Position numbers and translations under genes: made by a program. 64,000 nucleotides of DNA from Mangrovimonas spongiae. GTDB lineage: Bacteria > Bacteroidota > Bacteroidia > Flavobacteriales > Flavobacteriaceae. This document shows, one piece after another, positions 1-64,000 of the stretch; within the stretch, counting starts at the first letter, position 1; each line of letters starts with the position of its first letter. The stretch spans positions 434,001-498,000 of the forward strand of contig NZ_RWBG01000001.1 in assembly GCF_003944795.1 (NCBI RefSeq), in the 5' to 3' direction. The notes under the pieces were generated by a model. It saw only the letters and a program-made list of their open reading frames with translations. It did not search any database and was not told where the DNA came from.

Positions 1-2345
1 TCAAGGTTTTAGATAAAACCTCTAAACAACCTATTCCAGCGGTATCCATTTATAATACATTAAAAACCACATCAACAATTACTAATTTTGATGGTGAGGC
101 CAATATTTCGGAATTTCTTGAAAACGATAACATAACATTTAACCACATACTTTATCAGGACTTAAGTATAGAAAAATCGCAAATAGAAAGTATTATTTAC
201 CTAACACCAACGGTAGAGGGGCTTGACGAAGTGTTTATAGCGGCCTCCAAATTCAAACAAAAGAAAAAAGACATTCCTCAAAAAATAATGAGTCTTCATG
301 CCGAAGATATAGCATTTAACACCCCACAAACCAGTGCCGATTTATTAGAAAATACTGGTGCTATTTATGTGCAAAAAAGTCAATTAGGTGGTGGAAGTCC
401 TATGATAAGAGGGTTTTCAACAAATAGGCTTCTTATAACAGTGGATGGTGTACGTATGAATAACGCCATTTTTAGAAGTGGGAATTTACAAAATGTTATT
501 TCTATCGATCCTTTTTCTGTAGAACGAACCGAAGTCAGTCTCGGTGCGGGATCGGTCGTTTATGGTAGCGATGCCGTTGGTGGTGTTATGGGGTTTTATA
601 CAAAAAAACCTAAACTGTCTTATACCGATAGCCTTCACTTTAAATTAAACACTACGGTACGATATGCTACAGCAAATCATGAAAAAACAGGCCATTTTGA
701 CGTTAATTTTGGATTAAAAAAATGGGCGTTTTTAACTAGTGTAAGTTATAGTGATTTTGATGATTTACGAATGGGACGTCATGGACCAAAAGCATATTTA
801 AGACCTGAATATGTGGTGCAAGATGACAACGGAAATGATTACATAAAACGTAACGATAACCCTAAAGTGCAAAAACCAACAGGCTACAATCAAATAAATG
901 TCATGCAAAAGGTGGCATTTCAGCCTAATAACAATGTTGCTTTTGATTTAGGGTTGCATTATTCCGAAACATCTAATTACCCGAGATATGATAGATTAAT
1001 TCGTTATCGTGGCGAGAATTTGCGTTCGGCAGAATGGTATTACGGCCCTCAAAAATGGTTTATGGGAAATCTTCAATTTACTAAATTAAGCAGCCGTTCT
1101 AATTTATACAATAAAGTACAAACGACTTTAGCATATCAAAATTTCGAAGAAAGTAGGTACGATAGAGACTACCAGTCAACCATAAAGAATATAAGAAAGG
1201 AGCAAGTTGATGCGCTTTCGTTTAATGCCGATTTTGAAAAACTACTTTCCCAAAAAACAGAGTTATTTTATGGAGCTGAATATGTGTTTAATAAAGTAAG
1301 CTCCAAAGGAAAAGAACAAAATATTGTAAATGGAACAACTAACAATACTGTATCTAGATATCCGGACAATTCAAATTGGCAATCGGCAGCAGCTTATCTA
1401 AACTTGAAGTACAAACCACGTGAGCAATTTATTTTACAATCTGGAATCCGTTACAATTATATAAGTACGTATGCCGATTTTTCCAATAATAATACCTTTT
1501 TAAACTTACCTTTTAACGACACAAAAATTAACTCCGATGCCGTAACAGGATCTTTAGGTATTAGTTGGATACCTAATAAAATGATACATTGGAAAGTTAA
1601 TACTTCAACAGCTTTTCGTGCACCTAATATAGACGATGTTGGTAAAGTTTTCGATTCGGAACCAGGCTCGGTAGTGGTGCCAAATAACCATTTAAAACCT
1701 GAATATGCTTATAATGCTGAAATAGGTCTTGGACTTAATTTTAATCAAATATGTTTAATAGATCTGGCCACATATTACACCTATTTAGACAATGCGCTTG
1801 TGCGTAGAGACTTTACTTTAAATGGGGAATCACAAATTATGTACGATGGCGAGTTAAGCGATATTCAAGCTGTTCAAAACGCATCTCATGCCAATATTTA
1901 TGGATTTGAAGTAGGCATTCAATTGCATGTTAGTAATCATATAAAATTAACGTCGCAATATAACTTTATTGGTGGCGATGAAGACAATAATGGAAAAGAT
2001 GTTCCCGTAAGGCATGTGGCACCACAATTTGGAAATACTCATCTTGTATGGGAAAACAAAAAACTTAAAGTTGATTTTTATGCAAATTATAACGGAGAGC
2101 TATCGTATAATCAATTAGCACCTTCAGAACAAGGTAAAGCTTATATGTATGCATTAGATGCGAATGGAAATCCTTATGCACCGTCATGGTATACGGTGAA
2201 TCTTAAAACTAAATATAGTTTATCGCCTTCTGCAACAATTACAGCAGGCTTAGAGAATATTACCGATCAGCGTTATAAAACGTATTCTTCTGGAATAGCT
2301 TCTGCTGGACGAAACTTTTTAGTATCTCTCACGTATAGCTTATAA
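1..2345 (+). CDS. TonB-dependent receptor, haemoglobin/siderophore-like (5' partial)
   Basis: The frame is open from base 3 to the stop at 2343-2345, so the gene enters from the left edge; the GTG at 231 is internal. Residues before it (KVLDKTSKQPIPAVSIYNT...TNFDGEANI) are the end of a carboxypeptidase-regulatory-like domain, which precedes the plug in many Bacteroidota receptors. The plug carries MIRGFSTNRLLITVDGVRMN and GAGSVVYGSDAVGGV, and the C-terminus is a beta-barrel ending in aromatic YSL. It acts in the outer membrane as an energised importer. The plug wording (GNLQNVISIDPFSVERTEV) resembles haem/haemoglobin-type receptors, but the substrate is inferred only. A strong hairpin terminator follows directly. 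Confidence 0.9.
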   Translation, partial: KVLDKTSKQPIPAVSIYNTLKTTSTITNFDGEANISEFLENDNITFNHILYQDLSIEKSQIESIIYLTPTVEGLDEVFIAASKFKQKKKDIPQKIMSLHAEDIAFNTPQTSADLLENTGAIYVQKSQLGGGSPMIRGFSTNRLLITVDGVRMNNAIFRSGNLQNVISIDPFSVERTEVSLGAGSVVYGSDAVGGVMGFYTKKPKLSYTDSLHFKLNTTVRYATANHEKTGHFDVNFGLKKWAFLTSVSYSDFDDLRMGRHGPKAYLRPEYVVQDDNGNDYIKRNDNPKVQKPTGYNQINVMQKVAFQPNNNVAFDLGLHYSETSNYPRYDRLIRYRGENLRSAEWYYGPQKWFMGNLQFTKLSSRSNLYNKVQTTLAYQNFEESRYDRDYQSTIKNIRKEQVDALSFNADFEKLLSQKTELFYGAEYVFNKVSSKGKEQNIVNGTTNNTVSRYPDNSNWQSAAAYLNLKYKPREQFILQSGIRYNYISTYADFSNNNTFLNLPFNDTKINSDAVTGSLGISWIPNKMIHWKVNTSTAFRAPNIDDVGKVFDSEPGSVVVPNNHLKPEYAYNAEIGLGLNFNQICLIDLATYYTYLDNALVRRDFTLNGESQIMYDGELSDIQAVQNASHANIYGFEVGIQLHVSNHIKLTSQYNFIGGDEDNNGKDVPVRHVAPQFGNTHLVWENKKLKVDFYANYNGELSYNQLAPSEQGKAYMYALDANGNPYAPSWYTVNLKTKYSLSPSATITAGLENITDQRYKTYSSGIASAGRNFLVSLTYSL

Positions 2346-2349
2346 CTAA

Positions 2350-2382
2350 AAAAAACGCTGCATTGTGCAGCGCTTTTTTATT
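2350..2382. terminator. Bidirectional intrinsic terminator
   Basis: A 7-bp stem CGCTGCA / TGCAGCG with a TTG loop lies at 2356-2372, flanked by an A-run on the left and a T-run on the right. It sits between two convergent genes, so it can end transcription from both. Confidence 0.85.
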
Positions 2383-2397
2383 TATAGTGACTTTGAC

Positions 2398-5300
2398 TTA
2401 TTTCTTTATCGCTTTTTTATTAATCACCTGTCCATTAGCTAAGGTTACTTTAGCAATATAAGTAGCACTACTTAAGTTAGATAAGTTGTGTGTTACCTTG
2501 CTAGAGTTAGTGCCTTGTAAAGTGTAAATTTGTCTTCCAAGTAAATCTAAAATTTCAATAGAGGTAATTTTATGTCTTTCATTAACCGAAAATTGGACAT
2601 TGTCGTTTTGTAATTCAATAATAGTTAGGTTGTTATTAGACAGTAAATTCTCCTCAACAGATAAAGAGGTGTTTCTAAATACAATTTCGAAACGATTGTT
2701 AAATTCGCCACTCTCAGAAGCAAAATGATAAGGAGCATCGGTTAAATTGTGGATAAAATTTAAATCGTTATCTTTTAAATAAACGGTTTGTTCGCCATCA
2801 AACATTCCATCAAAATAAGCAATGGCTATAGTGTAATTTCCTGCATTATCAAGGTCGTAACCTATTGGGAAAGCATCATCAATATGAAATGGAGAACGTC
2901 CTTGGATGCTAAATTTCTCATTATTTATTAATGAATATAACTTTTGATTATCAGTTATGGCATCATAAAGTCGGTCTCTACCTGCGGTGGCATTAGCATT
3001 GTATCCTAATAATATGCGGCCTAAAGATTGATTGTTATGAATTATATCAAGCCAAATACGATGACGGTCACTTTGAGTTTGCGAGGCGCTAGATTGTCGG
3101 TAAAATTGTGAATTATCAAAAGCAGTACCTCGCATATTGTTTCTAAACTCTATTTGTTCTGTGGTTGTGTTGCCATCAAGCATATTTACCATAAAGCTTT
3201 GCCCAGCGGCTATTACTGTTTGTCCAGGACCAGCACCACTACCTAAGGCATTATAAGGAATATAATCGCTAGCCGTATAGTTAGCCCCAAAATCGTCATA
3301 AAACGGATCAACAATAGCAGCATCAGGTAATGTGCCGTGTGTCCAAAGATTTACAAAACCATCTAAAACAGCACTATTGGTAGCATTTGTTAAAAATTCG
3401 TATGCATCTATTGCTGAGGGGTATGGGTTTCCTATTAGGTTCCAATCATCATCATCGCTTGTAGCATCGTCGCCTCTAGAAACATCAACCGTGAAATACC
3501 CATTAAAAGGCACGCCATTGTTAAAGTTGGTTGTAAAATTTAAATCGGTACTCGAGCTAGGTTCACCTTGGCCATTATTTCCTCTAACAATGTAGCCAAT
3601 GCCTTGTTCCATGGTTTCGCCAACGGCCGATACCCAGTTGCCTTCTCCACCATTAGGGTTTGTTATTGTTGGATCCCATTTATAAATGCGCGATGTAGAA
3701 GAAATATTACTAACGTTAAATCCTGAAATAGGCGAAGACCAGTAAACGTAATCTAAGTTTCTTACCGATGCTAAGCGTTCCATGTTTAAAGTTCCTGTAT
3801 TCACGCTAGAGTCATCGCCTTGAACTAACGATCCATTATTTTCTATGTTAAATGTACCATTGTTAATTACGGATAGGTTTACATAAACATAGTCGTCACT
3901 AGAAGTTGTAAGTGTTCTAGTGTTATTAATTGTTAGGTTACCATTAGCAAATAACTCGCCAGAAATGCCTGTGGTAAAATTGTTATCTAATACAACATTA
4001 TAAAATTGCTCAGTAGTAATTGGTGGCAATGGTGGTTGTGGATTAAAATAAATTATTTGATCTGTGGTTCCTGTAAAAATAACAGTACCATTACCTTCTT
4101 CAAATGCTAGCGTTCCTTGGTTGTTAGTCCAGTCGCCATATAAATATAGTAAACCGTCGTCCGTAGCTGTATTACCATCATCCATATTTAATAAACTTGT
4201 AGGATTGGCGTCTATTTGTAAATTACCATGAACTTCTAGAATGTTATTGACGCTTCCAGATAAGTTAACGGTATGACCATCAATAGTTAAGTTATTACAG
4301 CGGGCAATATCGTTAAATTCATCTGAGTAATCAGCAGTATAATCAATAGTTGCTATATTGGAAGCTGAATCATCAACGGTAACATTAGTGGCATTTTTTG
4401 GTACAGCCAAACCTTCCCAATTAGCACAGTTAAACCAGTTAGTGTCTACATCGCCAACCCATTGTCCTGCAGGGTTGCTTGGGCTTATGGTAAATGTTTT
4501 TCCGGCACTTGAAGCGGAGTTATCTGTTGGGTCGAAATTATATGAACCTAGAGTCCAGTTACCAGCAACATCCGAGACATTATTTACAATGGTTCTTATG
4601 GTTGCTAGGCCATGCTCTTTATCGTTTTCATAATACCCTCTAATATCATATTCGCTTTCAACGTTAAAACAGCGTAATTCTGCAGGTAAACGTGAAACAC
4701 GATCAGAGTCTGATGTAGAACCACCACAAGCACTTGTTAAAGGCACCCAAGGTGTATCTATAGTAATACCGTGTAATAATGTTCCTGAAAAGTAATAATT
4801 TGCTTCGTTGGCATCTATAGTACCATCTGAAATAAAATCACCTTGCATAAGGTATAATTGGTCAGCTCCTGAAGTAGATATATTAGCATTTAAACCGGGC
4901 GTAACAACAGTAGCATTAAAATCGCTCGTTCTTGTTGTTGTGGTTGTGCCCTCGGTTACACTTGCATAAACAATAAAGGTACTTGAAGTTGTAACTTCAA
5001 ATTGAAGCACTGATCCAGCAGGAATAACGGAAGCCCCTGTATAGGTTATTTTAGTTTCGAAAGGTGGTTGACTGGCATCATTGCTTCCTCCACCCCATTT
5101 TTGGGTTCTTACATTTGCTGGCGCGCCAGCTTCATAACGTGAATTTACTAAAGAGAATTCTGTGCCAGCTGTAATATCAACCAATGTGGCAATTAAGAAT
5201 TCATCGTTAGCACCGCTACCATTAACTTGCCCATCATAGCCTACAAAAATAAGTTCTCCAGGGTTGAATATTGTTGAAGAGGTTATTGATACTGTTGCCG

Positions 5301-7284
5301 AATTAGACGTTGTGCTTCCGCAGATATTGGTTACAATCACTTGGTATAAATTGCCATCATCAGCTAATTGAAGATTGTTAACAACTAGCACACTTAAATC
5401 GGTTCCAATGTTGGACCATGTGCTGCCACCGTCTGTCGATTCTTGCCACTGATAACTTACAGCATTTGGACTAGACACCATAAACGATGCCGACCCGCCA
5501 ACACCCGTTGTAATATCACTAGGATGTGTATCTATGGTTGGTACAGATGACGTTACAGAGACATTGTATGGGCCAATCTCACCATCCGACCAACAACCTT
5601 CTACTGTATTGTAAGCTCTTACATAATAATCGCCAGAAGTACTAACTGTTAAGTCGCTTGAAGCATCGTTTGTTTGATCTTCACCTAACGATGTATTTTG
5701 CCAGTAGTAAACTACATTAGCAGGTGCCGTTCCCGAAAAACTTAATGTGGTATTAGCTGCACAAACAGGTGTTGCTCCAGAAATTGTTCCTGTAGGATCT
5801 GCTGGTGGTGTGCAAGGTGTGCCACAATATATTTCAACATCATCAAGATAGAATGAGCCACCACTTCTTGGACTCATATACCATCTTAAATAGTAATCTC
5901 CAGTTAGATTTAAATTAACATTAAATTGTTGGTAGGATGTTGTAATATCACCAGAGTTATTTCCGTCTGCTGAAAATTGATTACTGTCAATCCATGTAAT
6001 ATTATCTAATGAATACTGTAGTGTGATAGAGTAATTAGATGTAGTTCCTGATACTCTTGCCCAAAAAATAATATTGTTAGGGTTAGAGATTTGTTCTGTT
6101 CTTATCCAATCATTTGTATCATTCATTCCTGCTTTCCCAGTGCCATTGTTTGCAGTGCCAGTATTAAAGTAAGAACCATTATTTGTCCAATTTAAGGGTT
6201 CTCCTCCTTCAAACCCTTCCTCCAAGCAAGGCCCAGTATAAACCTCAAACGTTACGCTAATGGTATGTGCTTCACTTACATTAGTAAAATCGTAAGAGGT
6301 GACAGCACCTACTGATACGCCATCAACTAAAACATCTTGTACAGCATAACCAGCATCTGGTGTGATGGTATAGGTGATATCATCACCACAGTTTACTGCT
6401 GAAGTTCCATTCGGAGAGATGCTTCCATTGGCACCTGCAGATGCAGTAATATTAAAAGTATCCGCTATATATACGGCTGTAATAGTATGGTCTGCTGTAA
6501 CATTGGTAAAGGTATAAGGATTGGTATTTCCTACATTAGCGCCATCAACTAGCCAGTAATCAAACGTATGGCAGCTATCTGGCGTTGCTGTAAAGGCTTG
6601 GTCGTCGTTATTGGCTACCCCAATTGTTCCTGGCGTAATTGTACCGCCAGTTGCTTGTGTCACGGTTATGGTGTTGTCTGAGGTTAAACAGATAGATGAA
6701 GAATTACCAAAACCAGTCATAGTTGAACCAATACTAATTTCTTCAAACCTTAGACTAGGATCAATCCAACCATCGGTATCACCATCACAAATACTAGGTA
6801 GAATTTGTAAATTGTTATTTGCTGTTGAAACATCATTATTGGCCCATGATGAACCTGGGTCAGAACCACAAACACCAAACTGATCTTGAATAACTCCCGC
6901 TAACCTAATTTGAAGAGCATCATCTCCATTGAAACTAAACCCGTATTCAGTAGTTCCACTTAAATCCGTTCCATTATTAATGGCATATGTAACTAGGTTG
7001 TTTGTTCCAATAACCCAAACTTCACCAGCTCTTAAAGTCCCTGAGGTTGTTTCAGCCGCCGCTATGTTGTTGCAACCAGAGCCATTAGTGCCTTGAAAAA
7101 CTTCTAAGCTATTATCTGTTGTAAAAGTAATATCAGAACCAGAGATATTCATTACTTCTATACCTTTAGGGGCACTTCCTGAATCAGTTTCAATATATTG
7201 ACTAATGATTATGTCAGATTGCCCAAATCCAGATAGAATAAGGCTTAAAAAAGCTATTAATGAGAACGCGTATTTTTTAATCAT
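2398..7284 (-). CDS. Large T9SS-secreted multidomain surface protein
   Basis: 1628 residues with an N-terminal signal peptide ending near GFGQ. Order of recognisable parts: a lamin-tail-like domain (about 24-190, IIISQYIE...GIEVMNISG); two divergent InlB B-type repeats (about 205-345, each ending in FTNV..DHTI/AHTI); a choice-of-anchor, jelly-roll-like domain (about 355-490); an Ig-like segment (about 580-670, [14 protein letters not shown]); a second LTD-like region (about 675-950); several beta-rich blocks; and a C-terminal type A sorting domain (about 1550-1628, [15 protein letters not shown] ... NKKAIKK). The sorting domain marks it for export through the type IX system and attachment to or release from the cell surface. 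No catalytic domain is recognised, so adhesin or matrix roles are guesses. It stands alone with its own promoter. Confidence 0.88.
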
Positions 7285-7321
7285 AAGGGGAATTTTTTGC
7301 TATTTTTAAAAATAGGACTTA

Positions 7322-7329
7322 CAAATATA
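7322..7329 (-). promoter_or_regulatory. -7 promoter element for the T9SS protein gene
   Basis: CAAATATA on the plus strand reads TATATTTG on the minus strand, matching the Bacteroidota -7 consensus TAnnTTTG. The leader to the ATG at 7284 is about 30 nt and contains the 16-bp self-complementary CTATTTTTAAAAATAG at 7300-7315. Confidence 0.6.
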
Positions 7330-7400
7330 TATGAAATCACTTACAAATCAAGTTGTTGAGGTTTATAGATTATTAACAAAATGTTATTATTTTTACCCAC

Positions 7401-7874
7401 ATGCCGCAACACAAAACATATACGGTTGATGAGGCCAAGCGAACCCTAGAAAATTACTGTGCTTACCAAGAGCGTTGTCATAAAGAGGTGGTTGACAAGT
7501 TGCAGCAAATGCATATGATTCCTCAAGCTATTGATGTTATTGTATCGCATCTTATTGAAAATAACTATTTAAATGAAACACGTTTTGCCGAAGCTTTTGT
7601 GCGAGGAAAATTCCGATTAAAAAAATGGGGGAAACACCGACTTAAGCGTGAGTTAAAACAACGCGATATTTCTACTTACAATATAACTAAAGCTTTAGCG
7701 CAAATATCGGGGGTTGAATATTATGAAACATTTCATGTGTTAGCATCTAAGCGTTTAAACACTATAAAGGAAACGAACACTTGGAAAAAGCGTAAAAAGC
7801 TTGCCGATTATTTATTGTATCGTGGGTGGGAATCGCATTTGGTTTATGAGAAAGTAAACGAGTTAATTCCATAA
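7401..7874 (+). CDS. recX: RecX-family regulator of RecA
   Basis: 157 residues, the usual length for RecX. The three-helix repeats are recognisable: YTVDEAKRTLENYCAYQERCHKEV, then HLIENNYLNETRFAEAFVRGKFRLKKWG, then WKKRKKLADYLLYRGWESHLVYE. The central RFAEAFVRG...KWG...I..EL block is the family signature. RecX binds RecA filaments and limits recombinase activity in the cytoplasm. It is monocistronic, divergent from the T9SS gene, and ends in its own terminator. The ATG at 7401 is the first methionine and fits the family N-terminus. Confidence 0.88.
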   Translation: MPQHKTYTVDEAKRTLENYCAYQERCHKEVVDKLQQMHMIPQAIDVIVSHLIENNYLNETRFAEAFVRGKFRLKKWGKHRLKRELKQRDISTYNITKALAQISGVEYYETFHVLASKRLNTIKETNTWKKRKKLADYLLYRGWESHLVYEKVNELIP

Positions 7875-7876
7875 AA

Positions 7877-7905
7877 AAAAGAGCCTTTTTTAGGCTCTTT
7901 TTTTA
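7877..7905 (+). terminator. Intrinsic terminator after recX
   Basis: GAGCCT / AGGCTC stem (7881-7886 with 7892-7897) and a TTTTT loop, extended by flanking A and T runs. The symmetric A/T flanks let it also serve the convergent gene at 7922-8449. Confidence 0.85.
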
Positions 7906-7921
7906 TTCAAAATGCATGTTA

Positions 7922-8449
7922 TTATAAATTAAAAACAGCGCCTAAATTAACCGTAAATTGGTTGTGAATATGCTCTGCTGGAGTTAGCTTGTCGTTATAT
8001 TTAGCAATAGGAAATTGTGCTTCGGAGTAGACACCAAACCCATCGGTAAAAAAGTATCTCGCACCAACGTGTCCTCCAAAGTTTTTAAGACTAAGGTTTA
8101 ATCCTGGATATAAATCGAAATTCTCGTCTATGTTTAATACATTACCAATATTGGCATTAAAACGTGCTTTTAAATCAAATCGATCTAAAAAATCGGCTTT
8201 TTCAACAATAGTCTCTCCGTTAACAACCACATCGTCTTCTAAACCATTAGCAATACCTAATGCATAAGTTGATGTTATACCTACTGAAATGTTTTCGCCT
8301 AAACCAAGGTCGTAACTTACATTAACTCCTGTTGCACTATCTTGAAAGTTAGCACCAACTTGTAGTTTTTGGTCTCCTTTTCCAGAGAAGGCTTGCCCAT
8401 TAACAAAAGCAAAAGATAGTAATGCGATAATAACAAGTAAATTTTTCAT
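7922..8449 (-). CDS. Small outer-membrane beta-barrel-like protein
   Basis: 175 residues with a clear signal peptide (MKNLLVIIALLSFAFVNGQA) followed by alternating short beta strands (LQVGANFQDS, GVNVSYDLGL, ISVGITSTYAL) and a C-terminal strand ending in FNL, the usual layout of a small porin-like barrel. It may belong to the flavobacterial DUF6646-type family, but that is from memory and unverified. The role is unknown. It shares orientation with the JmjC-like gene, 39 bp downstream of that gene's stop, so the two may be co-transcribed. Confidence 0.7.
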   Translation of the reverse strand: MKNLLVIIALLSFAFVNGQAFSGKGDQKLQVGANFQDSATGVNVSYDLGLGENISVGITSTYALGIANGLEDDVVVNGETIVEKADFLDRFDLKARFNANIGNVLNIDENFDLYPGLNLSLKNFGGHVGARYFFTDGFGVYSEAQFPIAKYNDKLTPAEHIHNQFTVNLGAVFNL

Positions 8450-8488
8450 AATAAGGTGTTTATCTGTTTTTTTGAGGGCGTAAATATA

Positions 8489-9358
8489 TTACAAGTTTTT
8501 AATATAGCCGTTGGTTTTTACAATGGCTTGGTCATTTTTCCAATCAATCCAACGTTGCCCTCTTAAACGTCGCATTAGGTTGTCGAAATGTCTCATGATA
8601 AAAATGTTGTAAAGCGCTTTGCTTAAATTTTTAGGACGCTTTGCTATAGTTCTTAGACTCATAGAAAAGCCTGGGGTCACATATTTCATGTAATGCCAAT
8701 ACCCTTCGGGCATGTAAAGGACTTCGCCGTGATTTAACTGCGTTTTAAATCCTTTGGCATACTGTAAGGCTGGCCATTGGTTAAAATCTGGGTTTGAAAA
8801 GTCGATATCTTCTCGTGTTATAAGCGAGTGTGGTACTTTGTACAAGTATTTACTTTGGTCCTGATTAAAAAGAATAATTTCTTTTTTCCCTTCAAAATGA
8901 AAATGAAAGATGTTGGCCAAATCAATATCGTAATGCATAAATGTGTACGAGTCTTCACCACCAAAAAAAAGCATAGGTAATCCTTTTAAGAATTTTAAAC
9001 CTAATTTTGGGTATGAGAAATCCTTTTGTAATTGCGGAACTTCTTTTAAAATATTCCAAAGGAAAATGCGGTATCTAGTCGGTTCTTTTTTAAGTAAATC
9101 TACATAATCGCCCAAATTCATTTTGGCATGAGGCTCGTTAAATCCATCTTTGTAATCTACTGGTCTGTCATCATATAATGGTACCGTTTTGTCGCCAGCA
9201 ATGGTTTTTATATAGTCTAAATTCCATTTTGAAACAGCCGGCCAATCTTCAATAAATTGTTCTAAAACCACAGGTTTCTGTGGTTTGTAGTAATGTTTTA
9301 TAAAGTCCTCTTGGGTAATGTTTTTAACCCGAGGAATGTCTTGAAGTTGTAGTTTCAA
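8489..9358 (-). CDS. Cupin-like / JmjC-fold Fe(II)- and 2-oxoglutarate-dependent oxygenase
   Basis: 289 residues, a typical length for bacterial cupin_8/JmjC-like proteins. The metal triad can be seen: H142-Y-D144 in FMHYDIDLANIFHFHFEG and H222 in MPEGYWHYMKY. The start (RVKNITQEDFIKHYYKPQKPVVL.....W) is the common opening of this family. It is a soluble cytoplasmic protein predicted to hydroxylate an amino-acid side chain or a small molecule; the substrate cannot be read from sequence. A -7 box lies 21 bp upstream of the ATG. Confidence 0.85.
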   Translation of the reverse strand: MKLQLQDIPRVKNITQEDFIKHYYKPQKPVVLEQFIEDWPAVSKWNLDYIKTIAGDKTVPLYDDRPVDYKDGFNEPHAKMNLGDYVDLLKKEPTRYRIFLWNILKEVPQLQKDFSYPKLGLKFLKGLPMLFFGGEDSYTFMHYDIDLANIFHFHFEGKKEIILFNQDQSKYLYKVPHSLITREDIDFSNPDFNQWPALQYAKGFKTQLNHGEVLYMPEGYWHYMKYVTPGFSMSLRTIAKRPKNLSKALYNIFIMRHFDNLMRRLRGQRWIDWKNDQAIVKTNGYIKNL

Positions 9359-9379
9359 CGTCTCTTAAGATTTAAGAAT

Positions 9380-9387
9380 CAAAGTTA
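9380..9387 (-). promoter_or_regulatory. -7 promoter element for the JmjC-like gene
   Basis: Plus-strand CAAAGTTA reads TAACTTTG on the minus strand, an exact TAnnTTTG match 21 bp before the ATG at 9358. Confidence 0.55.
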
Positions 9388-9419
9388 AGAAAACGTTAGG
9401 AAATACTATTTATGTTATG

Positions 9420-11237
9420 TTAAAACCTGTAATTAATACCAAGAATAATATTGCCTTTTGGCATAGGAACTAAATTAGTTTCGTAATAATCTTGGTTAAA
9501 AATGTTATTGGCTATAAGAGATAGGTTTAACTTTTGGTTTATAGTTGCTGTAACATTGGCATCAAGAACAATATACGATTGCCCAGTGGTGCGTTCTAGA
9601 TATTTATAAACAATACTATGATTTAGATGTTTTATAAACGATGTTTTTAAAGTTCCTACAACTTGGTGTTTTAAAGAGTTTATAGAATATCTTGAGAAGT
9701 TATTGGCCACAGCTTTTACATCATCATCGATAAAGGTATATCCTAAAGATATATTTTGAGGTAATTGCGCCAAATTAAAGGTGTAGTCTGTTTGTAACTC
9801 CACCCCTTTTGTGTTAACATCTCTTACATTAGTAGCTTGCCAAAGGTCGGTGTCGTTTTCTTTTACAAAGTCGATTAATTTTCTAGAGTCTCTATTAAAA
9901 ACAGTTGCTGTGGCATGTAGTTTTCCAGAGTTGAATTTTAAACCAATTTCTTCGGCTATAGCTTCTTCAGGATCTAGGTTTTCGTTTCCTAGGGTAGTTG
10001 GGTCGCTATAGTATAAGTCGGTATATGTAGGAATTCTGTATGTATATCCTATGTTTCCGTACACACGAAGTTTATCGTTTATTTGATAGCCTAAATCGAT
10101 ACCAGGGAAAGCATGGAATTTAAAATCAGAAAAATACGTTATTGCCACACCAGGTGTAATATCTAAGTTATCATTTATTAACTTAAATCGGTGTTCCATA
10201 AATACATTAGTCATAAATCTATCGCGTTGACCTAAGTTATTACTAGAAATATACACTTTGGCAAGGTCTACACCAAAACCTGTGGTTCCTAATTTAGATT
10301 TGTACGATCCGTGTAATTCTGCACCAATTTTGTTGGTTTGGTGCAAGTTTCGGTAAACTGCAGGGTTGTGTCTTATAAACACGTACATGTCTTGATTCCA
10401 TTTCCAGTACAATCTTGGTTTAAGAGTAAGGTTTCCATTTCTGTAATTAGAAGAAACTCCAAGTAAGCTTGTTTTCGTTTCTTCGTATTGGTCTTTAGCA
10501 CTTGGCGACGCATAAAACCCGTTAGCACCAAAATCTCTTTCTTGATAACTAGCAGTTACACTTATAGGCATTTTTTTATTTTGATTAAAGGTGCTTTTTA
10601 AGAAATAATTTCTGTTTTCATAATCGGTATTATAGCGGTAACCGTCGGAAGTATTAGAAGAGGCATGCACGATATGTGACGATCCTTTGATATTAAACCC
10701 AAACGTACCATTTATTAATTGCTGGTTATTAGATCCTAATTGATACCCCACTGAATTAATGTTGTCTACATTACTTTTAGTAACAATATTAATAGCTCCA
10801 GTAAAGGCATTTTGCCCAAAAACACGAGCGGCAGGACCTTTTATTATTTCAATACGCTCAATAACATCAAGTGGTAAAGCCATATTAAGAGTGTGGTGTC
10901 CCGTTTGGGCATCGTCCATTTTCATACCATCAATTAATAGAAGGGTTTGATCAAAACCTCCACCTCTTATATAAAGGTCACCTTGCATACCATTCGAGCC
11001 ACGACGTCTTATATCTACACCAGCTACTTGTTGTAATAAATCTGAAACACTAGTTGCAGGACTTTCTTTAATATCTTTTGATGATATTACAGTAATGGTT
11101 CTAGAGTTTTCTTTAAAAGGTAAATCAATTCTAGAGGATGTAATAACAACTGAATCTAGATCTTGTTGTTGTAATTCTTGAGCATAGCTTGTAAGCGTAG
11201 CTAATATAAATAATGAGAAAAAGGGTATAAATTTCAT
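9420..11237 (-). CDS. BtuB-like TonB-dependent outer-membrane receptor
   Basis: 605 residues: signal peptide (MKFIPFFSLFILATLTSYAQ), TonB box-like DSVVITSSR, a plug domain (NSRTITVISSKDIKESPA...GVDIRRRGSNGMQGDLYIRGG, then IKGPAARVFGQNAFTGAINI), and a barrel ending NYRF. It lacks the carboxypeptidase-like N-terminal domain of the other receptors here and is close to the short BtuB type, which imports cobalamin and similar chelates. No cobalamin riboswitch fits in the 78-bp upstream gap. The gene is divergent from a MocR-like regulator, which suggests regulation by that protein. The substrate is unknown. Confidence 0.88.
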   Translation of the reverse strand: MKFIPFFSLFILATLTSYAQELQQQDLDSVVITSSRIDLPFKENSRTITVISSKDIKESPATSVSDLLQQVAGVDIRRRGSNGMQGDLYIRGGGFDQTLLLIDGMKMDDAQTGHHTLNMALPLDVIERIEIIKGPAARVFGQNAFTGAINIVTKSNVDNINSVGYQLGSNNQQLINGTFGFNIKGSSHIVHASSNTSDGYRYNTDYENRNYFLKSTFNQNKKMPISVTASYQERDFGANGFYASPSAKDQYEETKTSLLGVSSNYRNGNLTLKPRLYWKWNQDMYVFIRHNPAVYRNLHQTNKIGAELHGSYKSKLGTTGFGVDLAKVYISSNNLGQRDRFMTNVFMEHRFKLINDNLDITPGVAITYFSDFKFHAFPGIDLGYQINDKLRVYGNIGYTYRIPTYTDLYYSDPTTLGNENLDPEEAIAEEIGLKFNSGKLHATATVFNRDSRKLIDFVKENDTDLWQATNVRDVNTKGVELQTDYTFNLAQLPQNISLGYTFIDDDVKAVANNFSRYSINSLKHQVVGTLKTSFIKHLNHSIVYKYLERTTGQSYIVLDANVTATINQKLNLSLIANNIFNQDYYETNLVPMPKGNIILGINYRF

Positions 11238-11276
11238 AATACTGTTAGTTCATGTTTTTTAACGCGGCAAAAGTCG

Positions 11277-11330
11277 TAACTTTCCGGATCATTAAAATAG
11301 TCCAGTTTTAAAACTATGAATGGTCCGGTT
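11277..11330. promoter_or_regulatory. Divergent control region with three TCCRG direct repeats
   Basis: TCCGG (11283), TCCAG (11301) and TCCGG (11324) occur in the same orientation, 18 and 23 bp apart, the last inside the start of the MocR-like gene. Each sits near an AAA-rich tract. MocR-family regulators commonly bind direct repeats, so these are candidate operator half-sites; a near-match -7 element, TAACTTTC, overlaps the first. The assignment is inferred. Confidence 0.35.
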
Positions 11331-12806
11331 GAAACTTTATTAAAACGCTTAATTTTTTTCGAAAAAACACAACCCACAGCGGTTTATATTCAAATAGCAC
11401 AACAAATTATTAATGCAATCCAGCGAGGCTATTTAATTGAAGGTACAGTCTTGCCTGGAACACGTAAATTTGGGGAGTTACTATCAATTAACAGAAATAC
11501 AGCTGTAGCTGTTTATGAAGAATTAGCATCGCAAGGTTGGGTAGATATTGTTCCTAATAAAGGAACGTTTGTACTTCTTCCAGAAAAAAGAACAGCAACA
11601 ATAAAAGCGACAACACATGGAATAGATCACGTAAGAGATTATCCTAAAAAAGCAGGATTTCCTTTTCAATCCTCAATTAATTTAGCCTCTACTCAAGAGT
11701 TTTCAAATTGTACTTATAGTGTTAACGATGGGCAACCCGATTTACGGTTACACCCTACGCATCAATTTTCGCGTTGGTATAGTGCATCTATGAAACGAAC
11801 AGGATTAATTTCTAAATGGAATAGAGCTGGCGAGCCATCATACAATTTCGGGAAATATTTAAGCAATTATTTAAACGCTACGCGGGGATTTCACATTACG
11901 CCCAACAATATTATGAGTACGCGAAGTACCGAAATGAGCTTGTATATTGTGTCGCAATTATTAATAAAGCCCAACGATATTGTATTGGTAGCAGATTTAA
12001 GTCATTTTGAATCGAATATGATTTTTCAACAAGCGGGAGCTACAGTAAAAACCATTCCTGTTGATGCTCATGGCATTAATGTCGATTTTATAAAAACACA
12101 TTTTACAAAAGGCAACATACGATGTGTTTATGTTTGTGCACATAGGCATTATCCAACAACGGTAACGTTAAGTGCCGAGCGCCGTTTAAAACTGCTACAG
12201 TTAGCAAAAGCTTATAAGTTTGCTATTATAGAAGATGATTACGATTACGATTTTCAGTTTGAAGGATCTGCCATGCAGCCTATGGCAAGTTCCGACGCAT
12301 ATGGCATGGTTATCTATTTAGGAAAGTTAGGGCAATCGTTGTTTCCTAGTTTTCAAATAGGATTTGTTGTTGCTCCAGAGTATATAATTAATGAAGCTAA
12401 AAATTATTTACAGATATTAGATAAGCAGGGTGATTTAATACAAAAGCAAATGCTTTCCGAGCTTATTGCCGAAGGTGAAATACACCGTTTAATTAAAAAA
12501 AACAGCACCGTTTATAAACAACGATTAGATTATTTGTGCGATTGCCTTAAAAAGTATTTCAAAACAAAAATGGTATGGCAAAAACCCTCCGGCGGATTAG
12601 CCATTTGGTTGCATTTCACCCCGAGAATATCGCTTATAAAATTAGCCGAAAAAGCAAAACATTACGATTTATTGTTGCCGAAAACTATCTTGTATCACGA
12701 TAAAAATACGTGTGCCATTAGGTTTGGTTTTGGGCATTTAAATGAAGAAGAAATTAAAGAGGTGATTAAAAAATTGCAACAGGCTTATAATGATATTGTA
12801 GATTAA
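11316..12806 (+). CDS. MocR/GntR-family regulator with degenerate PLP-binding site
   Basis: 496 residues: an N-terminal winged helix (about 20-90, YIQIAQQIINAIQRGYLIEG...LPGTRKFGELLSINRNTAVAVYEELASQGWV) fused to a fold-type I aminotransferase-like domain (about 125-490). Family landmarks remain: HRHYPTTVTLSAERR, IIEDDYDYDFQFEG and IRFGFGHLNEEEI. The segment that normally holds the PLP Schiff-base lysine (canonical GTFSK..LFP..R.GY) reads GKLGQSLFPSFQIGF, so the lysine is Gln340 and the phosphate-binding arginine is Gln347. It probably cannot hold PLP as an internal aldimine. It is divergent from the BtuB-like receptor and presumably controls it. The family call is secure; the target is inferred. 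Confidence 0.88.
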   Translation: MNGPVETLLKRLIFFEKTQPTAVYIQIAQQIINAIQRGYLIEGTVLPGTRKFGELLSINRNTAVAVYEELASQGWVDIVPNKGTFVLLPEKRTATIKATTHGIDHVRDYPKKAGFPFQSSINLASTQEFSNCTYSVNDGQPDLRLHPTHQFSRWYSASMKRTGLISKWNRAGEPSYNFGKYLSNYLNATRGFHITPNNIMSTRSTEMSLYIVSQLLIKPNDIVLVADLSHFESNMIFQQAGATVKTIPVDAHGINVDFIKTHFTKGNIRCVYVCAHRHYPTTVTLSAERRLKLLQLAKAYKFAIIEDDYDYDFQFEGSAMQPMASSDAYGMVIYLGKLGQSLFPSFQIGFVVAPEYIINEAKNYLQILDKQGDLIQKQMLSELIAEGEIHRLIKKNSTVYKQRLDYLCDCLKKYFKTKMVWQKPSGGLAIWLHFTPRISLIKLAEKAKHYDLLLPKTILYHDKNTCAIRFGFGHLNEEEIKEVIKKLQQAYNDIVD

Positions 12807-12859
12807 AATTATTGTTTTTCGATAATTTTTATATATTTGTTATCGAAAAACAATAATTT
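12806..12859. promoter_or_regulatory. Perfect 20-bp inverted repeat enclosing the promoter of the DUF2975/HTH cassette
   Basis: The left arm AAATTATTGTTTTTCGATAA (12806-12825) is the exact reverse complement of the right arm at 12840-12859, with a 14-bp spacer. The spacer ends in TATATTTG (12832-12839), an exact -7 element, and a TTG at 12812-12814 inside the left arm fits the -33 element with 17 bp between. The right arm ends at the base before the ATG. This looks like an operator through which the HTH protein of the cassette represses its own operon; that link is inferred. Confidence 0.75.
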
Positions 12860-13369
12860 ATGAAAACTATCAAGCTTCTTAAAACAGCCATTGATATTTA
12901 TTATTACTTGATGTTAATGGCTTTAGTCTTTGGTGTAATAACCTTGCCTATTTTGCTATTTACTAATCAAAGCTATCAAGTTAATATATTTGATTCGGAA
13001 CCAATTGATTTGGGTATGCTAGACACCTTGGAGACATTAATAATTGTGGTTTCCATGATTGCGGTATTGGGCATTTACTTTGTCGCGATACGTTTAATAA
13101 AGCAAACGGTTAATATCATGTCGTATGGCAATTATTTTTCAGATGATGTAATAATAAATTTAAAAAAGATAGGCCAGCTATTTATTGTCTGTGCCTTTGG
13201 TTTTTCAGTATTAAAACTCCTTATAAATCTTGTGCTATTTAGCCAATTTTCAATAAACATAAATTCAACATTTATGATATTCTTGATTATGGGGCTTTTT
13301 ATGATGTTTTTAAGTGAGGCTTTTGCTTCGGCAAAACAAATGAAAGATGAAAATAACTTAACGATATAA
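12860..13369 (+). CDS. DUF2975-type four-helix membrane protein (first copy)
   Basis: 169 residues with four hydrophobic segments (about 15-35, 55-78, 108-130, 138-160) and the family layout in which helix 2 is followed by IRLIKQTVNIMSYGNYFSDDVIINLKKIGQLF. The C-terminus KDENNLTI matches that of the next protein (KKENDLTI), so the two are tandem paralogues. DUF2975 proteins are often encoded with a small Cro/CI-type HTH protein, as here. The biochemical role is unknown. The next gene starts after a 2-base gap (TAATTATG), implying coupled translation. Confidence 0.8.
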   Translation: MKTIKLLKTAIDIYYYLMLMALVFGVITLPILLFTNQSYQVNIFDSEPIDLGMLDTLETLIIVVSMIAVLGIYFVAIRLIKQTVNIMSYGNYFSDDVIINLKKIGQLFIVCAFGFSVLKLLINLVLFSQFSININSTFMIFLIMGLFMMFLSEAFASAKQMKDENNLTI

Positions 13370-13371
13370 TT

Positions 13372-13848
13372 ATGAAAAAGGTGAAAATTTTATATACCGT
13401 GATTTTTATTAGTATAGTTTTATATATTATTCATTTTATAATGAATACATTCTTGATGTATTATAAACCTGAATTTTTAAACTTTCCTAAAACATTTTAT
13501 TCTCAATTTATTTTTGGGTATTATACTCAGTTTGTGAGTTTATTTTTTTCAATACTAACATTTATTGCATTGTTTTATGTTAAATCTGGTTTAGGCGTAA
13601 TTATTAAAGAAGGTTTCTTTAATGCTAAATGTTCTAAACAATTTAAAATTTCAGGCAACATATTTCTAATTACAGGTAGTTTAAGTTTTTTATGGTATTT
13701 ACTACTCCTTTTTTATTCTAAAGGGAAAATGCCAATTAGTGGTGCTTCAGATGTGTTATTAATTATTATTGGTTTAGGAATGTTAGTAATAACAGACATT
13801 GTTAAAAACGGACATTTAATAAAAAAAGAAAACGATTTAACCATATAA
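13372..13848 (+). CDS. DUF2975-type membrane protein (second copy)
   Basis: 158 residues with four predicted membrane helices (about 7-28, 48-70, 95-118, 127-146). It keeps the segment between helices 2 and 3, KSGLGVIIKEGFFNAKCSKQF, where the first copy has a similar F(S/N) turn. It is diverged from its neighbour and is recognised mainly by layout, shared C-terminus and position. It lies in the same operon, 2 bases after the first copy and 2 bases before the HTH gene, with an identical TAATTATG junction at each side. Function unknown. Confidence 0.7.
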   Translation: MKKVKILYTVIFISIVLYIIHFIMNTFLMYYKPEFLNFPKTFYSQFIFGYYTQFVSLFFSILTFIALFYVKSGLGVIIKEGFFNAKCSKQFKISGNIFLITGSLSFLWYLLLLFYSKGKMPISGASDVLLIIIGLGMLVITDIVKNGHLIKKENDLTI

Positions 13849-13850
13849 TT

Positions 13851-14057
13851 ATGCCGATACAAATAAATTTAGATGCTGTATTGGAAAAACGGGGCATGAA
13901 AAGTAACGAACTAGCAGACATTATTGGCATTACAACAGCCAACCTTTCTATATTAAAAACAGGAAAGGCAAAAGCAGTGCGTTTTTCAACACTAGAGGCC
14001 ATTTGTAAGGCATTAGATTGTCAACCAGCAGATATTTTAGAGTATGTTCCAGACTAA
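13851..14057 (+). CDS. Small Cro/CI (XRE) family HTH regulator, YozG-like
   Basis: 68 residues that are almost entirely one helix-turn-helix domain: LDAVLEKRGMKSNELADIIGITTANLSILKTGKAKAVRFSTLEAICKALDCQPADILEY. This pattern (R-M-K-x-x-x-L-A-x-x-x-G-I-T-x-x-N-L-S-x-L-x-x-G-K-A) is the YozG-type regulator linked to DUF2975 genes in many bacteria. It is the third gene of the cassette, and the perfect inverted repeat over the operon promoter is its likely binding site, giving negative autoregulation. Confidence 0.88.
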   Translation: MPIQINLDAVLEKRGMKSNELADIIGITTANLSILKTGKAKAVRFSTLEAICKALDCQPADILEYVPD

Positions 14058-14142
14058 TTTTACTATGTTACTTCTCATAGCTTAATATCTAAGCTGTTAA
14101 AATCTTTCTATTATCTTCTCCTATTTTAGCCCAACTCTTTTT

Positions 14143-14150
14143 TAATTTTG
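14143..14150 (+). promoter_or_regulatory. -7 promoter element for umuCD
   Basis: TAATTTTG matches TAnnTTTG, 28 bp before the umuC ATG at 14179. I see no LexA-type palindrome in this 121-bp gap. Confidence 0.45.
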
Positions 14151-14178
14151 TGTTGTTTATTGCTAATAGTTCACTGTT

Positions 14179-15438
14179 ATGTACGCCTTAGTAGATTGTA
14201 ATAATTTTTATGCGTCTTGCGAACGGGTTTTTAATCCAAACTTGCAAGGGCAACCAGTGGCTATTTTAAGCAATAACGATGGCTGTGTCATTTCTCGTAG
14301 CGACGAAGCAAAAACATTAGGACTACCCATGGGAGCGCCTATTTTTAAATGGGAAGCGTTCTGTAAACAAAATAACATTCACATCTTTTCGTCTAATTAT
14401 CCATTGTATGGCGATATGAGTAGCCGGGTTATGAGCATTCTTAAACAATTTACTCCAGATGTTGAAGTGTATAGTATAGACGAAGCCTTTTTGCAATTTA
14501 AAGGATTTCAATATTACGATTTTAACGATTATGGTACCCAAATGCGCCGTCGTATTTTAAAATGGACAGGCATTCCAACCTGTGTAGGTATTGCTCCTAC
14601 AAAAGCATTAAGTAAAGTGGCTAATAAAATAGCGCGTAAATTTCCAAATGAAACAAATGGTGTGTATGTAATTAACTCTGAAACCAAACGGATAAAAGCG
14701 CTAAAATGGCTTAAAATTGAAGATGTTTGGGGTATAGGTCGTCGTTTAGCAAAACGTTTAAAAGCAAAAGGATGCGATACGGCGTTTGATTTCACGCAAC
14801 TTTCTAATGACTGGGTTCGTAAGAACTTTTCTATTACCGAATTAAAATTAAAAAACGACTTAGAAGGTGTTCCTAGCATTCAGTTAGATGAGGTTACCAA
14901 TAAAAGAGCTATTGCCACAACACGAAGTTTCGAGTACACGTTTTCAGATATAGACAATATTAAAGAACGTGTGTCTACCTTTGCGACAAGTTGTGCCGAA
15001 AAATTGCGTAAGCAGCAATCTAGTTGTTATATGATATTAGTAACTTTAAGCAGTGATAGGCATAAAAAAGAAACGCAACAACATCGCACGAGTAAAATGG
15101 TTCATCTAGCGTATCCAACAGATTCAACATTAATTATTAGTAGTCAAGCTGTAAAAGCGGCAATAAGTATGTTTAAATCTGGTATAAAATATAAACGCGC
15201 AGGTGTTATTGTTATGGGATTAGTGCCAAATAATAATTATCAATTACATTTGTTTGAGCATGAAAACCCTAAACACAAACCATTAATGCTGGCTATAGAT
15301 AAGCTAAATGAAAAATATAAAGACTATAAAATAAAATTAGGTAATCAGGATTTAGAGCGCACTTGGAAAATGCGCCAAGAGCGGTTATCTTTAAAATACA
15401 CAACAAATATCAACCAAATAATAACAGTAAAATGCTAG
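14179..15438 (+). CDS. umuC: Y-family DNA polymerase, UmuC-type (Pol V catalytic subunit)
   Basis: 419 residues, the normal UmuC length. Catalytic motifs are intact: ALVDCNNFYASCERVF (first metal Asp), SIDEAFLQF (Asp-Glu pair) and GIAPTKALSKVANKIAR, then the helix-hairpin-helix region (IEDVWGIGRRLAKRLKAKG) and the little-finger domain. It copies past DNA lesions with low fidelity. The stop overlaps the umuD start by 7 bp (ATGCTAG), so translation is coupled. The order umuC-umuD is the reverse of the enterobacterial operon. Damage control is expected but no operator is seen. Confidence 0.93.
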   Translation: MYALVDCNNFYASCERVFNPNLQGQPVAILSNNDGCVISRSDEAKTLGLPMGAPIFKWEAFCKQNNIHIFSSNYPLYGDMSSRVMSILKQFTPDVEVYSIDEAFLQFKGFQYYDFNDYGTQMRRRILKWTGIPTCVGIAPTKALSKVANKIARKFPNETNGVYVINSETKRIKALKWLKIEDVWGIGRRLAKRLKAKGCDTAFDFTQLSNDWVRKNFSITELKLKNDLEGVPSIQLDEVTNKRAIATTRSFEYTFSDIDNIKERVSTFATSCAEKLRKQQSSCYMILVTLSSDRHKKETQQHRTSKMVHLAYPTDSTLIISSQAVKAAISMFKSGIKYKRAGVIVMGLVPNNNYQLHLFEHENPKHKPLMLAIDKLNEKYKDYKIKLGNQDLERTWKMRQERLSLKYTTNINQIITVKC

Positions 15439-15872
15439 CTAAGAAATCTACAAACCTAACTTTTTTTCTACCAGATACTAGTAATAGTGAAGGTGCCATT
15501 TTTTTCGATTCTGGTATCTCGGCAGGATTTCCATCGCCAGCAGACGATTTTAAAGAAGAACGTTTATCGTTAGATAGTGAGTTAATAAAAAACAAAGAAG
15601 CTACATTTTTTGCAAGAGTTAGTGGGCAAAGTATGATAGATGCAGGTTTAGATGATAACGATTTATTAGTAATAGATAGAAGCCTACAACCAGAAAACGA
15701 TAAAATTGCGGTTTGTTTTTTAGATGGGGAGTTTACCGTAAAACGTTTAAAAGTAGAAAAAGATGGACTTTGGTTGTTACCAGCTAATAAAAACTATAAA
15801 CCTATAAAAATTTCCCCCGAAAACGAATTTGTCATTTGGGGAATTGTTACAAATGTTATAAAAAAGCTATAA
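15432..15872 (+). CDS. umuD: UmuD-like S24 autoprotease
   Basis: The chosen ATG at 15432 overlaps the umuC stop; an upstream in-frame ATG at 15363 would add 23 residues translated from umuC sequence and is unlikely. 146 residues. Cleavage site A31-G32 (GISAGFPSP), nucleophile Ser67 in SGQSMIDAG and general base Lys104 in FTVKRL are all present, as in UmuD/LexA peptidases. RecA-promoted self-cleavage yields the active partner of UmuC. There is no DNA-binding domain, so it is not a LexA repressor. Confidence 0.92.
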   Translation: MLAKKSTNLTFFLPDTSNSEGAIFFDSGISAGFPSPADDFKEERLSLDSELIKNKEATFFARVSGQSMIDAGLDDNDLLVIDRSLQPENDKIAVCFLDGEFTVKRLKVEKDGLWLLPANKNYKPIKISPENEFVIWGIVTNVIKKL

Positions 15873-15919
15873 CATTAGAGATCAATTAAAAAAGACTATC
15901 TTACAACAAATTAAAAAGA

Positions 15920-17572
15920 ATGACTGAGCAAAAAAACTACAATAAAGCACTGTATACATTAGTTACAGTGTTTTTCTTTTGGGGCTTTATCGCGGCATCT
16001 AATGGCGTATTTATCCCTTTTTGTAAAACCTATTTCAATATCGATCAGTTTCAATCTCAATTAGTAGACTTTGCATTTTATGGGGCTTACTATTTTGGAG
16101 CCTTGTTCTTATTTGTTGTATCAAATACATTAGGCAGGGACATTATGAATAGTTGGGGGTATAAAAATGGTATTATTTATGGGTTATTGTTAAGTTGTTT
16201 AGGGGCTGTAGCCATGTATCCTGCCATTAATGGCGCTAGTCCTGGCGATTCTAATGTGTTTTATTATGTGCTTATAGCGTTGTTTGTTGTTGGCTTAGGG
16301 TTCTCTTTACAGCAAACGGCAGCCAATCCATTTGCCATTGCTTTAGGCGATCCAGAAAAAGGAGCACATCGTTTAAATTTGGCTGGTGGTGTAAATTCTT
16401 TCGGAACTACCATAGGCCCAATTGTTATTGCACTTATTTTATTTGGTTCTACACCAAAAACGGGAGCCGAATTAAAACAAATGATAGACAATCACGAGAT
16501 TTCATTATCAACCATACAGTATCTTTATTTAGCTGTGGGCGGATTATTTCTTTTGGCAGCAGCATTATTTTACTTTTCAAAAAAATTACCACAAGCTAAA
16601 GCCAATCCCGAAATAATAAAAGCGCCTAACGCAGTTAAATCATTATCTATAATGACGGTTTTATTAGTCATTTGTTTCTATTTTATTTTTGATCAATATA
16701 CAGGAATACCAAATAACGATTTTATTTTAAAGTTATCCATTTTAGGTTTAGTCTCTGTAGTAAGTGTTTTATTAATCTCTAACTATTTAGCAAAGAAGAA
16801 TAGTGAAGGTTGGGGCGCTATGCGTTTTCCGCAACTTGTATTAGGAATGTTAGCTATCTTTACTTACGTAGGCGTAGAAGTTACTATTCAAAGTAATTTG
16901 GGTGAGTTGCTCAAGTTTGTAACACATACAATTGATGGTGTTTCCTTTAATGCTTTAGGCTTAAAAGCGATGAACGATTCTGAAATTGCACCCTTAATTT
17001 CCTTGTATTGGGGTGGATTAATGATTGGGCGTTGGGCTGGAGCGATAACGGTGTTTAATCCTTCTAATACACTAAAAACATGGTTATATATCCTAGTGCC
17101 TTATGTGGCTTTTGGTGTGGTGCTTTTTGTAAATTATATTACAGGATTTAATGTGTCTAACTTATTTTTATTTGCCGTTTGTATTGCTATTCAAATAGGT
17201 GGTTTTTTCTTAGGCAAAGACAAACCAGCTTTAACCTTAAAAATATTTGGGCTATTAGGACTTCTTGCTGTGTTAATAGGTATGTTTACTAGTGGTTATG
17301 TGGCTTTGTTTGCCTTTATTAGCGGCGGGTTGTTTTGTTCCATTATGTGGCCTTGTATTTTTGCTTTAAGTATAAAGGGACTAGGGAAATACACCTCACA
17401 AGGCTCTGCGTTTTTAATTATGATGATTTTAGGCGGCGCAATAATTCCACCATTGCAAGGAAAACTGGCCGATATTATAGGAATATTACCTTCTTATTGG
17501 ATAGCGGCTTTATGCTTTGTTTATTTAGCTTTTTTCGCCCAAAGAGTAGGTGTTATTACTAAGGAGATTTAG
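15920..17572 (+). CDS. Sugar-type MFS transporter (FucP/GluP-like)
   Basis: 550 residues of mostly transmembrane helices. The opening [21 protein letters not shown] and the [38 protein letters not shown] block are hallmarks of the FHS (fucose-galactose-glucose:H+ symporter) family. It is about 120 residues longer than FucP; the extra hydrophobic stretch lies in the middle (about 240-330), as in some Bacteroidota members. Predicted to import a hexose across the inner membrane. No sugar genes flank it, so the substrate is open. Its 3' end overlaps the convergent next gene by 14 bp. Confidence 0.85.
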
Positions 17573-18101
17573 ATAATTGTTCTTTCCAATTGTCTTTATT
17601 AACCCATTCGTAGGGTTGTTTAACGGCATTTAATAAGTTAATATTTAATTGTTCAGAAAGTTCAAATCCTACGTAAAAGGCATCGGTAATATTTTGTCTT
17701 TCATAAAGCTCGAGATGTCTATTACCATTATACCATAAATTAACTTGGTAGGTATAGTTCCCGTCACTTAATAATTGTTTGAATACAGAAACATAATCGT
17801 AATTTTTTATAGTTTTCCACTTACCAACTTTTACTGGACCAATTTCGTAAGAAGGTTTTAGTTTTGAGTTTTTAAGATCTATATAAATTCGTTTTTGCGA
17901 CGAATATCCAATGGCTATAGGAATTAAATAAAAGCTTATAAATAATTGTTCTGCAAATAATTTAAGGATAGGATTGTTTATAAAAAACTGGAGTATAAAA
18001 GAAAGTAATATAGCAAATGCTCCGGTAAAACATAACGAGGCAATAACAATTTGCCAAAATGGTCTATTTCTTTCTGAAACAATAATGTCATCATTTTTCA
18101 T
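17559..18101 (-). CDS. Conserved-looking small membrane protein of unknown function
   Basis: 180 residues with two adjacent hydrophobic helices (about 15-40 and 48-66), followed by a soluble, beta-rich domain ([29 protein letters not shown]...[13 protein letters not shown]). This resembles a two-helix hairpin plus PH-like fold, but I do not recognise the family. It overlaps the end of the MFS gene in antisense (14 bp) and starts 78 bp downstream of the atpC stop, beyond a terminator, so it needs its own promoter. Confidence 0.7.
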
Positions 18102-18127
18102 ATGACATAAAAGTAGGCATAAAAATG

Positions 18128-18165
18128 AAAAAAGCCCGATAAATGACTTATCGAGCTTTTTTATC
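18128..18165 (-). terminator. Intrinsic terminator of atpDC
   Basis: Read on the minus strand, GCTCGATAA pairs with TTATCGGGC (one T-G wobble) around a GTCAT loop, followed by a T-run. It lies just past the atpC stop. Confidence 0.8.
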
Positions 18166-18179
18166 TGTGAGTTTATTCT

Positions 18180-18473
18180 TTAATCTGCTAAAATAATTAC
18201 TTTGTTATCTTTCATTTCAATGGTTCCAGAAGTGATTTCAACAGTTAATACCTTGTTATCTGCTTTTTGAGGCACAATACTAGCATGTAAATCATCTAAC
18301 ACCAAGTGACTTTGAGAATGTGTGTGAATTTGTATAGTTCCCTTTTTTAGTAGCGATACAATTGGTGCGTGATTATTTAACATTTGAAAATCACCATTTA
18401 CACCTGGTACAACTACAGAATCTATTTCTGAACTAAATAATGTGTCTTCTGGGGATACAACTTCTAAATACAT
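18180..18473 (-). CDS. atpC: ATP synthase F1 subunit epsilon, short form
   Basis: 97 residues, covering only the N-terminal beta-sandwich (MYLEVVSPEDTLFSSEIDSVVVPGVNGDFQMLNNHAPIVSLLKKG). The C-terminal helical hairpin that makes canonical epsilon about 130-140 residues long is absent, so the subunit can couple the rotor but lacks the known autoinhibitory arm. Second gene of a two-gene atpDC operon; in Bacteroidota this pair is commonly apart from the other ATP synthase genes. An unusual 90-bp spacer with a 7-bp tandem repeat separates it from atpD. Confidence 0.93.
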   Translation of the reverse strand: MYLEVVSPEDTLFSSEIDSVVVPGVNGDFQMLNNHAPIVSLLKKGTIQIHTHSQSHLVLDDLHASIVPQKADNKVLTVEITSGTIEMKDNKVIILAD

Positions 18474-18481
18474 TTCTTTTT

Positions 18482-18515
18482 AATTAAGAATTAAGAATTA
18501 AGAATTAAGAATTAA
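18482..18515. repeat. Tandem 7-bp repeat between atpD and atpC
   Basis: AATTAAG occurs four times in a row, followed by a partial fifth copy (AATTAA), giving 34 bp. It lies 9 bp upstream of the atpC ATG, on the 5' side of its ribosome-binding region in the atpDC transcript. Confidence 0.9.
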
Positions 18516-18563
18516 TTTGAAAGTCTTCATTTATAATTCACCATCCATAATTCCGAATTAGTT

Positions 18564-20075
<1,512 letters not shown>

Positions 20076-20133
20076 TTATATGTTTAATATTATGCAATTT
20101 AAATCTTTGAAAACACATCTAGTTTTCGCGCTG

Positions 20134-20141
20134 CAAAGATA
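20134..20141 (-). promoter_or_regulatory. -7 promoter element for atpDC
   Basis: Plus-strand CAAAGATA reads TATCTTTG on the minus strand, an exact TAnnTTTG match. It gives a leader of about 55 nt before the atpD ATG at 20072. Confidence 0.6.
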
Positions 20142-20187
20142 TGTTTTTTAATTTAAATATAAAGTCATTTTTCATGGCTTTTTTAAG

Positions 20188-20222
20188 CATAAAAAAACAC
20201 CTTCGTATTGAAGGTGTTTTAG
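20188..20222 (-). terminator. Intrinsic terminator of the TonB receptor-SGNH operon
   Basis: ACACCTTC (20197-20204) pairs with GAAGGTGT (20210-20217) around a GTATT loop. The A-run at 20191-20197 becomes the T-run on the minus strand. Confidence 0.85.
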
Positions 20223-20243
20223 TTATCTTTTGTAGTGTCTTTC

Positions 20244-21854
20244 TTATTGTAAAGATGGTGGGTAATTTGTTGGATAGTTCCCCGCATTTAATAAGTTGCC
20301 AGAAGCCTCAAAATTACTACCATAAGTAACATCTATTGCTTTCATCATTTCGTTTGCCATAACAGCATAACCTCTTGCTGTTAAATGGACACCATCTAAA
20401 CTTATTAAGCCGCCTGTTACAAGACTTGTATTTAATGTAAAATCTCCAGAGGAAATACCTGTTGTAGATGCTTCTTGAAGAATACCTTTAAAATCTACTA
20501 AAGCTAATCCGTTAGCATCAGCCACTGATTGAATAGTGTTATTATAAGCATCGGTAGCTGTCATGATTAATTGTTGCTCTGATGGAATTAGCACCCATTT
20601 ATCTTCTAATGGTAAGGTAATTCCTTCTATCGCAAATTGTCCAGCAAGTGTAGGAGGTAACCCTTGACCAACTAATGCAGTAGCATAATCTTCGTTTACT
20701 GTTCCTATAACAGAGCTACTTGGTAATACAAATAAATCTTCAGCTGTTGCTTGTCTTGTTTGGCCATAGGTTTGCCCTAGTAAACCAGCCACTAGTGGAG
20801 CGGCAGATGGTGGAAGACCAAATTGTCCTATAAATGCAGGAAAGGTTGGGCTAGCCATTAAAGCGCCTGTAATTTGAGCAGATATATCAGCTAAACTTTC
20901 ATCTCTAATAACAACTGCGCTAGCTTCTGTTTCTGAAAATACAATAGCTCGTTCTGGTTGTCCTAAAGCAACATACACTTCATTTAAAGCCCCAAAAATC
21001 ATATTTAATGTTGGTATTTGTGGACCAAAATCTGGATTTGAAGGCTCTAAAGGATTATGTGGAACGGTTGTAAAATGTGCTAAACTTGTAATATAAGGCA
21101 CATTAGCAACTACACCTTTGGCACCATTAGCTGTTAAAGCATCTACGGCTGCCGAAAATGAAGCGGCAAATATATTAGGATCTGTTATGTCGTTTCCTGC
21201 ATATGTGTTAGGATCCATGTTACCTGTTTGGTCAACACCTGTTCCTCCAGATGTTGCATAAGATAAGACATCGTTTCCTCCAATTTCTGATAGAGTGAAA
21301 AAGGTAGCACCTTGTGAAGCAGCATCTCCTAAAACGGTTGCGCTAGCACTAGAAGCCATTCTTCCAAAGTATGGGTTTAATGTCCCATAACCTGGAATTC
21401 CCATATGAAAACTTTTCATACCTGGAATACCATAGTTATTAAACGGCCCAGTAACAGGTGTTGTAATTTCTGTTGTTGGTGTAGCAGGAAGCACAACAGG
21501 GCCTTCACCATTAAAATAAAGTCTAGGGGCAGCAGCCAACATGCCACCTACTAAAAATCCACCAATATTATCGTTCATTAGTGGTTGGTTAAAACTTCCG
21601 CCACCAAGCATAGCAAATTTTTGCGATAGCATATTTGGGAACGAGTTTTGTTGCCCAGCTATGAACAACGCATTGTCTGTAAAGCCAGCTGAAAATGATG
21701 CGCCAACGGCAACATAGTTAGAAAAATCGGCTTCACCAGCTGTTAAAGCCGGTAATGGTTCGTTCATGCTAGAACTATCGTCATCACTACTACAAGCAAC
21801 AAAGCCTGTTAGTACTGTGGATAGTAAAATGTATTTTAACGTTTTCATTGTCAT
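20244..21854 (-). CDS. SGNH/GDSL-type esterase lipoprotein, probably surface-exposed
   Basis: 536 residues. A lipoprotein signal (MTMKTLKYILLSTVLTGFVAC) is followed by SSDDDSS, which resembles the acidic lipoprotein export signal that sends Bacteroidota lipoproteins to the cell surface. SGNH blocks are present: block I VAVGASFSAGF (Ser), block III GGND, and block V DGVHLTARGY (Asp and His), so the catalytic set looks complete. Its ATG follows the receptor stop by 6 bp, so the two form one operon. Probably cleaves an ester on a lipid or acylated substrate taken up by the partner receptor; the substrate is unknown. A second ATG 6 bases in is also possible. Confidence 0.85.
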   Translation of the reverse strand: MTMKTLKYILLSTVLTGFVACSSDDDSSSMNEPLPALTAGEADFSNYVAVGASFSAGFTDNALFIAGQQNSFPNMLSQKFAMLGGGSFNQPLMNDNIGGFLVGGMLAAAPRLYFNGEGPVVLPATPTTEITTPVTGPFNNYGIPGMKSFHMGIPGYGTLNPYFGRMASSASATVLGDAASQGATFFTLSEIGGNDVLSYATSGGTGVDQTGNMDPNTYAGNDITDPNIFAASFSAAVDALTANGAKGVVANVPYITSLAHFTTVPHNPLEPSNPDFGPQIPTLNMIFGALNEVYVALGQPERAIVFSETEASAVVIRDESLADISAQITGALMASPTFPAFIGQFGLPPSAAPLVAGLLGQTYGQTRQATAEDLFVLPSSSVIGTVNEDYATALVGQGLPPTLAGQFAIEGITLPLEDKWVLIPSEQQLIMTATDAYNNTIQSVADANGLALVDFKGILQEASTTGISSGDFTLNTSLVTGGLISLDGVHLTARGYAVMANEMMKAIDVTYGSNFEASGNLLNAGNYPTNYPPSLQ

Positions 21855-21860
21855 AATTTT

Positions 21861-24608
21861 TTATAGGTTGTTAATTGTCCATGATAGATAGTACATTGAA
21901 CCAATGTAACCTGTACCAATAGCTGTAAAGTATTCGTCACCTAAAATATTGGTTGCACCAGCTTTAAATGATGATTTAATAGATGGTACTCTGTAGTTAA
22001 TTTGTGCATCTAAGGTGTGGTATGCTGGAATTTCCCCATCGCCAAATGTAGCTTGCCACTTGTAATGGTCGCTCCATCTCCAAGCCACATTAAATCCGAA
22101 GTTTTTAAATACATCGGTGTTACCTAAACCTAATTTTACTTTGTGTTCTGGTGTGTTAAAGTTTGTTCTAAAGTCAGGATATCTGTCTTCATCAAAATCT
22201 TGTTTAGAGTAAGTGTAGTTAGCACTTAAATCGAAACCGTTTAACACTTTTGTAGATACACCAACCGATCCACCAAAGGCGTTAACATCGGCAGGGGAGT
22301 TAGTATAGGTTTGGTAAACATTATAGTCGCCATTTGCAATTGCAGCTACAGATAATGAGTTATCGCCTACTTCTCCATAAAGTGGTGCGATAACATTTTC
22401 ACCAGAGATAAAATCTTGGTATTTATTATAATATACGCTTAAATCTACAATAGTTCTGTCTAGTTTACCACGGTAACCTACTTCGAAAGAGGTTACTTTT
22501 TCTGGTTTAACTAAATCTGAGTTTCCTATTTCTAAATCAGCTGGGTTTTCAGAATTTGCAAATGACTGTACTGAAGAAGCTGTGTATGAATTGTAATAAG
22601 CCGCTCTACCAGATTGAGATACTGTTGCGGGAGCACCAAGTAATTGCCCTGAAGCACTTACATTGTAGGTTCTTGTATATCTATCTAAGTTTTCTGGTGC
22701 TGCACCAACTAATAATGCGCGACCAGCATCTAAGCCAATAAATAAATCTTGTGTAGTTGGGTTTCTAAACCCTGTTTGGTAAGAAGCTCTAATATTGTGA
22801 TCTTCATTAAGTGTAACACCGGCTGATAATCTTGGTGATACAAAACCATCGAAAAATTCTGATTTATCGTAACGGATAGATCCTGTTAACTTTAGTTTTA
22901 GGGTTTCATTTAAATCGAATTGTTTTTGTAATTGGGTGTAAACACCAAATTCGTTGTAATCGATGTTGCCATCGTAATCGGTGTAAATAGTTCCCGAAGA
23001 ATTTAAGCTATATTGTCTAAAAGACCCTCCCACTTGTACTTCAACAACATCCCATAAATGACTAAAATTGTAGTTACCATCTACATGATAGTATTTTGAA
23101 GCATCTTTAAATTGTGACCCTGTAGTAAAGTCGGGATCAGCAATAACCTTATTAAACGCTCTTTGAAACTCTGGCGTTCCTGGTTCTAAACGTCCAGACT
23201 CAGCTTGATTTCTCGCAGCTGCGTGAGCTTGTTCGTCTGTAGCACCACCTAAAGTAGCTCCCACATAGGTGTTAATGTATTCGCTAAACCATTGCTCATC
23301 ACTTTTCCAAGAACGGTTAATATTAATACCTGTAAACACCATATCGTAAGAATCTCCAGCTTTATCTGCAACTACATAACCACGTAAAAAGAAATTATCG
23401 TTTTTAAGTTCTAGTTTATGTTGTTGTTGGGTAAAGCCATCAATATAATAACGGTTAGTTCCTTGATAAATGGTAGATCCTGTTCCAATTTTACCTACAT
23501 ATTGAATTTCAAAATCATTACCCCAAGGGCGATAATATAATCCCCAATCGGCTTTAATACTTTCGGCATTGTAATCGGTTAAATCGGCTTCATTATACCC
23601 AGTTCTACTTACAACAACATCTGGAACAATCCCTAAACCACCAGCGGCAGCTCTAATATTTGTAGATACTTCGTCTCCGTAAACATTATAACCATCGTAG
23701 CCCACAGATGCTCTAGTGTTTCCTGTCCCAGGCTTCCCTTGCATGTTGTTTGCCATCCAGTCGGTTCCTTTTAACCAACCAAAATTTACTTTTGCGGCAA
23801 ACTTATCACTAAACTTGTAAGCCATTCTAATTCCAGAATCTCTGTAAGTGTTATCTCCAGCGGCATCTTGAGAAGTGATGCCTTGCTTGTGGTAAGCACT
23901 AATACCTTGATGATCGAAAGGGCTTTTACTTCTCATAAATAAAATACCATTAAAGGCATTTGCACCATATAGAGCAGAAGCAGCACCAGGGAGAAGCTCG
24001 ACACTTTGAATATCGGTCTCGTTCATACCAACTAGGTTACCAATAGGAAAGTTTAATGCTGGGGTAGAGTTGTCCATACCGTCGACTAACTGCATAAAAC
24101 GTGTGTTAGCAAAAGTGGCAAAACCACGTGTGTTAACCGATTTAAACGTTAAACTATTGGTGTTAATATCTACACCTTTAAGGTTTTCTAAACCGTCGTA
24201 AAAATCTGCAGAAGCTGTGTTTTTAATTTCTTTTAGACCAAAACGTTCTACTGTTACAGGAGATTCAAAAATACGTTCAGGCGTTCTTGAAGCAGAAATA
24301 ACGACTTCATCTAAAGAGGTTCCTTCTTTTAATACGAAGTTAATTGTTTGGTTGTTTGATGTTACTTCTTCTGAAGCTGATTCGAATCCTATGCTGCTTG
24401 CTTGAAGTGTAAAAGGTGGTTCTTTATCAACTGTTATAGAGAATGCTCCATCAAAGTCTGTTACAGTACCAGAAGAGGTTCCTTCAATTATAACATTGGC
24501 TCCAGGAATAGGTTGGGAGCTGTCGTCTACAACTGAACCAGTAACTGTGGTTTGGGCATAAAGTGTTATGCCTGCAAAAAACAGAAATAGTGAAAATAAT
24601 GATTTCAT
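21861..24608 (-). CDS. TonB-dependent receptor with carboxypeptidase-like N-domain, paired with SGNH lipoprotein
   Basis: 915 residues: signal peptide (MKSLFSLFLFFAGITLYAQ), carboxypeptidase-regulatory-like domain (about 20-105, TVTGSVVDDSSQPIPGANV...), plug (about 110-230, VVISASRTPERIFESPVTV, and LLPGAASALYGANAFNGIL), and a long barrel with DNP-rich loops. It is an energised outer-membrane importer. It is the first gene of an operon with the SGNH lipoprotein. A 16-bp perfect palindrome lies 73 bp upstream of the ATG. It is not a SusC-type protein, as no SusD follows. Confidence 0.9.
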   Translation of the reverse strand: MKSLFSLFLFFAGITLYAQTTVTGSVVDDSSQPIPGANVIIEGTSSGTVTDFDGAFSITVDKEPPFTLQASSIGFESASEEVTSNNQTINFVLKEGTSLDEVVISASRTPERIFESPVTVERFGLKEIKNTASADFYDGLENLKGVDINTNSLTFKSVNTRGFATFANTRFMQLVDGMDNSTPALNFPIGNLVGMNETDIQSVELLPGAASALYGANAFNGILFMRSKSPFDHQGISAYHKQGITSQDAAGDNTYRDSGIRMAYKFSDKFAAKVNFGWLKGTDWMANNMQGKPGTGNTRASVGYDGYNVYGDEVSTNIRAAAGGLGIVPDVVVSRTGYNEADLTDYNAESIKADWGLYYRPWGNDFEIQYVGKIGTGSTIYQGTNRYYIDGFTQQQHKLELKNDNFFLRGYVVADKAGDSYDMVFTGININRSWKSDEQWFSEYINTYVGATLGGATDEQAHAAARNQAESGRLEPGTPEFQRAFNKVIADPDFTTGSQFKDASKYYHVDGNYNFSHLWDVVEVQVGGSFRQYSLNSSGTIYTDYDGNIDYNEFGVYTQLQKQFDLNETLKLKLTGSIRYDKSEFFDGFVSPRLSAGVTLNEDHNIRASYQTGFRNPTTQDLFIGLDAGRALLVGAAPENLDRYTRTYNVSASGQLLGAPATVSQSGRAAYYNSYTASSVQSFANSENPADLEIGNSDLVKPEKVTSFEVGYRGKLDRTIVDLSVYYNKYQDFISGENVIAPLYGEVGDNSLSVAAIANGDYNVYQTYTNSPADVNAFGGSVGVSTKVLNGFDLSANYTYSKQDFDEDRYPDFRTNFNTPEHKVKLGLGNTDVFKNFGFNVAWRWSDHYKWQATFGDGEIPAYHTLDAQINYRVPSIKSSFKAGATNILGDEYFTAIGTGYIGSMYYLSWTINNL

Positions 24609-24681
24609 TTTTTAGTTTAGTTAATTAATAATAAAGCAATATATATAAAACTATAAAAAAAATATGCATTTTTCTCAAAAA

Positions 24682-24697
24682 ATTATGCATGCATAAT
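24682..24697. promoter_or_regulatory. 16-bp palindrome ATTATGCATGCATAAT upstream of a TonB receptor gene
   Basis: A perfect self-complementary site 73 bp before the ATG at 24608. The same core recurs upstream of the TonB receptor at 53790. It is a candidate binding site for a shared regulator. Confidence 0.5.
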
Positions 24698-24725
24698 ACA
24701 TTTTGATAATTTAAAGCATGTTAAA

Positions 24726-24752
24726 ATGTGTAATTGTCAATTAATTACACAT
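24726..24752. promoter_or_regulatory. 10-bp inverted repeat in the glmS-TonB receptor gap
   Basis: ATGTGTAATT pairs with AATTACACAT across a 7-base spacer. It lacks a T-run on the glmS side, so it is a poor terminator; it may be an operator or a transcript-end stabilising hairpin. Confidence 0.35.
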
Positions 24753-24782
24753 ATAATATAAAATGATAAATTTTAAAAAAAA

Positions 24783-26630
24783 TTACTCTACAGTTACAGA
24801 CTTAGCTAAATTTCTAGGTTGATCTACATTTTTACCTAACATGACTGCTATATGGTAAGAAAGTAATTGTAATGGAATTGTAGTAAGTAATGGCGATAAA
24901 GACTCTAGTGTTTCAGGGATTTCGATAACATGGTCGGCAAGTTCTTTAACATGTGTATCTCCTTCGGTAACAACGCTAATAATTTTACCTTTTCTAGACT
25001 TTATTTCTTGAATATTGCTAACCACTTTTTCATAATGCCCTTTTTTTGTAGCAATAACTACAATAGGCATGTTTTCATCAATTAAAGCAATAGGGCCGTG
25101 TTTCATTTCGGCGGCAGGATAGCCTTCGGCGTGGATGTATGAAATTTCTTTTAGCTTTAAAGCACCTTCAAGAGCTACTGGGAAGTTGTATCCTCTGCCT
25201 AGATAAAGGCAGTTTTTAGCATCTTTATAGATGTTAGCTATGGTTTTTACGTTATTATCTGATTGTAAAGCTTTTTCAACTTTTTCAGGGATAAGCTCAA
25301 GTTCGATTAAATGATGTCTGTAATCGGAACTAGAAATTGTGCCTTTAGCTCTAGCTAGTCTAAGAGCCATAAGGGTTAAAACGGTAATTTGAGTTGTAAA
25401 TGCTTTGGTGGAAGCAACGCCTATTTCAGGTCCGGCGTGAGTATAAGCACCTGCATCTGTTTCTCTAGCGATAGAAGAACCTACAACATTACAAACACCA
25501 AAAACAAAAGCACCTTTGGATTTAGCCAGTTTAATGGCGGCTAAGGTGTCGGCTGTTTCACCTGATTGTGAGATTGCAATAACAATGTCATTTTCGGTAA
25601 TTACAGGGTTTCTATATCTAAATTCTGAGGCGTATTCTACTTCAACAGGGACTCTTGCTAAGTCTTCAAAAATATATTCGGCAACTAAACCAGCATGCCA
25701 AGATGTTCCGCAAGCCACAATAATAATTCTGTTGGCATTCAGGAATTTTTTCATATTATCCTCAACACCAACCATTTTAATAATGGCTTGATCTGTTTTT
25801 AGTCGTCCTCTAAAGGTGTCAAGAATGGCTCTTGGTTGCTCGTAAATTTCTTTAAGCATGAAATGCTCGTAGCCGCCTTTTTCAATTTGCTCAAGGTTAA
25901 GCTTAAGCTCTTGCATATAAGGATCGACTAGAGAATCATCTTTGATTTTCCTAATTTTAACGTCTTTACCACGTCTTACAATGGCCATTTCTTCATCTTC
26001 TAAATAAATGGCATTTTTTGTATACTCTATAAATGGAGAAGCATCACTGGCGATAAAGAATTCATCGTCACCAACACCAATAGCTAATGGACTACCAAGT
26101 CTGGCTACGACAATTTCGTTTGGTTTGTTTTTATCGAAAACAGCAATGGCGTAAGCCCCTACAACTTGATTTAAAGCAACCTGTACGGCTTTCCCAAGTT
26201 TAATGTGCTCTTTTTTCATGACATCTTCAATAAGGTTAACTAAAACCTCTGTGTCTGTGTCAGATTTAAAGGAATATCCTCTTTTAATGAGCTCTTGTTT
26301 TAGGGCATCGTAGTTTTCAATAATACCATTGTGAATAATAACAAGATTCCCTGAATTAGAATAGTGTGGATGTGAGTTTATATCATTAGGAACACCATGT
26401 GTTGCCCATCTTGTATGGCCAATGCCAAGAGTTCCATCGGTTGTTATTTCTTGTTGTATTTTTTCTTCTAAGCCGGCTACTTTTCCTTTGGTTTTACAAA
26501 GCTTTATATCGTTGCCGTCGTATAATGCAATACCGGCGCTATCATAACCTCTGTATTCAAGTCGCTTAAGTCCTTTAATAATTATAGGGTAAGCTTCTCT
26601 TTTACCAATGTAGCCAACAATTCCGCACAT
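24783..26630 (-). CDS. glmS: Glutamine-fructose-6-phosphate aminotransferase (isomerising)
   Basis: 615 residues, full length. The N-terminal glutamine amidotransferase domain starts at the catalytic Cys2 (MCGIVGYIG) and has GHTRWATHG; two SIS domains follow (SQSGETADT, and SLGRGYNFPVALEGALKLKEI), ending in NLAKSVTVE. It makes glucosamine-6-phosphate for peptidoglycan and lipopolysaccharide in the cytoplasm. It is the last gene of a three-gene operon, starting 5 bp after the DUF4270 stop. No glmS ribozyme is apparent. Confidence 0.97.
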   Translation of the reverse strand: MCGIVGYIGKREAYPIIIKGLKRLEYRGYDSAGIALYDGNDIKLCKTKGKVAGLEEKIQQEITTDGTLGIGHTRWATHGVPNDINSHPHYSNSGNLVIIHNGIIENYDALKQELIKRGYSFKSDTDTEVLVNLIEDVMKKEHIKLGKAVQVALNQVVGAYAIAVFDKNKPNEIVVARLGSPLAIGVGDDEFFIASDASPFIEYTKNAIYLEDEEMAIVRRGKDVKIRKIKDDSLVDPYMQELKLNLEQIEKGGYEHFMLKEIYEQPRAILDTFRGRLKTDQAIIKMVGVEDNMKKFLNANRIIIVACGTSWHAGLVAEYIFEDLARVPVEVEYASEFRYRNPVITENDIVIAISQSGETADTLAAIKLAKSKGAFVFGVCNVVGSSIARETDAGAYTHAGPEIGVASTKAFTTQITVLTLMALRLARAKGTISSSDYRHHLIELELIPEKVEKALQSDNNVKTIANIYKDAKNCLYLGRGYNFPVALEGALKLKEISYIHAEGYPAAEMKHGPIALIDENMPIVVIATKKGHYEKVVSNIQEIKSRKGKIISVVTEGDTHVKELADHVIEIPETLESLSPLLTTIPLQLLSYHIAVMLGKNVDQPRNLAKSVTVE

Positions 26631-26635
26631 ATGTT

Positions 26636-28192
26636 TTATTGATTAGGGTCTGTGTAATTTATTTCTAATTGTAATCTTTTATCTTCAGGGACATTAGCAT
26701 TACTGCCATATATTGCGGTTCCTCTTGGTGATATTATTGTTCCTGTTGATGTAAAATTCTCTTGATTTAAAATTTTAACGTTGTCAACTTCATTAATATT
26801 TGTAGTAATAAAAAGTCCTAGCTCGACATTAGTTGAGTCTCGTAATAAGATATTATTTAAATGTTCGGTAAGATTAACTTTATACTTAACTCCGTTGTTA
26901 TTATTATCTCTCTCTAATACTCTTGAAAAATAATTTTTAGAGAACAAAGGGTTTTGAGTACTTGTTGTGCCGTCATAATAATAGTCAACTACTGGAGTGT
27001 TATTTTTTAAATCATAAAGTAAAATTCTATCAGGTTCTTTACCATTAACAATGTTTTGGTTAACGTAAAATGAAATAGAGGCTTCATTAATTAATTTCTT
27101 GGGATTACCATCATTATCAACAAAGTCAGTTTTAAAGTCTTCAAAAGAAGTTTGATTCTCAAAAAGAGTTATTATAGAATATGAACCTTCACCTCCTTTA
27201 AGGTATAATGTATTATCACCATTTATTTGATCGGCGTTATCAGATGCATCGTCAATTACTGTATTAGTTGGGTCATTTTCTAAAATGTTTAGTCGATTGA
27301 CATTAATAAATGATAGATTGTACTCTAGGGTTTCATCTTCTTCGGTATCGTTATTGGTATATTCAATTGTAATTCCTGATGCATTGTTGTTAAAATCAAG
27401 CATCATCATATGCCCATCTTCACTACCTATCGTTTCAACCTTGAAATATAGTCCTCTAAAAAAGTCCTTAAAATTGTTTGCATTACTTAATTTTGGACTG
27501 TCCTGATTTAGGAAAAATGTTGTTGCCCAAAAATCAGGATCTACGATGTTTTCATCATTTAAATCTAGGTTTAAACCAGGGGCTTCTTCGACAAAATCCT
27601 CAGATATTTCAGGTGTGAAATTATTTGTATATAACATTTCTAATAGATGGTTGTCAAAATTTATAGTCTGATTTGAATTAGAAAAATAAATTTCCTCTTC
27701 AGAGAAATCACTATCAGGAGTGTAATCTCTTAAAAAGTAGTTTATTCTATGAATCGATAATTTTATAGGAGATGCATTATTTCCAAATATAGAATCGGTT
27801 GCATAAGAAGAACTTCCTTCTTCATTAGTGCCTGTTATAGTATTGAAGAACGGAATATGTAATTTAACAGAGACCAATTGCGGATTTTCCCCAAAATCCG
27901 GGTTGAAATTATTAGATGTTGGTACTAGTTGAGTTACAATGCTTGCAGTTGTTTTTCCATAAATAGGGTCGTTGTAAACACCAAGCAAGTTAGAGCTAAG
28001 ATTATCTGTTTGTACAGGACCCATTTTTTGATTGTAAGCTGTTACAGGAAATTTTTCTGTAACAACATCAAAGTTTTGAACACCTTGAATATCGCTTTCT
28101 AACGAGGTATAATCTTTATCGCAAGCAATAAACGTAATAGCGAGTATTACTAATGCTAATGCAGGTTTTAATATTTGGGTAAACTTTTTCAT
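26636..28192 (-). CDS. DUF4270-family outer-membrane lipoprotein
   Basis: 518 residues with a lipoprotein signal (MKKFTQILKPALALVILAITFIAC) and a beta-rich, Asn/Asp-rich body. The features LLGVYNDPIYGKTTASIVTQL and the repeated ISFYVNQN / YKVNLTEHLNNIL blocks match what I know of DUF4270, a Bacteroidota family usually coded next to glmS. Function is unknown; a cell-envelope role is inferred from the signal and the glmS linkage. The gene lies 34 bp after the GT5-like gene and 5 bp before glmS. Confidence 0.85.
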   Translation of the reverse strand: MKKFTQILKPALALVILAITFIACDKDYTSLESDIQGVQNFDVVTEKFPVTAYNQKMGPVQTDNLSSNLLGVYNDPIYGKTTASIVTQLVPTSNNFNPDFGENPQLVSVKLHIPFFNTITGTNEEGSSSYATDSIFGNNASPIKLSIHRINYFLRDYTPDSDFSEEEIYFSNSNQTINFDNHLLEMLYTNNFTPEISEDFVEEAPGLNLDLNDENIVDPDFWATTFFLNQDSPKLSNANNFKDFFRGLYFKVETIGSEDGHMMMLDFNNNASGITIEYTNNDTEEDETLEYNLSFINVNRLNILENDPTNTVIDDASDNADQINGDNTLYLKGGEGSYSIITLFENQTSFEDFKTDFVDNDGNPKKLINEASISFYVNQNIVNGKEPDRILLYDLKNNTPVVDYYYDGTTSTQNPLFSKNYFSRVLERDNNNNGVKYKVNLTEHLNNILLRDSTNVELGLFITTNINEVDNVKILNQENFTSTGTIISPRGTAIYGSNANVPEDKRLQLEINYTDPNQ

Positions 28193-28226
28193 AGTATATT
28201 TTTGTGGTACAAGTTAACAGGTCTTG

Positions 28227-29036
28227 TTAACCTAAAACCTTAGTGTTGTAAAACTCTGTATAGGCTTCGCCAAATTCGTCTTTAGTTTTGTATTCTAATA
28301 CAGGTTTTTTGGAATCATCAAGATGTTTTGTAATGTCTTCTGGGATTTCTTCAGAGCCAATAATTAAAGCATCAGAATAATCTATAGCCAATTTCATAAT
28401 GTTGTTGTAGGTTGGCTTTTTTAGAACCTTAATGGCATCATCGTCAATATCATCAAATTTAATTTTACTTTGCATGTCTTTATTTAACGTGCCATCAAAA
28501 CTTTGATTGTATATAGATGTAACAATTTTACTCTCATTAAACAAAGGTTCTCCTTTGTAATATTCTTTTAGGTAAAGAGGTAGTAAAGATGCTAACCAAC
28601 CATGGACATGAATAATATCTGGTGCCCAATTTAATTTTTTAACGGTTTCAATAACGCCTTTGGCAAAAAATATAGCACGTTCATCGTTGTCGGGAAACAA
28701 ATTACCATCTTCGTCTGTTAAAGTAGCTTTTCTTTTAAAATACTCATCGTTATCTATAAAATAAACCTGAATACGTTCTTTAGGAATAGAAGCAACTTTA
28801 ATAATAAGAGGCATGTCTAAATCGTTAATTACCAAATTTATTCCAGAAAGCCTTATAACTTCGTGTAATTGGTGTCTTCTTTCATTAATGTTGCCGTATC
28901 TAGGCATGAAGATTCTAATTTGACCGCCTTGTTGATTCACCATGCGAGGTGCTTCAAACGACATTGAAGAAATTTCGGTTTCTGGTAAATAAGGAACTAC
29001 TTCAGATGATACATACAATATCCTCTTATCTTTCAT
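28227..29036 (-). CDS. GT5 (glycogen synthase N-domain)-like protein, half-length
   Basis: 269 residues that align only with the N-terminal Rossmann domain of GlgA: RILYVSSEVVPYLPETEISSM...GGQIRIFMPRYGNI and WAPDIIHVHGWLASLLPLYLK. Canonical GlgA is about 480 residues and starts with a KTGGL loop that binds ADP-glucose; here that loop reads PETEI, and the whole C-terminal GT1-type domain is missing. The stop is followed within 34 bp by DUF4270, so there is no frameshifted remainder. It is probably not an active synthase. It heads the DUF4270-glmS operon and is divergent from panC. Confidence 0.85.
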   Translation of the reverse strand: MKDKRILYVSSEVVPYLPETEISSMSFEAPRMVNQQGGQIRIFMPRYGNINERRHQLHEVIRLSGINLVINDLDMPLIIKVASIPKERIQVYFIDNDEYFKRKATLTDEDGNLFPDNDERAIFFAKGVIETVKKLNWAPDIIHVHGWLASLLPLYLKEYYKGEPLFNESKIVTSIYNQSFDGTLNKDMQSKIKFDDIDDDAIKVLKKPTYNNIMKLAIDYSDALIIGSEEIPEDITKHLDDSKKPVLEYKTKDEFGEAYTEFYNTKVLG

Positions 29037-29074
29037 AAATTATATTGCTTTTGAAATTCAAAATAAAAAACACG

Positions 29075-29082
29075 CAAAATTA
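29075..29082 (-). promoter_or_regulatory. -7 promoter element for the GT5-like/DUF4270/glmS operon
   Basis: Plus-strand CAAAATTA reads TAATTTTG on the minus strand, 38 bp before the ATG at 29036. Confidence 0.55.
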
Positions 29083-29113
29083 CAAAAATTTATGCAAATT
29101 AACCGTAAAATCT

Positions 29114-29121
29114 TAAGTTTG
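29114..29121 (+). promoter_or_regulatory. -7 promoter element for panC
   Basis: TAAGTTTG, an exact TAnnTTTG match, 23 bp before the GTG start at 29145. It is back to back with the divergent GT5-operon promoter. Confidence 0.55.
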
Positions 29122-29144
29122 CACGCGTTAATTTTTTATTAATT

Positions 29145-29993
29145 GTGAAAATTTTTTATAACAGAGAGGAAGTTGCTAAGGCCGTGAAAGGCTTGAAAAC
29201 AGCAGGGAAAACTATAGGTTTTGTGCCTACAATGGGAGCCTTGCATGAGGGGCATTTATCTTTGATAGAAACAGCATTAAAGCAAAATAGCATAGTGTTT
29301 GTGAGTATTTTTGTTAATCCAACACAGTTTAATAACCAAGAGGATTTAAAAAAATACCCTAGAGATTTAAATGCCGATGTTGAGATGCTGTCCTCTTTGT
29401 CAGAGTGTATCTATGTATATGCACCATCTGTGGATGATATCTACCAAGATCAGGTCGTATCTGATAATTTTAACTTTAATGGGCTCGACCAAGCCATGGA
29501 AGGCAAGTTTAGGGAAGGGCATTTTAACGGTGTGGCTACAGTAGTTAAGCGTTTTTTTGAAATTGTAACCCCAGATAATGCCTATTTCGGGAAGAAAGAT
29601 TACCAGCAATTACTTATTATAAAAAAGCTTGTTCATCTTGCTAAGATTCCTGTAAATATTATAGGTTGCGATATTCTTCGAGAGTCTTCAGGCTTAGCTA
29701 TGAGCTCAAGAAATATAAGGCTTAAACCTGAATGTAAAACTGCCGCGCCTTTTATTTACAAAACGTTAATGTCTGCCAAAGAAAAGTTTGGCACAAAAAG
29801 TGCTAATGTAGTAACGGAATGGGTTGAAAATCAGTTTAAAAACCATGAGTTGCTCAAGCTTGAATATTTCACTATCGCTGATACTGAAACCTTATTACCA
29901 GCAAAACGTAAATCAAAACAAAAACAATATAGGGCGTTTATAGCAGTATATGCAGATAATATTAGACTGATTGATAATATAGCCCTAAATTAA
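29145..29993 (+). CDS. panC: Pantoate-beta-alanine ligase
   Basis: 282 residues, full length. The HIGH-type motif [30 protein letters not shown] and the KMSKS-like SSRN loop ([10 protein letters not shown]) are present. It joins pantoate and beta-alanine with ATP to give pantothenate in the cytoplasm. The start is GTG. The next gene, panD, supplies the beta-alanine and begins 13 bp after the stop, with its own promoter element in that gap. Confidence 0.96.
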
Positions 29994-29994
29994 T

Positions 29995-30002
29995 TATCTT
30001 TG
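29995..30002 (+). promoter_or_regulatory. -7 promoter element for panD (leaderless arrangement)
   Basis: TATCTTTG ends only 4 bases before the panD ATG at 30007, with a TTG at 29971-29973 about 21 bp upstream as a possible -33 element. Transcription would begin at or near the start codon. Confidence 0.6.
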
Positions 30003-30006
30003 CACC

Positions 30007-30357
30007 ATGCAAATACAAGTAGTAAAATCGAAGATTCATAGAGTACAATGTACCGGCGCAGATCTTAATTATATTGGAAGTATAACTATAGATGAAGATT
30101 TAATGGATGCCGCCAACATTATACAAGGTGAGAAAGTTCAAATTGTAAATAACAACAATGGTGAACGTCTTGAAACCTATGCTATTCCTGGACCAAGAAA
30201 TAGTGGTGAAATTACACTAAACGGTGCTGCCGCAAGAAAGGTAGCTGTTGGAGATGTGTTAATTTTAATTACTTATGGTTTTATGGATATTGAAAAAGCA
30301 AAAACCTTCAAACCATCGCTTGTTTTTCCAGACGAGGCTACTAACTTATTAAAATAG
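30007..30357 (+). CDS. panD: Aspartate 1-decarboxylase proenzyme
   Basis: 116 residues, the usual size. The self-cleavage site G24-S25 ([17 protein letters not shown]) is intact and yields the pyruvoyl cofactor on the large chain; [14 protein letters not shown] and [17 protein letters not shown] are also typical. It makes beta-alanine from aspartate for PanC. The flippase-like gene follows after 3 bases. Confidence 0.97.
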
Positions 30358-30360
30358 CAT

Positions 30361-31338
30361 GTGAATAGTAAAGCTAAACGTTTAATTAAGCTTTTATTAC
30401 CACTTCTTTTAGGAGTGATTTTAGTTTGGTACTCACTTTCCAAAATATCTATTTCAACACTTATAAGTTACTTTAAAAATGCCAATTATTTATGGGTGAT
30501 TGTTGGCGTATTCTTTGGTGTTTTAAGTCATTTTTCTAGAGCATATCGTTGGAAATACTTGCTAGAACCGCTAGGGTATAAACCTAGGTTTTTAAACAGT
30601 GTTATGGCCGTCTTTTCTGGCTATTTAATAAACTATACTATTCCTAGAGCTGGAGAAGTAACACGAGCTACTGTTTTAACAAATTACGAAAAAGTCCCTT
30701 TTGAAAAAAGTATAGGAACTATTGTATCTGAACGTGTTGCCGATATGATTGTTTTACTCCTTATTATTGCTATTACGCTACTTATAGAATTCGACTTTAT
30801 TTACAACCTACTCGTTGATAAATTTGATACAAAAAAAATTCTCTTAGGATTAGTTGTTTTAATCGTTCTAGGAGGTTTTATGGTAGTCTACTTTAAAAAA
30901 AGTACCTCTAAGTTAGCTATTAAAGTAAGAGGTTTTGTCGAAGGTTTAATAGAAGGTGTTTTAAGTATTTTTAAAATGAAACATAAGTGGGCTTTCATTT
31001 TTCATACACTATTTATTTGGACTATGTACATACTTATGTTTTATGTTACATCGTTTTCATTTGAAGAGATCCAGCCCATACCTTTTTCGGCTATATTAGT
31101 TGGTTTTATTACAGCTACTTTTAGTATTGCAGCAACAAATGGAGGTGTAGGGTCTTATCCAGAAGCCGTTGTAATCGCCTTTTTATTGTTTAGTTTGCCA
31201 GAAGATCCAAGTCGTGCTTTTGGATGGATTATGTGGTCTTCGCAAACCATAATGCTTGTTTTGTTAGGAGGCGTATCATTAGTGTTTTTACCATTTTATA
31301 ACAAAAAGCAGTCTACCAAACCTAAAACAAGCCATTAA
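30361..31338 (+). CDS. Flippase-like inner-membrane protein (lysylphosphatidylglycerol synthase TM-domain family)
   Basis: 325 residues with about eight membrane helices. The family pattern SHFSRAYRWKYLLEPLGYKPRFLNSVMAVFSGYLINYTIPRAGEVTRATVL and GTIVSERVADM, plus the late AATNGGVGSYPEA, matches the UPF0104/YbhN group. It lacks the cytoplasmic MprF-type synthase domain, so it is likely a lipid or lipid-linked-sugar transporter rather than a synthase. The start is GTG at 30361; the overlapping ATG at 30359 runs straight into a stop. Probably co-transcribed with panD. Confidence 0.85.
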   Translation: MNSKAKRLIKLLLPLLLGVILVWYSLSKISISTLISYFKNANYLWVIVGVFFGVLSHFSRAYRWKYLLEPLGYKPRFLNSVMAVFSGYLINYTIPRAGEVTRATVLTNYEKVPFEKSIGTIVSERVADMIVLLLIIAITLLIEFDFIYNLLVDKFDTKKILLGLVVLIVLGGFMVVYFKKSTSKLAIKVRGFVEGLIEGVLSIFKMKHKWAFIFHTLFIWTMYILMFYVTSFSFEEIQPIPFSAILVGFITATFSIAATNGGVGSYPEAVVIAFLLFSLPEDPSRAFGWIMWSSQTIMLVLLGGVSLVFLPFYNKKQSTKPKTSH

Positions 31339-31408
31339 CAAGGCTTAAATCACTTCCAATCTATACTTTATTTTTTTATCTTGCCATATCATATTAACCA
31401 AGATAAAA

Positions 31409-32557
31409 ATGAAAAACCTAATCTATATTTTAGTACTTGTATGTAGTACACAATTTGCCTTTTCACAAGTTGATTATCAAACACTTTTTTCTGAGAAATT
31501 AGGTGAAGAACGTGAGTTAAAAATACAATTACCACGAGGATATAGTGATAATACCGATAAAAGCTATCCTTTAATTATCGTTTTAGATGGCGACTATATG
31601 TTTGAAGTCGTAGCAGGAAACGTCGATTATTATTCCTATTGGGAGGACATGCCCGAAGCCATCGTAGTAGGCATTAATCAATTAGATAAAAGATATGATG
31701 ATTGTTTGTATTCCGAGCAAAACTCATTACCCGTTGAAACAGGCGTGAGTTTTTTCGAATTTATAGGAATGGAATTAATGCCATATTTAGAAAAAAACTA
31801 TAGAACAGAAAACTTTAAAATGGCCATTGGTCATGGAGAAACAGCAAATTTTATAAACTATTACTTGCTTAAAGGGCAACCATTATTTCAAGGATACGTA
31901 GTATTGTCGCCAGATTTAGCACCAGATATGATTAGCTATATTCCAGAGAAATTACAAAAAGTTGAGTCTAAGATTTTTTACTATTTAGCATCTTCAAAAA
32001 ACGATGTTAGCCATATTAAAGAGATTACAAAAACACTAGATACAGAAATAAATAAATTAGAAAATAAAAACATTCTATATAACTACCGTAGTTTTGAAGG
32101 TCCAACACATTATGCTGTTCCGGCTTATGCCATTCCAGATGCATTAATGAAAATCTTTTTTGTCTACCAACCTATTAGTAAAAAAGAATACAAAAACACT
32201 ATTTTAAAGCTAGAATCGTCTCCTGTTGAATATTTAGAAGAGAAATACCAGATGATTGAAGATCTTTTTGGCATAGAAAAGCAAATTCTAGTTAACGATT
32301 TTAGAGCCATTTCTGCAGCTATCGAAAAAACCGAACAATACCAATATTATGAAGCTTTGGGAAAATTAGCTAGAAAAGAGTATCCCGAAGCCATTTTAGG
32401 AAGCTACTATCTAGCACGCTTTTACGAAGAAACCAACGAACCTAAAAAAGCCATGAAAACATACCAATCGGCTTATGTGTTAGAAGAGCTTGGCGGAATT
32501 ACCAAAGACGAAGTATTGGAAAGAGCAGAACAAATTAAAGCAGATTTTGGATATTAA
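31409..32557 (+). CDS. Secreted alpha/beta-hydrolase-fold protein lacking the nucleophile serine
   Basis: 382 residues: signal peptide (MKNLIYILVLVCSTQFAFS), then an esterase-D/IroE-like fold (ERELKIQLPRGYSDNTDKSYPLIIVLDGDYMFEVVAGNVDYY) and a C-terminal TPR-like tail (about 300-382, YYEALGKLARKEYPEAILGSYYLARFYEE). The nucleophile elbow, normally GHSxG, reads GHGETA, so the serine is Gly143. The late histidine (GPTHYAVP) remains. It is therefore a probable pseudoenzyme, perhaps binding a ligand in the periplasm. Its stop overlaps the radA start by one base (TAATG). Confidence 0.82.
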   Translation: MKNLIYILVLVCSTQFAFSQVDYQTLFSEKLGEERELKIQLPRGYSDNTDKSYPLIIVLDGDYMFEVVAGNVDYYSYWEDMPEAIVVGINQLDKRYDDCLYSEQNSLPVETGVSFFEFIGMELMPYLEKNYRTENFKMAIGHGETANFINYYLLKGQPLFQGYVVLSPDLAPDMISYIPEKLQKVESKIFYYLASSKNDVSHIKEITKTLDTEINKLENKNILYNYRSFEGPTHYAVPAYAIPDALMKIFFVYQPISKKEYKNTILKLESSPVEYLEEKYQMIEDLFGIEKQILVNDFRAISAAIEKTEQYQYYEALGKLARKEYPEAILGSYYLARFYEETNEPKKAMKTYQSAYVLEELGGITKDEVLERAEQIKADFGY

Positions 32558-33921
32558 TGGCTAAAGTAAAAACTACCTTTTTCTGTCAAAATTGTGGCAG
32601 TCAATTTTCAAAATGGCAAGGGCAATGTACAGCTTGTAAAGCCTGGAATACGATTGTGGAAGAAGTGGTGCAAAAACCAGAAAAAAGCGACTGGAAAGCC
32701 AATAATGCTACAACCCCAACAAAGCGTGTATCCAAACCACTCAAAATAGGCGATATTGATACGACTGAGGATATTCGGTTTAATACCGAAGACACCGAAT
32801 TTAACCGCGTACTTGGTGGCGGATTAGTTCCAGGATCTTTAACCCTATTAGGTGGCGAACCCGGTATTGGAAAAAGTACGCTGCTACTTCAAATAGCTTT
32901 AAAATTACCGTTCAAAACCCTTTATGTTTCTGGTGAAGAGAGCCAAAAGCAAATAAAAATGCGTGCCGAACGCATTAACCCTAAAACCAATAATTGCTAC
33001 ATTTTAACAGAAACCAAAACTCAAAATATCTTTAGACAAATTGAAGCATTAGAGCCAGATATTGTCGTAGTCGATTCTATCCAAACACTACATAGCGATT
33101 ATATTGAAAGTTCTAGCGGAAGTATTTCGCAAATTAAAGAATGCACCACCGAACTCATTAAATTTGCTAAAGAAACGGCAACCCCTGTAATTCTTATTGG
33201 TCATATTACCAAAGACGGTCATATTGCTGGGCCAAAAATTTTGGAACATATGGTTGATACGGTTTTACAGTTTGAGGGCGACCGCAATCATGTATTCAGA
33301 ATTCTTCGAGCACACAAAAACCGTTTTGGCTCTACTAACGAATTAGGGATTTACGAAATGCAAGGTTCGGGTTTACGTGAAGTAACCAATCCTAGTGAAA
33401 TTTTAATCTCCAAAAAAGATGGCGAGCTTAGCGGAAATGCCGTAGCTGCAACTCTAGAAGGTATGCGCCCGTTAATGATAGAGGTGCAAGCACTAGTTAG
33501 CTCAGCTGTTTATGGTACACCACAACGTAGCGCCACAGGATTTAATGCCAAGCGGTTAAATATGTTGCTTGCTGTTTTAGAAAAACGTGCTGGGTTTCGC
33601 CTTGGAGCAAAAGACGTTTTTTTAAATATCACTGGAGGTATCACAGTCGATGATCCAGCGATTGATTTAGCTGTAGTCGCAGCTATTTTATCGTCTAACG
33701 AAGATGAGGCCTTACCAAGTGATTATTGTTTCGCTGCCGAGGTTGGTTTGTCAGGAGAAGTGCGACCAGTACAACGTGTAGAACAACGTATTTTAGAAGC
33801 CGAAAAACTAGGGTTTTCAACCATTTTTGTGTCGAAATACAACAAAATTTCCCTTAAAAACACCAAAATTACAATTCAGTTAATTTCTAAAGTAGAAGAT
33901 TTGGTTGGAATTCTGGTTTAA
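32557..33921 (+). CDS. radA: DNA repair protein RadA (Sms)
   Basis: 454 residues, full length. The C4 zinc finger (C10, C13, C24, C27), Walker A GGEPGIGKST, the RadA-specific KNRFG (HKNRFGSTNELGIYEM) and the Lon-like C-terminal domain (GGITVDDPAIDLAVVAAILSS) are present. It is a RecA-like helicase that drives branch migration at recombination intermediates. Translationally coupled to the preceding hydrolase-like gene. Confidence 0.97.
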   Translation: MAKVKTTFFCQNCGSQFSKWQGQCTACKAWNTIVEEVVQKPEKSDWKANNATTPTKRVSKPLKIGDIDTTEDIRFNTEDTEFNRVLGGGLVPGSLTLLGGEPGIGKSTLLLQIALKLPFKTLYVSGEESQKQIKMRAERINPKTNNCYILTETKTQNIFRQIEALEPDIVVVDSIQTLHSDYIESSSGSISQIKECTTELIKFAKETATPVILIGHITKDGHIAGPKILEHMVDTVLQFEGDRNHVFRILRAHKNRFGSTNELGIYEMQGSGLREVTNPSEILISKKDGELSGNAVAATLEGMRPLMIEVQALVSSAVYGTPQRSATGFNAKRLNMLLAVLEKRAGFRLGAKDVFLNITGGITVDDPAIDLAVVAAILSSNEDEALPSDYCFAAEVGLSGEVRPVQRVEQRILEAEKLGFSTIFVSKYNKISLKNTKITIQLISKVEDLVGILV

Positions 33922-33993
33922 TTTACACCAATTCAACAGTCCTATTTACTTAAAAATCATTAATTTCGCAGGTCGATTAGAATTAATGAAATA

Positions 33994-36900
33994 ATGAGTA
34001 AAAAATTCCCTGAATATAAAGGTCTTGACTTGCCAAAAGTAGCAGGAGACATCTTAGAGTATTGGAAAGAAAATAAAGTTTTTGAAAAAAGTGTAACCTC
34101 TCGCGAAGGTAACAAGCCATTTGTGTTTTTTGAAGGGCCGCCTTCGGCCAATGGGTTGCCTGGTGTTCATCACGTTTTAGCACGCGCCATCAAGGATATT
34201 TTCCCACGTTACAAAACGATGAAAGGCTATCAAGTAAAACGTAAAGCAGGTTGGGATACTCATGGGTTGCCTGTTGAGCTTGGTGTAGAGAAAGAATTAG
34301 GGATTACCAAAGAAGATATTGGGAAAACCATTTCTGTAGAAGACTACAACGAAGCGTGTCGAAAAGCCGTAATGCGTTATACCGATATTTGGAACGACCT
34401 TACCGAAAAAATGGGGTATTGGGTAGATATGGACGATCCATATGTAACCTACGAACCCAAATATATGGAAAGCGTTTGGTGGTTGTTAAAACAGATTTAC
34501 AATAAAAACTTACTGTATAAAGGCTATACCATTCAGCCATATTCACCTAAAGCAGGAACTGGGCTAAGCTCGCACGAGTTAAATCAGCCAGGGACTTATC
34601 AAGATGTGACCGATACCACGGTTGTAGCGCAATTTAAAGCTATAGAAAACACCTTGCCTGATTTTCTGGAAAACCAAGGCGATATTCACTTTTTAGCTTG
34701 GACGACAACCCCTTGGACGTTACCAAGTAACACAGCGTTAACCGTTGGCCCAAAAATAGATTATGTGTTGGTAGAAACATTTAACCAATACACGTTCGAG
34801 CCTATAAAAGTCGTGGTTGGAAAACCATTAGTAGGCAAACAATTTACAGGAAAATATGTTGAAGCTGAAAGTGAAGCAGATATTACAAATTATTCTAAAG
34901 AAGACAAGAAAATTCCATATCGCATCATAAAAGAATTTAAAGGTGTCGATTTAGTAGGGATTAAATACGAACAATTATTACCGTATGCTTTACCAAACGA
35001 TAACCCTGAGAATGCTTTCCGCGTTATTTCTGGAGATTTCGTGACTACAGAAGATGGTACAGGAATCGTTCATACTGCGCCAACCTTTGGCGCCGATGAT
35101 GCTTTGGTAGCTAAACAAGCCAATCCGCCAGTGCCACCAATGTTGGTAAAAGACGAGAATGATAATTTAGTGCCTTTGGTGAATTTACAAGGGAAATTCC
35201 GTCCAGAAATGGGTGAATTTGCTGGAAAATACGTTAAAAACGAATATTATAACGATGGCGAAGCTCCAGAAAAATCAGTTGATGTAGAACTAGCCATTAA
35301 ACTTAAAATAGAAAACAAAGCCTTTAAGGTTGAAAAATACAAACACAGTTATCCCAACTGTTGGCGTACAGATAAGCCTATTCTTTACTATCCATTAGAT
35401 TCTTGGTTTATAAAAGTAACCGATGTTAAAGAGCGTATGGTGGAATTAAACAACACCATCAACTGGAAACCAAAAGCTACTGGAACAGGGCGTTTTGGTA
35501 ATTGGTTGGCCAATGCCAACGATTGGAACTTGTCGCGCTCACGTTATTGGGGTATTCCATTGCCAATTTGGAGAACCGAAGATGGTAAAGAAGACATCTG
35601 TATCGGTTCGGTTGAAGAATTAAAAACCGAAATGGCAAAGGCTGTTGAGGCGGGTGTGCTTTCAAAAGATATTTTTGAAGATTTTGAAGTAGGCAATATG
35701 AGCGACGAAAACTATGCCACTTTAGATTTGCATAAAAATATTGTCGACCAAATTACCTTGGTGTCACCATCGGGGCAACCAATGAAACGCGAAGCCGATT
35801 TAATTGATGTGTGGTTCGATTCTGGAAGTATGCCATATGCACAATGGCATTATCCGTTTGAAAACAAAGAAAAAATAGATGAACACACCTCGTATCCTGC
35901 CGATTTTATTGCCGAAGGAGTCGATCAAACTAGAGGTTGGTTCTATACGCTTCATGCCATTGGAACGATGGTTTTCGATTCGGTAGCGTATAAAAATGTG
36001 GTGTCAAATGGTTTGGTGCTAGATAAAAACGGACAAAAAATGTCTAAACGCTTAGGAAATGCTGTCGATCCGTTTGAAACCTTATCAAACTATGGTGCCG
36101 ATGCTACGCGTTGGTATATGATAAGTAATGCTAATCCTTGGGATAATTTAAAGTTCGATTTAGATGGTGTAGAAGAAGTAAAACGTAAGTTCTTCGGAAC
36201 ACTTTACAACACTTATTCTTTCTTCAGCTTATATACTAATCTGGATGGCTTTAAATATGAAGAAGCCGATATTCCTCTAGAAGAACGCCCAGAATTAGAC
36301 CGTTGGATTTTATCGGAATTGCATACCTTAATTAAAAAGGTAGATGAATTCTATGCCGGGTACGAACCTACAAAGGCGGCAAGAGCCATTTCAGAATTCA
36401 CACAAGAATATTTAAGTAACTGGTACGTGCGTTTAAGTAGAAGACGTTTCTGGAAAGGTGATTACCAAGCTGATAAGATTTCGGCTTACCAAACCTTATA
36501 TACGTGTATGGTAACCCTAGCCAAATTAGGTGCGCCAATAGCACCATTTTATATGGACAGACTTTACCAAGACTTAACACAGGTAACACAAAAAGAAAAC
36601 GTTGAAAGCGTACATTTGGCTGAGTTCCCAAAATATAATGAAAGTTATATTGATAAAAGCTTGGAACGCAAAATGGAGAATGCACAAATCATTTCGTCTT
36701 TAGTGTTATCGTTACGAGCTAAGGAGAAAATAAAAGTGCGCCAACCATTACAAAAAATAATGATTCCAGTTGATAATGAACAACAAAAGGAAGAAATTAT
36801 GGCGGTTGCCGATTTGATAAAACGAGAGGTTAACATTAAAGAAGTCGAGCTCATGGAAGACGCTTCCGATATTTTGGTGAAGCAAATAAAACCTAACTTT

Positions 36901-37398
36901 AAAGTATTAGGACCGCGTTTTGGAAAAGATATGAAGCTGATTGCTAGTGCGGTAAACCAGTTTTCGGCAGCAGATATCAAAAAAATCGAGCAAAATGGTG
37001 AAATTGACGTTGAAATTAATGGAAAAAATGTTACTTTAGGGCTTGCCGATGTGGAAATTACATCGCAAGACATTGAAGGTTGGTTGGTAGCTAACGAAGG
37101 CTCCTTAACCGTTGCCTTAGATGTAACACTTACTGATCATTTACGAAGAGAAGGTATTGCTCGTGAGCTCGTAAACCGTATTCAAAATTTACGTAAAGAT
37201 TCAGGATTTGAAGTCACAGATCGTATCGATGTAAAGCTTCAAAAAGATGATAATATTGTTAAGGCTGTAGATACAAACCTTGATTATATCAAGTCTGAAA
37301 CCTTAACCGAAGAACTTGAAATTATGGACTCTGTAAACAATGGTATAGAAATTGCCTTTGATGAGGTAACGACCAAATTGTTTATACAAAAACATTAA
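33994..37398 (+). CDS. ileS: Isoleucyl-tRNA synthetase, eukaryote-like (IleS2-type) features
   Basis: 1134 residues, longer than the approximately 940-residue classical bacterial form. The ATP-site motifs are PPSANGLPGVHHVLAR (HIGH variant) and KMSKRLGN (KMSKS variant with Arg). The editing CP1 domain (WTTTPWTLPSNTAL) is complete. KMSKR and the long C-terminal half without an obvious zinc finger are traits of the type that includes mupirocin-resistant enzymes. It charges tRNA-Ile in the cytoplasm. The next gene follows after 4 bases. Confidence 0.97.
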   Translation: MSKKFPEYKGLDLPKVAGDILEYWKENKVFEKSVTSREGNKPFVFFEGPPSANGLPGVHHVLARAIKDIFPRYKTMKGYQVKRKAGWDTHGLPVELGVEKELGITKEDIGKTISVEDYNEACRKAVMRYTDIWNDLTEKMGYWVDMDDPYVTYEPKYMESVWWLLKQIYNKNLLYKGYTIQPYSPKAGTGLSSHELNQPGTYQDVTDTTVVAQFKAIENTLPDFLENQGDIHFLAWTTTPWTLPSNTALTVGPKIDYVLVETFNQYTFEPIKVVVGKPLVGKQFTGKYVEAESEADITNYSKEDKKIPYRIIKEFKGVDLVGIKYEQLLPYALPNDNPENAFRVISGDFVTTEDGTGIVHTAPTFGADDALVAKQANPPVPPMLVKDENDNLVPLVNLQGKFRPEMGEFAGKYVKNEYYNDGEAPEKSVDVELAIKLKIENKAFKVEKYKHSYPNCWRTDKPILYYPLDSWFIKVTDVKERMVELNNTINWKPKATGTGRFGNWLANANDWNLSRSRYWGIPLPIWRTEDGKEDICIGSVEELKTEMAKAVEAGVLSKDIFEDFEVGNMSDENYATLDLHKNIVDQITLVSPSGQPMKREADLIDVWFDSGSMPYAQWHYPFENKEKIDEHTSYPADFIAEGVDQTRGWFYTLHAIGTMVFDSVAYKNVVSNGLVLDKNGQKMSKRLGNAVDPFETLSNYGADATRWYMISNANPWDNLKFDLDGVEEVKRKFFGTLYNTYSFFSLYTNLDGFKYEEADIPLEERPELDRWILSELHTLIKKVDEFYAGYEPTKAARAISEFTQEYLSNWYVRLSRRRFWKGDYQADKISAYQTLYTCMVTLAKLGAPIAPFYMDRLYQDLTQVTQKENVESVHLAEFPKYNESYIDKSLERKMENAQIISSLVLSLRAKEKIKVRQPLQKIMIPVDNEQQKEEIMAVADLIKREVNIKEVELMEDASDILVKQIKPNFKVLGPRFGKDMKLIASAVNQFSAADIKKIEQNGEIDVEINGKNVTLGLADVEITSQDIEGWLVANEGSLTVALDVTLTDHLRREGIARELVNRIQNLRKDSGFEVTDRIDVKLQKDDNIVKAVDTNLDYIKSETLTEELEIMDSVNNGIEIAFDEVTTKLFIQKH

Positions 37399-37402
37399 CA
37401 TT

Positions 37403-37786
37403 ATGTCAGCAGATACAAACGTAAGATACTCAGATAAAGATTTAGAAGAGTTTAGACAAATTATTCAAGAAAAGATTGATAAAGCCGAACATGATTTGGG
37501 CTTAATCAAATCGGCCTACATGAACGATTTAAACAATGGTACAGACGATACCTCTCCAACGTTTAAAGCGTTTGAAGAAGGTAGTGAAACCATGAGTAAA
37601 GAAGCCAATTCGCAATTAGCTATTCGTCAAGAAAAGTTTATTCGTGATTTAAAAAATGCACTCATCCGAATTGAAAATAAAACTTACGGCGTGTGTCGTG
37701 TAACCGGAAAACTTATTAAAAAAGAACGTTTGTTGCTAGTGCCACATGCTACGTTAAGTATTGAAGCTAAAAACATGCAAAAATAA
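37403..37786 (+). CDS. TraR/DksA-family protein without a zinc-finger cysteine set
   Basis: 127 residues: an N-terminal coiled coil (DLEEFRQIIQEKIDKAEHDL...) followed by the family C-terminal domain NKTYGVCRVTGKLIKKERLLLVPHATLSIEAKN. Only one cysteine, C98, is left of the usual four of the zinc finger; CRVT stands where CxxC should be. DksA-type proteins bind the RNA polymerase secondary channel and tune transcription. The acidic coiled-coil tip (TDDTSPTFKAFEEGSETMSKE) is kept. It follows ileS directly and ends in a strong terminator. Confidence 0.88.
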   Translation: MSADTNVRYSDKDLEEFRQIIQEKIDKAEHDLGLIKSAYMNDLNNGTDDTSPTFKAFEEGSETMSKEANSQLAIRQEKFIRDLKNALIRIENKTYGVCRVTGKLIKKERLLLVPHATLSIEAKNMQK

Positions 37787-37810
37787 TCTCTTTATTAATA
37801 ACATATTGTA

Positions 37811-37847
37811 TTAAAAGCGCTTCCCTATCGAAGCGCTTTTTGTTTTT
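37811..37847 (+). terminator. Intrinsic terminator after the DksA-like gene
   Basis: AAAAGCGCTTC (37813-37823) pairs with GAAGCGCTTTT (37830-37840) around CCTATC, followed by T-rich sequence. The hairpin lies inside the open frame of the next gene. Confidence 0.85.
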
Positions 37848-38454
37848 AATCTATGTGTTAATCTGGTTTTTTACACCGGTTTTAATAGCGCAACAACATA
37901 TAGAGCGCCAAATAGATTTATCAAGCGTACAGCATATTAATATAAATGCCAATAAAAGCTTTAAAGTACAAGTTAAAACAAACAATACTACAAGAGCAGA
38001 AGTAACGTTAAAATCTGAAGGTGAGTACGGAAATCAGCTAGCTTTAATTACAACAATTAAAAACGACACGCTTTATATCTCGAGTGAGTTTCAACCTTTG
38101 TTTAAGGTATATGATGATAAACTTGCCGCACATAAAGTAACGTCCTTAGAGTTAGACATAAGTTTACCTCAAGAGAAAGAGGTTTATCTAAAAAGCGATA
38201 TAGCAAATGTGTTTTGTAAAGGTGAGTTTAACCGTTTAGTCATAGAGTTGGTTAATGGGCAATTTCATGGTGATAATATAATTGGAAACGCAACCATAAA
38301 TACCATTCGAGGGAACATTTATATACAAACGATTTATACAGAACAAACACATTTTAAGTCTCAAAATAGATCATCTAAAACAATCGTTAATAAAACATTT
38401 AAACAAACTTTAAATTCTATTAATGGTAGTATATTTATCTCTAAAATTGAATAA
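37840..38454 (+). CDS. Secreted beta-rich protein, DUF2807/GIN-domain-like; start uncertain
   Basis: From the first canonical start (TTG, 37840) it has 204 residues: a hydrophobic leader (FLIYVLIWFFTPVLIAQQ) and a beta-helix-like body (INANKSFKVQVKTNN...VYLKSDIANVFCKGEFNRLVIELVNGQFHGDNIIGNATINTIRGNIYI), as in GIN/DUF2807 proteins. The frame stays open upstream to 37801 and there encodes IKSASLSKRFLFLIY, a proper positively charged signal-peptide n-region, but with no ATG, GTG or TTG; an ATT at 37810 would fit. That part overlaps the terminator hairpin. Function unknown. lspA follows 30 bp later. Confidence 0.65.
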   Translation: MFLIYVLIWFFTPVLIAQQHIERQIDLSSVQHININANKSFKVQVKTNNTTRAEVTLKSEGEYGNQLALITTIKNDTLYISSEFQPLFKVYDDKLAAHKVTSLELDISLPQEKEVYLKSDIANVFCKGEFNRLVIELVNGQFHGDNIIGNATINTIRGNIYIQTIYTEQTHFKSQNRSSKTIVNKTFKQTLNSINGSIFISKIE

Positions 38455-38460
38455 TATGTC

Positions 38461-38468
38461 TATTTTTG
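38461..38468 (+). promoter_or_regulatory. -7 promoter element for lspA
   Basis: TATTTTTG, an exact TAnnTTTG match, 16 bp before the lspA ATG at 38485. Confidence 0.5.
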
Positions 38469-38484
38469 CTGTCAACCCTTTGGC

Positions 38485-39105
38485 ATGTCATTAAAGAAAT
38501 CTATACTACTTATATTTATTATTTTACTTATCGATCAAGTGAGTAAAATTTATATTAAAACACATTTTGTTATTGGTGATGATGTCGAGATTTTTAAATG
38601 GTTTCGAATTTATTTTATTGAAAATGATGGTATGGCTTGGGGAACAAAAATTAGCGATTTTATACCTTCCATTTCTGATAGAACAGCTAAGTTGTCACTC
38701 ACTATTTTTCGCGTAGTAGCCATTTTTGGAATAGGCTACTGGCTATACGATGTTACAAGAAAGCAAAGTTCTAAAATACTGGTGGTTTCAGTTGCATTGA
38801 TTTTTGCTGGAGCCCTAGGAAATATAATCGACTCGGTATTTTACGGGGCTATTTTTAACGATAGTTATGGGCAAATTGCTAGTTTTTTACCAGAAGAAGG
38901 CGGCTATGATACCTTGTTTCATGGAAAAGTAGTAGATATGCTGTATTTCCCAATATGGAAAGGCTATCTACCCGAATGGATCCCTTATTACGGTGGTAAA
39001 TACTTTACCTTTTTCGAACCCGTTTTTAATATCGCCGATGTGGCCATTAGCACCGGCTTTGGAATGTTAATTGTCTTTAATAAAAAAGCGTTTTCAAAGG
39101 AGTAG
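38485..39105 (+). CDS. lspA: Lipoprotein signal peptidase (signal peptidase II)
   Basis: 206 residues, about 40 more than the classical enzyme. Family motifs: LLIDQVSKIYIKTHF, IENDGMAWG, GNIIDSVFYG (first catalytic Asp) and FNIADVAISTG (second catalytic Asp). The extra residues lie mainly between the two aspartates (NDSYGQIASFLPEEGGYDTLFHGK...GKYFTFFE), a region often extended in Bacteroidota. It cleaves lipoprotein signal peptides in the inner membrane and is needed for the several lipoproteins coded in this window. Confidence 0.95.
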   Translation: MSLKKSILLIFIILLIDQVSKIYIKTHFVIGDDVEIFKWFRIYFIENDGMAWGTKISDFIPSISDRTAKLSLTIFRVVAIFGIGYWLYDVTRKQSSKILVVSVALIFAGALGNIIDSVFYGAIFNDSYGQIASFLPEEGGYDTLFHGKVVDMLYFPIWKGYLPEWIPYYGGKYFTFFEPVFNIADVAISTGFGMLIVFNKKAFSKE

Positions 39106-39106
39106 T

Positions 39107-39673
39107 TTAAAACCGATATACCTGTTTTGGCGTTACGCAGTAATCTAAAGGAATATCGTTTTTAAAGGTATTTTCAATACAATCTTCAGCTTCAAAAAAG
39201 CTTAACCCAATTTTTAAGGTGTTTGGACGACATTTCGATAAAAATTTGTCGTAAAACCCTTTGCCATAACCTACACGATGACCTTGTTTATCAAAAGCTA
39301 ATAGCGGTACAAAAACAACCTCTATTTTAGCGTTGGGTATATCAATACCATCAACAGGTTCGGGGATATTATAATGGTTTTTCTTAATTACAGTAGCATC
39401 TGTTAGTAAAACATGTGTCATTTCAAACGTATTAAAATCACTTTTCGAAATAATAATGTTTTTGTCTTTCCCAGAAAGAATATTCAGAATATAATCGGTA
39501 TTAACTTCACGTTGTTCTGCTATACTTAAAAAAATATGGTAGTAATTATAATCCCAGATATCAAGCTTTAAAAGCTGATTAGCAATATTAAGGCTTAAAT
39601 CGTCTAATTGACTTACAGAAAGTGCTTGTCGTTTTTTTTTGTAGGCTTTTCTAAGTTCAGCTTTACTAGCCAT
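39107..39673 (-). CDS. 5-formyltetrahydrofolate cyclo-ligase
   Basis: 188 residues, the usual size. The N-terminal SKAELRKAYKKKRQALS and the signature VPLLAFDKQGHRVGYGKGFYDKFL (binding ATP and folate) are diagnostic. It converts 5-formyl-THF to 5,10-methenyl-THF using ATP in the cytoplasm. Last gene of the minus-strand protease-rimK-deacylase operon, 6 bp after the deacylase stop, and convergent with lspA with only 1 bp between the stops. Confidence 0.94.
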   Translation of the reverse strand: MASKAELRKAYKKKRQALSVSQLDDLSLNIANQLLKLDIWDYNYYHIFLSIAEQREVNTDYILNILSGKDKNIIISKSDFNTFEMTHVLLTDATVIKKNHYNIPEPVDGIDIPNAKIEVVFVPLLAFDKQGHRVGYGKGFYDKFLSKCRPNTLKIGLSFFEAEDCIENTFKNDIPLDYCVTPKQVYRF

Positions 39674-39679
39674 AAGTTA

Positions 39680-40651
39680 TTATTTAAGCTTAGTTGTAAT
39701 ATGGAATAGCGCATCGCCCTGGTAGACAATTGGCGATTCGTTAACATTAATAATATAGCCCGAATGTGATGCTTTAACAAAGTGATTGAGTTTGCCATAA
39801 GGATCGGTAATATTACCCAAAACATCCCCTTTATTTACTTTAGAACTTATTTTAGCCGAAGGTTTAAACATTCCTGAAAAATTAGCGCGTTGCCAGCGGC
39901 TATTATTTATAAACACTGGACTTATTTTAGGTGTTGTTGTTTTAAATTTTGAGGATAACATATCAAAATGCTTCAAAATACGTTTGGCACCATTAACGCC
40001 AGTATTGGTGACTTGAGCATCAATATGAAAAGATTTCCCGCCCTCATACAACAGTATAGGCTTGCCTAGTTTTGTACAAGCGTTTCTAAACGTTTTTTTT
40101 ATGTTTTTGGAATATAGTACAAAGGGCGCGTTAAATACATGGGCAAAATCGTCTAAGTCAGGTTTATCTTTTATAAGTCTAATTTGTGGGGCATTAAAAC
40201 GCCCTGAACCGCCTGTGTGAAAGTCTAAAATGAAATCGACATCGGGAATAATTTCTTTCATTAGCTTATGGGCGACACGACTCGCTAAAGAGCCTTTGCT
40301 ACTTCCTGGAAAAACACGGTTTAAATCTCTACCATCTGGGAATTGACGTTCTAAATTAACAAAACCAAATACATTAATTACAGGCATACAAATAATGGTG
40401 CCACGTTTAGGCTTATTTATGCCTTTGGCAATAATTTGCCGCACAATTTCAACGCCATTTACTTCATCGCCATGAATGCCCGCTGTAAATAAAACAACAG
40501 GGCCAGGTTTTTTAGATCGCTCAACAATTACGGGTACATCAACACTTGATGAGGTGTGTAAGTTGGCAACACCAAAACTTAGTTCACGACTTTCGCCAAC
40601 ATTTATGTCCTTACCTAATATGGTTATGCTCTTCTTTTGATTGTAGGTCAT
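39680..40651 (-). CDS. Succinylglutamate desuccinylase/aspartoacylase-family metallo-deacylase
   Basis: 323 residues of the M14-like AstE/AspA family. Zinc ligands are visible: His and Glu in [10 protein letters not shown] and His in [21 protein letters not shown] is the substrate-binding block. The C-terminal part ([35 protein letters not shown]) is a lipoyl-like beta domain. It overlaps rimK by 4 bp (ATGA), so it is tightly coupled. Given that context it may hydrolyse a glutamate-linked bond made by RimK, but this is inferred; family members normally act on N-acyl amino acids. Confidence 0.88.
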
Positions 40652-41523
40652 TTATAATTTCTTTCGATAAATGTAATAATTGAGCGAGCAATATTTCGTC
40701 CTGTAGCCGTTTCTATACCTTCTAAGCCAGGTGTCGAGTTAACTTCTAAAAGTAACGGTCCTCGTTCCGATTGTAACATATCAACTCCACAAACGGGAAG
40801 TTTTAAAGCGCGAGAGGCTTTCATGGCAAGCTTTAATTCAGCTTCATCTAATTTTACAATATTGGCCGAACCACCACGATGTAAGTTAGAACGGAACTCA
40901 CCTTCTTTGCCTTGGCGTTTCATGGCGCCAACAACTTGACCATCTACCACTAAAGCACGTAAATCGGCACCTTTGGCTTCTTTAATAAATTCTTGAACAA
41001 TAACTCGTGCTTGCAACCCATTAAAAGCTTCTAAAACAGATTCGGCGGCGTTTTTTGTTTCGGCTAAAACGACACCTAAACCTTGGGTGCCTTCCAAAAG
41101 TTTTATAATTACAGGTGTTCCACCAACCGAGTTAATGACTTCCTCAACATCTCTAGAATAGTTGGTAAATACAGTTTTTGGCATGCCTACACCGGCTTTG
41201 GTAAGGCGTTGTAAGCTTCTTAATTTATCTCGTGACCGCACAATAGAGTCGGAGGTGACGGTAGTAAACACATTCATCATTTCAAATTGTCTTACAACGG
41301 CACAACCATAAAAGGTCACAGAAGCGCCAATACGTGGAATAATAGCATCGACATAATCTAAATAGCGATCTTTGTAATAAATTTTAGGCTGTTCTTTTTC
41401 AATAATGATTTCGCATTTAAGCGGATCGATAACTTCTACGTCATGACCGCGATGAAGCCCTTCTTCAACCAAACGTTGGGTTGAATACAAATTGGTGTTT
41501 CTAGAGAGAATAACAATGTTCAT
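40648..41523 (-). CDS. rimK: RimK-type ATP-grasp ligase (ribosomal protein S6 glutamate ligase)
   Basis: 291 residues from the ATG at 41523 ([22 protein letters not shown]). An upstream in-frame ATG at 41562 would add 13 residues lying inside the preceding gene and is rejected. ATP-grasp features: [36 protein letters not shown] and the Mg-binding [14 protein letters not shown]. RimK adds glutamates to the C-terminus of ribosomal protein S6. The gene starts 1 base after the protease stop and overlaps the deacylase gene by 4 bp. Confidence 0.93.
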
Positions 41524-41524
41524 T

Positions 41525-41944
41525 TTAGCGGGTGTTGTGTGATAAGTTTTGTTTGTTAACATCTACAAGAAACTTCTTGCTTAAAAACTGGCGTCCTATA
41601 AGCACAGGAAATTTCATATCGTCTCGTGTGCTTAAAGTTAAGTTAATTGGATATGTTTTACCAAATATAACCACATCAGTTTTAATTTTAAACCTATTTT
41701 CTTTGTATCCATTACTGCTTTTTACATCGGTTTTAGAGTAATTGGTAAAGGTAACCTCTTCACCACTAAAATTAGGATGGTCTTTGCTGTAAAAAGTGCA
41801 TTTTAAAGTTTTGTTTTCCTCAATGATTTTTGAGCAGTGAATGGCAGATGTATAAGCGCCAGTATCAATTTTAACATCAATATTAAACAATCCTAAGCTA
41901 GGAAAGTCTATGATATCTATACGACCTATAATGGGTTTTTGCAT
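41525..41944 (-). CDS. RimB-like retropepsin-fold protease (ATP-dependent zinc protease family)
   Basis: 139 residues with a single aspartic-protease-type motif [12 protein letters not shown] (Asp27-Thr-Gly) and a second family block [18 protein letters not shown]. This is the family sometimes annotated as RimK/LysX-linked or ATP-dependent zinc protease. In pseudomonads the related RimB acts with RimK on ribosomal S6. It is the first gene of a four-gene minus-strand operon (protease, rimK, deacylase, folate cyclo-ligase), which fits a role in trimming the RimK product. Confidence 0.88.
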
Positions 41945-42045
41945 GATTGTTTTTCAGTATTAAAAAAGTGGCGAAAAGTAATGAATTTACCAAATTTGAA
42001 GCTATAAAATTTCACTAATTTTTTAGGGCTATGCGTTAAAATAAT

Positions 42046-42053
42046 TACCTTTG
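42046..42053 (+). promoter_or_regulatory. -7 promoter element for uvrC (leaderless arrangement)
   Basis: TACCTTTG ends 5 bases before the uvrC ATG at 42059, so transcription would begin at or within a couple of bases of the start codon. Confidence 0.55.
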
Positions 42054-42058
42054 AAATA

Positions 42059-43852
42059 ATGGGAGAAACATCGCTTGACGTACAATTAAAAACCTTGCCA
42101 AATCAGCCAGGTGTGTATCAGTTTTTTGATTCGAATGATACGATACTTTATGTTGGAAAAGCTAAGAATTTAAAAAAGCGTGTTAGTTCTTATTTTAATA
42201 AGCAACATGATTACGGCAAAACCAAAGTGCTGGTAAAAAAAATTGTTAGCATAAAACATATTGTTGTTGCTACAGAAACAGATGCTTTACTTCTGGAAAA
42301 TAACCTTATTAAAAAATACCAACCACGCTATAATGTGCTACTTAAAGACGATAAGTCTTATCCGTGGATTTGTATAAAAAAAGAACGGTTCCCTAGAGTG
42401 TTTTCCACACGACGTGTTATAAAAGATGGTAGCGAATATTTTGGGCCTTACACGAGTATGAAAACAGTAAATACGCTGTTAGATTTAATTCGAGGATTAT
42501 TTCAACTAAGAACGTGTAATTACGATTTGGCTCAAGAGAAGATAGAAGCCGAGAAATACAAAGTGTGTTTGGAGTATCATTTAGGAAATTGTAAAGGCCC
42601 ATGTGAAGGTTTGGAAACCGAGGTGTCATATCATAATAACATTGCATCAATTCGAGAGATTTTAAAAGGTAATTTTAAAGACTCGCTCTATCAGTTTAAA
42701 GCACAAATGGCACGTTTTGCTGAAGAGATGCAGTTTGAAGAAGCCCAAAAAATAAAGGAAAAGATAGAGGTTTTAGAAAACTATCAAGCTAAATCAACCA
42801 TCGTAAATCCCAAAATTAGTAATGTAGATGTGTTTAGTATAGTAAGCGATGAAAGCTATGGCTATGTTAACTTTTTACAAATATCTTATGGCTCTATAAT
42901 TAGGTCGCATACCTTAGAAATAAAGAAAAAACTTCAAGAACCCGATGAAGCACTTTTGCAATTAGCAATTACCGAATTACGACAACGTTTTAATTCGAAA
43001 TCCAAAGAAATCTTTGTGCCTTTTAAAGTTGATGTTGGTGGCGATGTAAAAGTGACGATTCCAAAACTGGGCGACAAAAAACACATTTTAGATTTATCGT
43101 TAAGAAACGCGAAGTATTACCGTATGGAGCGTTTTAAACAAGTAAAAATAACAGATCCCGATAAGCATGCCAATAGAATTATGGCGCAAATGAAAGCCGA
43201 TTTACGTTTGCATGAAGAACCACGCCATATTGAATGTTTTGATAATTCTAATATTCAAGGGACAAATCCTGTAGCAGCTTGTGTGGTATTTAAAAACGGT
43301 AAACCAAGCAAAAAGGACTACCGCCATTTTAATATAAAAACAGTTGAAGGCCCAGACGATTTTGCTTCCATGGAAGAGGTTGTTTATAGGCGTTACAAAA
43401 GGCTACTTGATGAAGAAAAACCCTTGCCACAATTAATTATTATTGATGGCGGAAAGGGACAGCTCTCTTCAGCGTTAAAAAGCTTAGAAGTGTTACATTT
43501 AAGAGGAAAAATTGCAATCATCGGAATTGCGAAACGTTTGGAAGAATTATTTTACCCCGACGATCCAATTCCCTTATATTTAGATAAAAAAAGTGAAACC
43601 CTAAAAATTATTCAGCAACTTCGTAACGAAGCACACCGTTTTGGTATCGAGCATCATAGAAATAAGCGTAGTAAAAACGCTTTAAACACCGAGCTAGAAA
43701 CCATATCGGGTATTGGCGAAAAAACAGTAGTCGAATTATTAAAAACCTTTAAATCGGCAAAACGTGTTTCCAATGCAAAATTAGACGAGCTAGAAGACGT
43801 TGTAGGCAAACACAAAGCAAATATTATTTATAACTACTACCATAACAAATGA
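42059..43852 (+). CDS. uvrC: Excinuclease ABC subunit C
   Basis: 597 residues, full length. Order: GIY-YIG nuclease domain (PGVYQFFDSNDTILYVGKAKNLKKRV), Cys-containing block (CNYDLAQEKIEAEKYKVCLEYHLGNCKGPC), UVR motif (FAEEMQFEEAQKIKEKIEVLE), RNase H-like endonuclease domain (IECFDNSNIQGTNPVAACVVF, IIDGGKGQL), and C-terminal tandem HhH (LETISGIGEKTVVELL). It makes the two incisions in nucleotide excision repair. Its stop overlaps the patatin gene start by 4 bp. Confidence 0.97.
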   Translation: MGETSLDVQLKTLPNQPGVYQFFDSNDTILYVGKAKNLKKRVSSYFNKQHDYGKTKVLVKKIVSIKHIVVATETDALLLENNLIKKYQPRYNVLLKDDKSYPWICIKKERFPRVFSTRRVIKDGSEYFGPYTSMKTVNTLLDLIRGLFQLRTCNYDLAQEKIEAEKYKVCLEYHLGNCKGPCEGLETEVSYHNNIASIREILKGNFKDSLYQFKAQMARFAEEMQFEEAQKIKEKIEVLENYQAKSTIVNPKISNVDVFSIVSDESYGYVNFLQISYGSIIRSHTLEIKKKLQEPDEALLQLAITELRQRFNSKSKEIFVPFKVDVGGDVKVTIPKLGDKKHILDLSLRNAKYYRMERFKQVKITDPDKHANRIMAQMKADLRLHEEPRHIECFDNSNIQGTNPVAACVVFKNGKPSKKDYRHFNIKTVEGPDDFASMEEVVYRRYKRLLDEEKPLPQLIIIDGGKGQLSSALKSLEVLHLRGKIAIIGIAKRLEELFYPDDPIPLYLDKKSETLKIIQQLRNEAHRFGIEHHRNKRSKNALNTELETISGIGEKTVVELLKTFKSAKRVSNAKLDELEDVVGKHKANIIYNYYHNK

Positions 43853-46074
43853 AAAAACTTTTAGTCGCGTTATTCATATTAACCCATTTGGTGACGTTTT
43901 CTCAAAACGAGCAGCCAAAAAACCAAAAAGTTGGTTTGGTTTTAAGCGGCGGTGGAGCAAAGGGGTTGGCGCATATAGGCGTTTTAAAAGTTATTGACAG
44001 CTTAGGGATAAAAGTAGATTATGTTGCTGGAACAAGTATGGGAGCCATTATTGGTTCTATGTATGCATCGGGCTACTCTGGAAAAGAGATTGATTCTATT
44101 TTTAATAGTGTTGATTTTGATAAAATTATAAACGACGAGTTACCACGAGAAGCCAAAACGTTTTACGAAAGAGACAATTCAGAAAAATATGCCATAACGT
44201 TGCCTTTCGATAAATTTAAGCTCTCTTTACCATCGGCCTTATCTAGAGGTCAAAACATGTTAAGTTTACTTTCTAAGTTAACACTTCATGTAAGTCATAT
44301 AGAACGTTTTGAAGAACTTCCCATTCCGTTTTTCTGTATTGGGACAGATATTGAAACTGGGGAAGCCGTTATTTTAGACCACGGCAGCTTACCTTTAGCA
44401 ATTACAGCAAGTGGTGCCTTTCCATCATTATTTCAACCTGTAAATATAGAAGGCAGACTACTTATTGATGGCGGCGTGGTTAATAATTATCCTATAGAAC
44501 TGTTAAAAGCTAAGGGTATGGATGTTATTATAGGTGTTGATGTTCAGGATGATTTAGCGACAAGAGAAGAGCTAAAATCGGCGCCCGATATTTTACTTCA
44601 AATAAATAATTATCGCACTATAAACGCGATGAAGAAAAAATCGAAATTAACTGATATATATATAAAACCCAATATAGAAGGTTACACTGTTGTCTCTTTT
44701 GATGAAGGGCGGCATATTATAGATAATGGTGAGGTGGCGACCATAAAAAAAATAAACCAATTAAAACAACTCAAGCAAGAACAGGTATCGCCTAGAGAAA
44801 ATAGACCACCTATAAAACCTGTCGATAGTATCACTATAAATGCTATTAATATTCATGGAAATGAAAAGTATTCAAGAGCTTTTGTATTAGGGAAGTTTAA
44901 ATTTCGTCCTGGCGATAAAATAAAGTTTAAAACGTTTTTAGACGGTGTTAATAATTTAGCAGCAACAAATAACTTCGAAAATGTAACCTATAGTTTTCAT
45001 GCAACAGGTAAGGGTAATGAGTATAATGTAGATTTTAATCTTAAAGAAAGTCCTAAAAAAACATTTTTAAAATTTGGCGTTCATTACGACGACCTTTATA
45101 AAAGTGCCGCTTTAGTTAATGTCACGAGGAAACAGTTGTTTTTTGGAAACGACGTAGCTTCAATCGATTTTATTTTTGGCGATAATATAAGATACAATTT
45201 TGAATATTATATTGATAAAGGCTTCTATTGGAGTTTGGGTATAAGGTCGCGTTTTAATAGGTTTAAAGATGAAACACCAAGTGCTAGTGTTTTTCCTGAT
45301 AACAACACTTCTGGAGTTAATAAGCTTGATATGAAATTAAGCGATTTTACCAATCAATTTTATCTGCAAACATTATTTAGAAAAGATTTTTCTTTAACAT
45401 TAGGAGCAGAACACAAAAAACTAAAAGTAAGCACAGAAACTATTTTGTCAAACTCTAACGATAAAGAAACGGTGTTTGAAAATAGCGATTACCTAAGCTT
45501 GTTTGGCGGCTTGAAGTTTGATACGTACGACAACAAGTATTTTCCTAATAAAGGCTTTTACTTTAATGGCGATTTTCATTTGTATCTATATTCTTCAGAT
45601 TATAGTAATTCGTTTTCAGAGTTTTCCATAGCCAAAGCCACAATGGGATATTCGCATAGTTTTTCAAGCAAATTTACAGCCAATTTAACAGCAAAAGGTG
45701 GGTTTAGAATTGGCGAAGATGAAAACCCATATTTAAACTTTACCTTAGGCGGTTATGGTAATAACTTTATAAATAATTTTGAGCCATTCTATGGGTACGA
45801 TTTCTTGTCAATTACAGGAGATAGTTACGTAAATAGTATACTTACATTAGATTACGAGCTTTTTAAAAAGCATCATATCAACATAGCAGCAAACATTGCC
45901 AATGTAGAAGACGATATATTTTCAACAGGAGAATGGTTATCAGCACCAGAATATACAGGTTATGCCTTAGGTTATGCTTTCGAAACTTTTTTAGGACCTA
46001 TCGAGCTTAAGTACACGTGGTCTCCAGAAATAAAAGAAAACCATTTCTTTTTTAATTTAGGATTTTGGTTCTAG
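43849..46074 (+). CDS. Patatin-like phospholipase with C-terminal BamA-type barrel (PlpD-like)
   Basis: 741 residues: signal peptide (MKKLLVALFILTHLVTFSQ), patatin domain (about 27-300) with oxyanion loop GGGAKGLAHIGVL, nucleophile elbow GTSMG and catalytic Asp in DGGVVNNYP, one POTRA-like segment (about 325-400, INAINIHGNEKYSRAFVLGKFKFRPGD), and a 16-strand-type barrel ending in FFFNLGFWF. This is a type Vd autotransporter-like layout: a phospholipase held in or exported through the outer membrane. ATGA overlap with uvrC implies co-transcription, though the functions look unrelated. Confidence 0.92.
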   Translation: MKKLLVALFILTHLVTFSQNEQPKNQKVGLVLSGGGAKGLAHIGVLKVIDSLGIKVDYVAGTSMGAIIGSMYASGYSGKEIDSIFNSVDFDKIINDELPREAKTFYERDNSEKYAITLPFDKFKLSLPSALSRGQNMLSLLSKLTLHVSHIERFEELPIPFFCIGTDIETGEAVILDHGSLPLAITASGAFPSLFQPVNIEGRLLIDGGVVNNYPIELLKAKGMDVIIGVDVQDDLATREELKSAPDILLQINNYRTINAMKKKSKLTDIYIKPNIEGYTVVSFDEGRHIIDNGEVATIKKINQLKQLKQEQVSPRENRPPIKPVDSITINAINIHGNEKYSRAFVLGKFKFRPGDKIKFKTFLDGVNNLAATNNFENVTYSFHATGKGNEYNVDFNLKESPKKTFLKFGVHYDDLYKSAALVNVTRKQLFFGNDVASIDFIFGDNIRYNFEYYIDKGFYWSLGIRSRFNRFKDETPSASVFPDNNTSGVNKLDMKLSDFTNQFYLQTLFRKDFSLTLGAEHKKLKVSTETILSNSNDKETVFENSDYLSLFGGLKFDTYDNKYFPNKGFYFNGDFHLYLYSSDYSNSFSEFSIAKATMGYSHSFSSKFTANLTAKGGFRIGEDENPYLNFTLGGYGNNFINNFEPFYGYDFLSITGDSYVNSILTLDYELFKKHHINIAANIANVEDDIFSTGEWLSAPEYTGYALGYAFETFLGPIELKYTWSPEIKENHFFFNLGFWF

Positions 46075-46272
46075 CTAGTGCAATATTTGAAAATTCAATC
46101 AAAAATTCGCATATTTGAAGGCATGAAACTCTATTGGAAAGACTTATTACTTCACTTACATTTTCTTATCAAGAGAAACCCAGAATAAGTTTCATATTTT
46201 GTATCTTTATACATAGTAGTTTAAAGCAAAATAAACGGTAACTCATTAAGTTTCAAATTAAAATAAAGCAAC
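46075..46272. other. 198-bp gap upstream of hmgA
   Basis: No hairpin with a T-run, tRNA or repeat is seen. It contains a possible micro-ORF at 46123-46188 (21 codons, MKLYWKDLLLHLHFLIKRNPE) without further support, and a weak -7-like TATCTTTA near 46202. Confidence 0.4.
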
Positions 46273-47430
46273 ATGCCTTTTTATCATAAATTAGGGAAAA
46301 TCCCTCATAAACGACACACACAATTTAGAAAACCAGATGGTAGTTTGTATTACGAACAACTATTTGGTACCATTGGGTTCGATGGTATGTCTACCAATAT
46401 GTATCACGAACATAGGCCAACACAAGTTAAAGACATAAAAAAACAATATAGTGTTGCGCCAAAAATTGCCAAGGCCAACCATATACAATCCTATAGATTA
46501 CATGGGTTTAAAATTCCGCAAGTAAACGATTATTTAGAAAGCCGAAAAACGGTGTTAACCAACAGCGATTGTAGTATTATTCTAGCAGCACCAAAACAAT
46601 CAACCAAAGATTATTTTTACAAAAACACCGATGCCGACGAGCTTATTTTTGTACATCGCGGGAGCGGTAAGTTGCGAACACACTTAGGAAACCTCGATTT
46701 TAAATATGGCGATTACTTGCTAATACCGCGAGGAATTATCTATAAAATAGATTTCGATACAGAGGATAATCGATTGTTTATTGTAGAATCCCGTCGCCCA
46801 ATTTATACGCCAAAACGCTATCGCAATTGGTTTGGGCAATTATTGGAGCATTCGCCGTTCTGTGAACGCGATTTACGCCAACCGCAAGAACTAGAAACTC
46901 ATAACGAAACGGGCGACTTTTTAATGAAAGTTAAAAAACAAGACGATATTTTTGAAATGGTTTATGCCACACATCCGTTCGATGTAGTGGGTTACGATGG
47001 GTATAACTATCCATATGCTTTTTCAATTCATGATTTCGAACCTATAACAGGTCGCGTACATCAACCGCCACCAGTACATCAAACTTTCGAGACCGATGCT
47101 TTTGTGGTATGTAGTTTTGTGCCAAGGCTATACGATTATCATCCAGAAGCCATTCCGGCACCATACAATCATAGCAATATTGATAGTGATGAGGTGCTGT
47201 ATTATGTCGATGGCGATTTTATGAGCCGTAACGATATCGATGCAGGACACATTTCATTACATCCAGCGGGAATCCCTCACGGGCCACATCCTGGTGCTAC
47301 CGAAAGAAGTATTGGTAAAGTAAAAACCGATGAATTAGCCGTTATGGTAGATACCTTTAAACCGTTACAAATAACAGAAGACGCATTAACAATAGCCGAC
47401 GAAGATTACTTTAAATCTTGGCTGGAATAA
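46273..47430 (+). CDS. hmgA: Homogentisate 1,2-dioxygenase
   Basis: 385 residues, the shorter bacterial form. The iron-binding region is readable: DEVLYYVDGDFMSRNDIDAGHISLHPAGIPHGPHPGATE (His and Glu ligands), and earlier FVHRGSGKLRTHLGNLDFKYGDYLLIPRG, the cupin strand block. It opens the ring of homogentisate to maleylacetoacetate, a central step in tyrosine and phenylalanine breakdown. hppD, the preceding enzyme of the pathway, lies next downstream. No fumarylacetoacetase or isomerase gene is in the window. Confidence 0.93.
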   Translation: MPFYHKLGKIPHKRHTQFRKPDGSLYYEQLFGTIGFDGMSTNMYHEHRPTQVKDIKKQYSVAPKIAKANHIQSYRLHGFKIPQVNDYLESRKTVLTNSDCSIILAAPKQSTKDYFYKNTDADELIFVHRGSGKLRTHLGNLDFKYGDYLLIPRGIIYKIDFDTEDNRLFIVESRRPIYTPKRYRNWFGQLLEHSPFCERDLRQPQELETHNETGDFLMKVKKQDDIFEMVYATHPFDVVGYDGYNYPYAFSIHDFEPITGRVHQPPPVHQTFETDAFVVCSFVPRLYDYHPEAIPAPYNHSNIDSDEVLYYVDGDFMSRNDIDAGHISLHPAGIPHGPHPGATERSIGKVKTDELAVMVDTFKPLQITEDALTIADEDYFKSWLE

Positions 47431-47441
47431 TATATTAATAA

Positions 47442-47480
47442 GAAGCTAATCCTGCTTTTGGCAGTCGCTTTTTGTTTTTT
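47442..47480 (+). terminator. Imperfect terminator after hmgA
   Basis: AAGC pairs with GCTT and CTGC with GCAG around a TTTTG loop, with an internal bulge, followed by a T-rich tract. Confidence 0.45.
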
Positions 47481-47668
47481 AACTCTGAACTAAAATACAG
47501 AATCTGAAAACAAAAGAGCTCCAACAAACTGCCTCAATCAGGGCTAAAAACCATTAAATAAACTTGAAGATAAAATAGCAGAATTTCAAAAGATGACCAT
47601 GAGTTTTCAAAACAAACTATAAGTCTCATATCTTTTCTCTATTTTCTCTTCTCTCTAAAACATAAAAT

Positions 47669-48829
47669 ATGAGCAAGAATATAGAATCAGTAAACTACGG
47701 ATTAGAAAAAATATTTGAAGGTGCCGAAGACTTCCTTCCGCTTTTAGGAACCGACTACGTCGAGTTTTACGTAGGTAACGCCAAGCAAGCCGCACATTTT
47801 TACAAATCGGCTTTTGGTTTTCAATCTTACGCTTACAAAGGTCTGGAAACAGGCAGTAAAGAAACCGTATCTTATGTGTTAAAACAAGATAAAATACGTT
47901 TGGTGTTAACGACACCTTTAAATTCAAAACACCCCATAAATGACCATATTGTAAAACATGGCGATGGTGTTAAAGTTGTGGCGCTTTGGGTAGAAGATGC
48001 TAGAAGTGCTTACGAAGAAACAACCAAACGTGGTGCCAAATCCTTTATGGAACCAACCGTAGAAAAAGACGAACACGGTGAAGTGGTTCGAGCTGGAATA
48101 TACACTTATGGTGAAACCGTGCATATGTTTGTGGAGCGTAAAAACTATAACGGGCAGTTTATGCCAGGATTTGTAAAATGGGAATCAGAGTATAACCCAG
48201 AACCCGTAGGGCTAAAATTTATAGACCACATGGTTGGTAATGTAGGCTGGGGAGAAATGAATACTTGGGTAAAATGGTACGAAGACGTCATGGGATTTGT
48301 TAATTTCCTATCATTTGACGATAAGCAAATACATACCGAATATTCAGCTTTAATGAGTAAGGTAATGAGTAATGGAAACGGACGTATTAAATTTCCAATA
48401 AATGAGCCAGCCGAAGGTAAAAAACGCTCACAAATTGAAGAATACTTAGATTTTTATGAAGGCCCAGGTGTACAACACATAGCTGTAGCAACAGATGATA
48501 TTATAAAAACAGTAGCTAATTTACGTGCTAGAGGCGTGGAGTTTTTATCACATCCGCCAGAAGCTTACTACCAAGCTGTACCAGGCAGACTAGAAGAGTT
48601 TGATCATGAACTTAGAGAAGACATTGAAAAACTTAAAAATTTAGGTATCATGATAGATGCCGATGAAGAAGGTTATCTATTACAAATTTTCACCAAACCA
48701 GTAGAAGATAGACCAACACTGTTTTTCGAAATTATTCAGCGTATGGGAGCAAGAGGCTTTGGTGCTGGAAACTTTAAAGCACTTTTCGAATCTATTGAAA
48801 GAGAGCAAGAAAAGCGTGGTACGTTATAA
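47669..48829 (+). CDS. hppD: 4-Hydroxyphenylpyruvate dioxygenase
   Basis: 386 residues with two vicinal-oxygen-chelate halves. The iron ligands can be seen: His in IDHMVGNVGWGEM, His in VQHIAVATDDI and Glu in LFFEIIQRMGARGFGAGNFKALF. It turns 4-hydroxyphenylpyruvate into homogentisate, the substrate of the upstream hmgA product. The 238-bp gap to hmgA and the terminator-like structure there suggest a separate transcript. A clear terminator follows. Confidence 0.97.
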   Translation: MSKNIESVNYGLEKIFEGAEDFLPLLGTDYVEFYVGNAKQAAHFYKSAFGFQSYAYKGLETGSKETVSYVLKQDKIRLVLTTPLNSKHPINDHIVKHGDGVKVVALWVEDARSAYEETTKRGAKSFMEPTVEKDEHGEVVRAGIYTYGETVHMFVERKNYNGQFMPGFVKWESEYNPEPVGLKFIDHMVGNVGWGEMNTWVKWYEDVMGFVNFLSFDDKQIHTEYSALMSKVMSNGNGRIKFPINEPAEGKKRSQIEEYLDFYEGPGVQHIAVATDDIIKTVANLRARGVEFLSHPPEAYYQAVPGRLEEFDHELREDIEKLKNLGIMIDADEEGYLLQIFTKPVEDRPTLFFEIIQRMGARGFGAGNFKALFESIEREQEKRGTL

Positions 48830-48852
48830 CATAAAATTAACAAGTATATTAG

Positions 48853-48890
48853 TAAAAACTCCATCGCAATTTTTGATGGAGTTTTTTTGT
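48853..48890 (+). terminator. Intrinsic terminator after hppD
   Basis: AAAACTCCATC (48855-48865) pairs with GATGGAGTTTT (48875-48885) around a 9-base loop, followed by more T. Confidence 0.9.
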
Positions 48891-48977
48891 TTTAATACTT
48901 TTGGAACAGTAATTGTAATTTATAAAATAAAATAGATCACTATTAATAATATTTAGTTACACTTACAACGCAAAATC

Positions 48978-49763
48978 ATGAAAAAAACTCTGCTCTTAAT
49001 ACTAGTAATGTCATTGTCTTTTCAAGGGCTGTTTGCTCAAAGCGAATCGGCATTTAAAGAAGGCGAATGGTTTCGTTTTGAAATGAGTTATAGCGGCTTT
49101 TTAAAAGCAGGAGAAGCCACCTTAGAGGTGAAAGACAAAACCTATAAAGGCACACCAGTATATCATGTTGTAGGTAAAGGTTGGACAACAGGGGCTATTA
49201 AATGGTTTTTTAAAGTAGAGGACCGTTACGAGAGCTATTTCGATAAAAGCACCATCATACCATATAAATTTATACGAGATATAGATGAAGGTGGCCATAC
49301 CAAAGATGTTGTAATTCATTTTGATCAAGAGGTTCAAAAAGCTTACATAAACGATAAAAAACATAGGCAGAAATCGGTTATAGAGACAGAGCCAAACGTT
49401 CAAGATATGGTATCGACATTCTATTATTTACGCAATCAACTAGATGTGTCTAACTTGAAAATTGGCGACGAGGTTTTTGTAAATATGTTTTTCGATAAAG
49501 AAAACTATGGGTTTAAAATTAAATACCTTGGCGAAGAAACCATATCCACTAATTTTGGTAAAGTAAATGCCTTAAAATTTAGACCTTATGTAATGGCGGG
49601 AAGAGTTTTTAAAGAAGAAGAAAGTCTAACGCTTTGGGTTTCTAACGATAAAAATAGAGTACCTTTGCGTATAAAGGCAGATTTAGCAGTAGGCTCGTTA
49701 CGTGCCGATTTAGATGCTTTTAAAGGGTTAAAACATCCGTTTAAAATTTTAGTAAAAAATTAA
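48978..49763 (+). CDS. DUF3108-family periplasmic protein
   Basis: 261 residues: signal peptide (MKKTLLLILVMSLSFQGLFAQ), then the DUF3108 pattern, EGEWFRFEMSYSGFLKAGEATLEVKDK, WFFKVEDRYESYFDK and LTLWVSNDKNRVPLRIKADLAVGSLRADL. It is a soluble beta-rich envelope protein of unknown function. The next gene starts directly after its stop (TAAATG), so it is coupled to the tryptophan dioxygenase gene. Confidence 0.87.
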   Translation: MKKTLLLILVMSLSFQGLFAQSESAFKEGEWFRFEMSYSGFLKAGEATLEVKDKTYKGTPVYHVVGKGWTTGAIKWFFKVEDRYESYFDKSTIIPYKFIRDIDEGGHTKDVVIHFDQEVQKAYINDKKHRQKSVIETEPNVQDMVSTFYYLRNQLDVSNLKIGDEVFVNMFFDKENYGFKIKYLGEETISTNFGKVNALKFRPYVMAGRVFKEEESLTLWVSNDKNRVPLRIKADLAVGSLRADLDAFKGLKHPFKILVKN

Positions 49764-50681
49764 ATGAATAAAAACATAACCAATCAGCTAAAAGATAAAT
49801 ACAATAAAATAGGGCAAGATTTAGATACCCATTTAGAAGGGTTGCTTTATAGTAAGCCCATAAACTATTGGGATTATATTCAAACAGATGCTCTGTTGGA
49901 TCTCCAAACGCAGCGAAGTGTCTTGCCAGACGAGATGGTGTTTATAATGTACCATCAAATTAACGAATTGTTGTTTAAAATGATACTTTGGGAAATAGAC
50001 CAAGTGGCTAACCATAAAGAGCTTACCGTCGATTTTTTCTCAGAAAAACTTATGCGAATTAGTCGCTACTTCGATATGTTAACTTCTTCTTTTAATATTA
50101 TGAAGGATGGAATGGAAGTAGAACAATACAACAAGTTTAGAACAACACTAACTCCTGCTAGTGGATTTCAAAGTGCACAATACCGAAAAATAGAATTTGC
50201 CTCAACAGAACTCATTAATTTAATAGATAACAGATTTAGAAAAACCATAGATAGAAACACGTCTTTCGAGCATGCTTTTGAGCATTTATATTGGCAAGCA
50301 GCAGGAAAAGACTACAAAACAGGTAAAAAAAGCTATTTATTAACAGTTTTTGAAGAAAAATACAAAGAGGAATTTATTAGATTTGCGAAATTCTATAACA
50401 CAAACAACTTATGGACAAAGTTTAAAGCCTTGCCTAATAGTGTTAAAGAAGACGAAAAATTAATTAAAGCCATGCGCCATTACGATCATACCGTAAATAT
50501 AAAATGGGTTATGGCACATTATAATACTGCAAACCATTATTTAAATATTAATGGCGAAACAGCAGAAGCAACAGGAGGAAGCGAATGGGTAAAATATATG
50601 CACCCAAAATATCAAAGACGAATATTTTTTCCAGATTTATGGACAGAAGACGAATTAAAGCATTGGGGAGAAAATGTTTAG
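49764..50681 (+). CDS. kynA: Tryptophan 2,3-dioxygenase
   Basis: 305 residues, the expected length. The family opening YWDYIQTDALLDLQTQRSVLPDEMVFIMYHQINELLFKMILWEI includes the haem-site and substrate-site blocks; the distal haem ligand region WVMAHYNTANHYL and TGGSEWVKYMHP are also present. It converts tryptophan to N-formylkynurenine. It lies close to the tyrosine enzymes hmgA and hppD, so the region serves aromatic amino-acid breakdown. Its last 43 bases overlap the likely start of the M23 gene. Confidence 0.93.
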   Translation: MNKNITNQLKDKYNKIGQDLDTHLEGLLYSKPINYWDYIQTDALLDLQTQRSVLPDEMVFIMYHQINELLFKMILWEIDQVANHKELTVDFFSEKLMRISRYFDMLTSSFNIMKDGMEVEQYNKFRTTLTPASGFQSAQYRKIEFASTELINLIDNRFRKTIDRNTSFEHAFEHLYWQAAGKDYKTGKKSYLLTVFEEKYKEEFIRFAKFYNTNNLWTKFKALPNSVKEDEKLIKAMRHYDHTVNIKWVMAHYNTANHYLNINGETAEATGGSEWVKYMHPKYQRRIFFPDLWTEDELKHWGENV

Positions 50682-51952
50682 CTATAACTGCTATTATATT
50701 TGTAGCAAGCTGTAAACAAGACCAAAAACCCCAGATTAAAAACACCGAAGAATTAGCAGTTGCCCAACCAAAAGATATTTACGAGTTTGGGTTTAACTTA
50801 AACGATTTTACTGTTAAAAGAGATACCGTGCGTTCTGGCGATACGTTTGGCGTTATTATGGAGCGTAACAAGCTAGGGTACCCAAAAATTTATCAAATAG
50901 CAGAACAAGCCAAAGAAGGATTCGATATTAGATCTATCCAAATAGGAAAACCTTACACATTACTTTGTTCTAAAGATACGCTTCAAGAGCCCAAGTGCTT
51001 TATCTATCAACCCAACAAAGAAGAGTATGTTGTTATAAACTTTCAAGATTCTATTCATACATACAAAAGCCGAAAGCCTATAAATTTTGTTGAGAAAGAA
51101 ATTTCTGGAGTAATTAACAGTAGTATTTCTCAAACTTTAGAAGAAAAAGGGTTAAGTCAAAGACTGGCTTATAAACTAGCGGATGATATTTATGCATGGA
51201 CTATAGATTTTAGACGTCTTCAAAAAGGCGATCGCTTTAAAGTTATTTATGAAGATAAATACATAGACGATTCTGTTTATGCAGGCATAGGTAAAATAAA
51301 AGCAGCCTATTTTGAACACAAAGCAGAACCTTTTTATGCTTTCGAATTTGAAACAGATAGCGCAAAAGGTATTGTAGATTATTTTAATGAAGACGCTAAA
51401 AACCTACGTCGTGCTTTTTTAAAAGCGCCAGTTAAGTTTAGCCGTATATCGTCTCGTTATAACCTAAGACGCCGTATTGCACTTTATGGTAACCGTATTC
51501 GTCCACATAAAGGAACAGATTTTGCAGCTTCAGTAGGTACACCAATCATGGCTACAGCCAACGGAACCGTTATAAAATCAAGTTATACAAGAGGTAACGG
51601 GAATTATGTAAAGGTTAAACATAATTCGGTGTACACAACACAATACCTTCACATGAGTAAACGCAAGGTAAAAGTGGGCGACTTTGTTAAGCAAGGCGAT
51701 ATTATTGGACTTGTAGGAATGACCGGAAATACCTCAGGACCTCACGTGTGTTACCGTTTTTGGAAAAATGGTAGACAAGTGGATCCTTTTAAACAAAAAC
51801 TACCAGAAGCTAAACCTATTTCCGATAGCTTAAAAGCACAATACCTAGAGTTTATTTCACCAATAAAAACCCAATTAGATAACATCCCTTTCGAGGATGA
51901 ATTACTTTTAGAAAATAATCCGGACACCAATCTTATTACTCAAGCGTATTAA
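50639..51952 (+). CDS. M23-family peptidoglycan metallopeptidase, lipoprotein
   Basis: I chose the ATG at 50639: it gives MDRRRIKALGRKCLAITAII then FVASCKQD, an ideal lipoprotein signal (437 residues). A TTG at 50663 is an alternative, and the first in-frame ATG at 50585 gives a non-signal extension. The LytM domain near the C-terminus has the zinc motifs RPHKGTDFAASVGTPI (HxxxD) and SGPHVCYRFWKNG (HxH-like, GPHVCYR), with TTQYLHMSKRKVKVGDFV between. It probably cleaves peptidoglycan cross-links. The start lies inside the tryptophan dioxygenase gene; pgi follows after 8 bases. Confidence 0.88.
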   Translation: MDRRRIKALGRKCLAITAIIFVASCKQDQKPQIKNTEELAVAQPKDIYEFGFNLNDFTVKRDTVRSGDTFGVIMERNKLGYPKIYQIAEQAKEGFDIRSIQIGKPYTLLCSKDTLQEPKCFIYQPNKEEYVVINFQDSIHTYKSRKPINFVEKEISGVINSSISQTLEEKGLSQRLAYKLADDIYAWTIDFRRLQKGDRFKVIYEDKYIDDSVYAGIGKIKAAYFEHKAEPFYAFEFETDSAKGIVDYFNEDAKNLRRAFLKAPVKFSRISSRYNLRRRIALYGNRIRPHKGTDFAASVGTPIMATANGTVIKSSYTRGNGNYVKVKHNSVYTTQYLHMSKRKVKVGDFVKQGDIIGLVGMTGNTSGPHVCYRFWKNGRQVDPFKQKLPEAKPISDSLKAQYLEFISPIKTQLDNIPFEDELLLENNPDTNLITQAY

Positions 51953-51960
51953 TAAATTAT

Positions 51961-53604
51961 ATGGCTTTACCAAAAACTAACCCTACCCAAACTCAAGCCT
52001 GGAAAAAGCTTGAAGATAATTTTAATCAAGTAAAAGAGTTACATTTAAAAGAGCTATTTGCACAAGATGCTGATAGAGCCCAAAAAATGACCATTACTTG
52101 GGAAGATTTTTTAGTCGATTTTTCTAAAAATAGAATCACCAACGACACTCTAGAGTTATTACAAGAATTAGCTAAAGAGGTTAAGTTAGACAAAGCCATA
52201 GAAGCCTATTTTTCTGGTGAAAAAATTAATGAAACAGAGCATAGAGCGGTGCTTCATACAGCACTAAGAGCCAAAGAGAACGACACATTTTTTGTAGATG
52301 GTAAAAATGTTATGCCTGAGGTATATAAGGTGAAAAACAAAATTAAAACCTTTACCGAAGACATTGTTAATGGCACACGTAAAGGGTATTCAGGAAAACC
52401 ATTTACACATATTGTAAATATTGGTATTGGTGGATCTGATTTAGGGCCAGCCATGGTTGTGGATTCGCTTCAGTATTACAAAAACAACTTAACAACCTAC
52501 TTTGTAAGTAATGTTGATGGCGACCATGTTAACGAAATCATTAAAAAAATCAATCCTGAAACCACACTTTTTGTTATTGTTTCTAAAACATTTACAACAC
52601 AAGAAACTTTATCTAATGCCAACACCATTAGAGCGTGGTTTTTACAACATGCTTCAGAAGAAGCCATAGCTAAGCATTTTGTTGCCGTGTCTACCAATCT
52701 TGAAAAAGTACAGGAGTTTGGTATAGAGCAAGACAATATCTTTCCTATGTGGAATTGGGTTGGTGGGCGATTCTCGTTGTGGAGCGCTGTAGGTCTTTCA
52801 ATAAGCTTATCGTTAGGCTATCAACATTTTGAGAGCCTATTATCTGGAGCCAATAAAATGGATGAGCATTTTAAAAATACATCTTTCGATAAAAATATTC
52901 CTGTTGTTTTAGGACTTTTAACCATTTGGTATAACAACTTCTTTAATGCAGAAAGCGAAGCGGTTATTCCTTATTCCGAATATTTAGGGAAACTAGCTAA
53001 ATATCTTCAGCAAGGTATTATGGAAAGTAATGGGAAGTATATTGACAGAAATGGAAGTAAAGTAAATTACCAAACAGGCACTATAATTTGGGGTGAACCA
53101 GGAACAAACTCACAACACGCTTTCTTTCAATTAATACATCAAGGCACCAAATTAATCCCAGCAGACTTTATTGGTTTTGCAAAATCTTTGTACGGTAACC
53201 AAGACCATCAAGATAAGCTAATATCAAATTTTATCGCGCAAACCGAAGCTTTAATGAATGGGAAAACTAAAGCAGAGGTAATGCAAGAGTTTGAAGGAAG
53301 TGATTTGTCAAAATCGGAAATTGAGAAATTAGCACCATATAAAGTATTTGAAGGTAACAAGCCAACAAACACGCTGTTTATAGACCAATTAACTCCAGAA
53401 AGTCTAGGGAAGCTTATCGCATTATACGAACATAAGATTTTTGTACAAGGAGTTATCTGGAACATCTTTAGTTACGACCAATTTGGTGTGGAACTAGGGA
53501 AAAAATTGGCAGGAGAAATCCTTAAAGATTTGCAACACGATGCTATAAGTAAACACGACGGTTCTACACTAAACCTTATAAAATTCTACAAGGCCAACAA
53601 TTAA
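51961..53604 (+). CDS. pgi: Glucose-6-phosphate isomerase
   Basis: 547 residues, full length for the E. coli-like form. Signatures GIGGSDLGPAMV, GGRFSLWSAVGLSISLSLG and NSQHAFFQLIHQGTKLIPADFIG are present. It interconverts glucose-6-phosphate and fructose-6-phosphate in glycolysis. It sits 8 bases after the M23 gene, so it is likely the last gene of the DUF3108-kynA-M23-pgi run. Confidence 0.98.
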   Translation: MALPKTNPTQTQAWKKLEDNFNQVKELHLKELFAQDADRAQKMTITWEDFLVDFSKNRITNDTLELLQELAKEVKLDKAIEAYFSGEKINETEHRAVLHTALRAKENDTFFVDGKNVMPEVYKVKNKIKTFTEDIVNGTRKGYSGKPFTHIVNIGIGGSDLGPAMVVDSLQYYKNNLTTYFVSNVDGDHVNEIIKKINPETTLFVIVSKTFTTQETLSNANTIRAWFLQHASEEAIAKHFVAVSTNLEKVQEFGIEQDNIFPMWNWVGGRFSLWSAVGLSISLSLGYQHFESLLSGANKMDEHFKNTSFDKNIPVVLGLLTIWYNNFFNAESEAVIPYSEYLGKLAKYLQQGIMESNGKYIDRNGSKVNYQTGTIIWGEPGTNSQHAFFQLIHQGTKLIPADFIGFAKSLYGNQDHQDKLISNFIAQTEALMNGKTKAEVMQEFEGSDLSKSEIEKLAPYKVFEGNKPTNTLFIDQLTPESLGKLIALYEHKIFVQGVIWNIFSYDQFGVELGKKLAGEILKDLQHDAISKHDGSTLNLIKFYKANN

Positions 53605-53697
53605 ACTGTTAACATCTTTGTTAATTAAAACTGCTTAAACATCTGATAATTAGTTGTTAGTATGTGTAACTTGCTTATTAGTAAAGTAAAGAAGTAA

Positions 53698-53709
53698 TAT
53701 GCATGCATA
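53698..53709. promoter_or_regulatory. TATGCATGCATA palindrome upstream of a TonB receptor gene
   Basis: A 12-bp perfect palindrome (extended to TATGCATGCATAAT) 80 bp before the ATG at 53790. The core is the same as at 24682-24697, upstream of the other carboxypeptidase-domain TonB receptor. A second palindrome, ATTACGTAAT, lies at 53717-53726. Confidence 0.5.
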
Positions 53710-53729
53710 ATTAACAATTACGTAATATA

Positions 53730-53756
53730 TATATTTGAAAGAGTTGCGTAATTTTG
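53730..53756 (+). promoter_or_regulatory. Two candidate -7 elements for the TonB receptor gene
   Basis: TATATTTG (53730-53737) and TAATTTTG (53749-53756) both match TAnnTTTG exactly, 52 and 33 bp before the ATG. Confidence 0.5.
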
Positions 53757-53789
53757 CCGAGAATTAAAACCAATTATCTTTTTATAAAA

Positions 53790-56396
53790 ATGAGAAACAT
53801 TACTAGATTTTTTGTAGCAGTAGCGTTTATGTTTACTGCTTTTTCTATGGCTCAAAGTACAGTAACTGGTACTGTAATGGATGCCGAAATGAATGCGCCA
53901 TTACCAGGTGCAAACATTGTTGAGAAAGGGACTTCAAACGGAGTGTCTTCCGACTTTGATGGAAATTTTACCATAACAACTGAAGCTGCTTCAGGAGAAG
54001 TTGTGGTATCATACGTAGGTTATGGAAAAGTAACCGTGTCTTTTGATGGCGATACGAATTTAGGATCTATCACATTAACGCCAGACAACTCTTTAGATGA
54101 AGTTGTAATTGTAGGTTCTGGACTTATCGATTTAGCAGAAGATAGAAAAACACCAATAGCTGTATCTACCATTAAGGCTACTGAAATTCAAGAAAAAGTA
54201 GGCGCACAAGATGTGACTATGACTCTTGTGAATACACCATCAGTATATGTAGCAAGCCAAGCAAGTGGTTTTGGAGATACAAACATTAGAGTGCGTGGAT
54301 TTGAGCAAGACAACACAGCCTTCTTACTAAACGGTCAGCCAATTAATGGTATGGAAGATGGTAAAATGTACTGGTCTAACTGGTCTGGAGTTTCAGATAT
54401 TGCTAGTGCTGTACAAATTCAGCGTGGTTTAGGGTCTTCTAAATTAGCCATTTCTTCTGTTGGTGGTACTGTTAACTTTATTACCAAAGCAACTGATAGA
54501 AATCAAGGAGGTTTTGCCTCAGTTACTACTGGGTATAATAATTACTTAAAAACAACCTTAAGTTATAGTACTGGCCTTAATGAGAAAGGTTTTGGAGCCT
54601 CGGTTATGATGTCTCATTGGCAAGGAGATGGTTATAACTTTGGAACAAAAGGACAAGGCCAAACATATTTTATTTCTTTAGGGTATAAAATTAATGATGC
54701 TCATGAGTTAAACTTCTTATTAACTGGTGCACCACAATGGCATGATCAAAACTATAGAAAAAGAATTTCTGATTATTTAACTTATGGTAAAAAGTATAAC
54801 TATAACTACGGTTACTTAAATGGAGAATACTTAAGCTTAAGAAGAAACTTTTATCATAAACCAGTTGCTAACTTAAACTGGGATTGGAATATTAATGAGA
54901 AATCTAATTTATCTACCGTATTATATGCATCATGGGGACGCGGTGGCGGAACTGGAAGTTATGGTACTGGTAACACCTATATTGATAACGGTGTAACAGA
55001 CAATGGTTTAATAAACTGGAATGCTGTTGTAGATTATAATAGTACTGTTCCTAATAGAATTGGAGATGCTAGTACATATACAGGTTCTGCAATTAGAGGC
55101 TCTATGAATAACCATGCTTGGTATGGTTTAGTGACTAACTATGAAAATCAGTTAACTGATAACCTTTCTATGAATGTTGGGGCTGATTTACGTACATACA
55201 AAGGAACTCACTTTAGACAATTAGTAAACCTACTAGGGTTAAATGGATTTGAAGAAGGTGGAATTAGTTTACAATACCCAAGCTCTTATGTGGTTTCTGA
55301 AACTTATAGTATAAACCCATGGTCTACTATGTTTAATTATGCCGATGAAGATGAAAGAGTAGATTACGATTATGATGAACGTATTAATTATGGAGGTGTT
55401 TTTGGCCAATTAGAATACGCAACAGACAAGTTCTCAGCTTTTGTACAAGGGTCAGTTTCTACTCAAAGTCATATAAGATGGGATAGATTTCAATATGTTG
55501 AAGCTGAAGAAGAGTCCGAATCAGTAAATAATACTGGATTTAATATCAAGGGTGGTGGTAGCTATTCTTTTAATGATAGAAATACAGTTTATGCTAATGC
55601 TGGGTATTATTCGCGTCAACCATATCATGACAACATTTACTTAAACTATACTAATGATATAAATCCATTAACCGAGAATGAAAAAATTCTAGGATTAGAG
55701 TTAGGATATACTTATACATCATCAGTATTTAGTGCAAGTCTAGATCTTTATAGAACATCTTGGAAAGATAGAGTTACAACATCTTCTTATACAGACGGTG
55801 ACACTAATGATTTATTTTATGAAACAGACGAAGGAGTGGAGCAATTACATACAGGTGCAGAACTTCAATTAACAGCAAGACCTTTCCGCGCACTTAGACT
55901 TAAAGGTTTTGTTTCTGTAGGAAATTGGGAATATGTTGGTGATGCACAAACCACAACAAGAGATGAGAATCTTAATACATTATCTGTAGAAATGGAAGAT
56001 GTTGATGGAGGAAAAGTTGGTGGAGCTGCACAAACTACCTTTGGTTTAGGTTTTGATTATGAAATCTTAGAAAGATTCTCCATTGATGCAGATTATAGAT
56101 ACTATAATAACTTGTATGCTGATGTTGGGGCTATAAAAGAAAACTTAGAGTTGCCTGGTTTTGGTGTAACTGATGCTGGTATTTCTTATAAAATGTTAGT
56201 AGGTAAAAATAAAACTAACTCTGTGAACTTAAGATTTAACATGAACAATGTTTTAGATGAAGAGTATATTTCAGAGTCAAGTACAGCAATTAAAGCAGAA
56301 GCAGGTGATCAAACTTATGATGGTTTAAATGTTAACAATCAAGTATATTTTGGTAATGGTAGAACTTGGAACTTCGGTATCCGTTATAACTTCTAA
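53790..56396 (+). CDS. TonB-dependent receptor with carboxypeptidase-like domain, WSNW-plug type
   Basis: 868 residues from the ATG at 53790 (MRNITRFFVAVAFMFTAFSMAQ signal peptide); a TTG at 53754 would add 12 poor residues. A carboxypeptidase-regulatory-like domain (STVTGTVMDAEMNAPLPGANIVEKG) is followed by a plug with TNIRVRGFEQDNTAFLLNGQ and MYWSNWSGVSD, then a barrel ending in NFGIRYNF. The WSNW plug motif is shared with the receptor at 58197, so they are paralogues. It stands alone with its own promoter and terminator; the substrate is unknown. Confidence 0.9.
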   Translation: MRNITRFFVAVAFMFTAFSMAQSTVTGTVMDAEMNAPLPGANIVEKGTSNGVSSDFDGNFTITTEAASGEVVVSYVGYGKVTVSFDGDTNLGSITLTPDNSLDEVVIVGSGLIDLAEDRKTPIAVSTIKATEIQEKVGAQDVTMTLVNTPSVYVASQASGFGDTNIRVRGFEQDNTAFLLNGQPINGMEDGKMYWSNWSGVSDIASAVQIQRGLGSSKLAISSVGGTVNFITKATDRNQGGFASVTTGYNNYLKTTLSYSTGLNEKGFGASVMMSHWQGDGYNFGTKGQGQTYFISLGYKINDAHELNFLLTGAPQWHDQNYRKRISDYLTYGKKYNYNYGYLNGEYLSLRRNFYHKPVANLNWDWNINEKSNLSTVLYASWGRGGGTGSYGTGNTYIDNGVTDNGLINWNAVVDYNSTVPNRIGDASTYTGSAIRGSMNNHAWYGLVTNYENQLTDNLSMNVGADLRTYKGTHFRQLVNLLGLNGFEEGGISLQYPSSYVVSETYSINPWSTMFNYADEDERVDYDYDERINYGGVFGQLEYATDKFSAFVQGSVSTQSHIRWDRFQYVEAEEESESVNNTGFNIKGGGSYSFNDRNTVYANAGYYSRQPYHDNIYLNYTNDINPLTENEKILGLELGYTYTSSVFSASLDLYRTSWKDRVTTSSYTDGDTNDLFYETDEGVEQLHTGAELQLTARPFRALRLKGFVSVGNWEYVGDAQTTTRDENLNTLSVEMEDVDGGKVGGAAQTTFGLGFDYEILERFSIDADYRYYNNLYADVGAIKENLELPGFGVTDAGISYKMLVGKNKTNSVNLRFNMNNVLDEEYISESSTAIKAEAGDQTYDGLNVNNQVYFGNGRTWNFGIRYNF

Positions 56397-56414
56397 TCAT
56401 TAGATAATAGAATT

Positions 56415-56446
56415 AAAAACCCCTTCAATTTGAAGGGGTTTTTTTA
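56415..56446 (+). terminator. Intrinsic terminator after the TonB receptor gene
   Basis: AACCCCTTCA (56418-56427) pairs with TGAAGGGGTT (56431-56440) around an ATT loop, followed by a T-run. Confidence 0.92.
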
Positions 56447-56459
56447 TGACTATATTCAT

Positions 56460-56467
56460 TACCTTTG
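56460..56467 (+). promoter_or_regulatory. -7 promoter element for the 145-residue membrane protein
   Basis: TACCTTTG, exact TAnnTTTG, 29 bp before the ATG at 56497. Confidence 0.5.
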
Positions 56468-56496
56468 TGTATTATAAATACTAATCTAAATTTATT

Positions 56497-56934
56497 ATGT
56501 ACGACATTGTTAAAACATTACATTCTTATTGGGCCTATATAGTGCTGTTAATCCTTTTTATTGCAGTTATAAATAGTCTTGTTAAAAGAGCTAAAGGGAA
56601 AGATTACCTGGCTTTCGATTTCAGAATATCACTCTTTACATTAATCGTGTCGCACTTACAGTTATTAATTGGCTTGGTTTTATACTTTGTATCACCAAGG
56701 TTTGAGTTATGGAGCGAATTAGGAGGTGGTGTTATGAGTAATTCACTAGCTAGATTATATCTTGTTGAACATCCATTTGTAAACATTTTAGCAATTGCTT
56801 TAATTACCATAGGATACTCTAAACATAAAAAGAAATTAATCTCAAAAGCCAAGTTTAATACTATTGCTATTTTTTACACCATTGCATTGGTATTGTTCTT
56901 ATCTCGAATTCCTTGGGATGCTTGGTTAGGATAA
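56497..56934 (+). CDS. Four-helix membrane protein, cytochrome b-like layout
   Basis: 145 residues with four hydrophobic helices (about 12-30, 45-67, 88-107, 120-138). Histidines lie at or near helix ends (TLHSYWAYIVL, VSHLQLLIGLVLYF, VEHPFVNILAIA), as in small haem-binding or cytochrome b-like proteins; this is a resemblance, not a firm assignment. The gene is short and monocistronic, between two terminators. Some databases give such proteins unrelated names, so I leave the function open. Confidence 0.72.
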   Translation: MYDIVKTLHSYWAYIVLLILFIAVINSLVKRAKGKDYLAFDFRISLFTLIVSHLQLLIGLVLYFVSPRFELWSELGGGVMSNSLARLYLVEHPFVNILAIALITIGYSKHKKKLISKAKFNTIAIFYTIALVLFLSRIPWDAWLG

Positions 56935-56947
56935 GATAAATAATAAC

Positions 56948-56982
56948 AAAAAAGGCGACCAATTAGGTCGCCTTTTTTATGT
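56948..56982. terminator. Bidirectional intrinsic terminator
   Basis: AAAAGGCGACC pairs with GGTCGCCTTTT around AATTA (about 56950-56976), with A and T flanks. It lies between convergent genes. Confidence 0.92.
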
Positions 56983-56995
56983 TTAAATATAATTG

Positions 56996-58057
56996 TTATT
57001 CTTTTACTTCTTTTAAAACGTAAACATACACAGGGAAGTGGTCGCTATAGCCATCGGCAAAACGCCCATTAGAGAAGCTTCTTTTAGGATAACCTTTCCA
57101 TCTACCATGTTTACTTACAAGATAACTTTTGTTATAAATACCAGCTTTGTAGTATCTAAATGAAGAAAAGTCTTTTTCTAGTAGCGGTTGACTAACAAGA
57201 ATTTGATCGAATAAACTCCAAGAATCTCTATAACCAGTAGTTCCTAAACCATCTTTTTTAAACATGCTGTAATAAGGGTTATAAATACCTTTAAAGGCAA
57301 CGTCTTCTTTATCCTCATCATTAGCTTTTAAAACCTTAGCAAGGCTGTCGTTTGTAGGATTGTCATTAAAATCGCCCATGACAAATATTTTTGCGTAAGG
57401 ATCGTTATTTTGTAACGAATCAACTAGTTTTTTACTCAACTTTGCTGCAGCTACACGCTTGGGTCTACTTCTTGCTTCTCCACCACTTCGCGATGGCCAG
57501 TGGTTAACAATAACATGAATCATTTCACCATCTAATTTACCACTAACTAATAGCTGGTCTCTTGTGTAATCTCGTTTTGTAGAGTTATCATCGTACAAAA
57601 CTAATTCGTGACTACTTGTGTGTAATGGCGTAAACAGCGCTTTTTGATATATTAAAGCCACATCAATACCACGCTCGTCTGGAGAATTGTAGTGTACAAT
57701 ACCGTAATCTTTATCAACTAATTGTGGGTCGTTTACAACGTCTTCTAGAACGTGAATGTTTTCAACCTCAGAAACCCCAATTACAGCTGGTGAATTGTGA
57801 GTGACTTCTTTGCCAATATCGGCAAGAACTTTAGCCATATTAACCACTTTTTTCTTGTAAACCTCTTCAACATCACCATTCATTTCCATAATGGGGCTGG
57901 CTTCATCATATTTATCTGGGTCGTTTTCAGTGTCAAAAAGATTTTCAAGATTGTAAAAAGCCACGGTGTGAGCGATGTATTTTTTTTTGTTTTGTGCTTG
58001 AAGTCCAAAGACAAGTAATGTAATTATAGCTGTTGTAAATAGTCTAAGTTTTCTCAT
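56996..58057 (-). CDS. Secreted endonuclease/exonuclease/phosphatase-family protein
   Basis: 353 residues with a signal peptide (MRKLRLFTTAIITLLVFGLQAQ). The DNase I-like fold motifs are intact: VAFYNLENLFD (Asn), IGVSEVEN (Glu), IVNHWPSRSGG (catalytic His), FVMGDFNDNPTN (Asp/Asn) and GYSDHFPVYV (Asp-His). It should hydrolyse phosphodiester or phosphomonoester bonds outside the cytoplasm. It is divergent from the TonB receptor at 58197 and is a close paralogue of the protein at 62487-63437 on the other side of that locus. Confidence 0.9.
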   Translation of the reverse strand: MRKLRLFTTAIITLLVFGLQAQNKKKYIAHTVAFYNLENLFDTENDPDKYDEASPIMEMNGDVEEVYKKKVVNMAKVLADIGKEVTHNSPAVIGVSEVENIHVLEDVVNDPQLVDKDYGIVHYNSPDERGIDVALIYQKALFTPLHTSSHELVLYDDNSTKRDYTRDQLLVSGKLDGEMIHVIVNHWPSRSGGEARSRPKRVAAAKLSKKLVDSLQNNDPYAKIFVMGDFNDNPTNDSLAKVLKANDEDKEDVAFKGIYNPYYSMFKKDGLGTTGYRDSWSLFDQILVSQPLLEKDFSSFRYYKAGIYNKSYLVSKHGRWKGYPKRSFSNGRFADGYSDHFPVYVYVLKEVKE

Positions 58058-58103
58058 CTAATCAGAATGTTATGTTTGTGTTACGTTCATACAAATGTTG
58101 CGC

Positions 58104-58111
58104 CAAAAGTA
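58104..58111 (-). promoter_or_regulatory. -7 promoter element for the secreted nuclease-like gene
   Basis: Plus-strand CAAAAGTA reads TACTTTTG on the minus strand, 46 bp before the ATG at 58057. Confidence 0.5.
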
Positions 58112-58131
58112 GATATTTATTATAAAAAATG

Positions 58132-58139
58132 TAAATTTG
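58132..58139 (+). promoter_or_regulatory. -7 promoter element for the TonB receptor/DUF5689 operon
   Basis: TAAATTTG, exact TAnnTTTG, giving a leader of about 50 nt to the ATG at 58197. It is back to back with the divergent nuclease-like promoter. Confidence 0.55.
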
Positions 58140-58196
58140 CAAGCCTTAAATAATAATTATTTAACGCAAAAAGAACTATTAACTATAAATTCAAGT

Positions 58197-61013
58197 ATGA
58201 AAAAAAGTTTATTTATTTTTTTATTTGGAATTCTAGCTACATTTACCGCTGCAGCTCAAGAGACTGTGGTTAAAGGAAGTGTAACAGAAGGAGATTCGTA
58301 TGAGCCTATTCCAGATGTAACAGTAACCATTGAGGGTACTAGTGTTTCTACAACAACTGATACATCTGGAGAGTTTCAATTTCTTCAACAAGTTCCTTTA
58401 GGTGAACAGGTATTGCAGATTTCCAAAAATGGGTATGTATCTAAACGATACCCTATTATTGTAAATGAAGGTAAAACGTTAAACATTACGGATATGACTT
58501 TAGATAAAGTTGTAACCGATGCCGATTTGTTTACCATTACCTTATCTGATGATGAGTTGAATGATGATACTAGTGGTATGGATAATATCTCTGGATTGTT
58601 ACAATCTTCTCAAGACGTTTTTCAACGTACAGCCGCTTTCGAGTTTAGCTCGTCTTTCTTTAGGGTACGAGGGTTAGATTCTGAAAATGGATCGGTTTTA
58701 ATTAATGGAATCGAAATGAATAAGTTGTACAATGGTCGCCCACAATGGAGTAATTGGGGAGGCCTAAACGACATGCTTCGAAACCAAGAATTAACCACAG
58801 GCCTAAAACCTTCAGAGTATAATTTTGGCGGTATTTTAGGAACAACTAACATGAATGTTAGAGCCTCTCAGTATAGAGAAGGTGGCCGTGTTACTTATTC
58901 AACATCGAACAGAAGTTATACCAATCGTTTAATGGCTAGCTATGCCTCTGGGCAGTTAGATAAAGGTTGGTCTTTTGCATTTATGGCTTCAAGACGTTGG
59001 GGTAAAGAAGGCTATCAAGAGGCAACACTTTATGATTCAAATTCATTTTTTGCCACTGTTGAAAAGAAATTTGGTGAAAAGCATAGTTTAAACTTTACAT
59101 CAATTTACACGCCAAACAGACGTGGTAAATCATCACCAAATACACAAGAGGTGTATGATTTAAAAGGTATAAAGTACAATGAGTATTGGGGATGGTTAGA
59201 TGGCGAAAAGAAAAACTCTAGAATTAAAGAGATTGAAGAGCCTATTTTAATGCTTAACCATTATTGGGATATAAGTGATAAAACACGTTTAAACACCAAT
59301 GTTGGTTACCAATTTGGTAAACTAGGGAACAGTCGTTTAGATTATGCTGGTGGTGGAAACCCAAGTCCAGCATATTATCAAAATTTACCTAGTTATGCTT
59401 TAGCAGATCCTGATGGGCCAGATTACGCTACGGCTTATCAACTAGAACAAAATTTTATTAATGGCGGTCAAATTGATTGGGAACGTATTATTGACGCTAA
59501 CGTTACCAATAATGTGAATGGAGTTAATGCTGCTTATGCTTTATATGAAGATAGGTCTGACGATAAACAGTTAACCATTAACTCTATTTTAAGTACAGAG
59601 TTAAACTCTAATATTCTTTTAAATGCTTCTGTAAATTATAAAAAATTAAAATCAGAAAACTTTGGGGAAATATTAGATATGTTAGGAAGTACAACAGGTT
59701 ATTTAAATTTTGATTCTTTTGATAGCTTCCAATACGATTACAGAAACCCTAATCAAGTTTTAGGTGTAGGAGATAAGTATAGGTATAATTATAACTTATA
59801 TGCCGATGTGGTTTCTGGGTATGCACAAGCACAGTTTAAATATACAAAAATAGATTTCTATCTATCTGGTAGTTATACCAACACCCAATACCAGAGAGAA
59901 GGACTTTTCCAAAATGAAGCTAACGTAGAGTTTAACGATGCGGGGCAAATTGTTAAAGATAATTCTTATGGTAAAGGTGAAAAATTAACGTTTAATGGTT
60001 TTGGTGCTAAAGCAGGTTTTACATACAAAATTACAGGTAAACATATTATAGATGCCAATGCAGGCTATTTAACAAAAGCACCAACGTTAAGAAACACGTA
60101 TACAAACTCACGTTCTAATCACGATTATGTAGGTGTAAGTAATTTAGAAGCCATAGATGGTGTTGGAGAAATTACCGAAGAAAAAATAACAAGTTTAGAT
60201 GTAAGTTATATTCTTCGTTCACCAATAGTTAAAGCTAAATTAACAGGGTATTATACAAAAATAGAAGACGCTAATGAGGTGTCGTTTTATTATGCCGATG
60301 GCGTGTTTGGTTTTCAAAATGATCAAGGTATAGTAGTAGCAAGCGATTTAATATCAGAAACCTTACAAGGCGTAGATAAAAAACATATTGGAGCCGAATT
60401 AGGTATAGAAGCACAAGTACTACCAACACTAAAACTTAAAGGGGTAGCGTCGGTAGGACAATTTACTTACGACAATAATCCTAACTTATACCTTTCCTCA
60501 GATAGTCAGACCGTGTCTTACGGAAAATCTTTCTTAAAAGATTATAAGTTGTCAGCAGGTCCACATCAAGCTTACTCAGTAGGCTTTGAGTACCGCGATC
60601 CAGATTACTGGTGGTTTGGTGCTACGTTAAATTATTTCTCCAATGCTTATTTAGATGTAAGTCCATTAACAAGAACAAGAAACTTCTATACAGATGTAGA
60701 TGGATTACCGTTTAATGATTACGATGAAGATATTGCTAGAGAATTATTAAAACAAGAAGAGTTTAATGATTACTTTACTGTTAATTTAATAGGAGGTAAA
60801 TCTTGGAAAATAGACGATTACTATATTGGTCTTTTTGCGAGTGTAAACAACTTATTAGATGAAGTTTATAAAACAGGAGGTTTTGAACAAGGGAGAAACG
60901 CTAATTACAGAGAACTTAGAGACGATGTAAATAGCCCTAAACGTGTTTTCGGATCAAAATATTGGTACGGACGCGGTGCAACTTACTTTTTAAACCTTAA
61001 CTTTAGATTCTAA
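58197..61013 (+). CDS. TonB-dependent receptor, WSNW-plug type, paired with DUF5689 lipoprotein
   Basis: 938 residues from the ATG at 58197 (MKKSLFIFLFGILATFTAAAQ); an upstream in-frame TTG-type start at 58137 overlaps the -7 element and is rejected. A carboxypeptidase-regulatory-like domain (VVKGSVTEGDSYEPIPDVTVTIEG) is followed by a plug with FFRVRGLDSENGSVLINGIEMN and PQWSNWGGLND, and a barrel ending in YFLNLNFRF. It is followed after 40 bp by the DUF5689 lipoprotein, forming an outer-membrane uptake pair, and it lies between two nuclease/phosphatase-like genes. Confidence 0.9.
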   Translation: MKKSLFIFLFGILATFTAAAQETVVKGSVTEGDSYEPIPDVTVTIEGTSVSTTTDTSGEFQFLQQVPLGEQVLQISKNGYVSKRYPIIVNEGKTLNITDMTLDKVVTDADLFTITLSDDELNDDTSGMDNISGLLQSSQDVFQRTAAFEFSSSFFRVRGLDSENGSVLINGIEMNKLYNGRPQWSNWGGLNDMLRNQELTTGLKPSEYNFGGILGTTNMNVRASQYREGGRVTYSTSNRSYTNRLMASYASGQLDKGWSFAFMASRRWGKEGYQEATLYDSNSFFATVEKKFGEKHSLNFTSIYTPNRRGKSSPNTQEVYDLKGIKYNEYWGWLDGEKKNSRIKEIEEPILMLNHYWDISDKTRLNTNVGYQFGKLGNSRLDYAGGGNPSPAYYQNLPSYALADPDGPDYATAYQLEQNFINGGQIDWERIIDANVTNNVNGVNAAYALYEDRSDDKQLTINSILSTELNSNILLNASVNYKKLKSENFGEILDMLGSTTGYLNFDSFDSFQYDYRNPNQVLGVGDKYRYNYNLYADVVSGYAQAQFKYTKIDFYLSGSYTNTQYQREGLFQNEANVEFNDAGQIVKDNSYGKGEKLTFNGFGAKAGFTYKITGKHIIDANAGYLTKAPTLRNTYTNSRSNHDYVGVSNLEAIDGVGEITEEKITSLDVSYILRSPIVKAKLTGYYTKIEDANEVSFYYADGVFGFQNDQGIVVASDLISETLQGVDKKHIGAELGIEAQVLPTLKLKGVASVGQFTYDNNPNLYLSSDSQTVSYGKSFLKDYKLSAGPHQAYSVGFEYRDPDYWWFGATLNYFSNAYLDVSPLTRTRNFYTDVDGLPFNDYDEDIARELLKQEEFNDYFTVNLIGGKSWKIDDYYIGLFASVNNLLDEVYKTGGFEQGRNANYRELRDDVNSPKRVFGSKYWYGRGATYFLNLNFRF

Positions 61014-61053
61014 ATACTAGAAAAAGAAAAATTAATTAAAACATTACAAGATT

Positions 61054-62436
61054 ATGAAAACTAATAAATTTTTAACACTAATAACAGGCTTAATGGCAGC
61101 TTTAGTTATTGTATCCTGTGTTCAGGATGATGATTATGCAGTGCCAGCAAGCTTAGGAAATGAAGAAAACGCTGGTCTTCAAAACATATTACAAGGTATT
61201 GAAGATGAAAGCTTACAAGAAGTTACGATTGCTGAATTAAAAGCTATGCATATAGGGGCAACTCAATTAATAGAGTCTGATATTGTTGTGAAAGGGTACG
61301 TAAGTTCTTCTGATCGTACAGGGAATTTCTACAAAGAGTTCTATTTACAAGATGCCCCAGAAAACCCAACAGCAGCCATAGGCGTTGTTTTAAATCAGGT
61401 AGATTCTTACAACCAATTTAATATGGGAAGAGAAGTTTACATTAAACTTAAAGGATTATATTTAGGTGAAAACTCTTCAGATGTTATTACTGTAGGAGGT
61501 GTGTTAGATGGTGGAAATGTTGAAGCTATGACAGCCAACCAAATAGGGCTACACCTTTTTAGATCTGATAACACAATGGAGATTATTCCTTTAGAGTTAA
61601 CTCCTGGAACAGTTAACGATTCTCACCTTGGTGTTTATGCTACGTTTAACAATATGCAATTCCCAATGGCAGTTTCAGGTATGACTTTTCATAACCCAAT
61701 AAACGATTTCGATACAAGATATTCAATGGTTAGCTGTGAAGACGGTTCAGAGTTTCAGTTAGAAACAAGCTCTTTTGCTAGTTTTAAACAAGAACCTTTA
61801 CCTACAGATGGTAGAGGAAGTATTTCTGGTGTTATTACGCAAGGATTTGGTGGTTCACCAAGAGTAATGGTTCTTAATACTACAGAAGATATTTATTTTG
61901 ATCAAGAAAGATGTGATCCTGTATTTGAAGAGTCTTTTAACTCTGCAGTAGATGGTACAACATTAAATATTGATGGTTGGATTAACTATGCTGAGGCTGG
62001 ATCGGTACTTTGGACAGAGCAAGTGTTTAGTAATAACGGATATGCAGAATATAACCCATACAACTCAGGCGATTCTTCTAATATTGGTTGGTTAATTACT
62101 CCAGGTATCGATTTAGATGCTCAAGAAGGAGAATTACTATCGTTTCAAACAGAACATGCTTATCCAGATTCTGGACACGACCCATTAGACGTGTTAATTT
62201 CTACTGATTTTGATGGAACAGAAGAAGGTATTGCCACAGCTACGTGGACATCTTTAGAATTTGCTGTAAGTTATATAGAAGATTACGATAGCTGGTTTAC
62301 ATTTACAAGCTCTGGAGAAATAGATTTATCAACTTATTCAGGTACAGCTTACATTGCTTTTAGATATACAGGAAGTGATACTTCAAACGAAAACATGACA
62401 TTACATGTAGAAAACGTAACAGTTTATGTTCCATAA
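61054..62436 (+). CDS. DUF5689 surface lipoprotein with C-terminal choice-of-anchor-like domain
   Basis: 460 residues: a lipoprotein signal (MKTNKFLTLITGLMAALVIVSC) followed by VQDDDYA, which fits the acidic surface-export signal. The DUF5689 part (about 45-265) is OB-fold-like: TQLIESDIVVKGYVSSSDRTGNFYKEFYLQD and RGSISGVITQGFGGSPRVMVLNTTEDI. The C-terminal part (about 290-460) is a jelly-roll, choice-of-anchor J type (VFEESFNSAVDGTTLNIDGWINYAEAG, YIAFRYTGSD). It probably captures a ligand at the cell surface for the upstream receptor. DUF5689-like domains often accompany nuclease-family proteins, as here. Confidence 0.87.
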   Translation: MKTNKFLTLITGLMAALVIVSCVQDDDYAVPASLGNEENAGLQNILQGIEDESLQEVTIAELKAMHIGATQLIESDIVVKGYVSSSDRTGNFYKEFYLQDAPENPTAAIGVVLNQVDSYNQFNMGREVYIKLKGLYLGENSSDVITVGGVLDGGNVEAMTANQIGLHLFRSDNTMEIIPLELTPGTVNDSHLGVYATFNNMQFPMAVSGMTFHNPINDFDTRYSMVSCEDGSEFQLETSSFASFKQEPLPTDGRGSISGVITQGFGGSPRVMVLNTTEDIYFDQERCDPVFEESFNSAVDGTTLNIDGWINYAEAGSVLWTEQVFSNNGYAEYNPYNSGDSSNIGWLITPGIDLDAQEGELLSFQTEHAYPDSGHDPLDVLISTDFDGTEEGIATATWTSLEFAVSYIEDYDSWFTFTSSGEIDLSTYSGTAYIAFRYTGSDTSNENMTLHVENVTVYVP

Positions 62437-62456
62437 TTAACATGTATTAGATATAA

Positions 62457-62487
62457 TAAAAAGCCTGCAATTTGCAGGCTTTTTTAT
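62457..62487. terminator. Bidirectional intrinsic terminator
   Basis: AAGCCTGCA (62461-62469) pairs with TGCAGGCTT (62473-62481) around ATT, with A and T flanks. It lies between convergent genes. Confidence 0.92.
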
Positions 62488-63437
62488 TAATAAGATTCTA
62501 AAAGAATATATACAGGAAAATGGTCGCTGTAACCACCTTGGTATTTTTTACCAATATAGGTTCTAAAAGGCGCAGCTTCATATTTGCCTTTAAAAACTTG
62601 TAAAAAGCGCTCGTTAAAAATATCACTTTCTTTATACGTAAGTTCACCTTTTCTTTTTTCAAAAAAATTGGTGCTAAACAAAATCTGATCAAACAAATTC
62701 CAATCCGTATAATGTACCGTGGTACCTTTGTCATGAGATTGTAATGTCCTCATAGGATTAAACAGACCTTGTTTTTCGGTTAGTTGCGTCATACTTTTAT
62801 TGGATGGATCATCATTAAAATCGCCCATAACAATAATTTTAGGGCTCTCATGCTCTTGTTTAATCAAGTTTATAATGTTATCCACTTCATTTGAAGCAGT
62901 CAAGCGTTTTTGTTCTGTAATATCTTTGCCACCATGGCGAGATGGCCAATGATTTACAATAATATGCACTTGGGAATTGTCTAATTGACCGGTGACTAAT
63001 AAAATATCTCTTGTGTAATCTTTTGTACCATCTTCATTATAAATATCTACAGAAAAAGGTTCGGAACGTGTAACGGTAAATATGGTTTTATTGTATAATA
63101 ATGCCACATCTATACCGCGTTCGTCTGGAGAATTATAATGCACGAAATCGTATTTGTAATGTTTTAAATCGCTAGAATCAATCAAATCCTGTAAAACTAA
63201 TTTGTTTTCTACTTCGGCAAAACCTAGTAAAGCCGGAGGAAAATTAGTTTCTTCCAAGCCAATGTTTTTTATAGCGTAAGATAGTTTTCGTATTTTGTTA
63301 TAATATCGCTTAGAGGTCCAGCGCTTGGCAGAATTTGGTAAAAAATCATTGTCATGGGTTGAGTCATCATCATAAATATCAAAAAGATTCTCCAGATTAT
63401 AAAAAGCTACAGTAAACTGTTTTTTAGGCATAAGCAA
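62487..63437 (-). CDS. Endonuclease/exonuclease/phosphatase-family protein, no signal peptide
   Basis: 316 residues with the same motif set as its paralogue at 56996: VAFYNLENLFD, HYNSPDERGIDVALLYNK, IVNHWPSRHGG, IVMGDFNDDPSN and GYSDHFPVYILL. The N-terminus (MLMPKKQFTV) has no signal peptide, so it is probably cytoplasmic, unlike its partner. It may act on nucleotides or oligonucleotides after import. Convergent with the DUF5689 gene and divergent from hflX. Confidence 0.9.
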   Translation of the reverse strand: MLMPKKQFTVAFYNLENLFDIYDDDSTHDNDFLPNSAKRWTSKRYYNKIRKLSYAIKNIGLEETNFPPALLGFAEVENKLVLQDLIDSSDLKHYKYDFVHYNSPDERGIDVALLYNKTIFTVTRSEPFSVDIYNEDGTKDYTRDILLVTGQLDNSQVHIIVNHWPSRHGGKDITEQKRLTASNEVDNIINLIKQEHESPKIIVMGDFNDDPSNKSMTQLTEKQGLFNPMRTLQSHDKGTTVHYTDWNLFDQILFSTNFFEKRKGELTYKESDIFNERFLQVFKGKYEAAPFRTYIGKKYQGGYSDHFPVYILLESY

Positions 63438-63504
63438 TTATGTTTTTTGTAAATATACAGATTAATAGGCGTTTCGTTTTTTCTGAAAATAACTTTAATA
63501 CTCG

Positions 63505-63512
63505 TAACTTTG
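63505..63512 (+). promoter_or_regulatory. -7 promoter element for hflX (leaderless arrangement)
   Basis: TAACTTTG ends 5 bases before the hflX ATG at 63518, the same spacing as at uvrC. Confidence 0.55.
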
Positions 63513-63517
63513 TAACT

Positions 63518-64000
63518 ATGTTAGAAAAGAAAAATATAGAGCTAGAAAATGCGGTGTTGATAGGGATTATAACTCAAGACCAAGATGAAGTACAATCTAA
63601 AGAATATTTAGACGAGCTTGAGTTTTTAACTTATACAGCCGGTGGTGAAGTTGTAAAACGATTTACCCAAAAACTAGATACGCCAAACCCCAAAACCTTT
63701 ATAGGTTCAGGAAAATTAGATGATGTAAGAGTTTTTATTAAAGAGAATAATATTGGTACTGCTATTTTTGATGATGAGCTTTCTCCAGCTCAAGAACGAA
63801 ATATTAGTAAAATTCTAGGATGTAAAGTGTTAGATAGAACCAATTTAATTCTAGATATTTTTGCGCAACGTGCCACGACAAGTTATGCTAGAACACAAGT
63901 AGAATTAGCACAGTGTGAATACTTATTACCACGCTTAAAAGGGATGTGGACACACTTAGAACGCCAAAAAGGAGGTATTGGTATGCGTGGGCCTGGTGAA
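63518..64000 (+). CDS. hflX: GTPase HflX (3' partial)
   Basis: 161 residues are in the window, which ends before the G domain. The N-terminal HflX domain is clear: AVLIGIITQ, YTAGGEVVKRFTQKLDTPNPKTFIGSGKLDDV, FDDELSPAQERNI, LDRTNLILDIFAQRATTSYARTQVELAQ and the glycine-rich GGIGMRGPGE linker before the Walker A. HflX is a ribosome-associated GTPase that splits stalled or stressed ribosomes. The ATG at 63518 fits the family start. Confidence 0.96.
   Translation, partial: MLEKKNIELENAVLIGIITQDQDEVQSKEYLDELEFLTYTAGGEVVKRFTQKLDTPNPKTFIGSGKLDDVRVFIKENNIGTAIFDDELSPAQERNISKILGCKVLDRTNLILDIFAQRATTSYARTQVELAQCEYLLPRLKGMWTHLERQKGGIGMRGPGE

Follow-up and report, generated by a model that had tools for sequence, protein, structure and literature searches.

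A BioL-type MocR regulator without the PLP lysine, paired with a predicted biotin receptor gene in Flavobacteriaceae

Introduction

MocR regulators are described as PLP-dependent. In a survey of these proteins the lysine was conserved in every cluster (PMC6677901), and its removal destroys function in MpaR (K314A; PMC10790758). In Elizabethkingia, the MocR repressor BioL acts on bioEFD and bioBA. Its signal is stated to be 8-amino-7-oxononanoate (AON). K340 is predicted to be the PLP lysine, and repression is lost in the K340A mutant (PMC12915131).

The regulator described here is encoded by Mangrovimonas spongiae and lies in the window, by which is meant the whole 64,000-nucleotide stretch that was analyzed (contig NZ_RWBG01000001.1, positions 434,001 to 498,000). 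It is one of about 100 orthologues in which the lysine is missing. No report of a natural lysine-less group of MocRs was found in the searchable literature, the scope of which leaves out most subscription papers.

The regulator and its cofactor site

The regulator has the architecture of the MocR subfamily, a GntR winged helix-turn-helix (wHTH) fused to a fold type I domain, and lacks the Schiff-base lysine of that subfamily (Table 1). Among solved structures, PdxR (7pq9) is the top sequence match (E 1.6e-41). The AlphaFold2 model (pLDDT 85.6), which is confident in the sensor domain, has GabR 4mgr as its top Foldseek match (E 2.8e-31).

The motif around residues 337-347 reads YLGKLGQSLFPSFQIGF. 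The sequence-only reading of this DNA had proposed that glutamine replaces both the PLP lysine and the phosphate arginine in an otherwise intact fold, and had named alignment with PdxR as a check. The PdxR structure alignment sets GAFSKSLIPSVRI opposite GKLGQSLFPSFQI, so that Gln340 falls on the Schiff-base lysine site and Gln347 on the phosphate arginine site, as had been proposed. The EDDYDYDF motif, Arg469 and the wHTH are all present, and the remainder of the aminotransferase-like domain is intact. Both Arg469 and Arg50 of the wHTH are invariant in every row compared.

Table 1. Positions in the window of the regulator, its receptor partner and the predicted operator
Feature	Coordinates	Strand	Basis or remark
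TonB-dependent receptor, 605 aa, BtuB-like below cut-off, predicted biotin/dethiobiotin receptor	9420-11237	-	
Predicted operator between divergent genes	11266-11313		48-bp conserved block ahead of start codon
MocR-type regulator, 496 aa	11316-12806	+	GntR wHTH + aminotransferase-like domain
GntR winged helix-turn-helix, residues 24-86	11385-11573	+	Pfam PF00392
Fold type I aminotransferase-like sensor domain, residues 155-487	11778-12776	+	Pfam PF00155; PdxR 7pq9, GabR structures
Arg277 (GabR H248)	12144-12146	+	Orthologue alignment
Asp307 (GabR D279, pyridine N1 contact), kept	12234-12236	+	Orthologue alignment
Lys337, new positive charge at the position of the phosphate-contact Ser (SxxK)	12324-12326	+	Orthologue alignment
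Gln340, Schiff-base lysine position (GabR K312, BioL K340)	12333-12335	+	Alignment
Gln347, phosphate arginine position (GabR R319)	12354-12356	+	Alignment
Arg469 (GabR R430, ligand carboxylate), kept, C-terminal	12720-12722	+	Orthologue alignment

Conservation of the altered site

A genome scan gave 70 orthologues of 64-73% identity, from Flavobacteriaceae wherever the titles give a family or genus. A scan of the same family added 26 further orthologues beside the window, and 96 were aligned altogether. Residue 340 is Gln in 95 of the 96 and His in one, and residue 347 is Gln in 80 and His in 16; the lysine and the arginine are both absent across the whole orthologous group. Outside MocRs have Lys340 and Arg347 in 26 of 26. 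Residue 277 is Arg in all 96 members of the Gln340 group and His in 12 of 14 Lys-bearing relatives. Asp307 and Tyr279 are each present in 95 of the 96 orthologues, and Asp310 and Arg469 in all of them.

Compared with the sister species, dN/dS is 0.045/0.561, or about 0.08, a value that indicates purifying selection. A sequencing error or a dying gene is ruled out by the conservation of Gln340 together with this low ratio. Judged from the alignment, the loss of the lysine is old and maintained. A further copy of the regulator, at a contig start in a genome of the same genus (G028, L167 48-1525), has decayed and contains 14 in-frame stops; an intact-looking operator is still located ahead of it (C1:16-40).

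Residue 337, which corresponds to the phosphate-contact Ser of the SxxK motif, is Lys in 91 of the 96 orthologues and Arg in five. The sequence-only reading had named a conserved lysine elsewhere in the active site, such as Lys337, as the finding that would overturn it. Possibly, Lys337 took over the Schiff base, the protein being an ordinary PLP regulator with its lysine moved by three residues. Lys337 is nearly fixed with Gln340 and arose again with His, Asn or Asp340, as would be expected in that case. However, four of the five Arg337 orthologues are close relatives of the window regulator, and because arginine is unable to form an aldimine, Lys337 is ruled out as the replacement lysine. 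We give this explanation hardly any credence, and the lysine loss stands. As residue 337 is a phosphate-contact site, a charge role is likelier than a Schiff base.

The following observations bear on this charge: 1) in 66 of 67 rows a positive charge is present at either 337 or 340 but not at both; 2) the change of Lys340 to a neutral residue is accompanied by Lys or Arg at 337; 3) the switch to Lys337 arose twice, once with Gln340 and again in a second lineage, with His, Asn or Asp340; 4) in Arg340 lineages residue 337 stays neutral. From these rows, the conserved feature seems to be a positive charge rather than the Schiff-base lysine, and the swap between 337 and 340 looks like a remodelling of the pocket.

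The divergent receptor

The TonB receptor gene is divergent from the regulator at all 70 of the 70 orthologous loci, and the same pairing is found in Lys-bearing Sphingobacteriaceae. Genes downstream of the regulator are variable among loci. A relative of the receptor is present in 23 of 23 tested genomes that have the group's regulator versus 1 of 15 genomes of the same family without it. Because the receptor is such a conserved partner, the two proteins likely form a nutrient-sensing unit. This part of the sequence-only reading holds, and the nutrient is probably biotin; its description of the unit as unrecognised has to be given up in part, as the unit belongs to the BioL-type MocRs of the biotin regulon, of which it represents the receptor-linked branch.

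The cargo of the receptor is probably biotin, as suggested by gene order: bioB lies immediately behind the receptor gene at 10 of the 64 orthologous loci with room for it, and in further genomes. A different cargo, for example cobalamin, the link to biotin being merely historical, would agree with the best NCBIfam match of the receptor, BtuB (TIGR01779), although its 169.9 bits are far under the cut-off of 599.7. The receptor-bioB gene order, an operator common with bio operons, the co-occurrence of the receptor with the BioL group and its association with lost biotin synthesis all speak against a different cargo, which makes it improbable.

Two adjoining DUF2975 membrane proteins are encoded 3' of the regulator (window 12860-13848). 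They are ruled out as its partner, since this neighbor is not conserved. In genome G043 a receptor with 58% identity (C6:1064-2854, L229) occurs with no match to the regulator, bioA, bioB, bioD or the operator.

The operator

The block between the two divergent genes has the core CCGGAT-N10-GTCCAG at 11284-11305. It is conserved in the Gln340 group, mostly at 1.3-2 bits per position, versus about 0.3 bits in the flank. An alignment of both types shows the same block, with changed half-sites, ahead of Lys-bearing bio-linked regulators, so it is common to the bioE promoter of the relatives. With a matrix built from eight sites of Lys-bearing members, of which four are bioE-linked and four receptor-linked, the window site scores 35 bits and the runner-up in the window 8.6. 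The own genome has exactly one operator match, which rules out a wider regulon there.

In same-family genomes that have no such regulator, the operator is missing at the bio loci, and it is missing at the unlinked bio cluster of G122 as well. In G298, which carries Arg340, bioB and the receptor gene are both unlinked, the latter at a distance of 28 kb, and operator-like sites are located ahead of both. An operator before an unlinked receptor gene was looked for in Lys-bearing bio-linked genomes and not found. Sphingobacterium haloxyli (G490) has a relic (L207 6560-6935) behind an operator-like site: the beginning of bioE continues directly as the last part of bioB, and the bio operon was apparently lost through internal deletion.

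Biotin genes of relatives and hosts

Outside the receptor pairing, the nearest Lys-bearing relatives are divergent from a five-gene operon in the order bioE-bioF-bioD-bioB-bioA. It encodes a 207-aa protein followed by BioF-like, BioD, BioB and BioA proteins; the first has no Pfam, NCBIfam or PDB match and is named bioE by gene order. In a second family, bioE and bioF are divergent from the regulator, and the lysine is kept at all 25 of the 25 loci with this linkage. The bioE-linked MocRs, which were filed as BioL by gene order, and the window regulator fall into one clade with 100% SH-aLRT support.

Control of bioEFD and bioBA, the role of BioL, has no counterpart in the own genome (99.95% complete), where bioA, bioB and bioD were searched for and none was found. 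Its BirA has 243 aa and no HTH. Among genomes with the Gln340 regulator, bioA is present in 2 of 36 and bioD in 3 of 36, versus 12 of 15 for each gene in same-family genomes without the regulator (Fisher test applied for bioA). A strict rule that the lysine goes wherever the pathway goes fails. Genomes G155 and G122 have bioA, bioB and bioD despite Gln340, and receptor-linked Sphingobacteriaceae keep the lysine though bioA and bioD are missing; pathway loss therefore does not force lysine loss. BioY was found in none of the 59 genomes searched, prototroph or not, and is thus ruled out as the inner-membrane partner.

Recurrent loss of the lysine

In the second family, bio-linked members always keep Lys340; in receptor-linked members the residue is K, R, H, N or D. 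In a 72-row tree, 33 of the 47 receptor-linked members are without the lysine, versus none of the 20 bio-linked members. Nine changes at the lysine were inferred on a larger tree, by parsimony five losses and four returns, and all of them fall in receptor-linked branches, which make up 44% of the tree length (P 0.0006). L135 (beside bioB) and L136 (unlinked, but with an operator at the receptor gene) were included among these branches although their receptor gene is not adjacent. No change was inferred in bio-linked branches or in the outside MocRs. Independent and sister-pair tests, which take relatedness into account, do not reach significance because independent linkage changes are few (linkage changed only about three times). 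As reconstructed on these trees, loss of the lysine is recurrent and occurs only after the regulator type shifted from bio genes to the receptor gene.

In the receptor-linked members L109, L277, L279 and L284 degradation extends to the Asp/Tyr motif at the cofactor site, which reads, for example, EDGGNT or ETDQDFDI.

Two further explanations retain either the cofactor or the repressor without a signal. PLP might still be the cofactor, held non-covalently by Asp307, Tyr279/Tyr309 and Lys337 or Arg337 on the phosphate, with the ligand acting on free PLP. The near-invariance of Asp307 and Tyr279, the new positive charge at the phosphate-contact position and the otherwise intact domain fit this arrangement. 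However, the phosphate arginine is gone too in the Gln340 group, lysine removal abolishes function in both BioL K340A (PMC12915131) and MpaR K314A (PMC10790758), and the Asp/Tyr motif, too, is missing from some lysine-changed receptor-linked members (L277 ETDQD). We regard non-covalent PLP as unlikely. Alternatively, the protein could be a ligand-free regulator, a constant or concentration-dependent repressor with a sensor domain that serves dimerization only, as might be suggested by the cofactor site of receptor-linked branches, which has eroded more than once, to R, Q, H, N and D. The pocket is not eroding here, however: Arg277, Asp310, Arg469 and Gln340 are invariant or nearly so, and the charge swap has the appearance of remodelling. 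A ligand-free regulator is therefore quite unlikely.

A model for control of biotin uptake

By combining these observations, it is possible to suggest how the system works. The lysine loss, its recurrence, the receptor partner, the common operator and the missing bio genes are read from the sequences themselves. The window regulator is probably a BioL-derived regulator of biotin uptake that forms no PLP aldimine and responds to a non-amine ligand, perhaps biotin.

The regulator would be a BioL-type MocR whose target has shifted from the synthesis of biotin to its uptake. It would bind the single palindrome-like operator in the 78-bp gap and control the divergent receptor gene, and probably its own gene too. 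The ancestral BioL would have sensed an amine that arises during biotin synthesis, by way of lysine-held PLP. Once the host depended on imported biotin, this intermediate would no longer be made, and the lysine would be free to go. The pocket may then have been rebuilt around the moved positive charge (Lys337, Arg277), so that an anionic ligand is bound with no Schiff base. Biotin, dethiobiotin or biotinyl-AMP would be the likeliest ligand. When biotin is plentiful, the regulator would shut the receptor gene. Repression, the biotin cargo and the identity of the ligand are what we infer. The earlier claim that the protein must sense differently thus stands insofar as lysine and arginine are gone group-wide; that it senses biotin or a close non-amine derivative is the added suggestion. 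Somewhat more speculatively, a PLP-dependent amine sensor may have turned into a cofactor-free biotin sensor several times in parallel, each time by losing the lysine and relocating the charge.

Related branches with Arg, His, Asn or Asp at the lysine site represent a natural mutational series of a cofactor-based sensor that is changing. Many marine flavobacteria appear unable to make biotin and have no BioY, and the own genome also lacks a DNA-binding BirA. For these bacteria, the regulator-receptor pair offers a testable candidate system for taking up biotin and controlling this uptake.

Comparison with known systems

Among solved structures, PdxR of Bacillus clausii (7pq9, 7zn5) matches best by sequence, but both lysine and arginine are present in it, and the genes it regulates are those of vitamin B6. 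GabR of Bacillus subtilis (4n0b, 4mgr, 5x03), the top structural match, has the same combination of a GntR wHTH with a fold type I domain, and the equivalents of its Asp279, Tyr281 and Arg430 are kept in the window regulator. In GabR, however, the PLP and GABA aldimines are formed on Lys312, and the window regulator has no equivalent of either Lys312 or Arg319.

BioL shares the domain plan of the window regulator, and in both proteins the site of the PLP lysine carries the number 340. The nearest Lys-bearing relatives of the window regulator stand opposite bioE-F-D-B-A, with the operator block in common. The window regulator differs from BioL in having Gln for the lysine, Gln for the phosphate Arg and Arg for His277. 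It is also paired with a TonB receptor gene, rather than a bio operon, in a host without bioA, bioB and bioD.
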